Origin: Enterovibrio norvegicus DSM 15893 | GTDB taxonomy: Bacteria; Pseudomonadota; Gammaproteobacteria; Enterobacterales; Vibrionaceae | Direction: 5' to 3' | Assembly (NCBI RefSeq): GCF_900115495.1 | Contig: NZ_FOWR01000008.1 | Location: forward strand, 62,001 to 126,000 | DNA length: 64,000 bases | Shown here: piece after piece, positions 1-64,000 of the stretch | Numbering within the stretch: the first letter of the stretch is position 1 | Layout of the letters: each line of letters starts with the position of its first letter | Made by a program: the position numbers and the translations under genes | Notes under the pieces: model-generated | The model's database searches: none | Told to the model about the DNA's origin: nothing | The model's input: only the letters and a program-made list of their open reading frames with translations

Positions 1-1
1 T

Positions 2-448
2 GGCGGCACCATTCCAAACGCGATCCCTGATTATGTGCAGGCGCGCGGTACCATTCGTGCGATGGACGCAGAAACGGATCAGATCCTGAAAGACAGCTTC
101 AGCATGTTCGTGAAGGAAAGTGAAATCCGTGGCTTCAAGACCACCATGGAATGCGAAGGTTACCCTGCGGTCATCAACCACCCAGACGCGTACCAACGCG
201 TGGTAGATGCAGCACGTGAAACCGTGCCAGCCGATCGCCTCGATCCAAACGGTAACCCAATGACGGGTTCTGAGGATTTCAGCTTGATGGTGAACGCGGC
301 ACAAAACAAAAAGGGCGCGATGTTCTTCCTTGGTAGTGGCAACAAAGAGGCGGACATTTGTAACTACCTGCACTCAAGTCCTTACTACGTGGATGACGAC
401 TTCCTGCTGATCGGCGCACAGATCTTCATTCGTATCGCTTGCCACTGA
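2..448 (+). CDS. M20 family amidohydrolase/peptidase, C-terminal part (5' end outside window)
   Basis: The reading frame is open from base 2, so the gene begins upstream and only its last 148 codons are here. The visible part reads GGTIPNAIPDYVQARGTIR, then MTGSEDFS and LHSSPYYVDDDFLL. These match the C-terminal half of M20D metal-dependent amidohydrolases (hippurate/N-acyl amino acid hydrolases): a dimerisation-domain strand, the Gly-Ser-Glu-Asp-Phe segment that contributes a metal-ligand Glu, and the closing His motif. These enzymes cleave N-acyl or amide bonds using two metal ions. The substrate cannot be told from this fragment. A strong terminator follows. Family call is firm, specificity open. 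Confidence 0.85.
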   Translation, partial: GGTIPNAIPDYVQARGTIRAMDAETDQILKDSFSMFVKESEIRGFKTTMECEGYPAVINHPDAYQRVVDAARETVPADRLDPNGNPMTGSEDFSLMVNAAQNKKGAMFFLGSGNKEADICNYLHSSPYYVDDDFLLIGAQIFIRIACH

Positions 449-466
449 AGATTGTTTCCCTAAAAA

Positions 467-509
467 ACCAAACAACCTGAAGAGGCTGGATTCAGCAAGT
501 TTGGGTATA
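467..509. repeat. Short copy of dispersed inverted-repeat element
   Basis: A 43-bp segment whose ends are complementary (CCAAAC at 468, GTTTGG at 499). It carries the core CTGAAGAGGCTGGATTCAGC, which closely matches one arm of the larger element at 49033-49217. It sits between the amidohydrolase stop and its terminator. Confidence 0.55.
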
Positions 510-515
510 AACACC

Positions 516-547
516 AAAGGCCAGACGCTTTTCGCTCTGGCCTTTTC
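516..547 (+). terminator. Rho-independent terminator after the amidohydrolase
   Basis: The arms GGCCAGA and TCTGGCC enclose a short loop and are followed by TTTT. It lies about 70 bp after the stop codon. Confidence 0.8.
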
Positions 548-708
548 CTATTCTCAACAATTTCTTATACCTGAAGACATGGGAATCTGGACAATCCATC
601 GTCTTTTCTTGTTTGTATCACTTTTGAGCTAGGCTCTAAATGGACGAACACAGTCTGATATTAAATAATCCGCCACCAAAACATATTTAAGTAAATTAGG
701 GAAAAAGG

Positions 709-2175
709 ATGACCTACTTCAGACATAAGAAAGGTGTATTTAAGCGCCAGAAGGGTTTTGCCCGCCGACGTGTGGCCTTCGTCATGCTTTTGGTCTCCGC
801 ACTTCTTATTACCGCCATTGCCGCCAGCACTGCGCTGCGCGCTTCTCCACCCACTTCAGCAGCAGTGACACCCTTGAATGTGCCGACACTCATTGACAGC
901 AGAACGCAAAATGGCCCGATAGTCATCGATATTAAAGAAGGCGAGCACGCGTTTTACCCTGGGGTTAAGAGTAAAACCAGTGGCTACAATGGTGGATATC
1001 TCGGCCCAACAATAAAAATGTACAAAGGCGAAAGCACAGATATTTCATTCACCAACCATCTTGATGAACCAACGAACATTCACGGTCATGGCTTACACGT
1101 TGTAGGAAAAATTGATGGCGGGCCTCAAAACAAAATCCTACCCGGAGAAACATGGAACGTGACCATTCCGGTCTCGCAACAGGCATCGACCAACTGGTAC
1201 CACCCTCACCTTAAAGGCTCCACTGCCAAGCAGGTTCATTCTGGACTGGCGGGTTTTTATCTGATTGAAGATGGTCATTCATTGTCTTTAGGTTTGCCAA
1301 ACACCTATGGCATTGATGATATTCCATTGGTGATTCAGGACAGAAACTTTGTTGATGGAAAAATGACGCCATACCCCGCTGGTAACATGCCGGAAGACTT
1401 AAGAGAAGATACGCTTGTGGTCAATGGCACCATCAACCCCTATACGATGGTACCCAAATCTTTTGTCAGATTACGCTTACTCAACGGCTCCAACGCCCGC
1501 TCATATGAGTTCTATCTCGAAGGCGAACAACCTTTCTATAAAATAGCGACGGAAGGCGGATTACTCCCGTCGCCAGTGGAGATAACAACGCTGAAAATGG
1601 CGCCAGGAGAACGTAATGACATCGTCGTTGACATGTCAGTCATCGAAAACCAAAAGGTGTTAGCAAGGTTCCTGCCGATGAGCTACAACGGGTTCAACGC
1701 TGCTCTCATTCCATTCTCTGAAAGCCAACCTGTTCTTGAGCTAAGGGCTGATGGCTCTCTTGAAGCACTTGCATCCGAGCTGCCTACACAACTCAATACC
1801 ATCACACCTTATCTTGAAAAGGATGTTGAGGTTGAACGCGTTTTTGAGCTGGATGACATGTCGATTAATGGTCAACAAATGAACATGAAGGTCATTAATC
1901 ATGAATCCAAACTAGGGCAACTGGAAAAATGGACCATTGATTCAGGCAGACACCCCTTCCACATGCATGGCACGTCTTTTCTGATTCTGTCGATGAATGG
2001 AAACCCACCAGCCCCCGAAGACCAAGGCTGGAAAGACACCATTTATCCAAATGGTACCGCGGAAATTCTGCTGAAGTTCGACTATGAGGCTCCCGAACAA
2101 TGGCCATACATGTACCACTGCCATATTCTGGAGCATGAGGATATGGGAATGATGGGACAATTTACCGTCAAATAA
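709..2175 (+). CDS. Multicopper oxidase (CueO/SufI/laccase-like), exported
   Basis: A 488-residue three-cupredoxin oxidase with all copper ligands present: HGHGLH at 125-130, HPH at 165-167, HPFHMH at 415-420 and HCHILEHEDMGMM at 470-482 (type 1 Cys471, axial Met481). Such enzymes couple oxidation of Cu(I), metals or phenols to reduction of O2 to water. The N-terminus has ARRR followed by a hydrophobic stretch (about residues 24-43), so export by Tat or a membrane anchor is likely, though the Tat motif is not canonical. The Met-rich insert of E. coli CueO is absent, so cuprous-oxidase specialisation is unproven. The start is preceded by GGGAAAAAGG. It stands alone, with no CueR-type operator recognised upstream. 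Confidence 0.88.
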   Translation: MTYFRHKKGVFKRQKGFARRRVAFVMLLVSALLITAIAASTALRASPPTSAAVTPLNVPTLIDSRTQNGPIVIDIKEGEHAFYPGVKSKTSGYNGGYLGPTIKMYKGESTDISFTNHLDEPTNIHGHGLHVVGKIDGGPQNKILPGETWNVTIPVSQQASTNWYHPHLKGSTAKQVHSGLAGFYLIEDGHSLSLGLPNTYGIDDIPLVIQDRNFVDGKMTPYPAGNMPEDLREDTLVVNGTINPYTMVPKSFVRLRLLNGSNARSYEFYLEGEQPFYKIATEGGLLPSPVEITTLKMAPGERNDIVVDMSVIENQKVLARFLPMSYNGFNAALIPFSESQPVLELRADGSLEALASELPTQLNTITPYLEKDVEVERVFELDDMSINGQQMNMKVINHESKLGQLEKWTIDSGRHPFHMHGTSFLILSMNGNPPAPEDQGWKDTIYPNGTAEILLKFDYEAPEQWPYMYHCHILEHEDMGMMGQFTVK

Positions 2176-2197
2176 CCTCGATTGAACAAGACAAGAT

Positions 2198-2228
2198 AGG
2201 GGGAGCGATTCGCTCCCCTTTCTTTTTC
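2198..2228. terminator. Bidirectional terminator between oxidase and adiA
   Basis: AGGGGGAGCGATTCGCTCCCCTTT is a near-perfect hairpin followed by a T-rich run on the + strand. It lies between two converging genes and ends just before the adiA stop. Confidence 0.85.
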
Positions 2229-2229
2229 T

Positions 2230-4524
2230 TTAAACCGACTTCACACACATGACGTGATACACGCCGTCATGCAGCTCAGTGCCTTCTGTTTCTTTCTCAA
2301 AGCCTGGGAATTCCTCATCCCACACTTCGAGCCCTTTCAGGTATTTAATCTGCGCACTGGTTTCGTCACCAAAGCTTTCGCCTGACATCAGCATTGGAAT
2401 ACCCGGTGGGTAAGGAATGACAGCATTCGCCGCTACACGCCCTTCAAGTTGATGCGAGGGCACCATTTCAACATTGTCAGCAACGATGGCTTGGAACGCT
2501 GCTCTCGGCGTGATGATGGCTTCAGGCAGGTTTTCATACGCTGCATTAAGCAACTCGCCCGGGTTGTGTTTTTGCAGGTATTTGAAGATCTTATCGCCTA
2601 AGTCTTTCATACCTAGGTCGCCATACACCTCAGGGAAATCCGCCACCAAATCAGGGAGTGACTCAGACAATGGCGTATTGGCATCATAATGACGCTTGAA
2701 ACCCATTAAGGTGTTCACCAAGGTTGCCCACTTCCCTTTTGTTACACCCATTGAGAAGAGGAACATGACTTGGAAATCCGTGGTACGTGTTGGCACAATA
2801 CCGAAGCGCCCAAGGTACAAAGTCACGAGTGCTGCTGGCACACCTGTGTCTAATAGGTTGCCATCATCCCCCATGCCCGGTGCAAGAATACTGACCTTGA
2901 TTGGATCAAGCATACACCAGTCAGCAGGCATATCTTTGAAGCCATGCCAATCATCGTTTGGGTGCATTACCCATGCATCTTGGCTTTCACAAAGCAGGTC
3001 TGCCGGCGCATCTTCAAATGCGTAAGACTGGCCTGTTTCTGGGTCTTTGACTGATTCTGCATTCCACGGTTTGAAGAACCAATCTCCTGCATCATTGAAC
3101 TCTCGGTTTAAGCGTCCCATCGCTTGACGGAAATCCACCGCTTCGCGGATCACTTCAAGTGTTAGCGAATGACCTCGGTTGCCATCCATCATCGACGCAG
3201 CAATGTCGTTCGATGCACAAATTGCGTACAAAGGTGACGTTGTCGCGTGCATCATGTACGCCTGATTAAAACGTTCGAAGCTGATCGCCCCTTTTCCGTT
3301 TCTTACATGAAGGAATGACGCTTGTGACAATGCGTTAAGTAGCTTGTGCGTGGAATGGGTGGCGAATACCGTCGGGCCATCAGGGTCTTCCACAGGTTCA
3401 CCGCGCATGGCGTAATGATTTTCGTAAATGGGGTTAAAGCGTGCGTAACCGTACCATGCTTCATCAAAATGAATGCGGTCGCTGCTCTCTGCCAAAATGT
3501 CTTGCGCCTGCTTCGCGTTGTAACACAAGCCGTCATAGGTACAGTTCGTCAGTACCGAGTAAACCGCACGCTTGTGGGCATGATCTTTGGTTAATGCTGT
3601 GTCTTCTGCACGTTTTTGCAGAACAGGTTTGGCGAGTTGATCAGGATAAATCGGGCCAATGATGCCGTAGCGATTACGTGTCGGCAGCAGGTAAACCGGT
3701 CGTGCACCAGACAACATGAGCCCTTGTTCGATGGATTTGTGGCAATTGCGGTCACAAATCACAATGTCATCTTCGTTCATACAGGCAGACATGATGGTGC
3801 GGTTAGAGCCTGAGGTGCCTGTGACCAATGAGTAAGATTGATGCGCCCCAAAGACTTTGGCGGCATATTTCTCACTTTCACCAAACGCCCCTGTATGGTC
3901 GAGCAGTGAGCCTAGCGAACCACGCTCAATCCCCATGTCGGTGCGGAAAATACCTTCACCGTAGTAGTTGTAGAAGCGCTGTCCCGCTGGCGTTTTAGTG
4001 AAGCCCACGCCGCCTTGGTGTCCGGGTGCAGCCCATGAATATTCATGGATATCATCATATCGCATCAATGCTGCCATCAACGGAGGAAGCAATTTCGAAC
4101 GATAGCGTGTCATCGCTGCAACGGCACGCCCTGCGATAAAGTCAGGGGTGTCTTCCATTATCCACGCGAACTCATCGACTTTCTCCATCATCTCACGGGT
4201 GACATGAAGGGTGATCTTTTTGCGCTCTGCCAATAGGAAAACAGGGACATTTTCTTGGCGTCGATTCAGCTTATCAATCAACACATAGAAGCGGTCGTTT
4301 TCCTCCGATTGCGAGCCACTCATGGCGGATGTCAGCATTAAACAATCGATAGCAGTATTCGTGAAAATGATCGAATAGCAATCATCAAAACTGGTCGCTA
4401 CCGTCACGTTTGCACCACTCGCTTCAAGCTCTGATATGAGTCGTTCAATCGCGTTACCGACAATACCCTGTCGGTGGGCTTCCTCTAAAATTAAGACGTT
4501 GTATTTCTTTCCATATTTTTTCAT
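2230..4524 (-). CDS. adiA: Inducible (biodegradative) arginine decarboxylase
   Basis: A PLP-dependent class III decarboxylase of 764 residues (E. coli AdiA is about 756). It converts arginine to agmatine and CO2, consuming a cytoplasmic proton, and acts in the acid-resistance response. The N-terminal wing domain (1-130) is followed by the PLP fold. The lysine that would bind PLP is Lys394 in HSTHK. Long stretches follow AdiA rather than SpeF or CadA, for example SWAAPGHQGGVGFTKTPAG and DRNCHKSIEQGLMLSGA, and the C-terminus GVYHVMCVKSV is AdiA-like. The start follows GGAG at 7-nt spacing. The gene is divergent from the antiporter at 5055, its presumed transport partner. No adiY-type regulator gene lies beside it. 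Confidence 0.95.
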   Translation of the reverse strand: MKKYGKKYNVLILEEAHRQGIVGNAIERLISELEASGANVTVATSFDDCYSIIFTNTAIDCLMLTSAMSGSQSEENDRFYVLIDKLNRRQENVPVFLLAERKKITLHVTREMMEKVDEFAWIMEDTPDFIAGRAVAAMTRYRSKLLPPLMAALMRYDDIHEYSWAAPGHQGGVGFTKTPAGQRFYNYYGEGIFRTDMGIERGSLGSLLDHTGAFGESEKYAAKVFGAHQSYSLVTGTSGSNRTIMSACMNEDDIVICDRNCHKSIEQGLMLSGARPVYLLPTRNRYGIIGPIYPDQLAKPVLQKRAEDTALTKDHAHKRAVYSVLTNCTYDGLCYNAKQAQDILAESSDRIHFDEAWYGYARFNPIYENHYAMRGEPVEDPDGPTVFATHSTHKLLNALSQASFLHVRNGKGAISFERFNQAYMMHATTSPLYAICASNDIAASMMDGNRGHSLTLEVIREAVDFRQAMGRLNREFNDAGDWFFKPWNAESVKDPETGQSYAFEDAPADLLCESQDAWVMHPNDDWHGFKDMPADWCMLDPIKVSILAPGMGDDGNLLDTGVPAALVTLYLGRFGIVPTRTTDFQVMFLFSMGVTKGKWATLVNTLMGFKRHYDANTPLSESLPDLVADFPEVYGDLGMKDLGDKIFKYLQKHNPGELLNAAYENLPEAIITPRAAFQAIVADNVEMVPSHQLEGRVAANAVIPYPPGIPMLMSGESFGDETSAQIKYLKGLEVWDEEFPGFEKETEGTELHDGVYHVMCVKSV

Positions 4525-4566
4525 AGCCCTGCTCCGGCACGGTTATTGTGAACAAGAAAAAGCGCT

Positions 4567-4601
4567 CTGAGTCCTGCATTTTCAGGCTGCTGGGTATATT
4601 C
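4567..4601. repeat. Partial copy of dispersed inverted-repeat element
   Basis: CTGAGTCCTGCATTTTCAGG followed by CTGCTGGGTATATTC matches, with a few changes, the right arm of the element at 49033-49217. It lies in the adiA 5' leader/promoter region. No second arm was found nearby. Confidence 0.5.
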
Positions 4602-5054
4602 ACCATAGAAGAGCACTCAGACAGAAAAAGTCGCAAAAAAGACATAAACGAAGAAAAACATCGTGAAAAAAATAGATAGTAAAAGTCTCAAAAACCAGAC
4701 ATCAGAAATGCATTATTTTTTATAGCACTCAATTTCATTTCCACATCCTTTCGCAACACTCACTTTAAAGTGCGCATGTCTTGGAAAAGAACCATTTCCC
4801 CTTAAGCGCAACATCTAAGTTCAATTCGACGACACGATACTTTTTCGATTTATCAGCCCTTGTACGCTCTCCACTTATAGAGTGAGTGCCTTGGGGGGTA
4901 AGTCTGTTTTCACTTAGGTTTTGGCGTTTTTATTTCGGCATGGTGCATGTACTAAAAAGCATGCAAAACGATGTGTTGCCGTTTAAGCAGGAAAAGGCCA
5001 AGCGAAGCGAAACCTACTGACATGACACCAGGATAAATGAGGTGGAGAATTAGC
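4602..5054. other. adiA / antiporter divergent intergenic region
   Basis: About 450 bp between the repeat copy and the antiporter start. It must hold both divergent promoters. A small palindrome with arms GCATG and CATGC lies around 4945-4965. A possible 26-codon ORF from 4939 has no ribosome-binding site and is not called. No riboswitch was recognised. The antiporter SD sequence GGTGGAG is at 5041-5047. Confidence 0.5.
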
Positions 5055-6374
5055 ATGGCTTCAGAACAAAACAAAATGGGATTGGTTGGCCTCACGACCA
5101 TAGTGACGGTCAACATGATGGGGTCAGGTATCATTATGCTGCCGGCCAGTTTGGCGCAAACAGGGGCAATTTCTCTGTTGTCATGGATCCTGACGGCGCT
5201 TGGGGCAATGTGTATCGCCTATGCCTTCGCAAAATGTGGGATGTACTGCAATAGAGATGGCGGCATGTCAGCGTATGCCGCAGAAGCACACGGTAAATCC
5301 TCGTTTTTTATCGCCTCTTATACCTACTACGTGTGTTTGGTGATCAGTGCCGTTGCCATTGCGGTGTCGGCTGCAGGTTATCTGGTTCCCTTTTTCCCTT
5401 GGATTAAGACCACACCGATACATACCTTTATCGCGGTGGTCGGCATTCTCGTCGTCACCATGGTCGCCAACTTTTGGGGGCCAAAAATCACAGGACAAAT
5501 TTCTGCCATTACTGTCTGGGGGATCATTATTCCGGTGGTCGGTCTGTCGGTTGGTGGCTGGTTTTGGTTTCAACCAGAGTTGTTTTCAGAGGCGTGGAAC
5601 CCCCATCAAGACACCACGGTCACGGCCATTTCTTCAGGGATTGCCTTAACGCTTTGGGCTTTCCTCGGCATTGAATCGGCGGGGGCAAACTCGGGGGCTG
5701 TTGAGAACCCCGAAAAGAACGTTCCCTTGGCCTGTATGCTCGCCACCAGCTTTACGGCGGTTGTGTACATCACCTCAACGTCTGTGATTCAAGGGATCAT
5801 ACCCAATGCGGAGCTGGCCAAATCTGATGCACCTTTTGGCCTTGTTTACACCTATATGTTCAATGAAACCGTCGGGCAAGTGATTACGGCGCTGGCGGTT
5901 ATCGCCTGTATTGGTTCACTTCTAGGTTGGCAGTTCACCAATGCGCAAGTGTCTAAAGCTGCAGCAGACATTCGCCTGTTTCCGAAAGTCTTTGGTGATG
6001 TGAATAAATCCAATGCCCCCATCAAAGGCATGATGATCATGCTTGCCTTGGAACTCGGGTTGGCACTGATGACCATTTCGCCAAATCTGGTGAATCAATT
6101 CAACGTGCTGCTTAACCTTGCGGTGTTCATCAATATGGTGCCTTACATCCTATCCCTCACTGGCCTCGAAGTGATTCTGCGCAAGAAGAATGTGGGTAAG
6201 AAAGAGTACGAAACCAGCGCGGTGATCGGCACATTCGCGGTGGCTTACAGTATTTATGGCGTTTACGCCTGCGGGCAGTCTGCCGTTTTCTACGGCGCAA
6301 TCGTGACCTTCATTGGCTACATTTTCTATGGTTTTGTCGCCGCACGAGACAACAACAATGGCGCTACCGCCTAG
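5055..6374 (+). CDS. potE: APC-family basic amino acid/polyamine antiporter, PotE-like
   Basis: A 439-residue, roughly 12-helix inner-membrane transporter, the same length as E. coli PotE. It follows PotE closely: NMMGSGIIMLPASLAQTG in helix 1, ITGQISAITVWGIIIPVVGL, LWAFLGIESA and GSLLGWQFTNAQV. PotE exchanges ornithine for putrescine. Here the partner is an arginine decarboxylase, so arginine:agmatine exchange is also possible; the substrate is inferred, not shown. The ATG at 5055 was preferred to an in-frame ATG at 5037 because GGTGGAG lies 7 nt upstream of it and the length then equals PotE. The next small gene begins 9 nt after the stop and is probably co-transcribed. Confidence 0.9.
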   Translation: MASEQNKMGLVGLTTIVTVNMMGSGIIMLPASLAQTGAISLLSWILTALGAMCIAYAFAKCGMYCNRDGGMSAYAAEAHGKSSFFIASYTYYVCLVISAVAIAVSAAGYLVPFFPWIKTTPIHTFIAVVGILVVTMVANFWGPKITGQISAITVWGIIIPVVGLSVGGWFWFQPELFSEAWNPHQDTTVTAISSGIALTLWAFLGIESAGANSGAVENPEKNVPLACMLATSFTAVVYITSTSVIQGIIPNAELAKSDAPFGLVYTYMFNETVGQVITALAVIACIGSLLGWQFTNAQVSKAAADIRLFPKVFGDVNKSNAPIKGMMIMLALELGLALMTISPNLVNQFNVLLNLAVFINMVPYILSLTGLEVILRKKNVGKKEYETSAVIGTFAVAYSIYGVYACGQSAVFYGAIVTFIGYIFYGFVAARDNNNGATA

Positions 6375-6383
6375 GAGGACAAC

Positions 6384-6791
6384 ATGTGCAACCATGCAGC
6401 ACTTGATAGGTTGGTCTTTCGTTGTGTCTCTGTCGGCGCGAGTGTGTTGGTGCTCGCCATCAGCACGCCTGCATTTACGTCGGAAGAGATGGAAATCAAT
6501 GAGGTCGTTGAGGTTGAAAATGTCAGCGAATCAAATCCCATGACGGCTATCGAGATCATTATTGGTAAGCGAATCCCTGAAACGGTCAAAAAGGGCGATC
6601 GCCCTCCCCATGTTTATCGGCCTCGCACGCCAATATTTCATCATCATCACCCAGAAAACACATCTGTCGAACCTGAAATCAGGAAACACTTACTGGTGGA
6701 TCACCCTGAACTCAATAACAATCAGGGCCGTAAGGTCAGAACCCCAGTCAGTGTGAACGATACCAAGGTAGAGAGCGACTCAACCCCTTGA
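6384..6791 (+). CDS. Small exported protein of unknown function, coupled to the antiporter gene
   Basis: 135 residues. The N-terminus has a basic start and a hydrophobic run (VSVGASVLVLAISTPAF) ending in a plausible signal peptidase site near residue 32, so it is probably periplasmic. The mature part is hydrophilic, Pro-rich and charged, with a four-His run (HHHH) near residue 88 that could bind metal. No family was recognised. A strong AGGAGG overlaps the antiporter stop codon region, indicating translational coupling to it. Codon use looks like that of its neighbours. A terminator follows at once, so it closes the antiporter operon. Real-gene confidence is good; function is unknown. Confidence 0.7.
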   Translation: MCNHAALDRLVFRCVSVGASVLVLAISTPAFTSEEMEINEVVEVENVSESNPMTAIEIIIGKRIPETVKKGDRPPHVYRPRTPIFHHHHPENTSVEPEIRKHLLVDHPELNNNQGRKVRTPVSVNDTKVESDSTP

Positions 6792-6809
6792 AACGGGGAC
6801 GTCCGCATA

Positions 6810-6836
6810 AAAAACGCCAGCAGGAAAGCTGGCGTT
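6810..6836. terminator. Bidirectional terminator
   Basis: AAAAACGCCAGC, a short AGGAA loop and GCTGGCGTTT form the hairpin between two converging genes. Confidence 0.85.
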
Positions 6837-6864
6837 TGTGTTTGGTCACTACATGTTTTGTGCG

Positions 6865-7839
6865 TCAGTAGACAGGCAGTTCTAAGCCATCAAACAGCTT
6901 ATCGACTTTATCACTGCTGTTTTGCATCAACACATTTTCCATCAAGGTTTTCGTCAAATGCGGCGAAAACGACGTGAGGAAGTCATACATGTAATTCTGC
7001 AGCAGGATGTCTTTTGAGAAACAAATCCAGGCGTTAGATGGTGCAAACAGATGATCAAGATTGATGTACGTCAGGCCGCTGTTTTCAATATCTCGCGCCG
7101 CAAGCGTCGAAATAATGCCAATGCCGAAGCCCAATTGAACGTAACGCTTAATCACATCAGCATCCATCACGGTCATGAAGTAGTTCGGCGAAATACCAAC
7201 ACGCGCGAACGCTTCATCTTGCGTTTGTCGGCCCGTTGAACCCGGCTCATAACTCAGGATTGGGTATTCTGCCAATTGCTTGAGTGTCGGCATTTTCACG
7301 TCGGCCAATGGATGAGAATCAGGCACAACAAGGCCCAATGTCCAGAGGTATGCAGGCAATACGATCAAGTCGTTGTCTGCACCAATATCATGCGCAACAA
7401 TAGAGAAATCTGAATGCCCTTTGCTGATCACTCCTTTGGTTTGGAGTGGTAACGTCGGCTGAAGATGGAAATTGATATTAGGATATTTCTGCGTGAAATA
7501 AGACACACTGTTTGGCAGCAAATAGCGCGCGATCGTGTGGGTGGTGTAAATATTGAGCGTCCCTACACTTGGGTCTAAATGCTCGTTGGCCAGCGCTTTG
7601 ATTTTCTGTTCAAGCGCCAACATGCGCTCTACCTGCTCAAGGATACGTTCCCCAATTGGCGTAACGCCACTGAGGTTCTTACCGCGTCGCTCAAAAATCC
7701 GAACGCCTAATTCTTTTTCCAGCAAACCCACTTGCTTGCTGACGCCCGGTTGCGTTGTAAAAAGCGATTGCGAAGCCGCGGACACATTAAGATTGTTGTC
7801 CTTTATCGCTTTTAGGTATTTGAGCTGTTGAAGTTTCAA
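6865..7839 (-). CDS. LysR-type regulator of the CysB/Cbl family (probably a paralogue)
   Basis: 324 residues, the same length as CysB, with an N-terminal winged HTH (residues 1-60, TTQPGVSKQVGLLEKELG) and a two-lobed periplasmic-binding-like effector domain. CysB-family landmarks include MKLQQLKYL, YTTHTIARYLLP, DADVIKRYVQLGFGIGII and YMYDFLTSFSPHLT. CysB-type proteins sense acetylserine/sulfate status and control sulfur genes. Many positions differ from Vibrio/E. coli CysB (for example LKAIKDNNLNVSAASQSLFT), and no cys genes lie nearby, so I treat it as a CysB-like paralogue rather than CysB itself. The start codon is TTG (7839), supported by the conserved MKLQQL N-terminus and an upstream AGGTAAGGG. 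Confidence 0.88.
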   Translation of the reverse strand: MKLQQLKYLKAIKDNNLNVSAASQSLFTTQPGVSKQVGLLEKELGVRIFERRGKNLSGVTPIGERILEQVERMLALEQKIKALANEHLDPSVGTLNIYTTHTIARYLLPNSVSYFTQKYPNINFHLQPTLPLQTKGVISKGHSDFSIVAHDIGADNDLIVLPAYLWTLGLVVPDSHPLADVKMPTLKQLAEYPILSYEPGSTGRQTQDEAFARVGISPNYFMTVMDADVIKRYVQLGFGIGIISTLAARDIENSGLTYINLDHLFAPSNAWICFSKDILLQNYMYDFLTSFSPHLTKTLMENVLMQNSSDKVDKLFDGLELPVY

Positions 7840-8104
7840 TCCCTTACCTCACACATAGAATACAGCTATAGATCCTGAATTTATAAGAGCATTCCGCTTT
7901 AGACAAGTATAAGTGCGTGAAAATGACTGAAAGGATGCAATTATTGAATAAGCGAGCAATAGCGAAAGTGGTTGGCCGTGTCTTTGCTTACATCGCCATG
8001 CCCTGTCAATAAGGCTTGAGACAGACAAAAAATCCAACGTGCGATCACCTTAGATGTGTGGCAATCGGCGTTTATGTCTATTCGCGCGTCAACGCATCGC
8101 GAAG

Positions 8105-8122
8105 CTTGGCTTGGCTTGGCTT
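8105..8122. repeat. Short tandem repeat TTGGC
   Basis: GCTTGGCTTGGCTTGGCTTA contains three consecutive 5-bp units just after the phosphatase gene. It is a minor simple repeat. Confidence 0.5.
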
Positions 8123-8134
8123 AAGAATAGGCGA

Positions 8135-8626
8135 TCAGGCTTTGTCGAACACATCGAGAATGCTGTCGCTGGCTTCTTCAATCAAATCCAACACACGCTC
8201 AAATCCACGGCTTCCGCCAAAGTAAGGATCAGGGATCTCATTAAGGGCGACATCGCCATGACTGAGGAACAGAGACACTTTGTGTCGGTATTCAGGGGGG
8301 CAAATATCAATCAAATCGGCAAGGTTAGCTTTATCAGCCGCGAGCACGAGATCAAACGTCTCAAAGTCTTCGACAGCCACTTGTCGGGAGCGAATACCCG
8401 CGAAGCTATACCCTCTGGCCTCACCAGCTTGCTGACTGCGAGGATCAGGCTTGCTTCCCGTGTGATAGCCAATGGTGCCAGCCGAATCAATCTCTACGTC
8501 TATGCCCCTTTCAGCGGCTTTTGCCCGCAAGATAGCTTCACCTGTGGGTGAGCGACAAATGTTGCCCATACAAACAACGAGGATGCGAGGCGTGTTGTGT
8601 ACAGCAGATTGGGATTGAAAGGACAT
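8135..8626 (-). CDS. Low-molecular-weight protein-tyrosine phosphatase
   Basis: 163 residues with the P-loop CMGNICRSPTGE at the N-terminus: Cys19 is the phosphocysteine nucleophile and Arg25 closes the C-x5-R motif. The general-acid motif DPYFGG lies near the C-terminus. Family members remove phosphate from phosphotyrosine or small aryl phosphates in the cytoplasm. Isolated copies not beside an exopolysaccharide kinase (Wzc) locus, as here, usually have unknown targets. The ATG at 8626 (MSFQSQ) is chosen over an ATG 17 codons upstream because GGAAAG precedes it and the length suits the family. Confidence 0.9.
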   Translation of the reverse strand: MSFQSQSAVHNTPRILVVCMGNICRSPTGEAILRAKAAERGIDVEIDSAGTIGYHTGSKPDPRSQQAGEARGYSFAGIRSRQVAVEDFETFDLVLAADKANLADLIDICPPEYRHKVSLFLSHGDVALNEIPDPYFGGSRGFERVLDLIEEASDSILDVFDKA

Positions 8627-8763
8627 TGGCTTTCCATGCAGCGATACAGTGAGTCCACACTCTAACGAAACACGCACTTTTGCGCAAAAAACATCCTTTA
8701 AATTGCCGACTTAACACAACACTCAGTGCCATGCGAAGTCGGCTATGTGCTCATTCTCAACCG

Positions 8764-9498
8764 CTACTTGCTGAAGTTATCATTCAAGAACGTGCCGAAG
8801 GTTTCCCAAGAGCGCGTGTCTGCGATCTCACGGTAGCGTGGCGATTCAAACACGGTGAACGCATGAGGTGCACCAGAGTAGACCTCAATCAGATAAGGCA
8901 CTTTCGATCCTTCAAGCTGCTCAGACAGCATGGCAACGTCACCCATGGGAATACTGGTGTCTGCTCCGCCATGGGCGATAAAAATCGGCGCGGTATCTTC
9001 AGGGTAAGACTGTGCGTTAGGTGTTTTCAAACCACCGTGAAACGTTGCATAGCCCAACACACCGTCCCCTTTGCCAGAGCGGGCAAGTTCCAGTGTGGCT
9101 GCACCGCCAAAACAGTAACCGGCAACGACCACGTCATCCATCCCCATTTCTCTGGCTTTGTCTAAACCGGCGAGGATCAAGCTGCGCATCTTTTCTCTGT
9201 CTTTATACAGTTTGCCCACTTCCGCTTTTTTGGCGTTAGTGTCTGTTGGGCGGTTGCCCTTACCGTATAAATCGACTGCAAACGTGTTGTATCCCATTTC
9301 CGACAGCATGCTCACGCGCTTTTGCTCATAGCCAGTCAGACCATCCCAATCATGAATTAAGATCACTGAGCCTTTTGGTGTGCCTTGTGCCTTTGCGTAG
9401 TAGCCTTCCAATTCCATGCCATCTGCACTGTAATCCACGACTTGCCCTGCAAATGCATTAAATGACAACCCAAGAAGCGCTAATCCTAATCGTTTCAT
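8764..9498 (-). CDS. Exported dienelactone hydrolase family protein
   Basis: 244 residues with a signal peptide MKRLGLALLGLSFNAFA and an alpha/beta hydrolase fold. The catalytic triad is readable: Cys129 in GYCFGG (dienelactone hydrolases use Cys in place of Ser), Asp in GGADTSIP and His in APHAF near the C-terminus. The oxyanion-side motif is HDWDGLTGYEQ. Such enzymes open lactones or esters; this exported single-gene form has no catechol-pathway neighbours, so its substrate is unknown. The start is preceded by GAGGGAAAG. It is divergent from btuR. Confidence 0.88.
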   Translation of the reverse strand: MKRLGLALLGLSFNAFAGQVVDYSADGMELEGYYAKAQGTPKGSVILIHDWDGLTGYEQKRVSMLSEMGYNTFAVDLYGKGNRPTDTNAKKAEVGKLYKDREKMRSLILAGLDKAREMGMDDVVVAGYCFGGAATLELARSGKGDGVLGYATFHGGLKTPNAQSYPEDTAPIFIAHGGADTSIPMGDVAMLSEQLEGSKVPYLIEVYSGAPHAFTVFESPRYREIADTRSWETFGTFLNDNFSK

Positions 9499-9744
9499 GT
9501 TCTTTCCCTCGTTTGCTTGTCGATGTTCATCGTGTCCGTTTTTGCTTTAGCAAGCCTTGAAGTGTAGTTACTCAATAGAGAAGCTTGCATGGTATTCCCA
9601 TGGCTTTACGTAGCTTTACATAAAAGACGATGCGCGATGAATGCTTCCAAATAGAGAGAGTTTTGGTATGTTGTGATCCAATCTTCGAGGCTCACCATAC
9701 CCTCCCGACTGAAATATACGCATTGGCACTGAAAAGGATCTGAC

Positions 9745-10335
9745 ATGAGCGACGAACGCTACAAAGCACGACAACAAAAAGTAAAAGAACAAGTGGATGA
9801 ACGCGTCGCTGCCGCACAGGTCGAAAAAGGATTATTGCTGGTCATTACCGGCAATGGGAAAGGAAAGTCCACCGCAGGGTTTGGCGTCATTACTCGCGCG
9901 ACGGGCCACGACCAGAAATGTGGCGTTGCTCAGTTTATTAAAGGCACGTGGGCGTGTGGTGAGCGCAATCTGCTGGAAAAATGCGGTGTTGAATTTCATG
10001 TCATGGCGACCGGTTTCACGTGGGACACGCAGGACAAAACCGGTGATACACAAGCCGCACAAGAGGTATGGCAAGAATGTAAACGCATGCTGGCAGACCC
10101 AAGCTATGACGTGGTGTTACTGGACGAAATGACCTACATGGTGACCTATGGCTACATTGCGCTGGATGAGGTTGTCACTGCGCTTGAAAATCGCCCCAGT
10201 GAGCAATCTGTTGTCATTACAGGGCGCGCAGCACACCGCACGCTGACTGACATGGCCGATACCGTGTCGGAAGTGCGCAATGTTAAGCATGCCTTTGAAT
10301 CAGGCGTGAAAGTGCGTAAAGGCATCGACTGGTAA
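9745..10335 (+). CDS. btuR: Cob(I)yrinic acid a,c-diamide adenosyltransferase
   Basis: 196 residues, the length of E. coli BtuR/CobO. It transfers the adenosyl group of ATP to Co(I) corrinoid, giving adenosylcobalamin. The P-loop GNGKGKST is at residues 36-43, and the family motifs CGVAQFIKGTW and VVLLDEMTYM are present. The N-terminal helix (YKARQQKVKEQVDERV) is typical. AAGGATCTGAC precedes the ATG. It is a single-gene unit ended by a strong terminator. No cobalamin riboswitch was seen upstream. Confidence 0.95.
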   Translation: MSDERYKARQQKVKEQVDERVAAAQVEKGLLLVITGNGKGKSTAGFGVITRATGHDQKCGVAQFIKGTWACGERNLLEKCGVEFHVMATGFTWDTQDKTGDTQAAQEVWQECKRMLADPSYDVVLLDEMTYMVTYGYIALDEVVTALENRPSEQSVVITGRAAHRTLTDMADTVSEVRNVKHAFESGVKVRKGIDW

Positions 10336-10358
10336 TTGCTCCCGCAGATCCATTCGAT

Positions 10359-10396
10359 AAAAAAACGCCCCGCTTTTTTGCGGGGTGTTTTTTTTT
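10359..10396. terminator. Bidirectional terminator after btuR
   Basis: AAAAAACGCCCCGC, loop TTTTTT, then GCGGGGTG followed by a long T run. The A run on the other side makes it usable by the converging gene too. Confidence 0.9.
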
Positions 10397-10411
10397 CTCG
10401 TCTTTGCCGTG

Positions 10412-11443
10412 TTATGGCTCGTCACGAAAACAATCATTTTCATTACACAGCATGGCGTCAATGTGCTGAGCGCCAAGCAATCGCAGCCAAAGTGCGGGAA
10501 TGGTGCGAGGAAGAACAGGGCCTGGGTCAAGCTGAGTTGGCTCAGTAAGTGCCCAAACACCATTTTCTGATTGCATCGCCATAACGAAGCTAAACGGGTG
10601 ATAGGTCGCCATGCCTAGGCGTAAGTCAGTGACAACCAAGTCATCATTTTGCTGCTCAAAGCTCACGAACCCCTTGGTGAATCGTTCCAAATCGATCAGC
10701 AATGGCGGCGGTGATGGAAACGGCCACTCCCCTCTCACCATCGGCATCCAATCAATCGCAGGGTCTTCATCCATCAAGGAGGCGAGCCCTTCCCAGTATT
10801 TGTCTCCGTCTAAGATAACAATGCGCCACAGCACGGTATTTAGTGGTGATGGCGCCATAAATACGGGCTGGCCTTCTAAATGCGTTCCCGCCACGTTTTC
10901 TTCAACACGATCTTTCATCATGCCAAGGGCGACCAAGGACCAAACCAGATACAAACTCGAGATCGTTAAACCCGCCGCACACAATTTGGCGGCTCGGCTA
11001 CGCCAAATAAACGCAGCAAGAACAGGCACTAAAAGCGGTATGGTGTAAGCAGGATCAATAATGAACATGCTGGAAATGGCGACAGGTGGCACGGCAAAAG
11101 GCCAGAACAGTTGAGTGCCGTAGCTGGTAAAAGAGTCCAACAGTGGGTGCGTAATCAGCGACAGCCCAATCAATGCCATTAACTGCCAAAGCGGCCAATC
11201 TTTCGCGACAACACGTTTCCAAAGCACGGCAAGCACTGCTGCAAATGGCAGCAATACAAACAAAGAGTGACTAAAACCGCGATGCTTAACCATGTTTGAG
11301 ATGGGGTCACCGTAGTCCAACAGAACATCGAGGTCAGGCAAGGTGCCAAGTGCCGCCCCAGCAAGCAATACTTTTGGTGTACAGCGTCTGCCTGCGACAG
11401 CACCTGCTACCGCTGCACCTAAAGCAGCTTGAGAAATTGAATC
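10412..11443 (-). CDS. YdjM-like membrane-bound metal-dependent hydrolase family protein
   Basis: 343 residues. The N-terminal half has several hydrophobic helices with conserved His/Asp motifs: DLDVLLDYGD, HRGFSHSL (about 58-65) and HPLLDSF. These define the LexA-regulated membrane metal-hydrolase family (PF04307, DUF457) that includes E. coli YdjM. The C-terminal third is soluble. The biochemical role in the family is not established. The ATG at 11443 (MDSISQAALG) is chosen because AAGGAACG lies upstream and the residues before it are unlike the family. No LexA box was seen, but an inverted repeat TGTCAGC/GCTGACA lies upstream at 11486-11515. Confidence 0.82.
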   Translation of the reverse strand, partial: DSISQAALGAAVAGAVAGRRCTPKVLLAGAALGTLPDLDVLLDYGDPISNMVKHRGFSHSLFVLLPFAAVLAVLWKRVVAKDWPLWQLMALIGLSLITHPLLDSFTSYGTQLFWPFAVPPVAISSMFIIDPAYTIPLLVPVLAAFIWRSRAAKLCAAGLTISSLYLVWSLVALGMMKDRVEENVAGTHLEGQPVFMAPSPLNTVLWRIVILDGDKYWEGLASLMDEDPAIDWMPMVRGEWPFPSPPPLLIDLERFTKGFVSFEQQNDDLVVTDLRLGMATYHPFSFVMAMQSENGVWALTEPTQLDPGPVLPRTIPALWLRLLGAQHIDAMLCNENDCFRDEP

Positions 11444-11485
11444 CATTAACGCGTTCCTTATTGCATCTCTATTGTATCTTTGCCG

Positions 11486-11515
11486 TGTCAGCCTATAGAA
11501 AGACACTCGCTGACA
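11486..11515. promoter_or_regulatory. Inverted repeat upstream of the YdjM-like gene
   Basis: Perfect 7-bp arms, TGTCAGC (11486-11492) and GCTGACA (11509-11515), are separated by 16 bp about 45 bp upstream of the start codon. This is a possible operator; the binding protein is unknown. Confidence 0.35.
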
Positions 11516-11625
11516 AAAGACTCGATTCTATCGATCAACATCAATTGTGAAAGTAATTCCCCGTTTTATTACAGAATTTTTCTGAAAGCGCCACAAAATT
11601 CCTAGGCATACCTCTCAGCATTAGT

Positions 11626-11650
11626 CCCTATTTTCTGTAGGTTTATAGGG
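11626..11650 (+). promoter_or_regulatory. Hairpin-forming repeat upstream of the CBS gene
   Basis: CCCTAT and ATAGGG are separated by 13 bp, just upstream of the GAGGAGGG ribosome-binding site. It may be an operator or a 5'UTR hairpin. Confidence 0.35.
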
Positions 11651-11682
11651 AGACATGATGACGAAGAGGAGGGATCGTAAAG

Positions 11683-12126
11683 ATGCCAGGAAAAGTTTCA
11701 GATTACATGACGCAAAAACTCATTACTGTTGCCCCACAAATCGGTGTCAGAGAGGCCTACTTCACCATGCGTGATGAGGAAATTCGCCACTTACCGGTGA
11801 TGGATGGCGATGCACTCGTCGGCATTATCAGCGACCGCCAACTCCGCAGACCCAATTGGGCTGACGAATCCCCTGACATCGAACACCCCTATTTACTGTC
11901 CGACGATCTCACCGTGGGTGATGTGATGGAGCGAAGCGTCGTTACTTGCCGAACCTATGAAACCCTTTCCAAAGCAAACAAGGCCCTTTTAAGCGCCAAT
12001 GTTGGCGCAATGCCTGTGCTTGATAAAACAGATACCCTTGTGGGCATTTTGTCCGCGGTGGATTTGCTCGGTGCGTTGCAAGACTTATTGAACAAAGAGA
12101 AGAGCCAGAAGAAACAGCGCGCGTAA
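11683..12126 (+). CDS. Tandem CBS-domain protein
   Basis: 147 residues made almost entirely of two CBS domains: the first starts VSDYMTQKLITVAPQ and contains RHLPVMDGDALVGIISDRQL; the second starts TVGDVMERSVVTC and contains VGAMPVLDKTDTLVGILSAVDLL. CBS pairs bind adenine nucleotides and act as energy or ionic sensors. This stand-alone form has no effector domain, so its output is unknown. The C-terminus is basic (NKEKSQKKQRA). A strong GAGGAGGG precedes the ATG. It forms a single-gene unit closed by a terminator. Confidence 0.88.
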   Translation: MPGKVSDYMTQKLITVAPQIGVREAYFTMRDEEIRHLPVMDGDALVGIISDRQLRRPNWADESPDIEHPYLLSDDLTVGDVMERSVVTCRTYETLSKANKALLSANVGAMPVLDKTDTLVGILSAVDLLGALQDLLNKEKSQKKQRA

Positions 12127-12148
12127 CCATCCCGTTCAATACATAAAG

Positions 12149-12173
12149 AAAAAGCCGCATTCAGCGGCTTTTT
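12149..12173. terminator. Bidirectional terminator between the CBS gene and asmA
   Basis: AAAAAGCCGC, loop ATTCA, then GCGGCTTTTT, between converging genes. Confidence 0.85.
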
Positions 12174-12200
12174 CATAAGTGAGTAACTCACTGCGCAAGC

Positions 12201-14357
12201 TTAGTTAAACAAGCCTTTGAGCAATTTGTCTGCCACTTGTTTTACGTTGTCGTCATCGGCTTTATCACCAAGCAGTTTCTTCAAACCACGCTCCGCTTCT
12301 TTACGTGCTTTCTCTTCCAATACTTTATTGTTTGAAAGCAGCGCTTTGACATCCAACTCGTACGTCGGTGCTTGCCATGTTCCGCCCAATGCGACAGGAA
12401 TCGACACGTCGTTCAGCTCGTCAATGTCTTTACCGCCCTGTCCTTTACTGGTGCCCACAACCGATGTGACGATATCAAAGTCGATCGTTTCAGCAATCAG
12501 GTTTGTTGAACCTTCACCACGAACGCGAATCGCAGGCGCTTCGAGTTTCAAGTTACGCGTTGATGCATTGCCACCGCCCAGGTTAAAGGTCGCCGTAAGC
12601 GCGCTAAAGTCCGTTTTCTTGGTCTCTTCAACATACTCTGCACGCTTGCCTTTGAGCGTCGCTTTGGCTTCGCGGATCATTTCTGGAATGTTAATGCCAT
12701 CCACAGAACCGTCTGCAAAGTTAATCGCGATCGTTCCCGTGATGCCTGCGCGCAAGCGCTTCTCAGACAGGCCAACACCGCTTAGGTTAGCGTCAATGTT
12801 ACCTTTACCAGAAAGCATGTCTTCGTTCGCCGCCGCTTTAAGCAAAGGCTGAACATTGACGTTCTTAATCACTTTCTTCACTTGATAACGGGCAGGTGAT
12901 GTGGTCGCATTCAACGAACCTGTCGCAGCGATGGTACCGTCATACAACTTCGCATCAAATTGCTTGAGCGTCGCTTTGCCTCGGTTTACCGCAAATGCCG
13001 TTGTCACGTCAGTCACTTCAACGTTATTCGCGATGAATTCTTCAATCAGGATTTTACCTGCAATGTCTAACCCTTTCAGGGCCGACAGATCAGGTTCAAC
13101 ATCGCTCAATGGGGCTTTCTTCGCAGGTACAGACGGTTTAGGTGCTTCGCCTTGTGATGCATTGTCATCAGAGGCAGGGGCTGACCCTTCTTTTCCGCCA
13201 AGGAACGCATCAACGTTAATCTTTTTGCTGTGAAGGTCAAAACGCACCGCAGGAATATCCGCCAATACAACAGATGCATTGCCATCAACCACAAGCTCAT
13301 CCACGTTTGCAACAAGGTTCGCTAACGACACCTTCTGCACTGCGCCGTTATAGTCAACATCGCCTTTAAAGCCGACGTTCATTTTCGGACGAGGAAGCGC
13401 TGATCCCACCAATGCGGTTGCCACATCAATGCCTTTTACCGCAATTTGCTGCATGGTGTCATCAACCAACAATTCTGCGGTACCCGACGTATCAAACGCC
13501 AAGTCATTCGCTTTGCCTTTAACCGAAAAGCCAATGTTTGCAGGAATCGCAATACCCGCTTGGTCAGCGGTCACACTGACACTTTCAAGCGTCAGTTGCG
13601 GATCGTTCAAAGTGGCAGACACTGACAGTTTACGAAGCTGAGATTTAATGGCGTCTTTTGCCAGCATCGCTTCCGTTGTGCCACGGGCAGTAAATGCCAT
13701 CGCGTTTTGCTTACCTTGCACATTGAATTCAATCGGCACCCAAAGGCCCGTTTCCAATTTACCTACATTCAGGTTCAATGTACTGATTTCACTCACTGTG
13801 CCAGCTTTGTCATCACGAACCGTTGCGCTTGCATCCACGAGATCCAACCCGCCAATCGCGATAGTCCATGCTGTTGCTGGATCAGCAGGCGTTGTGCCTT
13901 CTTGCGGTGTTTCTGATACTGGCGCTGTTGTGCCTGCGGCATCTGCTGGCGCGGCAGCTTCTTCGCCACCCGTTAGACCATCAAGGTTTGTGGTGCCGTT
14001 TGGCAGTGTTTGGATAAACACGTGCGCGCCATAAAGGCTAACAAGACCGATATCCAGAGTGTCTGACAGCAATGGCATCACGGAAACAGACATTTCCGCT
14101 TTATCCAAACTCACCAGATTCGGTTCCGCAAAACCTTCCGGGTTTTTAAATTGAAGCTTTTCGACAGACAAGCCAAGACTTGGCCAGAATCGCCAACTGA
14201 TATCACCGTCGATGACCAATTCACGACCCGTCGTTTTCTTCACTTCTTCAGTGATCAGGGGCTTAAAGTCATTCGGGTTGATGACGGTGACAAGCACACC
14301 GATGGCAACCACAACGAGCAGTACCAAGCCAAGAAGTATGTAGAGGATTTTTTTCAT
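12201..14357 (-). CDS. asmA: AsmA family protein
   Basis: 718 residues. A single N-terminal transmembrane helix (MKKILYILLGLVLLVVVAIG) anchors a large periplasmic domain of repeated beta-strand units typical of AsmA-like proteins. These resemble bridge proteins that move phospholipid between the membranes; E. coli asmA mutations affect outer-membrane assembly. Family landmarks are VINPNDFKPLITEEVKKTTG, ISWRFWPSLGLSVEKLQF and the C-terminal IDFDIVTSVVGTSKGQG. An Ala/Pro/Thr-rich linker occurs around residues 135-165. The ATG at 14357 is chosen over an upstream in-frame ATG because the membrane anchor follows it directly. The SD sequence is weak (GGGA, distant). Confidence 0.88.
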   Translation of the reverse strand: MKKILYILLGLVLLVVVAIGVLVTVINPNDFKPLITEEVKKTTGRELVIDGDISWRFWPSLGLSVEKLQFKNPEGFAEPNLVSLDKAEMSVSVMPLLSDTLDIGLVSLYGAHVFIQTLPNGTTNLDGLTGGEEAAAPADAAGTTAPVSETPQEGTTPADPATAWTIAIGGLDLVDASATVRDDKAGTVSEISTLNLNVGKLETGLWVPIEFNVQGKQNAMAFTARGTTEAMLAKDAIKSQLRKLSVSATLNDPQLTLESVSVTADQAGIAIPANIGFSVKGKANDLAFDTSGTAELLVDDTMQQIAVKGIDVATALVGSALPRPKMNVGFKGDVDYNGAVQKVSLANLVANVDELVVDGNASVVLADIPAVRFDLHSKKINVDAFLGGKEGSAPASDDNASQGEAPKPSVPAKKAPLSDVEPDLSALKGLDIAGKILIEEFIANNVEVTDVTTAFAVNRGKATLKQFDAKLYDGTIAATGSLNATTSPARYQVKKVIKNVNVQPLLKAAANEDMLSGKGNIDANLSGVGLSEKRLRAGITGTIAINFADGSVDGINIPEMIREAKATLKGKRAEYVEETKKTDFSALTATFNLGGGNASTRNLKLEAPAIRVRGEGSTNLIAETIDFDIVTSVVGTSKGQGGKDIDELNDVSIPVALGGTWQAPTYELDVKALLSNNKVLEEKARKEAERGLKKLLGDKADDDNVKQVADKLLKGLFN

Positions 14358-14635
14358 AATAATGTGTCGTCCCTTTTTTAGAGCTTGCCTCTTCACCTTC
14401 GATGAGTGCCATGTTCTCAATGACATGAACGTCTCAAAGGCATAGCGCATATGAGGCGGTATAACGAGATGTGTGGAAGCCTAGCGAAATCTCTCTGCAA
14501 TTGCTCTAGTAGACAATGCAGATTCAGCATAATTCCAACCTTCCTGCTGAACGTTGACGGAAAATCACTTTCGTCCGCTAGCGCCATTCATGGTTAATAT
14601 TGTGTCGTTACCGTTGTATCTTTGTCGTTGTGTGG

Positions 14636-15223
14636 TTACACACCGTCATCTTCGATGCGTGATGCCACTGCACCTTGTTGGTTTTTGTATTTGGCATTTT
14701 CGCGCTTGTTATAAGGGCGATCAGCAGGCCCGCTCATTGTTTCAAAACTCAGCGCACCAATAGGCATACCTGGCCTTAACGCAAGGGGTAAACGCCCACT
14801 GTTGAAAAACTCTAATACGATACGGCCTTTCCAGCCAGGATCGATACGATGTGCGGTGACATGCACCATCAGCCCCAATCTCGCCAATGATGAACGGCCA
14901 TCGAGCCAACCTACGATGTCATCCGGCAGCGTCACGATTTCCTGCGTAACAGCTAGCGCCAATTGCCCAGGGTGAAGGTAAAACGCTTCACCATCTGCAA
15001 TGTGGATTTCTTCACTCATGATTTTATCGACTTGAGACGAGACTTCGTCTTTTGGCCCTGACAAATCAATATACGGTGCACCGTGATCACTGAAGACTCT
15101 AAATTTGTTCCCCAAGGTCACATCTGCTGTCACCCCAGAAATATCTTCATCGCTTGGACGCGGGTCGATCACTATCTTGCCTTCATCCAAATAATCGATG
15201 ATGTGTTTATCGCTCAATCTCAT
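14636..15223 (-). CDS. dcd: dCTP deaminase
   Basis: 195 residues (E. coli Dcd has 193). It deaminates dCTP to dUTP, the main source of dUMP for thymidylate synthesis in enteric-type bacteria. Conserved blocks are [41 protein letters not shown] (the catalytic Glu follows in ITLEF-like IVLEFFNSG) and the trimer-tail [26 protein letters not shown] precedes the ATG. It lies between udk and asmA on the same strand, as in enterobacteria. Confidence 0.96.
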
Positions 15224-15401
15224 CGCGCATTCCCTTTAGCAAGCTATTCAATGGTGTGACGTGTTCTCTGTCTTTGCAATTCTTAGCCCAAACACCCTTC
15301 TTCGAGGTTTCCAACCCTCATATTAAAGCCGTTGGACGTACACACGCACTCGCCCGAGCGAAACCTCAGGTGCTGGGTATTTTATCGAAGGACAGATAGA
15401 A

Positions 15402-15428
15402 AAAAAGCCGGACTCAGCCGGCTTTTTA
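15402..15428 (-). terminator. Terminator after udk
   Basis: AAAAAAGCCGG, loop ACTCA, then CCGGCTTTTT directly abuts the udk stop codon. It works in either orientation. Confidence 0.85.
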
Positions 15429-16070
15429 TTAATCTTTCAGTAGTTTGGCGATATGCGCCTTGAGAACATCAATCGCGATGCGGTTTTTACCGCCGCGAGG
15501 GACAATGATGTCTGCATACTGTTTGGATGGTTCAATGAACTGCATGAACATTGGGCGAACCGTGTTTTGGTACTGTTGAAGCACAGATTCCATTGTACGG
15601 CCACGCTCTGCTACATCGCGTTTAACACGACGAAGCAAACAGATATCTAGTGGCGTATCCATAAAGATACTCGCGTGCATCAAGTCACGTAGACGCGGGT
15701 CGGTAAGCAACAAAATACCTTCAAGGATGATCACCTTCTTCGGTGTCAACTTGGTGGTTTCCGTCATGCGGGTATGTTCGGCGTAGCTGTACTGAGGCAC
15801 ATCTACTGCCTTACCTTCCGTTAGCGCTTGAAGATGTTGGCAAAGTAAATCGTGGTCTAGCGCCTGCGGGTGGTCATAGTTCGTTTTGACACGCTCATCC
15901 ATGCTGAGGTGACCTTGATCGCGATAGTAGCGGTCTTCCGTGATAACACCGATCTGGTGATCGCCAACTTTCTCTTTTAGTTCCTGATAAATCGTACTGG
16001 CGATCAGACTTTTACCGGATGCAGATGCGCCTGCGATACCGATAATGACACATTGGTTGTTGTCACTCAT
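15429..16070 (-). CDS. udk: Uridine/cytidine kinase
   Basis: 213 residues, identical in length to E. coli Udk. It phosphorylates uridine or cytidine with GTP/ATP in pyrimidine salvage. The P-loop [11 protein letters not shown] is at residues 11-21, and [21 protein letters not shown] and the [12 protein letters not shown] lid region are present. The ATG at 16070 (MSDNNQ) gives the family length; a longer frame begins 31 codons upstream but carries unrelated residues. The SD sequence is weak. Confidence 0.96.
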
Positions 16071-16246
16071 AAATGAATACCCGGAAATTTGGCGAGAAAT
16101 AAACCGCCTGATTATAGGGAGTTGAGCTCTCAGGTGCCAACTAAAATTAGGAAAAGCGCCCATTTGAAACGCAAAGCGGACAAAGCTTCATCAATGTGAC
16201 GTTACTTTATCCGCTTTTTCTCTGCGCTTCAGGCTTGTGACGTAGA

Positions 16247-17347
16247 TCACCCTACTGTTGTAATGGAAATTTGAGCAGGTGCAGCCTCACCATTCCAGAA
16301 CAATTTACTCGCCACACCCAACGCCATCTGGCGATAAATCACCGAATGCTCGCTATCGGGTTGACTCGCCACCGTCGGTGCGCCGGCATCAATGTCTTCA
16401 CGAATGCGAATATGAAGCGGCACTTGACCTAGTAAAGACAATCCATATTGCGCAGCCATTTTTTGTGCGCCACCTTCACCAAAAATGGCTTCTTGGTGTC
16501 CGCATTGGCTACAAATATGGTAGCTCATGTTCTCCACCACACCGAGCACAGGAACCGCGACTTTCTCAAACATAGCGACACCTTTTATGGCATCAGCGAG
16601 CGCAAGATCTTGCGGTGTTGTCACAACGATCGCTGCCGTCACGGGAAATTGCTGCGCCAAGCTCAGCTGAATGTCACCTGTGCCCGGTGGCATGTCCACC
16701 ACCAAATAATCCAAGTCAGGCCAGCGCGTTTCATTCACTAATTGCGCGAACGCTTTGGATGCCATTGGCCCTCGCCACACCATCGCATTTTCATCAGGCA
16801 CGAGATACCCGATCGAGTTACTGAACAGCCCATGGGCTTCAATCGGTTCCATGGTTTTGCCATCGAGTGAATGCGGCTGCTTGCCTTTGGTTCCTAACAT
16901 GAGTGGTAACGAAGGCCCGTAGATGTCGGCATCAAGCACGCCCACTTTCGCACCTTGTGCTCGCAATGCCAGCGCAAGGTTTACCGACGTGGTCGATTTG
17001 CCCACGCCCCCTTTTGCAGAACTCACGACAATCAGATTCTTCACGCCTTTCAATAACGCTTTGTCGCCCGCTTTTAACGGCACAACGCTTTGCGTTACTT
17101 TGAAACGAGGGAGCGAAATGTCTCGTTCAATCTGCACTTCAATCCACGCATCAAGCTCAGACGCCAGTTCACTGGCCGCAAACGGAAACGTCACGGTAAA
17201 CGCCTTATCGCCAGATTGCGCCACCAGGCCATGTTGACTCGCCCAGTCACCAATAAGTGCAGGATGTTCAAATTGATTCAAGAAGGCTATCGCGGCAGAT
17301 AAATCCGCATCCTTATTTTTACTACGACCAAATATCATGGTGAGCAC
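16247..17347 (-). CDS. apbC: Iron-sulfur cluster carrier ATPase ApbC/Mrp
   Basis: 366 residues. An N-terminal MIP18-like segment (to about 90) is followed by a P-loop ATPase with the deviant Walker A KGGVGKST (about 112-119). It also has DADIYGPSLPLMLG, MPPGTGDIQLSLAQ and the cluster-binding CSQCG motif. ApbC dimers bind and deliver 4Fe-4S clusters in the cytoplasm. Two starts are possible: GTG at 17347, 4 nt after GAGGAGAC, and ATG at 17338, 12 nt after it. I keep the longer one. It is divergent from metG, the usual enteric arrangement. Confidence 0.95.
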   Translation of the reverse strand: MLTMIFGRSKNKDADLSAAIAFLNQFEHPALIGDWASQHGLVAQSGDKAFTVTFPFAASELASELDAWIEVQIERDISLPRFKVTQSVVPLKAGDKALLKGVKNLIVVSSAKGGVGKSTTSVNLALALRAQGAKVGVLDADIYGPSLPLMLGTKGKQPHSLDGKTMEPIEAHGLFSNSIGYLVPDENAMVWRGPMASKAFAQLVNETRWPDLDYLVVDMPPGTGDIQLSLAQQFPVTAAIVVTTPQDLALADAIKGVAMFEKVAVPVLGVVENMSYHICSQCGHQEAIFGEGGAQKMAAQYGLSLLGQVPLHIRIREDIDAGAPTVASQPDSEHSVIYRQMALGVASKLFWNGEAAPAQISITTVG

Positions 17348-17555
17348 CGTCTCCTCGTGCGAATACTATTGCTGTTTTACTTAGCCTAATGAAAATGACA
17401 CCAATTCACACGGTTTTTACACGCTTTGAATAACCAAGTAACGAGAATCCATGAAAGTGAGTGATTCACACCACATGCTAGGCAATCCAGCGTCTATCAG
17501 GTAAGATTTGCGGCATTCTTCCGATTCATTCTGTCAAAAGCGAACGATCTAGATT

Positions 17556-19601
17556 ATGGCTGCAAACCAACGAAAAATTCTGGTTACCTGTGCCCTGCCT
17601 TACGCAAATGGTTCTATTCATTTGGGTCATATGCTCGAGCATATTCAGGCAGACGTGTGGGTGCGTTATCAGCGCCTGCGTGGCAACACGGTTAACTTCA
17701 TCTGTGCAGACGATGCGCACGGTACGCCGATCATGCTGAAAGCTCAGCAGTTGGGTATTGAACCGGAAGCCATGATTGCGGAAATGCAAAAAGAGCATGA
17801 AACAGATTTCGCAGGCTTCGATATCAGTTTTGACAACTACCACAGCACCCACAGTGATGAGAACCGTGAACTTGCGTCGCACATCTATACGCAACTAAAA
17901 AACAATGGTTTCATCAACAGCCGCAGCATTTCTCAACTGTTTGACCCAGAAAAAGAAATGTTCTTGCCAGACCGTTTCGTGAAAGGCACTTGCCCGAACT
18001 GTAAGTCTGAAGACCAATACGGCGACAACTGTGATAACTGTGGCGCAACCTACAGCCCTACCGAACTGATCAACCCTAAATCAGCGGTAAGCGGTGCGAC
18101 GCCAGTCATGAAAGACTCCGTCCACTTCTTCTTTGACTTGCCACAATTCGCGGGCATGTTGAAAGACTGGACCACCTCTGGTGCGCTTCAAGAAGAAACC
18201 GCAAACAAAATGGCAGAGTGGTTCGAAACAGGTCTGCAACAGTGGGATATTTCTCGCGATGCCCCTTACTTTGGTTTCGAAATCCCAGGTGAGCCAGGCA
18301 AGTACTTCTACGTATGGCTAGATGCACCGATTGGCTACATGGGTTCATTCAAGAACTTCTGTGACAAAAACAGCCACGTTGATTTTGACGAATACTGGAA
18401 AAAAGATTCAACGACCGAGCTTTACCACTTCATCGGTAAAGACATCGTGTATTTCCACAGTCTGTTCTGGCCTGCAATGCTTGAAGGATCAGGTTTCCGC
18501 AAACCTACCAATGTGTTCGTTCATGGTTATGTGACCGTTAACGGTGCGAAAATGTCGAAATCAAAAGGCACTTTCGTTAAAGCAAGCACTTACCTGAAAC
18601 ACCTAGACCCTGAATGCCTGCGTTATTACTACGCGGCGAAGCTCAACAACCGCATCGACGATCTGGATTTGAATCTTGAAGATTTCGTTCAGCGTGTAAA
18701 CTCTGACATCGTGAACAAGGTGGTTAACCTTGCATCACGTAACGCAGGTTTCATTGCGAAGCGTTTCGAAGGAAAACTGTCTGCTGAATGTGCAGAGCCT
18801 GCACTGTATGCAGAATTTGCTGACGCAGCAGATCGCATTGGTAACATGTTCGAGAAGCGCGAGTTTAGCCGTGCGATTCGTGAAATCATGGCGCTGGCAG
18901 ACAAAGCCAACCAATACGTTGACGAAAAAGCCCCATGGGTTGTTGCAAAAGAAGAAGGCAAAGATGCTGAACTTCAATCGATCTGTTCAATGGGCATCAA
19001 CCTGTTCCGAGTGTTAATGGCTTACCTAAAACCAGTAATGCCAGAACTAGCAAAACGCACAGAAGCGTTCTTGAATGAAACCCTAACGTGGGAAGGCATC
19101 GCGCAGCCGCTGACCGATCACACAGTTAGCCCGTTCAAAGCCTTGTTCAGCCGTATTGATCCTAAACACGTTGAAGCAATGGTTGAATCATCGAAAGAAG
19201 ATGCAGCCGCTGAAAAAGCGCTGGCGGATAAAGCGAACGCAAACACGAGTCCATTGGCTGCAGAGCCAATCGCCGCAGAAATCGAATTCGACGACTTTGC
19301 AAAAGTTGATCTTCGTATCGCGAAAATCATTTCATGTGAAGAAGTGCCAAAAGCTAACAAGTTACTTAAGTTCCAGTTGGACATCGGCGGCGAAACACGC
19401 CAAGTGTTCTCTGGCATTAAATCCGCTTACAAAGCGGAAGACCTTGTTGGTAAGTACACCGTTGTTGTTGCTAACTTGAAGCCACGCAAAATGAAGTTCG
19501 GCATGTCTGAAGGCATGATCCTAGCGGCTGGCCCTGGTGGTAAAGACCTTTGGTTACTTGAGCCACATGAAGGCGCACAAGCGGGCATGCGTGTCATGTA
19601 A
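17556..19601 (+). CDS. metG: Methionyl-tRNA synthetase
   Basis: 681 residues (E. coli 677), a class I synthetase charging tRNA-Met. The HIGH motif is HLGH in [18 protein letters not shown], and the KMSKS loop is [12 protein letters not shown] four-cysteine zinc knuckle ([18 protein letters not shown]) sits near residues 146-163, and a C-terminal tRNA-binding/dimerisation OB domain begins near residue 575 ([14 protein letters not shown]). The upstream SD is poor, but the N-terminus matches the family. It is divergent from apbC and ends in a clear terminator. Confidence 0.98.
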
Positions 19602-19645
19602 TTTGGCACTCGCCAATACATAGCCTTATCGCGCTAACACCATTG

Positions 19646-19672
19646 AAAAGAGAGCTCCGGCTCTCTTTTTTA
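19646..19672 (+). terminator. Terminator after metG
   Basis: AAAAGAGAGC, loop TCCG, then GCTCTCTTTTT. Confidence 0.85.
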
Positions 19673-19721
19673 TTGCTTGTTTTTCTCTCGCCTATTTCTC
19701 GTCATTTCTGCTTAACAGCCC

Positions 19722-19742
19722 CCTAACTTGCACCACGTTAGG
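19722..19742. promoter_or_regulatory. Inverted repeat upstream of the sigma-54-type promoter
   Basis: CCTAAC (19722-19727) and GTTAGG (19737-19742) are a perfect inverted repeat with a 9-bp spacer, about 75 bp upstream of the promoter below. It could be an activator site; this is inferred from position only. Confidence 0.3.
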
Positions 19743-19814
19743 TCATGTTTGCATCAACACGCATCACTGGTTGCATATGAATTTTGTAAACCATTGAAAT
19801 GTCGTCTATAAAAA

Positions 19815-19832
19815 TTGGCACAACCCCTGCAA
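19815..19832 (+). promoter_or_regulatory. Probable sigma-54 (RpoN) promoter
   Basis: TTGGCACAACCCCTGCAA has the invariant GG (-24) and GC (-12) with exactly 10 bp between, and matches TGGCAC-N5-TTGCA at all but two positions. Transcription would begin about 12 bp past the GC, leaving a short leader before the GAGG ribosome-binding site and the ATG at 19867. A sigma-70 reading (TTGGCA, 16 bp, TATACA) overlaps it and cannot be excluded. Confidence 0.55.
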
Positions 19833-19866
19833 TTGTTATACAGGCTCTCTTATCGAGGAAAATGTT

Positions 19867-20667
19867 ATGACAATGCTAACGTCCATCACGCCAAACTGGT
19901 TTCGTCAGTTCGCTAAAAGCTTTACGCGCTCACGTGATTTAAGGCAGGAGCACTACCGCTCTCAGATCTCTTCACTGCGCACGCTACTCTGGATGCTGCA
20001 TGAACACAACTCACGCTTTGTACTTGCACCTCAGTCGCCAAAAGCATCAGAGGCGCGTTCAGACATCTATAAACATTGCCTAAAAATGCAACGTGAATGC
20101 GCCGCGCCTCAACGCCCGCTTTTTCGCGTGCTCAACAGCCGAATGGAGGACGCACTCGCAGCCTTGCCTAACCAATCAAAAGCCGCATGGTATGCGATTC
20201 ATGCGCGTGCATCCGATCATCTCGTTTATATTATTGATGAAGTGACCCGTGCATATTTCAGCGAAAACATGGCGGACACATCTTACGAGGAGTATCAGGC
20301 GTTCTGGCAGATTTGGATTGATACCAAAGAAGCGCAACTGCGCTTTGAACAAGCCACCATGCGTTTTTCAGAAGGGAAGACGACAGCATGGCAATCGGTG
20401 AACCTTCAAAGCCGCATACTGCAAAAACGTATGCACCAGCTTTCGTTGATGACATCTTCAGAAGCATCAATGGCGTTTGAGCGCATCGACAGTCGCTTTG
20501 ATTCCATCATTCACGCAGAAGATGGACAAATTCCCGCCGAATCTCTGACAAAGATCAGCACAGACCTGAGCGTAGTATTGCTTCACCTCTTCGACCAAGA
20601 GCTATCAATACGCACCGCCGCAACCAACGAATACAAAGTGACCAGGGTTGCTTTGGCTTCTCAATAG
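19867..20667 (+). CDS. Orphan protein of unknown function, possibly RpoN-dependent
   Basis: 266 residues, predicted mostly alpha-helical, with no signal peptide and no membrane segment, so probably cytoplasmic. The first 30 residues are basic (SFTRSRDLRQEHYRSQ). The rest is rich in Gln, Arg, Ala and Ser with regularly spaced hydrophobics, consistent with a helical bundle. I recognise no family. GAGGAAAATGTT precedes the ATG. The upstream region carries a GG-N10-GC sigma-54 signature. The converging neighbour is an Aer-type chemoreceptor, so a link to motility or chemotaxis is possible, but that is guesswork. Codon use and composition match surrounding genes. Confidence 0.8.
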   Translation: MTMLTSITPNWFRQFAKSFTRSRDLRQEHYRSQISSLRTLLWMLHEHNSRFVLAPQSPKASEARSDIYKHCLKMQRECAAPQRPLFRVLNSRMEDALAALPNQSKAAWYAIHARASDHLVYIIDEVTRAYFSENMADTSYEEYQAFWQIWIDTKEAQLRFEQATMRFSEGKTTAWQSVNLQSRILQKRMHQLSLMTSSEASMAFERIDSRFDSIIHAEDGQIPAESLTKISTDLSVVLLHLFDQELSIRTAATNEYKVTRVALASQ

Positions 20668-20729
20668 GATGGCCTAAGCCTCACAATGCATAGAGAGAAT
20701 GCATCACGTTGAACACCAAATAGAAAAAG

Positions 20730-20758
20730 AAAAACCGCCAGTGACGGCGGTTTTTTTG
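20730..20758. terminator. Bidirectional terminator between orphan gene and chemoreceptor
   Basis: AAAAACCGCC, loop AGTGA, then GGCGGTTTTTTT. Confidence 0.85.
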
Positions 20759-20789
20759 TCTCAAACAATGTATTCCAAACACAAGGGCA

Positions 20790-22352
20790 CTAGCCAGTTC
20801 GACGGAACTGCTTAACCAAGCGTTTTTGCTCTTGAAGGGCTTGATAGAGTGTTTCCGCTTCATCGACTGACTCACGGGCAATGTTGATCGTTTCTTGAGA
20901 TACCTCAGAAACAGACTGGATATTGCCGTTCATTTCATTAGACACCGCGGCTTGCTCTTGAACAGCTGTCGCGATTTGGTGATTTCTATCATTGATGTCT
21001 GTCACCAACTCTTGAGAACGTCTCAACACCTCACCGGCTTGCTCAGCGCTTGATACACAATCAACAGACAATGCCGTGCCGCGTTCCATAGATTCAACCG
21101 CTTGCTTAGTGCCGTTCTGGATCTGCGAGATAACGTCTTGGATTTCAGAGGTTGATTCTTGAGTTCGTTGAGCCAGAGCCCGAACTTCATCAGCAACCAC
21201 CGCAAAACCACGCCCTTGTTCACCGGCTCGTGCAGCCTCAATCGCGGCGTTCAACGCCAGCAAGTTAGTTTGCTCAGCAATACCTTGGATGACATCAGAC
21301 ACAGCACCAATGCGCTTACCGTGTTCTTCTAGTTCAGAAATAACACTCGATGCCGTATCCAATTGTTTAGCAAGGTGTTGAATGGCATCAACCGTTTTAC
21401 CGACGGTTTCCATCCCTGCAAGGGTCGCTTCTTGGGCTTCCATCGCCGCGTCAGAGGCACTCTGTGTGTTCCCTGACATATCATTGGCAGTTGCAGACAT
21501 TTGATTAATCGCTGCTGCAATTTGATCGGTTTCTGCATTTTGTCGGTCTAGGTTCGACGATGTACGTTGACCGTTCTCTTTCGCAAGGTTTGCAGCTGCA
21601 AGCACCTGATCACTGCCATCCATGATACGACCAACAACAGCATTCAATTCAGCTTCACGCATTTTCAGCGCCAACTCGATTTCAGACACATCATCAATTG
21701 CGCCGTTGTAGATGAATTCCATTAACGGGTTGTCATAAGCACTTCTTGCTCTCGACGTCACTCGCTCAAGACGACGCGTCAGCATGTATATCGCAACAAT
21801 TGAAACGACAAGCTGTACGGCGACAGAGGCGATAAAACCACCGAAGAACCCTGCACCGCCAGCAAGTACAGCAGAAAGAACAAACCACATTGACGCACGC
21901 TGCCACAGTCGACTTCTTGGCATTTTCAAAGCTGATGGTGTCTTGCCGGCTAAAAGCTGCGGATACAATTTTTCTGCGCGGTCTACCGCTTTCCTGTCAG
22001 GAACCATACGCACTGATTGATACTCAACAATCTGTCCGTTCGATTTAATCGGTGATGCAAACGCATTTACCCAGTAGTGATCACCATTTTGGGAACGGTT
22101 TTTAACCATGCCCATCCACGACTTGCCGGACTTTATGAAGTCCCACATATTCTGGAATGCGGCTGGCGGCATAGACGGGTGACGGACCATGTTATGTGGC
22201 TGTCCAATCAATTCGTCGCGCGTGTAACCTGCTACTTCGCAGAATTCATCACTCACGTATTTGATGATCCCGCGTGTATCCGTCGTGGATAGTAAGTTGT
22301 AATCGACCGGAAATCGGATTTCCTTGTCCGTTACAGGATTATTGACTCGCAT
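20790..22352 (-). CDS. PAS-domain methyl-accepting chemotaxis protein (Aer-like)
   Basis: 520 residues. An N-terminal PAS domain (about 15-120; [31 protein letters not shown]) resembles the FAD-binding redox sensor of Aer. It is followed by a hydrophobic hairpin (about 152-192) that anchors it in the inner membrane without a periplasmic domain, then a long coiled-coil signalling domain. The conserved CheA/CheW-contact tip is [35 protein letters not shown]. Such receptors report energy or redox state to the flagellar motor. No CheR-docking NWETF-type tail is present. Single-gene transcription unit. Confidence 0.92.
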
Positions 22353-22630
22353 ACGGCACTACCCTTTGTTTAGTGAGACATATTTCTTGTAATTAATACT
22401 AGACGAAATATTTCATCTGTAAGAGCAAGGTTCTGATTAATTAATCACTTACGTGCTAAAAATGAGATTTTCCTTTTTATTCAATAGAATAGCTGTCAAT
22501 AACTTTATCAGTTGTGCATTGCCGCATCGATACAGCTCGCTAAGAGGACGGCGGCAAAAGCATCAGATTTTCTGCAATCTCTGAGGTTTAACGTGTGACG
22601 TAGATTTGACGTTTTACAGATAAAAGACAT
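22353..22630. other. Intergenic region upstream of the chemoreceptor gene
   Basis: About 280 AT-rich bases between the chemoreceptor start and the serS terminator. It should contain the chemoreceptor promoter on the minus strand. I see no repeat, RNA gene or credible small ORF. Confidence 0.4.
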
Positions 22631-22661
22631 AAAAAAACCGGCCAATGAGGGCCGGTTTTCA
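22631..22661 (-). terminator. Terminator of the ftsK-lolA-rarA-serS unit
   Basis: Read on the minus strand: AAAACCGGCC, loop CTCATT, GGCCGGTTTTTTT, just after the serS stop. Confidence 0.88.
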
Positions 22662-22679
22662 ATATCGTGTCTTACATGC

Positions 22680-23987
<1,308 letters not shown>

Positions 23988-24094
23988 CTAACAGTGCCTG
24001 AAAAAGACTTAACGCTGCCACGCACTAATATGACAGCGCCAATATGAAAGGATCTGTACCCGCTAAATCGAGAGATATTTGTATCGCAGACAGT

Positions 24095-24137
24095 GGGTAT
24101 TTATGGGTTTAAACAATACCCAAAATACCCCTTTTTT
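24095..24137 (+). terminator. Terminator-like hairpin on the + strand, between rarA and serS
   Basis: GGGTATTT (24095-24102) pairs with AAATACCC (24123-24130), and inner GGGT/ACCC add four pairs. CTTTTTT follows on the + strand. Both flanking genes run on the minus strand, where there is no T run after the hairpin. Its role is unclear. Confidence 0.4.
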
Positions 24138-24138
24138 C

Positions 24139-25473
24139 CTAGCGTTTTTGAGGGCTATTTGCGTCCAATTGTTCAAGAAATGCCAACTTCTCAGCGATTT
24201 TAATTTCCAGTCCACGATTTACGGGTTCGTAATACCGCGTTCCTTTCATTTCAGCTGGGAAATAGCTTTCTCCTGCCGCATAAGCGTTTGGTTCGTCATG
24301 GGCATAGCGATACCCATCACCGTACCCCATTTCTTTCATCAATGTGGTCGGGGCGTTACGAAGATGGTTCGGCACGTCAAAATCAGGGTGCATCTGAGCA
24401 TCACGTAAGGCTTGTTTCCATGCGGTATAAACAGCGTTGCTTTTGGGAGCACACGCGAGGTAAACCGTTGCCTGTGCGATGGCGCGTTCGCCTTCAGAAG
24501 GGCCAACACGTGTAAAGCAATCCCACGCGTTGATCGCGATTTCCATCGCACGGGGATCGGCATTCCCAATATCTTCGGAGGCAATGGCTAATAATCGTCT
24601 TGCCACATAAAGTGGATCACCACCTGCGGTGATAATGCGTGCATACCAATAAAGGGCAGCATCAGGGTCTGAACCACGCACTGATTTATGGAAGGCAGAA
24701 ATCAAGTCGTACCAAAGATCGCCCTTGTTATCGAAGCGCGCGATTTTTTCACCCGCGACTTCCGCCAACAATTCGAGTGAAATGTTCTTCTGGCCTTTGC
24801 TATCTGGTTCTGCCATGTCTGACAGTAGCTCAAGATAGTTCAACGTCATGCGTGCATCACCAGACGTGAAGTTCGCCAGTTGTTCTTTGACACCCTCAAG
24901 GAAATGGAGCTTCTCCGCGCCAAGACCTCGAGTTTCATCCGTCAGCGCTTGCTCGATAACGTCAAGGATGTCGTCTTTGTCTAGCGATGTCAGCTTGTAA
25001 ACACGCGCTCGAGACAACAGTGCGTTGTTTAATTCAAAGGAAGGGTTTTCTGTCGTCGCACCGATAAACGTGATGGTGCCATCTTCGATATGCGGCAAGA
25101 ACGCGTCTTGCTGGCTTTTGTTGAAGCGATGCACCTCATCCACAAACAGGATAGTACGGCGTCCTACCAGCTGGTTCTCTCGCGCTTTTTCAATGGCAAG
25201 ACGAATGTCTTTCACCCCTGAGGTAACCGCAGACACGCGTTCAATTTCCGCGTTCGAATAACCCGCAGCGACTTCCGCTAACGTGGTTTTCCCTGTTCCC
25301 GGTGGCCCCCATAAAATCATGGAATGCAGTTGGCCACTTTCTAACGCGCGTCGAAGCGGTTTGCCTTCACTCAACAGGTGTTTTTGTCCGATGTATTCGG
25401 CCAAGTTCGTTGGCCGCATACGCGCGGCCAATGGACGAAAGTCATCGGCGAAATCGAGACTTAAATTGCTCAA
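24139..25473 (-). CDS. rarA: Replication-associated recombination ATPase RarA
   Basis: 444 residues. AAA+ ATPase of the clamp-loader clade acting at stalled forks and ssDNA gaps. Walker A is GPPGTGKTT, Walker B is FVDEVHRFN, and sensor regions [11 protein letters not shown] and SRARV are present, as is the C-terminal tetramerisation domain ([25 protein letters not shown]). The N-terminus MSNLSLDF equals that of E. coli RarA, which fixes the start at a TTG codon (25473) with a poor SD. It follows lolA by 15 bp and is presumably translated from the same mRNA. Confidence 0.97.
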
Positions 25474-25488
25474 GAGGAAATACTCGTT

Positions 25489-26085
25489 TTACTGTCGTTG
25501 GTCGTCCAGCTCTACGCCTTCAGGAACAGTAAAGCTGAAAAGTGATGCGCTTGGCGACGCATTTTTGACATTGTCGAGGGCAAAACGGCTCATTTGGCCA
25601 TCTTGTTCAACCACTGCAAAATCAGAAATGCGGCCATCAGGACGAACAGTCACAACGAACTCACCCAAGTTAGACGCTTGCTTTGGCGACAACACAAACT
25701 TGTCACCGTCTTGGCTCACATTGTAGTTCTGCCAATCCGCAGGGTCATTACGCGTTAGCAACACAAACGGGGTCTGAGACGTTGCATCGTCTAACCACAT
25801 CGCGGTGACTTGCTCAATAAACGGACTGTAATACCACAAGGTTTTACCGTCTGAGATCAGTAGGTTCTCATCAGGCGTTACCGTTTCCCAGTTAAACAAG
25901 TTTGGACGCTTCATTGCGAGGGTGCCTTCACCTTCACTGATCACCTCGCCCTCAGGGCTGGTTACCGTTTGGTTGAACGCAGCGGTAAAGCTGTTCAGCT
26001 TATCAAGACGCGTATTCAACTCTTGCTGAGGAGACGCAAACACAGCAGGTGCAATCAGCAGCAGAGACAACAACATCTTCTTCAT
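25489..26085 (-). CDS. lolA: Outer-membrane lipoprotein carrier LolA
   Basis: 198 residues including a signal peptide (MKKMLLSLLLIAPAVFA). Periplasmic chaperone that accepts lipoproteins from LolCDE and hands them to LolB. Family features are LDKLNSFTAAFNQTV, LAMKRPNLFNWE and the aromatic-lined cavity strands (LWYYSPFIEQVT). The ATG at 26085 is preferred because it starts a clean signal peptide; in-frame ATG and TTG codons lie 9-18 nt upstream, the TTG overlapping the ftsK stop. Hence it is tightly coupled to ftsK. Confidence 0.95.
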   Translation of the reverse strand: MKKMLLSLLLIAPAVFASPQQELNTRLDKLNSFTAAFNQTVTSPEGEVISEGEGTLAMKRPNLFNWETVTPDENLLISDGKTLWYYSPFIEQVTAMWLDDATSQTPFVLLTRNDPADWQNYNVSQDGDKFVLSPKQASNLGEFVVTVRPDGRISDFAVVEQDGQMSRFALDNVKNASPSASLFSFTVPEGVELDDQRQ

Positions 26086-26099
26086 TCGTATCATTCCAA

Positions 26100-29069
26100 T
26101 CAATCTCTCGAAGGAGGTGGCGGTGCCAACACTTCGCGATTTGAGTTATGCCCGGGTGGACTCACTATGCCCTGCACTTCGAGTTGTTCAACAATTCGTG
26201 CAGCGCGGTTATAACCAATTTTAAATCGGCGCTGTACGCCGGAGACTGACGCTCTGCGCGATTCAGTCACAAATTCAACGACCTGATCAAACAGCTGATC
26301 CAGCTCATCACCATCTGCACCTTCGGCGGCTTCGCCCGGTAACAGACCTTCAGAGCCTTGGTCGCCATTCGTAATGTCGGTGATGTACTGCGGCTTACCA
26401 CGCGCTTTCCAGTTACTGACTACGCGGTGAACTTCGTCATCGTTTACAAACGCACCATGCACACGTGCAGGATGGTTAGAGCCATTCGGCATGAACAACA
26501 TATCACCCATACCCAGCAGCGACTCTGCGCCACCTTGGTCAAGAATGGTGCGGGAGTCGGTTTTGGTGGATACCGTGAACGCCATTCGGGTTGGGATGTT
26601 CGCTTTGATCAAACCAGTAATTACATCAACCGATGGGCGTTGTGTTGCCAGTACAAGGTGAATACCTGCCGCACGCGCTTTTTGCGCCAAGCGAGCAATC
26701 AATTCTTCGACCTTCTTACCTACGACCATCATTAAGTCAGCAAATTCATCGACAATGACAACAATGTAGGGAAGTTTTTCTAAAACAGGGGCTGTTTCAT
26801 CCATGCTGTCGCCCGGTTTCCAGAGCGGATCAGGAATAGGATGGTTCGCGTCATTGGCTTCTTTAACCTTGTCATTAAAGCCTGCGATGTTACGTACACC
26901 AAGGGCTGACATCAGTTTATAACGACGTTCCATTTCGGCCACACACCAACGTAGCGCGTTACCGGCATCTTTCATGTCGGTCACCACTTCGGTAAGAAGG
27001 TGTGGAATACCTTCATAAACCGACAATTCCAACATTTTCGGGTCAATCATGATGAAGCGAACATCTTCTGGGCCCGCTTTGTACAGCATGCTGACAATCA
27101 TGACGTTTACGCCCACGGATTTACCCGAACCTGTCGTACCTGCCACCAGCATGTGCGGGGCTTTCGCTAGGTCTGTCACAACCGCTTCACCGGCGATGTC
27201 TTTACCCAGCACCACAGAAAGCGGCGACTTAGAGGTTTGGAAGCGTTCACTCGCGACGACTTCTGACATAAAGACGGTTTCACGGCTCGTGTTTGGAAGC
27301 TCAAGACCGATGTAAGGCTTACCAGGGATCACGTCTACAACGCGCACCGCACTGGTAGACAGCGAACGTGCGATGTCTTTCGACAAGCCCATGATGCGGC
27401 TTACTTTCACTCCAGGCGCAAGCTCTAGCTCGAAGCGTGTAATGACGGGACCAGGGAAGATACCTTTTACGGTGACCTTGATTTTGTAATCTTCAAGACG
27501 CGTTTCAATCAGCCTCGCTTGGTATTGCAACTCTTCGTCAGAAGCACGTGTCGCTGTTTTGCGCGCCGGATCGAGCAAATCCAACGTAGGTAGAGGCTCA
27601 GCCGGTTTTGGTAGGTTTGGCTCGTCTTTAATCAAAAATGGGTGTGTTGCACCTGCGGCATTTTTTTGTGCTTCACGAATGGTTTCGAGGAAAGGGTCTT
27701 CCTCATCAGGGATCACAGATTGTGCTTGGGCACGATCAAGCTCGGATAACCCATCGGTATTACCAATCGCAATCTCTCTCGCTTCAGCTTCACTTTGTGA
27801 CTCTTCAACGACGTCCCATTCTGCTTGCGCGTCGACCGACTCGTTGTTTGCACTCTCTTTTGTCGTACGAACATCATCGTCGTCTTGCTCAAGTGTATCG
27901 TTCAACGCTGCGTTCTGAGAAACGCTTTGCGGCACGGCATCAACACTTGGTGCTAAATTCGGTGTGAAGCCTTCGTTTTCATCAATAGCGAACGGCGGTT
28001 CATCGCGATCATTCATTTCAAATGATGCTGCGGTATCACCTAGCACACTGTCGTCCGAGACTGGTCCTTGTTCAACCACCGACGAAGACGGTGACAGCAA
28101 GAAATCATCCTCAACCTGGGCATCGTCAAAGCTGATAGTCGGTTCTTTTCGTTCAGCGGATTCACCCGCCAATGCTGCACCAGAAACGGTGGCGGCAATG
28201 GCTGCTGTTACAGGTATCGGGCGCTCGGGGCTAAGCGACGTTGTCGAAGTAGCATGGATAATAGGCGCAGGCGCGCCCTCTTGCGGTTCAACGCGTTGCA
28301 CCTTGTTCAGTGCCGTCAGATCGGCGAGTTCACGGCCATCCGTTTTGGTTTGTTGCACGAACAATGGATCGTCTTTATCGGCATCCGACAGTTCAACGCT
28401 TTCTGAGGTATCAACCGTTGAGCCAAGCATCTGCGGTTTATCGCCACGCACGCGGTTAACAACCCAAGTCGCCGCAAATAACGTCTTTTCGCCCAAGGTA
28501 TCCACAATGGTCAACCATGAAATACCCGTGAACAGCGTGAAACCCGCTGCCCATAAGAACAGAAACACGAGCGTTGTTCCCAGAATATTAAACAGAGGCA
28601 GCGCGATGCCTGACAGCACATCCCCCACTACCCCACCGGATGAGAAATACCAAAAATCATCGAAATTCAGATCGGCAAGGCCACAACTGGTCAAGAACAA
28701 CAGCACCACACCGAGGATGCGTGTGGCGAGGATGGTATAGTTTAAAGGTTCAGACTCTCCACGACGGCGGAAGAACACCCATCCACCGAGAACAAGCAAC
28801 AGCGGAAGTGGGTACGCTAACGTGCCAAGAGAGAAAAAGAAGGTATCTGCCACCCAAGCACCAAATGTGCCTGCGGCGTTCTGAACAGGCCCATCCCACG
28901 CGGTTTGAGACCAAGATGGATCTGCTGAGTCATAACTGAGGAGAGAAACTAGGATAAACACGGCTGACAGCAAAGCGAGAATGAGCGCGGTTTCTTTCAA
29001 GCGCTGCCTTCCGTTTAATCGACGCGGGGTCTCTGTCTGTTTGTGCTCCTGACGCAAGGAAAACTCCAT
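26100..29069 (-). CDS. ftsK: DNA translocase FtsK
   Basis: 989 residues. Four transmembrane helices (about 25-175) anchor it at the septum. A long acidic, Ser/Glu/Asp-rich linker follows (about 215-500). The hexameric motor has Walker [13 protein letters not shown] and Walker [12 protein letters not shown]. The C-terminal winged-helix gamma domain ([25 protein letters not shown]) reads KOPS sites and activates XerCD. It segregates chromosome termini during division. The start is either GTG at 29075 or ATG at 29069; AGG lies about 6 nt before the ATG, so I use that. It heads the operon with lolA, rarA and serS. Confidence 0.96.
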
Positions 29070-29249
29070 TATCACCTATCTATTTAATCTTATTCCGATC
29101 TGCGTATGTTGGCTTCGTTATTCTACGTTTTTGCCATCCCATACCATCGGTGAAGGGTTACGATTGTTTATGTTGGTGAATTGTTGAGTTACAAAGCATA
29201 AATCACTCAACACATCAGCCTTTTGCAAAAGTGTACACCAAACAAAAAA

Positions 29250-29279
29250 ACAAACCGAGCAGCAAGCTACTCGGTTTGT
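29250..29279 (-). terminator. Terminator after lrp
   Basis: Read on the minus strand: ACAAACCGAG, loop TAGCTTGCTG, CTCGGTTTGT then a run of seven T. Confidence 0.85.
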
Positions 29280-29328
29280 AGAATATAACACTCTTCTAAG
29301 CCCAATGTGTCCGAGCGGTGTGAGGTTA

Positions 29329-29823
29329 CTAACGCGTTTTAATGACCAAATGATTGGTCTGCTTAACCTCTTCCATCACCACGTAGGTACGGGTGTCATT
29401 AACACCTGGAAGACGAAGCAATGTTTCGCCTAACAACTTACGGTATGCAGACATATCAGAAACGCGGGTTTTCAAAAGGTAATCGAAGTCACCGGATACA
29501 AGGTGACACTCCTGAATGTCTTCTAACTGCTGAACGGCTTTGTTGAATTGCTCGAAAACATCCGGCGCACCACGGTTAAGCGTAATTTCAACGAAAACTA
29601 ACAGAGAAGCGTCAAGGAACTGAGGGTTAAGTAACGCGGTATACCCGCTGATGTAACCTTGTCTCTCTAGACGTCTAACACGCTCTAGACACGGTGTTGG
29701 CGACAGGCCTACACGCTTCGACAACTCGACGTTAGATACACGCCCATCCTTTTGTAGCTCATTAAGAATATTTCTATCTATACGGTCCAATTCCTTGGAG
29801 GGTTTCTTTTTGGCGTCAACCAT
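29329..29823 (-). CDS. lrp: Leucine-responsive regulatory protein
   Basis: 164 residues (E. coli 164), the global feast/famine regulator. N-terminal HTH (about 12-60: LDRIDRNILNELQKDGR, SNVELSKRVGLSPTPC) and C-terminal RAM ligand/oligomer domain with FDYLLKTRVSDMSAYRKLLG. It binds leucine/alanine and controls amino-acid metabolism. AAGGTGG precedes the ATG. It is divergent from ald, which it probably regulates through the 165-bp shared AT-rich region. Confidence 0.97.
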   Translation of the reverse strand: MVDAKKKPSKELDRIDRNILNELQKDGRVSNVELSKRVGLSPTPCLERVRRLERQGYISGYTALLNPQFLDASLLVFVEITLNRGAPDVFEQFNKAVQQLEDIQECHLVSGDFDYLLKTRVSDMSAYRKLLGETLLRLPGVNDTRTYVVMEEVKQTNHLVIKTR

Positions 29824-29988
29824 TTTTTATTCCACCTTCTTACGTCCTTGCAATGTTAAATGCCATTTTTCCTAACATAACTTTAATATTTAGCATCAAA
29901 TCTGGCTTTTTGCGAACTATACTAGCTCTAAATACAACAATAACACAAAACACTAGCTAATAACTCTACAAAGAATCGAGGAATCAGG

Positions 29989-31104
29989 ATGATCATTGGT
30001 GTACCTAAAGAAATCAAAAACCACGAGTACCGTGTAGGCATGGTCCCTGCTAGCGTTCGAGAACTCACTTCCCGTGGCCACTCAGTTAACGTCCAGTCAC
30101 AGGCAGGCATGGGGATCGGCTTCAGCGACGATGACTATGTTCAAGCAGGCGCAACAATATTGCCCACGGCTGAAGACGTCTTCGCGATCGCCGAAATGAT
30201 TGTAAAAGTTAAAGAGCCGCAGGCTGTTGAACGTGCCATGCTTCGCGAAGGGCAAATTTTGTTTACTTATTTGCACCTTGCACCAGATTTTCCACAGACA
30301 CAAGACCTTATCAAGAGCAAAGCTGTCTGTATAGCCTATGAAACCGTAACAGATTCTAAGGGTAGATTGCCACTCCTTGCCCCTATGTCCGAAGTTGCTG
30401 GTCGAATGTCGATCCAAGCAGGTGCGCAGGCACTTGAAAAATCCCGTGGCGGTGCAGGAATGCTGCTAGGCGGCGTTCCTGGCGTTGAACCCGCGAAAAT
30501 CGTCGTGTTGGGTGGTGGTGTAGTTGGTTCAAATGCTGCAAGAATGGCCGTTGGCATGCGTGCTGATGTAACCATCTTAGATCGCAACATTGATACACTG
30601 CGTGCCCTCGATGAAGAGTTCCAAGGACGCGCTAAAGTGCTCTACTCAACAGAAGAAATTCTCGAAAAGCACGTTCTCGCCGCAGATTTGGTCATCGGAG
30701 CAGTACTCATCCCTGGTGCGGCAGCACCAAAATTGGTAAACGCTGGTCATATCAAGCGTATGAAACCGGGCGCAGCCGTGGTGGATGTCGCCATTGATCA
30801 AGGCGGTTGTTTCGAAACGTCTCACGCTACCACCCACGCCGATCCAACCTACATCGTTGATGATGTTGTTCACTACTGTGTCGCAAACATGCCTGGCGCT
30901 GTAGCACGAACGTCTACTTTTGCCCTCAATAACGCGACACTTCCTTATATCGTTAAGCTGGCAAACCAAGGCTACCGCGAGGCATTATTAACTGACGATA
31001 ACCTGCTAAATGGCTTGAACGTCATCGATGGGAAAGTGACCATTAAAGAGGTCGCAGAATCTTTCGACTTAGAATTTGTTGATCCGCGAGCGGCGCTTGC
31101 GTAG
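29989..31104 (+). CDS. ald: Alanine dehydrogenase
   Basis: 371 residues. NAD-dependent reversible deamination of L-alanine to pyruvate and ammonia. Signature [20 protein letters not shown] at the N-terminus; catalytic Lys and His lie in VKVKEPQ and TYLHLAP; the Rossmann motif is [18 protein letters not shown] near 170. AGGAATCAGG precedes the ATG. It is divergent from lrp, the layout seen in vibrios, which suggests Lrp control in response to alanine. Confidence 0.97.
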
Positions 31105-31137
31105 TAGATAAGTAATAAGTGATAACATTTTTAGATT

Positions 31138-31165
31138 AAGGGCACCGCACGGTGCCCTTTCTTTA
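31138..31165 (+). terminator. Terminator after ald
   Basis: AAGGGCACCG, short loop, CGGTGCCCTTTCTTT. Confidence 0.85.
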
Positions 31166-31200
31166 GCTTCTTATTTTCCCTACAATCAGCTTCAATATAA

Positions 31201-32187
<987 letters not shown>

Positions 32188-32199
32188 AACACGACTTCT

Positions 32200-32230
32200 A
32201 GGCCTGCTCACTTGCAGGCCTTTGCTTTGC
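32200..32230 (+). terminator. Weak terminator/attenuator between trxB and cydD
   Basis: AGGCCTGC and GCAGGCCT form an 8-bp perfect stem followed by the imperfect T-rich TTTGCTTTG. Some readthrough into cydD is likely because cydD starts only about 40 bp later. Confidence 0.6.
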
Positions 32231-32267
32231 CATACCCGCCTTCCCATACCTATACCAATGAAGTTTT

Positions 32268-34037
32268 ATGGATAAAAAGAAACAGCGCTCTCTCGCCCAA
32301 TGGCTTAAGGGGCAGAGCAAGCTAGGCAAAACATGGCTCATGACAGCAATCGGCTTGGCATTTTTGTCAGGTTTGTTTTTAGTCGCACAAGCGGCTCTGC
32401 TAGCCAATATTCTGCATGAACTTATTATTGAACATACCGACAAAGCCGATCTTTGGCTCTCTTTCGTCGGTCTCGCCGTTATCGTTTGCCTTCGCGCCGT
32501 TTGTAGCTGGGGCAAAGAACAAGCCGGCTACCGTGCGGGTGAAGCAGTTCGCTTGCACATCCGTCATCTCATTATGGATAAGTTAGAAACCCTAGGTCCT
32601 GCGACAATCCAAGGAAAACCCGCCGGTACGTGGGCAAGTCTAGTGCTTGAACAAGTTGAGGAGATGCAGGATTTCTTTGCTCGCTATCTGCCTCAAATGG
32701 CCATTGCCGTTCTTATTCCGTTTGTGATTCTTATCGTCGTGTTCCCGCTTAACTGGGCGGCAGGATTGATCTTCCTTGTTACGGCCCCTCTGGTGCCCTT
32801 CTTTATGGCACTGGTCGGCATGGGTGCAGCAGATGCAAACCGCCGTAACTTTAAAGCGTTACAACGCCTGTCTGGGCATTTCTACGATCGCCTTCGCGGC
32901 TTATCAACCATCCGTTTATTTGACCAAGCGGAAGCAGAAAGCAAACACCTTCGCGTAGCCTCTGAAGATTTTCGCAAACGCACTATGGAAGTGTTGCGCC
33001 TCGCATTCTTGTCGTCCGCGGTGCTTGAATTCTTCACAGCGTTGTCGATTGCGGTGACCGCCGTGTACTTCGGTTTTAGTTACATTGGTGAACTAAACTT
33101 CGGCCATTATGGTATCGGCATCACGCTCTTTATTGGTGTGTTTGTCTTGGTGCTTGCTCCTGAGTTCTATCAACCACTGCGGGATCTGGGCACCTATTAC
33201 CACGCAAAAGCCCAAGCCATTGGTGCGGCAGAATCCATCGTAAACTTCTTAGACTCAACGCCTGAACATCAGTCTTCGGGAGATGCAAAGATTGCGTCTG
33301 ACGTCATCACGCTTGAAGCAACAGACCTCGAAGTACTGAGCCCCGATGGTGCCGTGCTAGCCGGCCCTCTTAGCTTCTCAATTCAAGCCGGACAAAAAGT
33401 GGCTCTCGTTGGACAAAGCGGTGCAGGAAAAACCAGCTTAATCAATGCCCTACTTGGTTTCCTGCCTTACCGGGGCAGTCTTAAAATGAATGATATTGAG
33501 CTAAACTCTGCCGATCTTTCACATTGGCGCAAGCAGGTCAGTTGGGTTGGGCAAAACCCACAACTGTTCCACGGGACCATTCGAGACAATATCTGCTTAT
33601 CATCAACGCTCACCTCAGACGCTGACATGCACACAATGGCGAAAGCCGCCTACGCTGACGAATTTATTTCTAAGCTTGAAAACGGCTACGACCACCATGT
33701 AGGCGATCGCGCCGCAGGTCTTTCCGTTGGTCAGGCACAGCGCATCGCCGTTGCACGCGCATTGCTGCAGAACGGCAAATTCTGGGTACTTGATGAACCG
33801 ACAGCGAGCCTTGACGCTGCTAGCGAAAAATTGGTGATGGCGAGCTTGAGCCAAGCAACAAAAGACGCAACAACCTTGTTGATCACTCATCGCATTGACC
33901 AACTGGGAGAGAGCGATCAAATCCTCGTGATGGACAAGGGTAAACTGGTTCAACAAGGCACCTTCGATACGCTCAAAGATGTCGGCGTATTTGCAGAAAT
34001 GATCCATGCCGTAGACAGGAGTGACTTAGATGCGTGA
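32268..34037 (+). CDS. cydD: Glutathione/cysteine exporter subunit CydD
   Basis: 589 residues. ABC exporter half with six N-terminal transmembrane helices and a C-terminal ATPase: Walker A GQSGAGKT, signature LSVGQAQR and Walker B WVLDEPTA. With CydC it exports thiols to the periplasm and is needed to assemble cytochrome bd and c-type cytochromes. The stop overlaps the cydC start by 8 bp, so the two are translated together in equal amounts. The SD is weak. Confidence 0.96.
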   Translation: MDKKKQRSLAQWLKGQSKLGKTWLMTAIGLAFLSGLFLVAQAALLANILHELIIEHTDKADLWLSFVGLAVIVCLRAVCSWGKEQAGYRAGEAVRLHIRHLIMDKLETLGPATIQGKPAGTWASLVLEQVEEMQDFFARYLPQMAIAVLIPFVILIVVFPLNWAAGLIFLVTAPLVPFFMALVGMGAADANRRNFKALQRLSGHFYDRLRGLSTIRLFDQAEAESKHLRVASEDFRKRTMEVLRLAFLSSAVLEFFTALSIAVTAVYFGFSYIGELNFGHYGIGITLFIGVFVLVLAPEFYQPLRDLGTYYHAKAQAIGAAESIVNFLDSTPEHQSSGDAKIASDVITLEATDLEVLSPDGAVLAGPLSFSIQAGQKVALVGQSGAGKTSLINALLGFLPYRGSLKMNDIELNSADLSHWRKQVSWVGQNPQLFHGTIRDNICLSSTLTSDADMHTMAKAAYADEFISKLENGYDHHVGDRAAGLSVGQAQRIAVARALLQNGKFWVLDEPTASLDAASEKLVMASLSQATKDATTLLITHRIDQLGESDQILVMDKGKLVQQGTFDTLKDVGVFAEMIHAVDRSDLDA

Positions 34038-35751
34038 TCTCATTCCTTTTCTAAAACTCTATAAAAAGCATTGGTTCGGCCTGTCTTTGGGCATGTTGTT
34101 GTCATTCGCTACCCTCGCCGCCGCAATTGGTTTGCTGACCCTGTCAGGCTGGTTCATTGCTGCGTCGGCTGTTGCAGGTCTTGCTGCAACACAAAACTTC
34201 AATTACATGCTTCCTGCCGCAGGTGTTCGTGGTTTCTCCATTGCGCGAACTGCTGGACGTTGGGGTGAGCGCGTGGTGAGTCACAACGCAACATTCAAGT
34301 TGCTTGCTGATCTCCGTATTTTCTTCTTTGAGAAACTCACACCGTTGATCCCAGGAAAAGTCGGCAACCTACGTGATGCCGATATCCTCAACCGATTAGT
34401 GGCCGATGTTGATGCCATGGACCACGTTTACTTGCGTCTCGTCAGCCCGATGATTGTGGGCGTGTTAGGCATTCTCAGCATCAGTGGTTTTCTGTATTGG
34501 TTCGACCCTGCTATCGGTTTAACACTCGGCAGCATACTTTTTGCACTGATGTTTATCTTGCCTGTGGTGTTCTTCGTTCTTGGTCGTCCACACGGCGCTG
34601 AAATGACCCAGGCAAAATCGCGTTTGCGTACCTCCTTGCTTGATTGGCTTCAAGGCCATGCCGAGCTGCAGATTTTTGGTGCCGCAGAACGTTACCGCCA
34701 ACAAGCGCATAGCGATGAGAAGTGTTTGCTCAACGCACAACGCCAAATGGCCGGGATAACAGGCCTCGCGAACGGAGTGCTCTTAGCGGCAAATGGCTTA
34801 ACACTGGTGCTAATGCTTTGGCTAGCCGCTGATGGGGTCGGAGGGGATTATCCCAACCCAATGGTCGCTATGGTTGCCTTTGCCACCATGGCAAGCTTTG
34901 AGTTAATGATGCCTGTCGCGGGTGCCTTCCAGTACCTAAGCCAGACAGTGACATCAGCCAAACGCTTGAATGAAATCATTGAAGCGACACCCGAAACACC
35001 GTTTGACCCGTTGGGCTATAACAACACCGCAAAGGGCGACATCACGTTTGAATCGGTGACGTATCGCTATCACGGTGCAGACCAAACCGCCGTTGAAAAC
35101 GTCTCTCTTCACATCAAAGCCGGTGAGAAAGTCGCGCTGCTTGGGCGAACAGGCTGTGGTAAATCAACCCTACTGCAATTGATTACCCGCGCTTGGGATC
35201 CATCTGAAGGTGAAATACGCGTCGATAACGTGCCACTTTCAACGTGGCGAGAATCTGCGCTGCGTTCGTCCGTGGCTGTCGTCAGTCAACGCGTGGATCT
35301 TTTTAATGGTGCGTTGCGCAGCAACCTCGCCATGGCAAAGCCTGCGGCTACTGACGAAGAACTGCTCGACGTCATCCATAAAGTAGGCCTATCAGCCTTG
35401 CTTGAGGGGCCAGGGCTGAATACCTGGTTGGGAGATGGTGGTCGTCAGCTTTCAGGTGGTGAGCGACGTCGTCTTGGCATTGCGCGTGCGTTGTTGCGTG
35501 ATGCGCCAATTTTGTTGCTGGATGAACCTACCGAAGGGCTAGACGTGAAAACCGAACAACAGATCTTATCTTTACTGCTTGAACACAGCGAAGGTAAAAC
35601 CGTGTTGTTCATTACACACAGACTGGTTGGCCTAAAAGACATGGATACCATTTGTCTGATGGACGAAGGTGGCATTATCGAGCAAGGTTCACACTGTGAT
35701 TTGAAAGCTGCTGGCGGACGTTACACAAGTTTGTTGCAACGTATTCAGTAA
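34030..35751 (+). CDS. cydC: Glutathione/cysteine exporter subunit CydC
   Basis: 573 residues; partner of CydD in the heterodimeric ABC exporter. The membrane domain begins MRDLIPFLKLYKKHW and includes LTLSGWFIAASAVAGLA. The ATPase has Walker A GRTGCGKST, signature LSGGERRR and Walker B LLLDEPTEG. A terminator follows, so trxB-cydD-cydC form one unit or two nested ones. Confidence 0.96.
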   Translation: MRDLIPFLKLYKKHWFGLSLGMLLSFATLAAAIGLLTLSGWFIAASAVAGLAATQNFNYMLPAAGVRGFSIARTAGRWGERVVSHNATFKLLADLRIFFFEKLTPLIPGKVGNLRDADILNRLVADVDAMDHVYLRLVSPMIVGVLGILSISGFLYWFDPAIGLTLGSILFALMFILPVVFFVLGRPHGAEMTQAKSRLRTSLLDWLQGHAELQIFGAAERYRQQAHSDEKCLLNAQRQMAGITGLANGVLLAANGLTLVLMLWLAADGVGGDYPNPMVAMVAFATMASFELMMPVAGAFQYLSQTVTSAKRLNEIIEATPETPFDPLGYNNTAKGDITFESVTYRYHGADQTAVENVSLHIKAGEKVALLGRTGCGKSTLLQLITRAWDPSEGEIRVDNVPLSTWRESALRSSVAVVSQRVDLFNGALRSNLAMAKPAATDEELLDVIHKVGLSALLEGPGLNTWLGDGGRQLSGGERRRLGIARALLRDAPILLLDEPTEGLDVKTEQQILSLLLEHSEGKTVLFITHRLVGLKDMDTICLMDEGGIIEQGSHCDLKAAGGRYTSLLQRIQ

Positions 35752-35772
35752 TGCGTTTCAGATTGTATACTT

Positions 35773-35796
35773 AAGGGAGCTTCGGCTCCCTTTTTG
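35773..35796 (+). terminator. Terminator after cydC
   Basis: AAGGGAGC, UUCG loop, GCTCCCTTTTT: a textbook tetraloop terminator. Confidence 0.9.
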
Positions 35797-35853
35797 TTGG
35801 CGTCTTCGCCGCTTCTCTGTCTCATTTTTCACCTCGGAACATCGGATCATTGA

Positions 35854-36570
35854 ATGACCATTTATTTACCGCCATTAGATGACAACAAGCCTGAGCATTT
35901 TCCGCCCATTTCATCAGCGCTCGATGATCCTGATGGATTACTTGCAATAGGCGGCGATCTTTCTCCTCGTCGATTAGCATCGGCTTACCACCAAGGGATC
36001 TTTCCATGGTTTGGCGTCGATGAACCCATTTTGTGGTGGTCTCCCTCTGAACGAGCAGTCATTCACCCAACACGTTTCTCACCTCAGAAAAGCCTGCGAA
36101 AATTTGTGCGTAAAAATGGGTATCGCGTATCGATTAATCATCGTTTTGATGACGTCATCCAACATTGCGCCTTGATCCGAGGCGAAGACATGGTGTGGAT
36201 TACCCCTGAAATGCGCAGCGCCTACAAAGCACTTCATCGTCAAGGTAGTGCCCACAGCGTAGAGGTATGGCAAGGTGATGAACTCGTTGGTGGGCTTTAT
36301 GGGGTCAGTGTCGGTGCGATGTTTTGTGGTGAGTCGATGTTTTCGCTCAAACCCAATGCCTCTAAAACGGCGCTGTGGTTCTTCTGTGAGCATTTTCGCC
36401 GCCATGGCGGTCTATGGGTGGATTGTCAGATGATGACCGAGCATTTAGCGTCTATGGGCGCTCAGGCCATATCACGAGATGCCTTCTTGACTGAATTAGA
36501 GGCACTCAAGAAAGTTAAGCTTGATGAATCCGTGTATACACCGCAATGTCTAGGAGTGCAGGATGATTAA
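35854..36570 (+). CDS. aat: Leucyl/phenylalanyl-tRNA-protein transferase
   Basis: 238 residues (E. coli 234). It adds Leu or Phe from aminoacyl-tRNA to proteins with N-terminal Lys/Arg, marking them for ClpS-ClpAP. Hallmarks: DGLLAIGGDLSPRRLASAYHQGIFPW, WWSPSERAV and GGLYGVSVGAMFCGESMFS. It overlaps the second transferase gene by 8 bp, and the adaptor and unfoldase of the same pathway (clpS, clpA) lie 2-4 kb downstream. Confidence 0.97.
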   Translation: MTIYLPPLDDNKPEHFPPISSALDDPDGLLAIGGDLSPRRLASAYHQGIFPWFGVDEPILWWSPSERAVIHPTRFSPQKSLRKFVRKNGYRVSINHRFDDVIQHCALIRGEDMVWITPEMRSAYKALHRQGSAHSVEVWQGDELVGGLYGVSVGAMFCGESMFSLKPNASKTALWFFCEHFRRHGGLWVDCQMMTEHLASMGAQAISRDAFLTELEALKKVKLDESVYTPQCLGVQDD

Positions 36571-37264
36571 ACATGCCATTAAACTCGGTGTCATGGCGGC
36601 ATCACCTTGCAATTACCTGCCCTCAGAGAAAGAATCCATTGCCATTGTGATGGATGATGATGTGCTCTCAAGCGAAGGCTATAACGCTCTCGTGCAAGCG
36701 GGTTTTCGACGCAGTGGCAATAACATTTATCGGCCGCATTGTGGTGCTTGCACCGCGTGCCATTCACTGCGCGTGTCGGCGGAGCACTTCCAACCATCCA
36801 AGAGCCAGAAAAGACAGCTCAATCAATTGAAACGACTCGACCTTCAACTGAAGGACACACTCGATGACAATTGGTTTGAACTCTATGACCGATATATTTC
36901 TGCTCGCCATCGTGATGGCTCTATGTTCCCCGCACGCAAAGACGACTTTCTGTCGTTCGTGCAAAGTGACTGGCTCAGGGTACGTTACCTTCATGTCTAT
37001 GACCAAAACCAATTAATCGCCATCGCTGTCACAGATGACATTGACGCAGGTTACAGTGCCATTTACAGCTTCTTCGACCCTGACCACTCATGGTCGTTGG
37101 GTTCACTTTGTGTGCTCGCCCAATTGACATTGGCAAGCGAAAATCAGAAACCTTGGCTCTATCTTGGCTTCCAAATCGATGCGTGCAGTGCAATGCGCTA
37201 CAAAGAAAAATTCAAACCTAACCAACGTTACATTGCGGGTGAATGGGTTTCTTTAGAGAAATAA
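36563..37264 (+). CDS. bpt: Aspartate/glutamate leucyltransferase (Bpt/Ate)
   Basis: 233 residues of the R-transferase family. Bacterial Bpt adds Leu to N-terminal Asp/Glu, a second entry into the N-end rule. The N-terminal CNYLPSEKES segment, the CGACTACHSLRV cysteine motif (about 59-70) and the GNAT-like C-terminal half with KEKFKPNQRYIAGEW are present. It is absent from E. coli but usual beside aat in vibrios. Translationally coupled to aat. Confidence 0.94.
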   Translation: MIKHAIKLGVMAASPCNYLPSEKESIAIVMDDDVLSSEGYNALVQAGFRRSGNNIYRPHCGACTACHSLRVSAEHFQPSKSQKRQLNQLKRLDLQLKDTLDDNWFELYDRYISARHRDGSMFPARKDDFLSFVQSDWLRVRYLHVYDQNQLIAIAVTDDIDAGYSAIYSFFDPDHSWSLGSLCVLAQLTLASENQKPWLYLGFQIDACSAMRYKEKFKPNQRYIAGEWVSLEK

Positions 37265-37510
37265 CCACATTCCAATCTGAGCCACCCTTTGTGCATCAGA
37301 TATTATATACGCTTGATTTATCATCATTGATTTCGCCAATACGCCATAAATTCTGGCCTGAATCACGCCAAACTTAGACCTCTGGCGGATTTTTGCTGGT
37401 CACTGTGAATACAAAGGGGTAAAATTTCGGCCCTGAACTTTACAGACTCAAACAATCAAGGCATTATCTGCCAGTCAAAAAATGGCTGAGAGATAGCCTA
37501 AGAGGATTAA

Positions 37511-37729
<219 letters not shown>

Positions 37730-37751
37730 TCCTCACGTCTCGCGAACACAA

Positions 37752-37781
37752 AAAAAACCCGGCGCATGCGCCGGTTTTTTT
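37752..37781. terminator. Bidirectional terminator between infA and clpA
   Basis: AAAAAACCCGGCGC, then GCGCCGGTTTTTTT with AT between, flanked by A and T runs on both sides. Confidence 0.92.
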
Positions 37782-37801
37782 GGTTCCTGCTTTTTAATGG
37801 A

Positions 37802-40063
37802 TCAAGCAGGTTCCATCTCATCGCTAAAACTAAACGTAAGCGTGTCGTTTTTCAGACCCACTTTCACTGTACCGCCATTCACCAAACAACCGAACAATAG
37901 CTCGTTCGCCAAGTTCTTCTTCACATGCTCCTGCATGACACGCGCCATTGGGCGTGCACCCATTGATTTGTCGTACCCTTTCTCTGCCAGCCACAATTTC
38001 GCTTTGTCTGTGACTTCAAGAGAAACGCCACGCGCATCCAATTGAGCTTGAAGCTCGACAACAAACTTGTCCACAACTTGAAGAATGACGTCTTTATCCA
38101 AGTTGTTAAACCAAATGATGTTATCAAGACGGTTTCGGAACTCAGGTGCAAATACCTTCTTAATCTCAGCCATCGCATCGTGGCTGTGATCTTGTTGGAT
38201 CAAACCGATCGATTTACGAATGGTTTCCGTTACGCCCGCGTTGGTTGTCATCACGAGGATCACGTTTCTGAAATCAGCCTTACGACCATTGTTGTCCGTC
38301 AGTGTCCCGTTATCCATTACCTGAAGAAGCAGGTTGAAGACATCAGGGTGTGCTTTTTCGATTTCATCGAGCAGCACCACACTGTGTGGATGTTTAATCA
38401 CAGCATCCGTCAGCAAACCACCTTGGTCATAACCCACATAGCCAGGAGGCGCACCAATCAAACGGCTGACGGTATGGCGCTCCATGTACTCTGACATATC
38501 GAAGCGTTGCAGCTCGATACCCATCGCACGGGCAAGTTGAACGGTGACCTCGGTTTTACCCACGCCCGTTGGACCTGCAAACAAGAACGAACCTACAGGT
38601 TTATTCTCTGCGCCCAAGCCTGCGCGGCTAAGCTTAATCGCCTCACACAATGCACCAATGGCATCGTCTTGTCCGAAGACCAGCATCTTGAGTTTCTGCT
38701 CAAGCGACTGAAGCACTTCGCGGTCAGTTGACGACACTGACTTCTCAGGGATACGCGCCATCTTCGCAATCATGGCTTCAATATCACCAACACCAACGGT
38801 TTTCTTACGCTTGTTTGCTGGCGCAAGGCGGCAGCGCGCACCGGCTTCATCAATCACATCAATGGCTTTATCTGGTAGATGACGGTCATTAATGTATTTG
38901 GCTGAAAGCTCAACCGCAGCTCGGATGGCTTTATTGGTATAGCGAACTTCGTGGTGAGCTTCGTACTTAGGTTTCAACCCCATCAGGATCTTCGTGGTGT
39001 CATCAATAGATGGCTCCACAACATCGATTTTTTGGAAGCGACGCGCCAGCGCGCGCTCTTTTTCAAAGATGCTGCTGTATTCCTGATAGGTGGTAGAACC
39101 GATACAGCGGAGTTTGCCGCTCGAAAGTAACGGTTTGATTAAGTTAGCGGCGTCTACTTGGCCGCCTGATGCCGCACCTGCACCAATGATGGTATGAATT
39201 TCATCAATGAACAGAACCGCATGCTCTTCTTTCTCAAGCTGCTTTAGAATGGTCTTGAAGCGCTTCTCAAAATCACCACGGTATTTGGTTCCCGCAAGAA
39301 GCGAACCAATATCGAGAGAGTAAATCACGCAGTTTTGAATGATTTCTGGCACTTGGCCTTCAACGATGCGCCACGCGAGGCCTTCTGCAATCGCTGTTTT
39401 ACCGACCCCAGCTTCGCCAACCAAAAGTGGGTTGTTCTTACGACGACGACAAAGCACTTGGATTGTACGCTCAAGCTCTTTGTCACGGCCGATAAGTGGG
39501 TCAATACCACCAACACGAGCCAGTTGGTTAAGGTTGGTTGCGAAGTTCTCTAAGCGCTCTTCACCACCTTCAACGGCCGCTTCTTCAGAAGAAAGGTCCG
39601 CACCCGGCAGTTCTTCATCGCTACTTGCAGATTTGGTTGTACCGTGTGAAATGTAGTTAACGACATCAAGACGGCTAATATCATTTTTCTTAAGCAGGTA
39701 AGCCGCGTGGGATTCTTGCTCACTAAAAATGGCCACCAGCACGTTAGCGCCACTTACTTCACTACGACCCGATGATTGGACGTGGAAGACGGCACGTTGA
39801 AGTACTCGCTGAAAACTCAGCGTTGGTTGGGTTTCTCGATTGTCATCATCAACAGGAATCAACGGCGTTGTTTGTTCGATGAATGCTTCCAATTCTTTGC
39901 GCAAGGCATCAAGATCGGCGCGGCAAGCGAGTAGCGCTTCTCGAGCGGCAACGTTTTCTAACAACGCGAGTAGCAGGTGTTCCACAGTCATAAACTCATG
40001 ACGTTTCTCACGTGCTCTTGCGAACGCCCCGTTCAGGCTCGCTTCAAGTTCTTTGTTTAGCAT
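37802..40063 (-). CDS. clpA: ClpA ATP-dependent unfoldase
   Basis: 753 residues (E. coli 758). N-terminal ClpS-binding domain (1-140), then two AAA+ modules: Walker A GEAGVGKT with [10 protein letters not shown], and GPTGVGKT with LLDEIEKAH. The P-clpP docking loop IGL is present in SIGLIQQ. It unfolds substrates for ClpP. A strong GGGAGGTG precedes the ATG. It lies 58 bp downstream of clpS and is presumably transcribed with it. Confidence 0.98.
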
Positions 40064-40121
40064 AAGGCACCTCCCTCAATAACCACATTCTGGTGTGCCG
40101 GAGAAATCCTTTTTCTATCGC

Positions 40122-40442
40122 TTAGGCTTTCTCCATTGTGCACAGTAGTGGGTGCTGATGTTCTTTTGCATACATCATTACCTGTGCGACTTTCATCTCG
40201 GCAACTTCCGAGGAATAAATGCCACAGACAGCCTTTCCTTCATAGTGAACAGCTAGCATCAACTGTGTCGCTTTTTCCAAATCCATGGAAAAGAATCGCT
40301 GTAACACCTCCACTACAAACTCCATGGGGGTGTAATCATCATTATTCAATAGCACTTTGTATAATGATGGCGGTTTTACTTTGGTTTCTTCCGCTTCTTT
40401 AACGTCAGAATCCGGAACTATCCATTCGTACATTTTGCTCAT
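40122..40442 (-). CDS. clpS: ClpS adaptor of the N-end rule
   Basis: 106 residues, the same as E. coli. It delivers proteins with N-terminal Leu, Phe, Tyr or Trp to ClpA. The binding pocket residues lie in [13 protein letters not shown] and [14 protein letters not shown]; the flexible N-terminus (1-25) needed for delivery is present. MSKMYEW is the vibrio-type N-terminus, so the first ATG is used. Confidence 0.98.
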
Positions 40443-41267
40443 AACTGCTTACAATCTTTAAGGTAGCTCAAGTGTTCCTTACAAAACAATTATTTATCTA
40501 GGTGTTTTGTATATTGGGATATCATACACAAGAAACGCTACCGATACTTAAAACGTAATTCACAGATTGTATTCCAGCAACCGTGACAATGCTATGTTGA
40601 GCGATCTTTACGATGCAGAAATAGTGCCATAGTTCACCAATCCTTCCTCGCCATTTCAATCTCAAATCACTTTGTCAATCAATCAGACCGTCAAAACACC
40701 CTGCGTATTACAGACAGAACCCACAATGTAAGAATATCCATACACTTGTTTGGATTACCACAACCATCATCTTACTTTCACTTTGTTGAACAGCACAAAA
40801 ACTTAATTCTCTTCGTTAATATTCATTCATTAACTATTCACCAATCAAATACCTTGGAATACGTGTATTAATACACTGACAAGCGTAAAAAAAAAACGGC
40901 TTCTCAAACCTTAATTATCATGATGTTACAATTGGAGCCTTGATAACAGGGATTAACAGCTTTGAAGCTATTTTTTAAGAACCCTTAAAATCAACTTAAC
41001 ACATCCGACCTTTGATATTGATTCGACTGACTTATTTATGAAACAAAATGACACATAATGGTACATACATCATCCTTCGCGAACATCTTCAGTTATTTTT
41101 ATTAAAATGTTGTTATATGGCTTCTAAGGGGCTTGACTGCCTAAATCTTTCTACTAGAGTGTGAATTGAAGTAAAAACATACAGCATCAATTACCAATGA
41201 GTAACGTGATTGCAGATGTTGGTTTTACTCATAGTTATGCAATTTGAATGCAAGAGGGATGTTTCGC
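40443..41267. other. Long AT-rich gap between clpS and cspD
   Basis: 825 bp, unusually AT-rich and very long for this compact neighbourhood. It holds the divergent clpS and cspD promoters. A small hairpin AGCTT-TG-AAGCT followed by ATTTTTT lies at 40958-40976 on the + strand and could end a short transcript. A ten-A run lies near 40887-40896. No ORF with an SD sequence was found. Confidence 0.5.
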
Positions 41268-41489
41268 ATGGCAAGTGGTACAGTTAAATGGTTTAACAAC
41301 GCTAAAGGGTTTGGCTTCATATGCCCTGATGAAGGTGATGGCGATATTTTTGCTCATTACTCTACGATTCAAATGGATGGTTACCGGACATTGAAAGCCG
41401 GACAGACCGTGAATTATGAAGTGCTGGAAGGTCCTAAGGGTTACCATGCTAGCCAGATTGTTCCAATAGAAAGCGAAGCCTTAAAATAA
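41268..41489 (+). CDS. cspD: Cold-shock-like protein CspD
   Basis: 73 residues, OB-fold with RNP1 KGFGFI and RNP2-like DIFAHYST. The C-terminal extension and position next to clpS mark it as CspD, a stationary-phase inhibitor of replication, rather than a cold-induced CspA. The ATG at 41268 (MASGTVKWFN) is chosen over an upstream ATG because AGAGGG precedes it and the family N-terminus follows. Confidence 0.95.
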   Translation: MASGTVKWFNNAKGFGFICPDEGDGDIFAHYSTIQMDGYRTLKAGQTVNYEVLEGPKGYHASQIVPIESEALK

Positions 41490-41534
41490 TTAGTGTTGTT
41501 ACAAATCTTTTTGCTGCCGTAAGGTCGAAGTTTG

Positions 41535-41567
41535 AAAGAGCGAACATTTTGTTCGCTCTTTTGTTTT
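41535..41567 (+). terminator. Terminator after cspD
   Basis: AAAGAGCGAAC, loop ATTTT, GTTCGCTCTTTTGTTTT. Confidence 0.88.
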
Positions 41568-41720
41568 ATACGCTCCAGCCCAGATTCTAAAAGGCGTCCA
41601 GCCTCCTCAACCCCACAAAAAAACATCCTGGATTATCAATACTGAGAACGTGCACCCTCACGTAAAAGTCTAATTTCACCTTAGGGCGAGACCAATTTTT
41701 CATACACATCGCTCAGACAA

Positions 41721-41895
41721 ACGCTCAAGCAGTTTGAAGATGCAGGATTCCGTGAGATTTACAACGATACGCAAAGGCTCTCTTTCAGACAGTGCTCTCA
41801 TCACTCAGCACTATTCGCCAAAAGCACACCGCTCTCATCGTTCGTAATCGCTACCGAAGCAAGGCCATCTCATTGTTTGGGCATATACCCGAGCC
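41721..41895. repeat. Degenerate copy of MITE-like inverted-repeat element
   Basis: The left arm TGAAGATGCAGGATTC (41735-41750) and the right end TTGTTTGGGCATATACCCGAGCC (41873-41895, given here as an interval) match the arms of the element at 49033-49217 in the same order and at nearly the same distance (about 175 versus 185-190 bp). The middle has diverged. It ends about 50 bp before the peroxidase start. Confidence 0.5.
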
Positions 41896-41943
41896 TTTTC
41901 ATAGTGTTCGGGACTACATATCTGTTAGACAAAGGGCTATTCG

Positions 41944-43431
41944 ATGAAAATATCCGACTTATGGTTGGCGGGATTTCTATTCCTTTTTTCCATCCCAACC
42001 AACGCCAGTACCCTCAATTTCACGTCCGATGCCGAGCTGGATGCAGCGCTCCGACAACGAATTTCTCAACTGAGCCTCACAGGAGACCCGCTATCGCCGC
42101 GCTCACTCCCCTCCATCAACACCACCAAAGCACAACTCGGGAAACTGCTGTTTTTCAGTAAAATCCAAAGCGGTAATTTCGACACGGCATGCGTGTCTTG
42201 CCATCATCCCATGTTAGGCGGCGCCGATGCGCTCTCGATCGCCATAGGCGTTGATACCCTCAACCCTAACTTGCTCGGTCCAGGTCGCGAACACCGATCA
42301 ACCGCGCCTTTCTACGATGGCGGCCCCACAATGCCCCGAAATGTCCCAACCAGTTTCAACCTTGGCTTTTGGGATAAGCATATTTTTCACGATGGGCGGG
42401 TGGAAGCCTTGTTGCCGCTTCCCTTCCAACATGGTGCCATTGGCGGCATAAGTACGCCGGATTCAGGCAAAGACTTGCCAGATCCCGATGCCGGCAACAA
42501 CCTCAGCACCGCACAAGCTGCCTTCCCACAAATCACGCTTGAAGAGATGCGAGGGTTTACCTTTGCAGAAGGGTTATCAAATCAAGAAACACGGGAGCGG
42601 GTTGCGGCGAGAATGCGGGGAGAACTTGAGCCTTTGGCATTGAATCAATGGCCAGCGCTTTTTCGTGAAACGTTTAACCTTCCCGACGTCCCACTCAACG
42701 AAGTGATCACGCCTGCTGCCATCCGAGAAGTGCTGGCGGCATACATGCGCTCTCAGGTCTTTGTCGATAACCCATGGTTTGATTACGTTCAGGGCAACAC
42801 CCTCGCGCTCACGCCACAGGAAAAACGCGGTGCTTTTAAATTTCTTTCTCGTGAAAATGTCGGCGGGTTTAATTGTCAAAACTGCCACAGCGGCAATCTG
42901 ATGACGGATGAAGGCTTTCATAACCTCGCCATGCCACAGCTAGGACGAGGTAAAGGTGATAGCTATACACGTACAAATGATTTTGGACGTTACCGAGAGA
43001 CCTACCGTTTTAACGATTTATTCGCCTTCAGGACGCCGTCACTGCTCAATGTAGAGATCACTGGCCCCTATGGTCATGCAGGTGCATATAGCACCTTAGA
43101 GGACACCATACGCCATCATATGAACCCTACGGTAGCCATAGCACGTTATCAATATGACGGCACACAGCCTTCTGTTCAGCAAAGTGATATGCAAAACAAT
43201 TCGCAAGAAGCAATAAACATCTTGTTTGTTCAGCAAATTGTTGGTGTCAGTAAACTCAACAATCACGCTTACAATGAGGAAGATATTCAAGACTTGGCCG
43301 CTTTTCTTCGCACCTTGAGCGATCCATGTGTGAAAGATCGCCAGTGTATGGCGCCATGGCTCGTCGATAACGACATCGACCCTGATGGCTTGCGCATTGA
43401 AGCCGTCGATATCAACTTGCAACCGCTCTAA
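41944..43431 (+). CDS. Di-heme cytochrome c peroxidase/MauG family protein
   Basis: 495 residues with a signal peptide (MKISDLWLAGFLFLFSIPTNA) for periplasmic export. Two CXXCH haem sites are present: CVSCH at 83-87 and CQNCH at 311-315, so it is a di-haem protein. Motifs LGKLLFFSK, CVSCHHPMLGGAD and RTPSLLNVEITGPYGHAGAYSTLEDTIRHH are typical of bacterial cytochrome c peroxidases. It is longer than the classical enzymes (about 330-350), with extra sequence between the haem domains, placing it among the larger MauG-like forms of unclear substrate. It could reduce H2O2 or modify another protein. Single gene; an inverted-repeat copy lies just upstream. Confidence 0.9.
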   Translation: MKISDLWLAGFLFLFSIPTNASTLNFTSDAELDAALRQRISQLSLTGDPLSPRSLPSINTTKAQLGKLLFFSKIQSGNFDTACVSCHHPMLGGADALSIAIGVDTLNPNLLGPGREHRSTAPFYDGGPTMPRNVPTSFNLGFWDKHIFHDGRVEALLPLPFQHGAIGGISTPDSGKDLPDPDAGNNLSTAQAAFPQITLEEMRGFTFAEGLSNQETRERVAARMRGELEPLALNQWPALFRETFNLPDVPLNEVITPAAIREVLAAYMRSQVFVDNPWFDYVQGNTLALTPQEKRGAFKFLSRENVGGFNCQNCHSGNLMTDEGFHNLAMPQLGRGKGDSYTRTNDFGRYRETYRFNDLFAFRTPSLLNVEITGPYGHAGAYSTLEDTIRHHMNPTVAIARYQYDGTQPSVQQSDMQNNSQEAINILFVQQIVGVSKLNNHAYNEEDIQDLAAFLRTLSDPCVKDRQCMAPWLVDNDIDPDGLRIEAVDINLQPL

Positions 43432-43531
43432 ACTAAACAACGCTGTTGACGTCGAACTGACGGTTTTACTCTGGCCAAAAAGTGTTTAATTGGGCTGGAT
43501 AACTGCGTCAGGACAGCGAAACCCTAGGCAT

Positions 43532-43557
43532 AAAAAAGCCCGGCGATTGCCGGGCTT
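43532..43557 (-). terminator. Terminator after icd
   Basis: AAGCCCGGC, loop GATT, GCCGGGCTT with AAAAAA on the proximal + side, that is a T run when read on the minus strand. Confidence 0.88.
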
Positions 43558-43579
43558 AGAAACAAGTGAATCCTATGGA

Positions 43580-44830
43580 TTACATTTGTTGAATCATGTC
43601 TTCTGCAAACTCAGAACACTTACGTAGCGTTGCGCCGTCCATGAGACGTTCGAAATCGTAGGTTACTGTCTTGTTAGCGATCGCTTTTTCCATAGAAGAA
43701 ATGATCAGGTCTGCTGCTTCAGTCCAACCTAGGTGACGAAGCATCATTTCTGCAGAAAGGATCAGTGAACCAGGGTTAACCTTGTCCTGACCTGCATACT
43801 TAGGTGCAGTACCGTGCGTTGCTTCAAACAGTGCAATGCCGTCACCGATGTTTGCACCCGGTGCGATACCGATACCACCAACCTGTGCCGCAAGTGCATC
43901 AGACACATAGTCACCGTTAAGGTTCATGGTGGCAATCACATCGTACTCAGCAGGACGAAGAAGGATTTGCTGAAGGAATGCATCAGCAATGACATCTTTG
44001 ATGATGATTTCTTTGCCCGTGTTCGGGTTTTTCAACGTCATCCATGGACCACCGTCCAACAACTCAGCACCGAACTCTTCTTTTGCTACTTCATAGCCCC
44101 AATCTTTGAAGGCACCTTCGGTGAACTTCATGATGTTGCCTTTGTGAACCAGTGTCATTGAGTCACGATCGTTGTCGATAGTGTACTGGATTGCCGCGCG
44201 AACAAGACGCTTAGTACCTTGCTCAGAAACAGGCTTGATACCGATACCACATTCCTCGTCGAAACGGATTTTGGTTGCGCCCATTTCTTCTTTTAGGAAT
44301 TTGATGATTTTGTCTGCTTCAGCAGTGCCTGCTTTGAATTCAACACCTGCGTAGATATCTTCTGAGTTTTCACGGTAGATAACCATGTCAGTCAGTTCAG
44401 GTTGTTTTAGCGGGCTTGGAACCCCCTCAAAATAACGAACAGGGCGAGCACAGATATACAGGTCAAGCTCTTGACGAAGGGCTACGTTCAAAGAACGGAT
44501 ACCGCCGCCTACTGGCGTCGTTAGAGGACCTTTAATTGCTACTTTGTAATCACGGATAAAATCGAGGGTTTCAGTAGGTAACCACTCATCTTCGCCGTAG
44601 ATCTGGGTTGATTTCTCACCGGTATAGATTTCCATCCAGGAGATCTTACGGTCACCGCCGTAAGCCTTTTCAACCGCAGCATCAACAACTTTGATCATCG
44701 CAGGGCTAACATCAACGCCAATACCGTCACCTTCAATGTAAGGAATGACAGGGTTATTAGGAACGACCAGCTTGCCGTTTTCTACTGCAATTTTCTGACC
44801 ATCAGCTGGCACGACTACTTTACTTTCCAT
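43580..44830 (-). CDS. icd: NADP-dependent isocitrate dehydrogenase
   Basis: 416 residues, exactly E. coli length. It oxidises isocitrate to 2-oxoglutarate in the TCA cycle. The substrate/phosphorylation serine is Ser113 in [13 protein letters not shown], the AceK target, so phospho-regulation at the glyoxylate branch is possible. The metal/isocitrate motif [19 protein letters not shown] and the NADP region HGTAPKYAG are present. TAGGAGA precedes the ATG. It is divergent from rluE. Confidence 0.98.
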
Positions 44831-44842
44831 TTAATTCTCCTA

Positions 44843-44946
44843 GCGTCCATTTGTTATCTTTTGCTCACCAAACAGAGCAATTTTCTGGCACACCGGAAAC
44901 GTCCATTTGTTCCAAATTGGTGCAACAGGTAATTGTTCTGTTTGGT
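44843..44946. repeat. Nested inverted and direct repeats in the icd leader region
   Basis: ACCAAACAGAGCAATT (44867-44882) and AATTGTTCTGTTTGGT (44931-44946) are 16-bp inverted repeats with one mismatch and a 48-bp loop. CGTCCATTTGTT occurs twice as a direct repeat (44844-44855 and 44900-44911). All lie just upstream of icd. Confidence 0.6.
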
Positions 44947-45054
44947 ATAACATGCGGGCAAAAGAATACTGTAAATCATGCAACACGCCAATCACATTAT
45001 TCCATGTATAATACGGAGGTCTCATTTGTTACCTGACCTGATTGACAGTATTTA

Positions 45055-45714
45055 ATGACGTTTAAAACCACCCCAAAAAGAAGCGCAAAAACATCCGCTT
45101 CAATGCAAAATTCTCGACGCACTTCACGCTTGCGTTCCAATAAACCTGCGCGCCCGAAAGGTCCGACGAAAATCATCCTTTTCAACAAGCCGTTCAACAC
45201 CTTGACGCAGTTCACAGGTGAACTGGGAGATTCGACGTTAGCCGACTTTATTCCTGTGAAGGATGTCTATGCCGCCGGTCGCCTCGACAAAGACAGCGAA
45301 GGGCTTTTAGTGCTGACCAATGACGGCATTCTTCAAGCACGATTAACGCAGCCAAAGTCTAAATCACCAAAAACCTACTGGGTACAAGTTGAAGGTATCC
45401 CAAGTGAGGATTCTCTCAACCGCCTGCGCGACGGTGTCGAGTTAAACGATGGGTGGACATTGCCAGCAAGCATCGAACTCATGCAAGAACCGACCATTTG
45501 GGATCGCAATCCGCCGATCCGCCACCGCCCTTCCATCCCCACAAGTTGGATCGCAATTACCTTGGAAGAGGGCCGTAACCGCCAAGTACGCAGAATGACA
45601 GCAGCCGTTGGCCACCCTACTCTGCGCCTGATTCGTCATCGGATGGGAGAATGGACGGTCGACGATATGCAGCCGGGCGAATGGAAAGAGGTTTCTCTTC
45701 CTCAAAAACAATGA
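45055..45714 (+). CDS. rluE: 23S rRNA pseudouridine(2457) synthase
   Basis: 219 residues (E. coli 217). RsuA/RluE-family enzyme without an S4 domain. The catalytic Asp lies in the [18 protein letters not shown] motif (Asp about 78), with [11 protein letters not shown] and [23 protein letters not shown] completing the fold. The N-terminal 38 residues are very basic, as in E. coli RluE. The start lacks a clear SD; an in-frame ATG at 45103 is an alternative. In E. coli nudJ follows; here mnmA comes next. Confidence 0.95.
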
Positions 45715-45799
45715 AAATGTGATTGAGTTCTCATCTGTAACAGCGCAAAGGTTTCTGGTAAACTCTGCCACCGATTTAATTGGAGCTTGAAATTTCGTC

Positions 45800-46912
45800 A
45801 TGTCAGATAACAGCAGCAAAAAAGTTATCGTCGGTATGTCCGGCGGCGTCGATTCCTCAGTATCAGCTTATCTACTGAAGCAGCAAGGCTATCAGGTAGA
45901 AGGCCTTTTCATGAAAAACTGGGAAGAAGACGATAACGACGAGTACTGTTCGGCAGCGGAAGATCTGGCCGATGCACAGGCCGTCTGCGACAAGCTTGGT
46001 ATTGAGATGCACACCATTAACTTTGCAGCTGAATACTGGGACAACGTCTTTGAACACTTTCTTAAAGAGTACAAAGCGGGTCGTACGCCTAATCCAGACA
46101 TTCTTTGTAACAAAGAAATCAAGTTTAAAGCTTTCTTAGAATTTGCTGATGAAGTGCTTGAAGCTGACTACATCGCCATGGGTCACTATGTACGTCGTAC
46201 TTTCCCAACTCAGGAAGGCGAAAAAGCGCAAATGCTGCGCGGCGTGGATAACAACAAAGACCAAAGCTACTTCTTGTACACCCTGAGCCACGAGCAAGTT
46301 GCCCGCAGCCTGTTTCCTGTGGGTGAGTTAGAAAAACCAGAAGTGCGCCGTATCGCAGAAGAACAAGACCTGATCACCGCGAAGAAGAAAGATTCGACCG
46401 GCATTTGCTTCATCGGTGAACGTAAATTCACTGATTTCTTGTCAAAATACCTGCCAGCACAACCAGGTGTGATTGAAACCACCGAAGGTGACGCTATTGG
46501 CGAACACCAAGGCTTGATGTACCACACACTGGGTCAACGTAAAGGCCTACACATCGGTGGTCAAAAAGGCGGTGGCGGCCTAGAAGCTGCTTGGTATGTG
46601 GTTGATAAAGATGTTGAACGCAATGTGTTGATTGTTGCTCAAGGCCATGATCACCCACGTCTATTCTCAAAAGGTTTGATCGCCGCTCAACTTCATTGGG
46701 TTGATCGCGCAACAATGACAGAACCATTGAAGTGCACCGTAAAAACGCGATACCGCCAAACAGACATATCATGTACCATCGAGCCAATTGATGGAGACCA
46801 GATCAAAGTCATCTTTGATGAACCGCAAGCCGCGGTTACCCCTGGTCAATCAGCCGTATTTTATTCCGGTGATGTGTGTCTAGGCGGCGGCATCATCGAA
46901 GCGCGTATTTAA
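45800..46912 (+). CDS. mnmA: tRNA-specific 2-thiouridylase MnmA
   Basis: 370 residues (E. coli 368). It thiolates U34 of Lys, Glu and Gln tRNAs. PP-loop GMSGGVDSS (12-20); catalytic cysteines Cys103 ([10 protein letters not shown]) and Cys203 ([10 protein letters not shown]). It is followed 13 bp later by hflD and then purB, the conserved order. Confidence 0.98.
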
Positions 46913-46925
46913 GGAGCAATCGTCA

Positions 46926-47546
46926 GTGGCTAATACTTTGTTTGATCGTACCATCGCTTTCGCGAGTATCTGTCAATCTGTCAAACTTGTTCAAGAGGTC
47001 GCTCGCACAGGCACCTGTGATCGCGATACGCTCAGCGCAAGCTTAAACAGTATTATCGTCACCAACCCTGCTTCGACGATTGAGGTTTTCGGCAAAGAAG
47101 AAAACCTTAATCTTGGTTTGACTACCCTCATTAACGAGTTAGACAACAGCCCTGGTGGCAGTGAACTCACTCGTTATCTGATCAATATTCTGGCTTTGGA
47201 ACGTAAGCTAGCAGGCCGTCGCGACAGCCTCGCACAGCTTGGTGATCGCTTAGACACCATCCAACGTCAGGTTCAACACTTTGACCTGCTTGATGAACAA
47301 ATGGTAAGCAACCTTGCCAGTGTTTACTTGGATACTATTAGCCCGCTGGGGCCAAGGATCCAAGTGACAGGCACACCAGCACAGCTTCAAATAACTGGCG
47401 TACAACATAAAGTACGTGCGTTATTGCTTTCGGGTATCCGAAGCGCCGTGCTTTGGCGTCAGGTTGGCGGCAAACGCCGTCATCTTATCTTTGGTCGCAA
47501 ACAAATGATCGAGCAGGCCAAAATCATCTTAGCCCGAAATTCGTAA
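46926..47546 (+). CDS. hflD: High-frequency lysogenisation protein HflD homologue
   Basis: 206 residues. In E. coli HflD is a peripheral inner-membrane protein that binds phage lambda CII; its normal role is unclear. The pattern of [36 protein letters not shown] and [22 protein letters not shown] matches the family. The start codon is GTG (46926) with AAGGAG 9 nt upstream. It sits between mnmA and purB with 13-21 bp gaps, so the three form an operon. Confidence 0.94.
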
Positions 47547-47552
47547 TTTTAA

Positions 47553-48938
<1,386 letters not shown>

Positions 48939-48975
48939 GCGATTGTTCTTTCTGCCACTTCGTGCAGAATGATTG

Positions 48976-49003
48976 AAGCCCGGTTCTGCCGGGCTTTTTA
49001 TTT
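48976..49003 (+). terminator. Terminator after purB
   Basis: AAGCCCGG, loop TTCTG, CCGGGCTTTTTATTT. Confidence 0.88.
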
Positions 49004-49032
49004 CTTTCGCGTCTCTGCATATTCACCATGCT

Positions 49033-49217
49033 TGGGTATGTACCCAATCAAGCTGAAGATGCTCGATTTCAGAGGGCCTCCCTTCGGGCGAGTTTACTGA
49101 CGCCATGCTCGGTGTTATCTCTTTTTGATGGAGATCACCACATCGGCAAAGGGACGCCTAGATCATAACGTCAGTAAACCTCGCTGAATCCTGCATCTTC
49201 AGGTTGTTTGGGTATAT
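49033..49217. mobile_element. MITE-like inverted-repeat element
   Basis: About 185 bp with long imperfect terminal inverted repeats. The left end reads TACCCAATCAAGCTGAAGAT (49041) through TTTACTGACG (49093-49102); the right end is its complement, from CGTCAGTAAACCTCGCTGAA (49169) through TCTTCAGGTTGTTTGGGTATATA. The arms agree at most positions except for a 16-bp GC-rich insertion in the left arm (around 49071-49086). The 66-bp centre has no ORF. The size, the arms, the lack of coding capacity and related copies elsewhere in the window suggest a non-autonomous element. No target-site duplication is certain. Confidence 0.65.
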
Positions 49218-49251
49218 ACTTGAGCCCATTCTTAGAAAACTGCACCCCCTT

Positions 49252-50385
49252 ATGTATCAATTAAATTTCGACCTAAACAGCTTCCTTTCTACGCATTGGC
49301 ATAGAAAGCCAACCATCATTCGCAATGGCTTCGTTGAATTTGATGATCCAATCACGCCAGATGAATTGGCGGGATTGGCGATGGAAGAAGAAATTGATTC
49401 TCGCTTCGTCACGAACCTGGATGGCAACTGGCAAGCCCAGCATGGCCCTTTCGAAAATTTCGACGACTTCCCTGACACCCACTCTCAACTGGTTATTCAA
49501 GCGGCAAACCACTGGCACCCAGGGTTACGCGAATTGGCAGAACCCTTCCGTGTTCTACCAAATTGGTTGTTTGATGATGTGATGATCTGCCTATCTATGC
49601 CAAATGGCGGCGTAGGCCCACATATCGACCAATACGATGTGTTTATCATTCAAGGGATGGGTAAACGTCGTTGGCGCGTGGGTGACAAAGGCGATTACAA
49701 AGACGCTAACCACCACACGGGCTTGCGTCAAATTGAAGGCTTTGATCCGATCATTGATGAAGTACTCGAGCCGGGCGATATTTTGTATATCCCACCAGGT
49801 TTCCCGCATGAAGGGAACACCATCGATGTGTCGATGAGCTACTCTATTGGTTACCGTTCTCCGAAGAAGCTAGAACTACTGAGCGGCTTTGCAGACTACG
49901 TGCTGACGAATGAGTTGGGTGACATTCACTACTACGATCCCAACCTGCAAACCCGTGAAGAACACGGTATGATCCCAACCGCTGAGTTTGACGCGCTGAA
50001 CAACATGCTGATGAAGTTGTTGAACGATCCGAAAGCGAAATCACGCTGGATGGGCGAGCAACTAAGCCAGTCACGCCATGAGTTAGACATCATGCCAGCA
50101 GAGCCGCCATGGGCAGCGGATGAGCTTTTCCAATTCATGGAAGAAAACTTGGTACTGGAGAAAGTCTCTGGCCTAAAAGCGCTTTACCACGAAGACGACC
50201 TGTCGGTGATTTTCCTGAACGGTGAATCGATCGAACTGCCTGAAGGTTGTGAAGCTGCGGCGCGTGTGTTGTGTGACCAAGAAGCCTTTACCGGTGAAGA
50301 TTTAGGCCCGATTGCCAACAACCCTGCATTGCTTGCATTGTTGCTTGAACTTTGCAACCAAGGTTATTGGTATCCGCAGGCTTAA
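49252..50385 (+). CDS. roxA: Ribosomal protein uL16 3-arginine hydroxylase (RoxA/YcfD)
   Basis: 377 residues (E. coli 373). JmjC-type Fe(II)/2-oxoglutarate dioxygenase of the cytoplasm that hydroxylates an Arg of ribosomal protein L16. Iron ligands are His124 and Asp126 (GPHIDQYDVF) and His186 (PPGFPHEGN), nearly the E. coli numbering. The C-terminal winged-helix region follows. The ATG at 49252 (MYQLNFDLN) is used; an in-frame start 16 codons upstream lies within the edge of the inverted-repeat element and adds unrelated residues. The promoter may lie in or beside that element. Confidence 0.95.
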   Translation: MYQLNFDLNSFLSTHWHRKPTIIRNGFVEFDDPITPDELAGLAMEEEIDSRFVTNLDGNWQAQHGPFENFDDFPDTHSQLVIQAANHWHPGLRELAEPFRVLPNWLFDDVMICLSMPNGGVGPHIDQYDVFIIQGMGKRRWRVGDKGDYKDANHHTGLRQIEGFDPIIDEVLEPGDILYIPPGFPHEGNTIDVSMSYSIGYRSPKKLELLSGFADYVLTNELGDIHYYDPNLQTREEHGMIPTAEFDALNNMLMKLLNDPKAKSRWMGEQLSQSRHELDIMPAEPPWAADELFQFMEENLVLEKVSGLKALYHEDDLSVIFLNGESIELPEGCEAAARVLCDQEAFTGEDLGPIANNPALLALLLELCNQGYWYPQA

Positions 50386-50425
50386 CAGACTGTATTGAGT
50401 GACATACTCGAATGGTATAAACAGC

Positions 50426-50458
50426 AAAAAGCCTTCCAGATGGAAGGCTTTTTTGTTT
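50426..50458. terminator. Bidirectional terminator between roxA and oppF
   Basis: AAAAAGCCTTCCA, loop GA, TGGAAGGCTTTTTTG, usable from both converging sides. Confidence 0.88.
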
Positions 50459-50480
50459 TCCTAGCGTGGAAAAATGACGC

Positions 50481-51476
50481 TTACAAGGTCACTTGAAGAC
50501 ACGACACTGAGTGGTGATCTGTCCCTTCCAATGCAGGCTTTCTTTGCGCACACGCGTCATTCGCTTGCGGACAACGTGTTCGGAAAACACAACCTGACGG
50601 CGGATTCATCGGAGAGGGCAATTCACCTTCTAGCAGTTGAATCTCTTTGTTTCGTTCTTTGTCAGGGTCAGGAATCGGCACCGCCGACATCAACGCTTTA
50701 GTGTATGGGTGTTGAGGGTTATCAAACAGCGCTTTGCTCTCAGCAAGCTCTACCGAGTTACCCAAATACATCACAAGTACACGATCAGAAATGTGCTTCA
50801 CCACCGAAAGGTCGTGTGCAATAAAGATAAGGCTCAAGCCCATCTCTTTTTGCAGTTCTTTCAGAAGGTTTACCACCTGCGCTTGGATAGACACATCCAA
50901 TGCCGACACTGGCTCATCACAAATCACCAGCTTTGGCTTTAAAATCAAAGCACGGGCAATACCGATGCGCTGACACTGACCGCCTGAAAATTCATGCGGG
51001 TAGCGGTTTATCACGTTAGGCAATAAACCGACGCGTGTCATCATGGCTTGAACTTGGGCTTTTACCTCGTCTTTAGACAACTCAGGGTAGAAGGTTTTCA
51101 GCGGCTCAGCAATGATGTCCCCAACGGTCATTCGTGGGTTCAACGACGCCAACGGATCCTGAAATATCATCTGGATTTCTTTGCGTTTCTCACGCATTTC
51201 GTTGCCATGCAGCTTGGTTAAGTCTTTGCCTAGCCAAACCACTTGCCCGTCAGTGGCTTCTACAAGCCCAATGACTGCGCGCGCAAAGGTGGATTTACCA
51301 CAACCCGACTCGCCCACAACGCCGAGCGTTTCCCCTTCATAAAGGCGAATATTGACGCCATCAACCGCTTTCAACACCGCAGGTTTCGCCCAAGGCCACA
51401 TTGATTTGGAAGCGATATTGAAATGCACTTTCAGGTCTTCAATATCCAATAAGAGTTTTTTGTCCATCACGCCCAT
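50481..51476 (-). CDS. oppF: Oligopeptide ABC importer, ATPase OppF
   Basis: 331 residues (E. coli 334). Walker A GESGCGKST, signature SGGQCQRIGIARAL, Walker B VICDEPVSALD, and the C-terminal peptide-transporter zinc/Fe-S-like Cys motif (CVFRTRCPQANDAC). The ATG at 51476 is chosen because it overlaps the oppD stop (TAATG) with GGAGG 7 nt upstream; other in-frame starts lie 6 nt upstream and 9 nt downstream. Last gene of the operon. Confidence 0.96.
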   Translation of the reverse strand: MGVMDKKLLLDIEDLKVHFNIASKSMWPWAKPAVLKAVDGVNIRLYEGETLGVVGESGCGKSTFARAVIGLVEATDGQVVWLGKDLTKLHGNEMREKRKEIQMIFQDPLASLNPRMTVGDIIAEPLKTFYPELSKDEVKAQVQAMMTRVGLLPNVINRYPHEFSGGQCQRIGIARALILKPKLVICDEPVSALDVSIQAQVVNLLKELQKEMGLSLIFIAHDLSVVKHISDRVLVMYLGNSVELAESKALFDNPQHPYTKALMSAVPIPDPDKERNKEIQLLEGELPSPMNPPSGCVFRTRCPQANDACAQRKPALEGTDHHSVSCLQVTL

Positions 51477-52441
51477 TACCACGCCTCCTGATCAGAAAAA
51501 CACGCACGAAGGCGGCCATCACCAAACGGTGTCAGAATCGGAGATTCTTGCTTACAGTGATCATTCACACGGTGACAACGATCTTGATACGGACAGCCCG
51601 GTGGCAGTTTCAGTAAGTTCGGTGGATTCCCTGGAATGGTTGGCAACACCTCACCTTCCGTGTCCAAACGTGGAATCGCCTTCAACAATCCCTCAGTGTA
51701 AGGGTGGCTTGGCGTGTAGAAAATTTCGTTTACACTGCCGTACTCCATCGTTCGGCCAGCATACATCACCAACACTTTGTCACACGAGCCGGCAACAACG
51801 CCCAAGTCATGGGTAATCATGATAATGGCGGTATTGAACTCAGATTTCAGCTCGTTCAATAGCTGCATGATTTGTGCTTGTATCGTGACATCTAATGCGG
51901 TGGTGGGTTCATCCGCGATCAACAGTTTTGGTCGACACAACAGTGCCATCGCAATCATGACTCGCTGGCGCATACCGCCTGAGAACTCATGAGGATACAT
52001 ATGAATGCGTTTTCGCGCTTCCGGGATTTTCACCGCTTCAAGCATACGAATGGATTCTTCAAATGCCTCCGTTTTCCCCATTCCCTTGTGCAACATAAGC
52101 ACTTCGGTTAACTGGTCACTGACTTTCATGTAAGGGTTCAATGACGTCATTGGGTCTTGGAAAATCATCGCGATCTGCTCAGCGCGGATCTTATTCAGTT
52201 CCTTCTCAGGCAAATTCAGAATCTCATTGCCTTCGAACTTGGCACTGCCTTTAACAATGCCGTTTTTCGCCAATAGACCCATGATGGAAAACACGGTTTG
52301 GCTCTTACCTGAACCAGACTCACCAACAATACCCAGCGTTTCGCCGCGATCGAGGGAGAAGTTCAAGTCATTCACTGCGGTGACAAACCCATCTTGAGTT
52401 TTAAATTCCACGCGCAGATCTTTTACATCTAATAGGCTCAT
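51476..52441 (-). CDS. oppD: Oligopeptide ABC importer, ATPase OppD
   Basis: 321 residues. Walker A GESGSGKSQ, signature SGGMRQRVMIAMAL, Walker B LIADEPTTALD and the C-terminal Cys cluster region (CPYQDRCHRVNDHC). With OppF it powers peptide uptake. TAAGGAGGAAGT gives a strong SD. The stop overlaps the oppF start. Confidence 0.97.
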   Translation of the reverse strand: MSLLDVKDLRVEFKTQDGFVTAVNDLNFSLDRGETLGIVGESGSGKSQTVFSIMGLLAKNGIVKGSAKFEGNEILNLPEKELNKIRAEQIAMIFQDPMTSLNPYMKVSDQLTEVLMLHKGMGKTEAFEESIRMLEAVKIPEARKRIHMYPHEFSGGMRQRVMIAMALLCRPKLLIADEPTTALDVTIQAQIMQLLNELKSEFNTAIIMITHDLGVVAGSCDKVLVMYAGRTMEYGSVNEIFYTPSHPYTEGLLKAIPRLDTEGEVLPTIPGNPPNLLKLPPGCPYQDRCHRVNDHCKQESPILTPFGDGRLRACFSDQEAW

Positions 52442-52450
52442 ACTTCCTCC

Positions 52451-53365
52451 TTATCGATCCTTCGGATCCAGCGCGTCACGCAAACCATCACCCACGTAGT
52501 TGAAGCACAACAAGGTGGTGACCATGAACAATGTTGGGAAAATGAGCTGCCAAATGGCCAACTCCATGGTTTGCGACCCTTCTTGCAGCAATGCACCCCA
52601 ACTTGTCATCGGCTCTTGCACACCCAAGCCAAGGAAGCTCAGAAAAGACTCAATCAAGATCATGCTTGGAATCAGCAGCGTTGAGTAAACCGCAACAATA
52701 CCCAGCACGTTTGGCACGATATGTCGGAGAATGATGTTTCGCGTGCTCACGCCACTGACGTGTGCCGCTTCGATAAATTCTTTATTACGTAAACTCAAGG
52801 TTTGACCACGCACAATCCTCGCCATGTCTAGCCAAGCAATGGCACCGATGGCAACGAAAATTAGAACAATGTTTCGGCCAAAGAAGGTGACTAATACGAT
52901 CACCAAGAACATGAAAGGAATGGCGTTCAGAATTTCCAGAATACGCATCATCACACGGTCAGTGCGGCCACCGATATAGCCCGACGTCGCACCATAAACG
53001 GTACCAATAATGACGGCCACGAAAGCCCCCATCAAACCCACCATCAGTGATATCTGGCCACCCACAAGGGTACGAACATAGATGTCACGGCCAAGTGCAT
53101 CAGTACCAAAAATGTGTCCGTCAGCGCCCAGCGAAGGCGCTGCATGCATGGCATACCAATCCGTATCATCAAAAGCATAGGTGGCAAACAATGGCCCTAC
53201 GATCACCCAGAGGGTAATGACCGCAAGAATAAACAAGCTCGTCATTGCCGCTTTGTTTCGCATAAAGCGCAGGCGAGCGTCTTGCCAAAGGCTTCGGCCC
53301 TCGACTTCCAGCTGAGCAGAGAAGTTATCGATCGCTTCGTTATTTTGTTCTTTGTTCAATAGCAT
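52451..53365 (-). CDS. oppC: Oligopeptide ABC importer, permease OppC
   Basis: 304 residues. An N-terminal cytoplasmic tail (1-38), then six membrane helices; the EAA coupling loop is EAAHVSGVSTRNIILRHIVPN. The C-terminus DGLRDALDPKDR is the family ending. GAGG lies upstream of the ATG. It forms the channel with OppB. Confidence 0.97.
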   Translation of the reverse strand: MLLNKEQNNEAIDNFSAQLEVEGRSLWQDARLRFMRNKAAMTSLFILAVITLWVIVGPLFATYAFDDTDWYAMHAAPSLGADGHIFGTDALGRDIYVRTLVGGQISLMVGLMGAFVAVIIGTVYGATSGYIGGRTDRVMMRILEILNAIPFMFLVIVLVTFFGRNIVLIFVAIGAIAWLDMARIVRGQTLSLRNKEFIEAAHVSGVSTRNIILRHIVPNVLGIVAVYSTLLIPSMILIESFLSFLGLGVQEPMTSWGALLQEGSQTMELAIWQLIFPTLFMVTTLLCFNYVGDGLRDALDPKDR

Positions 53366-53376
53366 ATTTCAAAACC

Positions 53377-54297
53377 TCAATAACGAATCTTCGGATCTAG
53401 CCACGCTAACAAGATGTCGACGATGGCATTGAAGATGATGAACAACGCACCAATCAGGATGGTAATGCCCATCACCAACGAGTAGTCGCGGTTGAAAGCG
53501 GCATTCACAAACAATTTACCGATGCCTGGCAGACCAAAGATAGTTTCGATAACCACTGAGCCCGTGATGATGCCGACAAATGCAGGCCCCATATAAGAAA
53601 CAACCGGTAACATTGCAGGGCGCAGCGCATGCTTCATGATGATGTAAGGCATGCTTAACCCTTTCGCTTTCGCGGTGCGGATAAAGTTACTGTTCAAGGT
53701 TTCAATCATGCTTCCGCGGGTAATACGCGCAAACGTCGCGATGTACAGAAATGACATGCCTAACACGGGCAAGATGATGTATTCAATAGCGCCGCCGTTC
53801 CATCCACCGGCAGGTAACCAACCCAGACCAATCGAGAAGATGTAGATAAGAACGGGAGCCAACACAAAGGAAGGCAGCACGACCCCGAGCATGGAGGTCG
53901 ACATCACCACATAGTCCACCCAACTGTTTTGCCGCAACGCTGCAAACGTTCCGATGGCAACGCCTGCCACCACTGTAAGCAAAAAAGCATAGAAACCCAC
54001 TTTGGCAGACACAGGCAGCGCAGAGACGACGAGCTCATTAACGGTGTAATCTTTGTATTTAAAGGAAGGCCCAAAGTCGCCTTGAAGAATGTTTCCTAAA
54101 TACGTGGTGTATTGCTCATGCAAAGGCTTGTCTAGGCCATATTTTGCATTGATGTTTTGCATGACTTCCGGCGGCAGTGTTTTTTCTGAAGAGAATGGGT
54201 TACCGGGTGCAAAACGCATGAGGAAAAAAGAGATGGTGATCAATACCAGCAAGGTCGGTATTGCTTCCAAAGTTCGCGTAAAAATCAATCTAAACAT
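53377..54297 (-). CDS. oppB: Oligopeptide ABC importer, permease OppB
   Basis: 306 residues, the E. coli length. It closely follows E. coli OppB: FGPSFKYKDYTVNELV, FARITRGSMIETLNSNFIRTAKAKGL (coupling loop), SYMGPAFVGIITGS and the C-terminus LDPKIRY. The ATG at 54297 (MFRLIFTRTLEAIP) is chosen by homology over one 7 codons upstream. The SD is weak, and a terminator-like hairpin separates it from oppA. Confidence 0.97.
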   Translation of the reverse strand: MFRLIFTRTLEAIPTLLVLITISFFLMRFAPGNPFSSEKTLPPEVMQNINAKYGLDKPLHEQYTTYLGNILQGDFGPSFKYKDYTVNELVVSALPVSAKVGFYAFLLTVVAGVAIGTFAALRQNSWVDYVVMSTSMLGVVLPSFVLAPVLIYIFSIGLGWLPAGGWNGGAIEYIILPVLGMSFLYIATFARITRGSMIETLNSNFIRTAKAKGLSMPYIIMKHALRPAMLPVVSYMGPAFVGIITGSVVIETIFGLPGIGKLFVNAAFNRDYSLVMGITILIGALFIIFNAIVDILLAWLDPKIRY

Positions 54298-54315
54298 AAA
54301 GCATCTCACTATGCT

Positions 54316-54354
54316 CAAAAAAACATGCGCCCGCAGTTGGGCTACAGGCGCATG
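54316..54354 (-). terminator. Intra-operon hairpin between oppA and oppB
   Basis: On the minus strand CATGCGCC and GGCGCATG form a perfect 8-bp stem followed by seven T. It sits between the binding-protein gene and the permease genes, where partial termination would give excess OppA. Confidence 0.75.
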
Positions 54355-54369
54355 GAGAACAGCCCTCTA

Positions 54370-56007
54370 TTATTCTGCGATAATGTACATATCTTTCGAG
54401 TAGATATTGTCCTGAGGGTTTTGATCTGGGTAGCCACCTACTGCCGTGCTCACCAAGCGTGGTTGAACATACTGGTAGATAGGGGCAATCGGCATATCCT
54501 GCGCCAATTGCGCTTCGGCAATTGCATAGAACTTGTTGCGTTCTTCTTCGGTTTTCGCCACTTTCACCGCGTCATTCATCGCTTTGTCAAAGACAGCGCT
54601 CGAGTACTTCTGATCGTTCGAACCATTTTCCGTCATTGCAATGGCAAGGAAGGTAGAGGCTTCGTTGTAATCCGCACACCAACCTGCACGACGTACATCA
54701 AAGTCGCCTTGCTTGCTGCTGTCTAGGTAGGTTTTCCACTCTTGGTTTTCGAGGTTTACGCTAACGAAGTTACCCAGCGATTTTTTCCACATGGATTGTG
54801 CTGCAACAGCAATTTTCTTATGGTTTTCACTGGTGTTGTACAGCAGCGTGAAATCAAGTGGCTTACCTGGACCAAAACCTGCTTCTGACAACAATTCTTT
54901 CGCTTTCGCGATACGCTCTTTTTGCGTCATTGTCGCGTACTCAGGTTTCTCAGGGTTAAACCCTGTAATACCGCTGTGTGTCAACGCGTATGCAGGCTTC
55001 TGCCCTTGTCCTAGGATGGCATTCGCAACGATGTCGCGATCAATGGTGTAAGACAGTGCTTTACGAACACGAACGTCATCAAATGGCGCACGTTGTGTAT
55101 TGAAACCGTAGTAGTAGGTACACAGGTTTGGCGAAACGACGATATTGTCCGGGTATTGCTTGGCAAGGCGACGGTATTGTTCGTTTGGCACTTCATAAGT
55201 GATATCGATTTCACCAGAAAGGAAGCGGTTCATTTCCGCATTCTGGTTTTCGATCGGCAGGAAGGTCACTTTGTCGATAACGGTATCTGCGTTATCCCAA
55301 TAGTTTTCGTTACGCTCTAGAACGATTTTTTCGTTCACCACCCAATCGCTCATCACAAACGCGCCGTTACCGACGAAGTTACCCGGTTTCGTCCAGCTAT
55401 CGCCAAACTTATCAAGGGTCGCTTTGTGCACTGGGTACATGGTGGTGTGCGCCATCATCTTCACGAAGTATGGCAATGGGACATCTGTTTCAAGCACCAG
55501 TGTGTGGTCATCAATCGCTTTCACACCCAGTTCACTCGAAGGCTTTTTGCCAGATGTCACGTCTTTCGCATTCTTCATCTTGGTGTATTCAATATACCAA
55601 GCATATGGCGATGCCGTTGCCGGATCAGCTGCACGTTTGAAACTGTATTCGAAATCTTGCGCAGTGACAGGATCACCGTTTGACCATTTCGCGTCTTTGC
55701 GAATTTTAAAGGTAAAGGTTTGGTTATCTTCTGTTGACCAAGATTCAGCGGTACCCGGAATGGTATTCCCCAAAGCATCTTGAATCACAAGACCTTCCAT
55801 CAGGTCACGAAGAACGTGAGACTCCGGCACACCTTCCACTTTATGAGGGTCAAGTGAAGCGACTTCGGTACCGTTACCGCGAACGAGCTCTTGTTGAGGA
55901 GCCAATTTCACATCAGCAGGCACATCTGCTGATGCGGTGAATGACGTGGCGGTGACTGCCATACCTGCGCCCAACAGCAGCGCCTGAGTGATTTTGTTCT
56001 TATACAT
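54370..56007 (-). CDS. oppA: Oligopeptide-binding protein OppA
   Basis: 545 residues (E. coli 543). Periplasmic binding protein with signal peptide MYKNKITQALLLGAGMAVTA (cleavage near residue 26, after ASA). SBP family 5 features: GTEVASLDPHKVEGVPES, FTFKIRKDAKWSNGDPVTAQDFEYS and APFDDVRVRKALSYTIDRD. It captures peptides of 2-5 residues. The ATG at 56007 has GGAG 7 nt upstream and begins the signal peptide; the longer frame upstream is untranslated leader. First gene of oppABCDF. Confidence 0.97.
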   Translation of the reverse strand: MYKNKITQALLLGAGMAVTATSFTASADVPADVKLAPQQELVRGNGTEVASLDPHKVEGVPESHVLRDLMEGLVIQDALGNTIPGTAESWSTEDNQTFTFKIRKDAKWSNGDPVTAQDFEYSFKRAADPATASPYAWYIEYTKMKNAKDVTSGKKPSSELGVKAIDDHTLVLETDVPLPYFVKMMAHTTMYPVHKATLDKFGDSWTKPGNFVGNGAFVMSDWVVNEKIVLERNENYWDNADTVIDKVTFLPIENQNAEMNRFLSGEIDITYEVPNEQYRRLAKQYPDNIVVSPNLCTYYYGFNTQRAPFDDVRVRKALSYTIDRDIVANAILGQGQKPAYALTHSGITGFNPEKPEYATMTQKERIAKAKELLSEAGFGPGKPLDFTLLYNTSENHKKIAVAAQSMWKKSLGNFVSVNLENQEWKTYLDSSKQGDFDVRRAGWCADYNEASTFLAIAMTENGSNDQKYSSAVFDKAMNDAVKVAKTEEERNKFYAIAEAQLAQDMPIAPIYQYVQPRLVSTAVGGYPDQNPQDNIYSKDMYIIAE

Positions 56008-56540
56008 GCAGATACTCCAATCTATCCTTAAGTTGCATCCATGACACTCTCTGTCAGCGTGATAAAAATGGCCGATATGAAGCAAATGAGCCGATCCTAA
56101 TTCGCACACTGTACGGAGAATTGTTTGAAACATTACCAAGCATCAAATTAATTTGCTACATAATAAACAATAAAAGTCACATAAACCCAACACAAGACGA
56201 AATATTAGCATATAACTCCAATCCTGCCTCAACAAGTGAACATAAACTTCAACCGAACACATATTCGAAGAGAAAAATCGTACAAAAAACCTAATCGGCG
56301 CATTAATTAAGCATTAAAAACTGCAATTCAATGAATAATTTACAACAAAAATCGTTAACAACTCAATATCAGGAAGATAATAAAACTGTCTAATAAATCA
56401 TTTTTTACGCATAGTTATTAAGGGGATTTAGCGTAGAACACGCATTTAAAGGAGGGATATTGATTTTTTACTCAATTAATTAATACCGCGCGCACTAACA
56501 ATAAATACACACAACTCGTAACATTTCATTCTGCGCATAA
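56008..56540. other. AT-rich region upstream of oppA
   Basis: About 530 bp, strongly AT-rich, containing the oppA promoter and leader on the minus strand. No ORF with an SD, no repeat copy and no recognised riboswitch. A large AT-rich regulatory region is typical of opp operons controlled by global regulators such as Lrp, but no binding site can be assigned by eye. Confidence 0.4.
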
Positions 56541-56543
56541 AAA

Positions 56544-56572
56544 GAAAAGCCAGTGATTAACTGGCTCTTTAT
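56544..56572 (-). terminator. Terminator after the 52-residue ORF
   Basis: On the minus strand GAGCCAG, loop TTAATCA, CTGGCTTTTCTTTTT. Confidence 0.75.
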
Positions 56573-56601
56573 GAATGTCATTCCGGAATGTGACGACAGA
56601 A

Positions 56602-56760
56602 CTATTTTTGCTGATCCTGAAGTTCGAGCGCATTGTCGTCTGATTTGCTCTGACTCTTCCCTTCTACGAGCGAGTCATCTTTTTGATGCTTCATCTCTTC
56701 CGGCAAGATGTCATCCATCATTTGCTTCATACGTTTGTTACTAATGCGTTTGTGTCCCAT
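56602..56760 (-). CDS. Small highly charged protein (52 residues), unknown function
   Basis: An ORF too short for most gene callers. A perfect AGGAGG (56767-56772) lies 6 nt before the ATG, and a terminator follows 30 bp after the stop, so it looks like a complete gene unit. The protein begins MGHKRISNKRMKQMMDDILP and ends ALELQDQQK: a basic, Met-rich N-terminal half and an acidic, Ser/Gln-rich tail, with no membrane segment or cysteine. I do not recognise the family. It is transcribed toward oppA but separated from it by a terminator. Confidence 0.65.
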   Translation of the reverse strand: MGHKRISNKRMKQMMDDILPEEMKHQKDDSLVEGKSQSKSDDNALELQDQQK

Positions 56761-56772
56761 AGCGATCCTCCT

Positions 56773-57118
56773 GATTGTAATGTCCTCTCAGGCACAAATA
56801 CTGCTAGTGCTTATTAAGCGTAGCAAAGCCTAGGATCATGATTGATCCACATTTGACACATTGAGAGGTCGACCACAACAACGCCACCCCCCTCCAATCC
56901 GTAAGTTTTTAATAACTAAACGGAATAAAAATTTTACTGGTTAGAATATATTCACGATCAACACAAAAGTGACTCTGTTTCAATTGTTAAAGTCTTTTTT
57001 TTTGAGCAATATAGCGCCTGTACTGATGTAATGAAGCCTCACTTTTTCGGCACAGAGGTGCATTGTTCGCAAAAAAACAACTAACTATATTAACGATTAG
57101 AGAAAGAGAAACGATAAA
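56773..57118. other. Intergenic region upstream of two small ORFs
   Basis: About 350 AT-rich bases holding the presumed promoter of the 52-residue gene (minus strand) and of the transcript ending at 57283 (plus strand). A run of 11 T occurs near 56993-57003. Nothing else recognised. Confidence 0.35.
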
Positions 57119-57232
57119 ATGAGACCCGCTGGTGCCAACTCAAGACCCCTGTGCTCTCGCGTCCGACATGGCTTTATTCCTACTGCTCCCAAGAAGCAGG
57201 TAAAAGAAGAAAAGCAACTAGGTAGCCGTTGA
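57119..57232 (+). CDS. Candidate 37-residue peptide in a short transcript
   Basis: ATG at 57119 to TGA at 57232. The peptide begins MRPAGANSRPLCSRVRHGFI and ends EEKQLGSR: basic, rich in Arg, Lys and Pro. The upstream AGAGAAACGATAAA is only a weak SD. A strong terminator at 57253-57283 closes the unit about 365 bp before chiA. It could be a small protein, a leader peptide, or a non-coding RNA with a chance frame. Confidence 0.35.
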   Translation: MRPAGANSRPLCSRVRHGFIPTAPKKQVKEEKQLGSR

Positions 57233-57252
57233 AACGCAGCCAGACATCCACT

Positions 57253-57283
57253 GATAGCCTCTCTTTGAGAGGCTATTTTTCAT
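57253..57283 (+). terminator. Terminator of a short transcript upstream of chiA
   Basis: GATAGCCTCTC, loop TTT, GAGAGGCTATTTTT: an 11-bp stem with T run, not adjacent to any large gene on this strand. Confidence 0.85.
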
Positions 57284-57520
57284 TTTAAACTCAATAAAAC
57301 CCGCTAAACAAAGCACGTTTGACATGCCAACGCCTCACTAAAATGCGAACATTGAAGTGCTGCCTCTTAATTTCTCCCGATGAATAAGTCCTGTTTTTTT
57401 GTGACATCCTGTCCGAAAAATAACCGCAATGTAACGAGATTGTTAACCCTTTATCTCTGTTGCTTCTAAATCCTTGTCGAGATTTTTTGCCATATTTCCC
57501 ATTCAGAACAAGTATCTGTG

Positions 57521-57544
57521 ATGAGCTTATTAAACACAGCTCAT
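57521..57544. promoter_or_regulatory. Inverted repeat in the chiA upstream region
   Basis: ATGAGCT (57521-57527) and AGCTCAT (57538-57544) are perfect arms with a 10-bp spacer, about 55 bp before the chiA start. It may be an operator or leader hairpin. Confidence 0.35.
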
Positions 57545-57597
57545 ATTTACGCGATGAATAGATATTTCGCGATATAAATTTTTGAGGGATAAAAAGG

Positions 57598-60111
57598 ATG
57601 AACAAACGTGTATTTCTTAGAGGACTAGCCTCTGCATCAATTGCGAGCGCCTTATCGCTGCCCGCAATCGCTGCGCCTGGTGCGCCTCAGATTTCTTGGA
57701 TGGAATCGAACTTCTCCATCATCGAAGTGAACGACGCTGCCTCTGCATACAAAGATCTTGTTACTGTAAAACCTTTTGCAGAAGTGCCTGTCACTTGGGA
57801 CCGTTGGTCAGGCGAGCCTGGCGATACGTGGCGTGTATTATTGAACGGCGTCGTTGCGCATGAAGCCAGCGTGACGCCATCCGCCAGCCAAAAAGAATCA
57901 ACTGTTCTGCAAGTTGCAAAAGGCGGCAAGTACGACATGGTTGTCGAACTTTGTAGCGGCACTGGCGCAGCACAGGCTTGTACACCAAGTGCGCCAAAAC
58001 AAATTCTTGTTGCAGACACTGATGGTAGCCACCTCGAACCACTCGCCATGAACGTCGATCCGAACAACGGCAGCTATGTAACACCCGCTGATACCGTCGT
58101 TGGTGCGTACTTTGTGGAATGGGGTGTTTATGGCAGAAAATTCCCTGTTGATAAAATCCCAGCGCAAAACCTTACACACATCATTTATGGCTTTGTGCCT
58201 ATTTGTGGCAACAACCCTTCTTTAGAAGACGGCCCTCTTGCTGCATTGAACCGTGCTTGTGCAGGCATGCCTGACTATGAAGTGGTCATCCATGACCCGT
58301 GGGCAGCAGTTCAAATGCCTCACCCACAATCAGGTCAAAGCCATTCCTCTTCTTACAAAGGAACTTATGGTCAGATCATGGCGCTTAAACAACGCTACCC
58401 TGATCTAAAAATCCTCCCTTCTATCGGTGGCTGGACGCTTTCTGACCCTTTCTATGATTTTGGCGTAAAAGCGAACCGCGATGTTTTCGTAGCCTCTGTG
58501 AAGAACTTCCTCCAAACGTGGAAATTCTATGACGGTGTAGACATTGACTGGGAATATCCAGGTGGCCAAGGCGCTAACCCTAATCTTGGCGATCCGTCAG
58601 ACGGTGATACCTATGCCATTCTGATGCGCGAACTGCGTGCCATGTTGGATGAGCTTTCCGCCGATACAGGTCGTACGTACGAACTAACCTCTGCCGTGGG
58701 TGTGGGTTACGACAAGATTGAAGACGTCAACTATGCGGAAGCTGTACCGTACATGGATTACATCTTCGCAATGACTTACGACTACTACGGTGGTTGGAAC
58801 AACGTGGTAGGTCACCAGACTGCCCTTAACTGTGGTAGCCACATCAGTGCTGACGAATGTGCTGGCATTGGTCTTGACGACGAAGGCAAACCACGTAAAG
58901 GCCCTGCTTACTCAACCGTTAACGGCATCAACTTACTCATGGAAAAAGGTGTGCCTGCAGACAAGCTTGTTGTTGGTGCAGCGATGTATGGCCGAGGCTG
59001 GACGGGTGTAACTGAAGCAAGCATGACTGATCCTTCAAACCCAATGACGGGCGTAGGTAATGGCAAAATTGCAGGTTCGTGGGAAGCTGGCGTCATCGAT
59101 TACAAAGACATTGTTTCAGACTATGAGAACAAAGCAGGTGTTGTTGTCGGTTATGACGAAATCGCTGAAGCACCATGGGCATGGGATCCGTCGAACGGTG
59201 ACCTAGTCACCTATGACAATAAGCGTTCTGTCATGGCAAAAGGTGCTTACGTGCGCTCATTGGGTCTTGCTGGTCTGTTCGCATGGGAAATCGATGCGGA
59301 TAACGGCGATATTCTTAACGCGATGCAAGAGTCTTTGACTGGTACACCACCAGTATTGAACAAGAAACCTGTAGCAAATGCTGGCGCTGACGTTGCCGTC
59401 GATGCAGCAAGCGCTGTTGCTCTGGATGGTTCAAACTCTTCGGATGCAGACGGTCAGGTTGTTTCATACAGCTGGGCACAAACGTCCGGTCCAAGTGTTT
59501 CGTTGACCAATGCGAGCGCATCAGTCGCTTCTGCGGAGATTCCTGCTGTCACCGTTGATACGCAGTTTGTTTTCACGCTGACCGTGACTGACAACGAAGG
59601 TGCGAAAGCATCAGACGTTGTGACAGTCACCGCGAAGAAACAAGGTGGCACTGATCCAGTTAACACTGCACCTGTTGCTGTGGTTTCAGCCCCTGGCGTA
59701 GTAAAAGCTGGCGATGTTGTCCTTGTTGATGCAAGTGCTTCAACCGATGCTGAAAACGATACCCTAACGTATAGCTGGTACATCCCAGAAGGCGTAAATG
59801 CGACGGTTAACGGTGCGTCTCTTACTTTTGTTGCAGATAGCTACGCAACAACGAAGAACTTCACCTTCGCAGTCACCGTGTCTGATGGCAAACTGGACGA
59901 CAGTGCCTCTATCACAGTTACCGTTGCGAAAAATACCACTGACCCTGTGTGTGCAAATGCTTGGAAAGAAGGTGTTGTATATAACTCTGGTGATGTCGTG
60001 ACTCACAACGGCAAAGAGTACTCGGCGAAATGGTGGACGCAAAACGAAGAGCCAGGCACAACCGGTCAATGGGGTGTTTGGAAAGAGTTAGGTGCTGCTA
60101 ACTGTCAATAA
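57598..60111 (+). CDS. chiA: Secreted chitinase A (GH18)
   Basis: 837 residues, close to Vibrio ChiA (about 850). Order: signal peptide (1-26), N-terminal chitin-positioning ChiN domain (27-135), GH18 barrel (about 160-580) with the catalytic DGVDIDWE motif and acid/base Glu319, two PKD-type domains (about 584-678 and 688-778) and a C-terminal CBM5/12 chitin-binding domain (785-837; WKEGVVYNSGDVVTHNGKEY, AKWWTQNEEPG). It hydrolyses chitin outside the cell to chitobiose. GAGGGATAAAAAGG precedes the ATG. It stands alone with its own terminator; about 365 bp of AT-rich leader suggests regulated expression. Confidence 0.97.
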   Translation: MNKRVFLRGLASASIASALSLPAIAAPGAPQISWMESNFSIIEVNDAASAYKDLVTVKPFAEVPVTWDRWSGEPGDTWRVLLNGVVAHEASVTPSASQKESTVLQVAKGGKYDMVVELCSGTGAAQACTPSAPKQILVADTDGSHLEPLAMNVDPNNGSYVTPADTVVGAYFVEWGVYGRKFPVDKIPAQNLTHIIYGFVPICGNNPSLEDGPLAALNRACAGMPDYEVVIHDPWAAVQMPHPQSGQSHSSSYKGTYGQIMALKQRYPDLKILPSIGGWTLSDPFYDFGVKANRDVFVASVKNFLQTWKFYDGVDIDWEYPGGQGANPNLGDPSDGDTYAILMRELRAMLDELSADTGRTYELTSAVGVGYDKIEDVNYAEAVPYMDYIFAMTYDYYGGWNNVVGHQTALNCGSHISADECAGIGLDDEGKPRKGPAYSTVNGINLLMEKGVPADKLVVGAAMYGRGWTGVTEASMTDPSNPMTGVGNGKIAGSWEAGVIDYKDIVSDYENKAGVVVGYDEIAEAPWAWDPSNGDLVTYDNKRSVMAKGAYVRSLGLAGLFAWEIDADNGDILNAMQESLTGTPPVLNKKPVANAGADVAVDAASAVALDGSNSSDADGQVVSYSWAQTSGPSVSLTNASASVASAEIPAVTVDTQFVFTLTVTDNEGAKASDVVTVTAKKQGGTDPVNTAPVAVVSAPGVVKAGDVVLVDASASTDAENDTLTYSWYIPEGVNATVNGASLTFVADSYATTKNFTFAVTVSDGKLDDSASITVTVAKNTTDPVCANAWKEGVVYNSGDVVTHNGKEYSAKWWTQNEEPGTTGQWGVWKELGAANCQ

Positions 60112-60186
60112 TGGTACTTAGAACTGAAGGCTGTTACCTAGAGAGCGTCGTCTTGCTCAGGTAACTTTCTCTAGAGAACCACAAAA

Positions 60187-60215
60187 CAAAAGGGATGCAA
60201 CTGCATCCCTTTTTA
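60187..60215. terminator. Bidirectional terminator between chiA and moaE
   Basis: AAAAGGGATGCA, ACT loop, TGCATCCCTTTTT, between converging genes. Confidence 0.85.
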
Positions 60216-60253
60216 TTGTCTATTACGTCGTGATTCAGTTCAGGCTCGTTGAA

Positions 60254-60694
60254 TCACCAACGGTTCGCGGCTTCATCGTCGCTGTCGCGCGCTTCGATCC
60301 AACGCTCGTCATCAACCAATTTTTCTTTCTTCCAGAACGGTGCTCGGGTTTTTAGAAAATCCATGATGAACTCACACGCATCAAACGCGGCTTTGCGATG
60401 AGCACTGCTCACACCAACAAACACAATCTGGTCACCCAGATTCAACGCACCCACACGGTGAATCACACGCACCTTACCTAACGGCCAGCGCGCTTTGGCG
60501 TCGTTGCAGATTTCTTCAAGTGACTTTTCGGTCATGCCCGGGTAATGCTCTAGGGTCAAGCCTGTCACATTGTCACCAAGGTTCATGTCTCGCACTTTGC
60601 CGACAAAAGTAACAACAGCACCATCACTGGCATTGTCGTTCAACCATTGGTATTCCTCTGCAACAGAGAAGTCGTCACGCTGCACTGAAATCAT
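60254..60694 (-). CDS. moaE: Molybdopterin synthase large subunit MoaE
   Basis: 146 residues. With MoaD it inserts two sulfurs into precursor Z (cPMP). Family blocks: GAVVTFVGKVRD, LTLEHYPGMTEKSL, RVIHRVGALNLGDQIVFVGVSSAHRKAAFDACEFIMDFLKTRAPFWKKE. The ATG at 60694 has GGAGG 6 nt upstream and overlaps the moaD stop region; a longer frame upstream lies inside moaD. Last gene of the operon. Confidence 0.97.
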   Translation of the reverse strand: MISVQRDDFSVAEEYQWLNDNASDGAVVTFVGKVRDMNLGDNVTGLTLEHYPGMTEKSLEEICNDAKARWPLGKVRVIHRVGALNLGDQIVFVGVSSAHRKAAFDACEFIMDFLKTRAPFWKKEKLVDDERWIEARDSDDEAANRW

Positions 60695-60695
60695 G

Positions 60696-60941
60696 TTAAC
60701 CTCCGGTGACTGGCGGGAAGAATGCCACTTCATCACCATCAGAAACCGCGGTTGTTAGCGGAGAAATCGTCTGGTTAATGGCCACCAGCAATTTGCCCGA
60801 CTCTAGCGCAAGTGACCATTTGTCGCCTTGAGTCGCAAGATGCGAGCGAATCTCTTCTGCGGTAGAAAATGTGCCTTCAAGTTCCAGAGAGCCCATACCG
60901 ACCAGTTCTTTTACTTGCGCAAAAAAAAGCACTCGTATCAT
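60696..60941 (-). CDS. moaD: Molybdopterin synthase sulfur carrier MoaD
   Basis: 81 residues with a ubiquitin-like fold ending in the Gly-Gly tail (FFPPVTGG) that is thiocarboxylated by MoeB. ATGA overlap with the moaC stop shows translational coupling. Confidence 0.96.
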
Positions 60942-61417
60942 TGTTCTACCTTAAAGTGTCCTGATTTACCGCCTGTTTTCTCAAGCAGACGTACTTGGCC
61001 AATGACCATGTCTTTTTGCACGGCTTTACACATGTCATAAATGGTCAATGCCGCGACAGATGCAGCCGTCAGTGCTTCCATTTCAACACCGGTTTTACCG
61101 CTTAACTTACACACAGACTCAATACGCACCTGTGACGTTTCAGGCAAAGCTTCAAGCTGCACTTCCACTTTCGTTAGCATCAGTGGATGACAAAGCGGGA
61201 TCAAATCCCACGTGCGTTTTGCTGCTTGAATACCCGCAATACGGGCGGTCGCGAACACATCGCCTTTGTGGTGCGAGCCCGAAACAATCAGTTCAAGGGT
61301 TTCTGGTGCCATATCAATGTAAGCTTCAGCGCGCGCTTCTCTGACGGTTTCTGCTTTTGCAGACACATCCACCATGTTGGCTTCACCTGAAGCATTAATG
61401 TGCGTGAACTTACTCAT
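60938..61417 (-). CDS. moaC: Cyclic pyranopterin monophosphate synthase MoaC
   Basis: 159 residues. It converts the MoaA product to c[18 protein letters not shown] and [23 protein letters not shown] contain the active-site His, Lys and Asp residues. It begins 3 nt after the moaB stop and overlaps moaD by 4 bp. Confidence 0.97.
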
Positions 61418-61420
61418 GAG

Positions 61421-61933
61421 TTATTGACCTAAGTGCGGCATAAAGTTGCATGGGCGATGGCTCGCATCAAGCTGTTGCTTGATGATGCCGTTCCAACCCG
61501 TACGGCACGCACCCGTAGAACCTGGCATACCGAAGATAACCGTGTGGTTAGCAAAGCCCGCAATCGCGCGAGATTGAATAGTAGATGTGCCAATTTCTTG
61601 GAATGAGATAGCTCGGAATAATTCACCAAAGCCTTCCACTTCTTTGTCGAAAAGTGGTTTGATCGCTTCTGGCGTACTATCACGAGACGTAAAGCCTGTG
61701 CCGCCAGTGATCAAGATAGCTTGCACATTTTGATCTGCAATCCACTGCGACACAATCGCACGGAGTTGATAGATATCGTCGATAACAATTTTTTTGTCTG
61801 CCAGTGTATGCCCGGCTTCTTTTAATGCATCCACCAGGAACTGACCCGACGTGTCATTCTCTTCTGTGCGCGTATCTGAAACGGTTAATACGGCAATGTT
61901 AGCTGGCGAAAATTCAGTGACAGCGTGACCCAT
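61421..61933 (-). CDS. moaB: Molybdenum cofactor biosynthesis protein MoaB
   Basis: 170 residues of the MogA/MoaB fold. Conserved TGGTGFTSRDSTPEAI and FGMPGSTGACRTGW bind MPT. In enteric-type bacteria its role is uncertain because MogA does the adenylylation, but in many others MoaB does it. GAGG lies upstream of the ATG. Second gene of moaABCDE. Confidence 0.96.
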   Translation of the reverse strand: MGHAVTEFSPANIAVLTVSDTRTEENDTSGQFLVDALKEAGHTLADKKIVIDDIYQLRAIVSQWIADQNVQAILITGGTGFTSRDSTPEAIKPLFDKEVEGFGELFRAISFQEIGTSTIQSRAIAGFANHTVIFGMPGSTGACRTGWNGIIKQQLDASHRPCNFMPHLGQ

Positions 61934-61971
61934 AAAATGTGAACCTCAACGAGTAATGTCTATTAACGGTA

Positions 61972-62958
61972 TTAACCGCCGATGGATGCCAGGTGCGGCG
62001 TCATGCCGGTATGTCCCTGGTCGAGAAAATGACTTTGTTTCTTATCTGCAAGTTGACCTTGAATACGCGCGATCAATTCCACTTCTTGCTTGTCTTCTTG
62101 CAACAAATCGCGCAGTTCAACACCGTAATCACCAAACAAACACATGTGCAGTTTGCCAAGCGCCGACACGCGCAGACGGTTACAAGAATCACAGAAATCT
62201 TTTTTGTACGGCATGATCAGGCCGATCTCTCCCACATAGTCTGGGTGGCAAAATACTTCCGCAGGTCCATCACTGCGCTCTCGGACTTTCATTAGCCAAC
62301 CATTCGCAATGAGATGGTTCCGGATAGAAACACCCGATTGGTGATGTTTTTCAAAAAGCGAATTCATGTCGCCCGTTTGCATCAGTTCGATGAAACGAAG
62401 CTGGATAGGTTTGTCTTTGATCCAACGGAGAAAAGCAGGCAATTCACTGCTATTGAGATCTTTCAGCAGAACCGCATTCACTTTGACTTGTTCAAAACCT
62501 GCATCGAATGCGGCATCAATGCCCGCCATCACCTCGCGGAATTTATTCTCACCGGTGATTTGGTGGAACATGCGAGCGTCTAGACTATCAACACTGACAT
62601 TAAGGTTCGTCAGTCCCGCGTCACGCCAAGATTGCGCATGTTTTGCAAGTCGATATCCATTGGTGGTCATGGCGACCTTTTCAATGCCCTCTTGAGAAGA
62701 AATCATCGAAAGAATATCTGTGAAATCTTTGCGAAGTGATGGCTCACCGCCAGTAATACGTACCTTTGACGTACCACAATGCGCGAACGCTGAAACAACA
62801 CGTTTCAGTTCGTCAATGGACAGAAAGCCAGAGTTCTTATGGGCAGGCTTGTAACCATCAGGCAAACAATAGGTGCACCTGAAGTTACAAACATCAGTAA
62901 TAGACAAACGTAAGTAATAAAACTTACGGCTGTAGGAATCTTCAAATTGTACTGTCAC
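61972..62958 (-). CDS. moaA: GTP 3',8-cyclase MoaA (radical SAM)
   Basis: 328 residues (E. coli 329). First step of molybdopterin synthesis. The N-terminal radical-SAM cluster uses Cys24, Cys28 and Cys31 (CNFRCTYC); the C-terminal cluster has [18 protein letters not shown]. The C-terminal Gly-Gly (LASIGG) that completes the active site is intact. The start is GTG at 62958: residues from there align one-for-one with the E. coli N-terminus ([20 protein letters not shown]). The SD (GGAAAGGTG) lies in the 3' end of the riboswitch. Confidence 0.96.
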
Positions 62959-62965
62959 GAAACAC

Positions 62966-63070
62966 CTTTCCAATATCGGGAGACGGGCACATTTCTATGA
63001 CCGCCCTGGTGACCTTATGTCACGGCCAATGCCCCGTATTCTGGTGAACTTAGGGACAGAGGCTTCGGAG
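62966..63070 (-). promoter_or_regulatory. Molybdenum cofactor (Moco) riboswitch controlling moaA
   Basis: The minus-strand leader closely follows the E. coli moaA leader: CTCCGAAGCCTCTGTCCC, GGGGCATTGGCCGTGACA, CACCAGGGCGG and TCTCCCGATATTGGAAAGG. These are the conserved blocks of the Moco RNA motif. The last block contains the moaA SD sequence, so ligand binding can hide it and switch off translation when cofactor is plentiful. Confidence 0.88.
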
Positions 63071-63518
63071 TTACGACTGCTGAAAAAATCAAACAACGTC
63101 AAACAGCGTCAGCAATCTTTGCCAATTTAGCAAACCTTGGGGTGAGCAAACAAGAATTGGTGACGCTTTTCTCATTATATTATCCAACAATAACTATTTT
63201 GTTACCGTCTCAAAACACATACAGATCTGACCATTAACCTTAAAGCACAATCGAATTGCGGCAGTTTCTTATTGCCGTTAAGGACATACCAAAACAATAA
63301 AACGGATTGTACTCATACACGCACGGGTTTAAGCCTCTATGATTGATAGACAAGGTAGATGGCCTTTGCGTGTCAAATGACAAAGGTATCGCAATTTCGA
63401 AATGCAAAATGCAAACGTCGTCTGTTAAACCAGCCGTTTTGCGTTAAAAAAAATAGGCATCGAATTTGCAGTAATGGGTACACAAGCAGTTCCGAATGAA
63501 AAATGAATAACGAAGGAA
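63071..63518. other. Intergenic region between the moa leader and the LON-domain gene
   Basis: About 450 AT-rich bases with the divergent promoters. No ORF with an SD, no repeat-family copy. Nothing further recognised. Confidence 0.35.
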
Positions 63519-63564
63519 GCGTGTAGGGGCAATCACAAAGACCATTGCCACGGCAGTCACACGC
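63519..63564 (+). promoter_or_regulatory. Structured 5' leader of the LON-domain gene
   Basis: GCGTGT (63519-63524) pairs with ACACGC (63559-63564), and inside it GGCAAT (63528-63533) pairs with ATTGCC (63544-63549). This two-tier stem ends about 28 bp before the start codon and could be a 5'UTR control element. Confidence 0.4.
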
Positions 63565-63592
63565 TCAGACAAAAATTGACTGGGAGCTCACT

Positions 63593-64000
63593 ATGACCAT
63601 TACTCTACCTATACTTTTCAATAATCGTCATATCCTCCCTTCTGGCCGACTTCCACTGCGTGTGGTGCCGGGAGAGCAACTCAATACCGTGAAATATGCA
63701 ATGCAGCATGGATTGGATATTGGAGTATGCATGGATGAAACGAGTCCGATTGGTGCAGGAATCGGTACGCGTGTCACTGTTGAAGACTTTAATACCTCAG
63801 GTGAAGATGGTGTATTAACCATCACCGTTTGTGGACATGAAAGTTTTGTTATCGACAGTATCAAAGAAAACGAAGAAGGCGTTGTTGTTGCAGTCTGTCA
63901 GACCTTACCAACATGGCCAGAGCGTGAAGTGAGCAACGATGCTGCACCACTGGCTGAGCGTTTACAAATCATGTTCGATCGTTACCCTGAATTGAGTTCA
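63593..64000 (+). CDS. LON-substrate-binding-domain protein (3' end outside window)
   Basis: 136 codons are visible from the ATG, with GGGAG upstream; the frame is open at the window end. LPILFNNRHILPSGRLPLRV followed by GIGTRVTVEDFNTSGEDG matches the LON N-terminal (PUA-like) domain protein family (COG2802), which lacks the protease. Such proteins are about 190-200 residues and of unknown function. Confidence 0.75.
   Translation, partial: MTITLPILFNNRHILPSGRLPLRVVPGEQLNTVKYAMQHGLDIGVCMDETSPIGAGIGTRVTVEDFNTSGEDGVLTITVCGHESFVIDSIKENEEGVVVAVCQTLPTWPEREVSNDAAPLAERLQIMFDRYPELSS

Follow-up and report, generated by a model that had tools for sequence, protein, structure and literature searches.

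The window analysed here, a stretch of 64,000 nucleotides from the draft genome of Enterovibrio norvegicus DSM 15893 (5.45 Mb, 99 contigs), carries a palindromic repeat between purB and a roxA-like gene, both on the + strand (Table 1). A search with the pattern of the family ends placed this copy at C26:111039-111216 in contig coordinates, and its outer TA reads TG at the left end. The ATG of the roxA-like gene (49252) lies 35 nt past the copy, and an in-frame TTG start at 49204, inside the copy, is also open. A simple scan detected no sigma-70-like promoter in 48930-49300 and placed a weaker terminator-like site at 49098-49117, within the second hairpin of the repeat.

Table 1. Features at the purB-roxA locus and related remnants elsewhere in the window (window coordinates).
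Feature	Position	Strand	Description
purB, adenylosuccinate lyase	47568..48938	+	flanking gene
Terminator-like hairpin	48975..48997	+	3' of purB, upstream of the MITE copy
MITE copy	49039..49216	+	178 bp, one TA counted per end; hairpin A deleted
Left terminal inverted repeat	49039..49062	+	TGTACCC..GATGC; second base altered from TATACCC
Scar GAGG	49072..49075	+	short direct repeat where the 88-bp hairpin A went; alignment to the G005 orthologue L198
Linker joining hairpins A and B	49076..49087	+	includes CCCTTCGGG if the next base is added
Hairpin B	49088..49184	+	closed by GCGAG/CTCGC
Right terminal inverted repeat	49193..49216	-	family end pattern matched exactly
roxA-like gene	49252..50385	+	JmjC_2 and ROXA-like winged helix
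Family remnant	465..512		nhmmer with the family alignment, E 1.8e-5
Family remnant	4539..4598	-	nhmmer with the family alignment, E 0.0017
Family remnant	41723..41805	-	nhmmer with the family alignment, E 7.7e-5

The imperfect inverted termini described in the first-pass annotation of this DNA are real. Arms of 33 nt (49036-49068 and 49187-49219, 85%) are accompanied by a second pair of 19 nt (49092-49110 and 49161-49179, 84%), and folding of the region as single-stranded DNA gave -47.7 kcal/mol, as compared with -23.5 +/- 3.1 in 200 shuffles (z -7.83, none of the 200 as low). At least three further related stretches had also been reported in the window; the family alignment located three, all of them remnants. 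They were said to be always intergenic, which holds within the window, where none of them is covered by a listed ORF of at least 90 aa.

The intact form of this repeat is a MITE of around 266 bp, composed of 24-bp inverted ends, two hairpins and a short linker. Among 79 full-length copies, gathered by similarity to one own copy among the loci then available, 64 have a TATA-to-TATA length of exactly 266 bp; L119 and L137, the two shortest, are truncated by the limits of their loci. Both ends are also present in 18 of 20 further divergent or partial loci, the exceptions being L172 and L173; 15 of these 18 fall at 263-267 bp and L087 at 273 bp, while alternative end pairs exist in L089 (263 or 288 bp) and L171 (254 or 277 bp). 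The layout is constant: a 24-bp end, hairpin A (~80 nt), the linker CTCCC-nnn-GGGCGAG, hairpin B and the second 24-bp end.

The copy upstream of the roxA-like gene is a deletion derivative of this form, in which the 88 bp of hairpin A are gone between two GAGG repeats. At the same site the sister genome G005 has a full 266-bp element (L198), with 150-base flanks that are 95% and 92% identical. The first-pass annotation had missed both the intact two-hairpin form and the deletion: what it described as a 16-bp GC-rich insertion in the left arm is, by comparison with L198, the linker remaining after the 88-bp deletion, and the 66-bp stretch it regarded as a centre itself belongs to a hairpin. Loss of the same hairpin was found at the window site in a third species (G011, L181), with another junction, and at two other places, where hairpin A is absent from L143 and L139 and present in L100 and L097, respectively. 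These last two losses did not take place at the GAGG repeat of the window copy, given that the junctions differ, that of L139 being an AATGCG repeat; a comparison of L121 with the window turned out to reflect an unrelated indel. Smaller forms of 60 bp (L117) and 47 bp (L186) occupy sites where the own copies (L062 and L032) are full, so that some of the small forms, at least, originate in situ; the sites of the mini copies L041, L051 and L056 are empty in relatives. The window copy was inserted upstream of roxA before the three related species separated, and hairpin A was lost afterwards between the GAGG repeats, an event for which replication slippage across the hairpin would be the simplest route. 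In-place hairpin trimming of palindromic repeats offers a possible explanation for the existence of 47-60 and 175-178 bp forms beside the full one.

The sequence is not single-copy, nor are its arms without other loci: BLASTN (E<=10) returned 83 rows from the own genome, 62 of which merge into 40 places, and the other 21 rows fall in or beside these same places. The 24-base end pattern had 99 matches in the own genome at up to three mismatches and none with the reversed control. For most own copies (24 of 29), any overlap with an ORF of at least 100 aa is limited to 20 bp; four others meet an ORF along a single edge, and the mini copy L041 lies within a 303-base frame. Beyond this strain, relatives of the window element were found in Vibrionaceae and one Pseudoalteromonas. 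The full element was detected at E<=1e-10 in at least 23 of 149 genomes (the own one, counted among the 23, plus relatives), absences in this search being soft because scoring was limited to about five candidates, at most, in each genome. At least one end-like site (up to two mismatches) was present in 239 of 296 Vibrionaceae genomes, reaching 408 sites in one of them, with no matches of the reversed control in any; this count takes in the ends of IS630 elements and may take in ERIC-like repeats as well. In named genomes, the exact 21-base linker was found in Grimontia and Enterovibrio only (64 stretches; own-genome records may be missing), and the family is present on named replicons of Vibrio campbellii, V. 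tritonius, V. casei, Photobacterium and Pseudoalteromonas shioyasakiensis. Copies in other genera are 67-73% identical to the own-genome element. A search of a phage collection with one query returned no match at E<=1e-5. On a V. tritonius plasmid, small "hypothetical protein" genes are annotated within MITE copies (L166, 1521-1688; L167, 1520-1687), which probably represent spurious annotation of repeat DNA.

The target site could be read from related genomes and from interrupted genes, and both point to TA. Eleven alignments at orthologous sites were examined, five of which, at four loci (L041, L043, L051 and L056), correspond to empty sites of the length expected for one TA. The dinucleotide is unchanged at the empty sites for L043 and L051 and one base off in the relative for L041 and in one relative for L056, while in the second L056 relative (L177) the site is too diverged for TA to be read. 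Two further candidates (L055/L174 and L059/L183) turned out to be remnants and were left uncounted; the remaining alignments comprise a mini form in place (L032), a mini copy shared by both genomes (L057) and two that concern the window copy. When the flanks of 28 own copies were joined with one TA, five frames of more than 150 codons spanned the joint, a test in which this single joining rule was applied without an alternative rule as control. We take two of the five to be interrupted genes, the frame closing once the element and one TA are removed: a glutathione S-transferase-like gene at C6:319.5 kb (L060), with one half matching GST_N and the other GST_C, and an AAA ATPase-like gene at C50:62.7 kb (L066), each half of which matches AAA ATPase models on its own. 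The frames at L037, L043 and L069 were judged by reading not to be interrupted genes. Both interrupting copies are full-length, and the intergenic placement seen in the window does not extend to the whole genome, as these two are among the 28 own copies tested.

A TA target indicates the IS630/Tc1 group, and elements of this kind with matching ends were found in relatives. Six of ten genomes searched contain PF13358, which is absent from G005, G011, G016 and the own genome. In G084 (6.4 Mb) there are two groups of elements of ~1.1 kb with MITE-type ends, and one of their transposases, used as query, identified homologues at E<=1e-30 in 60 of the 296 Vibrionaceae genomes, among them an intact one in G007, which belongs to the genus of the window genome; the own genome gave no homologue at this threshold. 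These transposases match NF033545, the NCBIfam model for the IS630 family transposase, with 245.8 and 251.6 bits (the latter in G007), the cut-off being 100. The IS630 elements carry the ends TATACCCGTGATCATTGAAGATGC and TATACCCAATCAACTTGAAGATGCAG, and the element of G007 has TATACCCGTGATCATTGAAGATGC and TATACCCATTCAACTTGAAGATGCAGGATTGAGC, the second being its right end. The right end of the window copy agrees with the G007 right end at 30 of 34 positions and with the other end at 20 of 34; for the window left end, agreement with the G007 right end is 24 of 34, which does not exceed the 25 of 34 that the best match at any other place in the window attains. With profiles of 23 left and 28 right IS ends (the transposase motif being recognisable in 28 of the 29 loci), both ends of all 29 family members scored nearer to the right than to the left IS630 end. 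Vibrionaceae IS630-family elements (the L204, L228 and L248-L276 groups) thus have the same terminal bases and TA target as the MITE, and differ from it in their size of ~1.1 kb and in encoding a DDE_3 transposase, whose open frame is 355-358 in many intact elements. Their interior has nothing in common with the MITE: among the rows listed, similarity is confined to the terminal 36 bp, with the exception of one row of 62 bp (L165).

Dispersed short non-coding copies, terminal inverted repeats, duplication of a TA target seen at single-TA empty sites and ends matching those of autonomous IS630-family elements in relatives make this a MITE family, and the initial proposal of a non-autonomous transposable palindrome is borne out. 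The best explanation, to which we assign a probability of roughly 0.85, is that the family was moved in trans by an IS630-type transposase, because its ends match the IS630 right end in relatives; the enzyme would bind the MITE ends. The transposase with matching ends that had been suggested as a check exists in relatives, and none was found in the own genome. The failure to match PF13358 or the G084 homologue there means that the mover is not resident now or is missing from the draft assembly, and the lack of an autonomous partner weakens the link between IS630 and the MITE, even if such a partner is not required of a MITE. The own genome also yielded no long autonomous element bounded by these ends: a single +/- pair lies 0.4-4 kb apart (C38:69876 and 72500), but it borrows one end from a 264-bp copy, and a 375-bp pair on C60 likewise borrows an end from a MITE copy. 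Inspection by eye of the matches listed for G016, a 3-contig genome of the same genus, revealed no long autonomous copy either. Across the 296 Vibrionaceae, genomes with many ends (10 or more) and this IS630 group coincide in 29 cases, with 73 having ends only, 31 the IS only and 163 neither, a weak association (odds ratio 2.1, p 0.015, uncorrected for relatedness).

A mobile element of the single-strand type, IS200/IS605 or REP/RAYT, would share the abundance of hairpins and the location mostly outside genes; inverted ends on both sides, the TA target and ends in common with DDE IS630 elements make this very improbable. Movement by an IS630-type transposase remains our preferred reading, and concrete enzymes, including an intact one from this genus, can now be named for testing the mobility of such repeats. 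Other IS630-like sequences were observed along the way. G021 and G084 harbor a second group (L205 and L231) with TATACCA-type ends, a 208-codon open frame and many copies, which was set aside because its ends differ, and two genomes of the same genus as the window (G004 and G012, 2.1-2.6 Mb) contain several pieces of IS630 transposases, mostly with stop codons.

The hairpins show extensive covariation. A consensus fold of 22 sequences has 74 pairs, 53 of which changed on both sides, and 92.4% of cells pair, as opposed to 74.3% in shuffles and 32-43% with slid partners; these figures come from related rows and from a fold built on that very alignment, which works in its favour. In a strand-symmetric fold of 23 rows, 64 of 97 pairs covary. 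Strong covariation and constant length, together with the position of the window copy between two genes on the same strand, could be those of a mobile structured RNA gene or a cis-regulatory RNA kept for the action of its transcript. We regard this as improbable, since there is no Rfam match at the gathering score (Rfam 15), hairpins have been lost in place repeatedly, the simple scan showed no sigma-70-like promoter and the mismatches do not favour an RNA: in the strand-symmetric fold, G-T mismatches are as common as A-C mismatches (113 to 118; 28:44 in the ends), and hairpins A (63:23) and B (22:51) lean in opposite ways, so that neither strand is singled out. With G-T pairs permitted, folding gave 132:39 on the given strand and 86:39 on the other, a procedure that favours G-T by design.

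The main uncertainty is whether the covariation results from selection on the fold or from arm-to-arm correction of the palindrome during replication, an explanation that competes with selection, not with the MITE itself. One copy points to correction, which is why covariation is no proof of selection: in L171, on a Photobacterium damselae plasmid (about 1371-1647), hairpin A is a perfect 37-bp inverted repeat whose internal loop has been erased, the next longest perfect repeat among the 29 members being 25 bp. Columns with at least 90% conservation are not significantly more frequent among unpaired positions (23/65) than among paired ones (44/142; p 0.53), and this, like the absence of an overall strand preference, is in line with correction. 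On the other hand, non-pairing internal loops are kept at the same places in most aligned copies, even though those of other genera are only 67-73% identical to the own-genome element, and plain correction would erase them, so we give correction slightly less than an even chance. Selection on the folded DNA itself, as a length-locked two-hairpin branched structure acting in transposition, seems unlikely to us. If it did operate, compensatory changes without overall strand preference would keep the fold across Vibrionaceae and into Pseudoalteromonadaceae, single strands extruded at the replication fork, for example, might recruit an IS630-type transposase to two "right" ends, and loss of a hairpin would ground the copy.

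The kind of repeat is known, given that a link between ERIC and IS630 has been published: according to PMC6267812, MITEPlu5, a relative of ERIC, is similar to CCC-type IS630 elements. ERIC and MITEPlu5 share with the 266-bp family TATACCC-type ends, a TA target, a long palindrome, high copy number and IS630-like ends (PMC6267812), and differ from it in their length of about 123-127 bp, their one hairpin and a core that cannot be aligned beyond chance. We therefore considered whether the family might simply be the Vibrionaceae version of this enterobacterial repeat. ERIC-like elements of other gammaproteobacteria have a near-identical left end (L237, TATACCCAAACAACGTGAAGTTG), relatives of ERIC use TA (PMC6267812 and PMC2229807) and ERIC has been reported from Vibrionaceae (PMC10969869 and PMC2267715); something ERIC-like was present in 19 of 120 relatives. 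Nevertheless, such an identity has a low probability. The ends and the TA agree, whereas a conserved core of ~127 bp with one hairpin is not what the 266-bp, two-hairpin element has. Its interior could not be aligned with E. coli ERIC (L234) beyond chance (the highest local score was 26 across 29 members on either strand, compared with a mean of 22.5 and a maximum of 29 in 100 best-of-29 shuffles), and a search of the own genome with this ERIC returned nothing at E<=1e-3. One end of E. coli ERIC is nearer to the IS630 left end and the other is undecided, while both ends of the 266-bp family are right-end-like; this does not separate the families, because in the ERIC-like L236 and L237, too, each end is nearer to the right end of IS630, a feature that other ERIC-like copies do not show. 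RUP, with IS630-Spn1 of Streptococcus pneumoniae, is likewise non-autonomous, with a TA target and an IS630 transposase proposed to act in trans, and differs in its 107 bp and its streptococcal host; the likeness is by the description in PMC2229807. The part that we did not find described, among open-licence papers, is the 266-bp two-hairpin family, with which the ERIC type of repeat gains a second, structurally different relative having the same class of ends. With five candidates scored in each, two genomes of the same genus (G002 and G014; 3.6-3.7 Mb in 330-370 contigs) showed no 266-bp element at E<=1e-10; they contain ERIC-like repeats together with 257 and 307 end-like sites, perhaps belonging to a different MITE family that uses the same ends.
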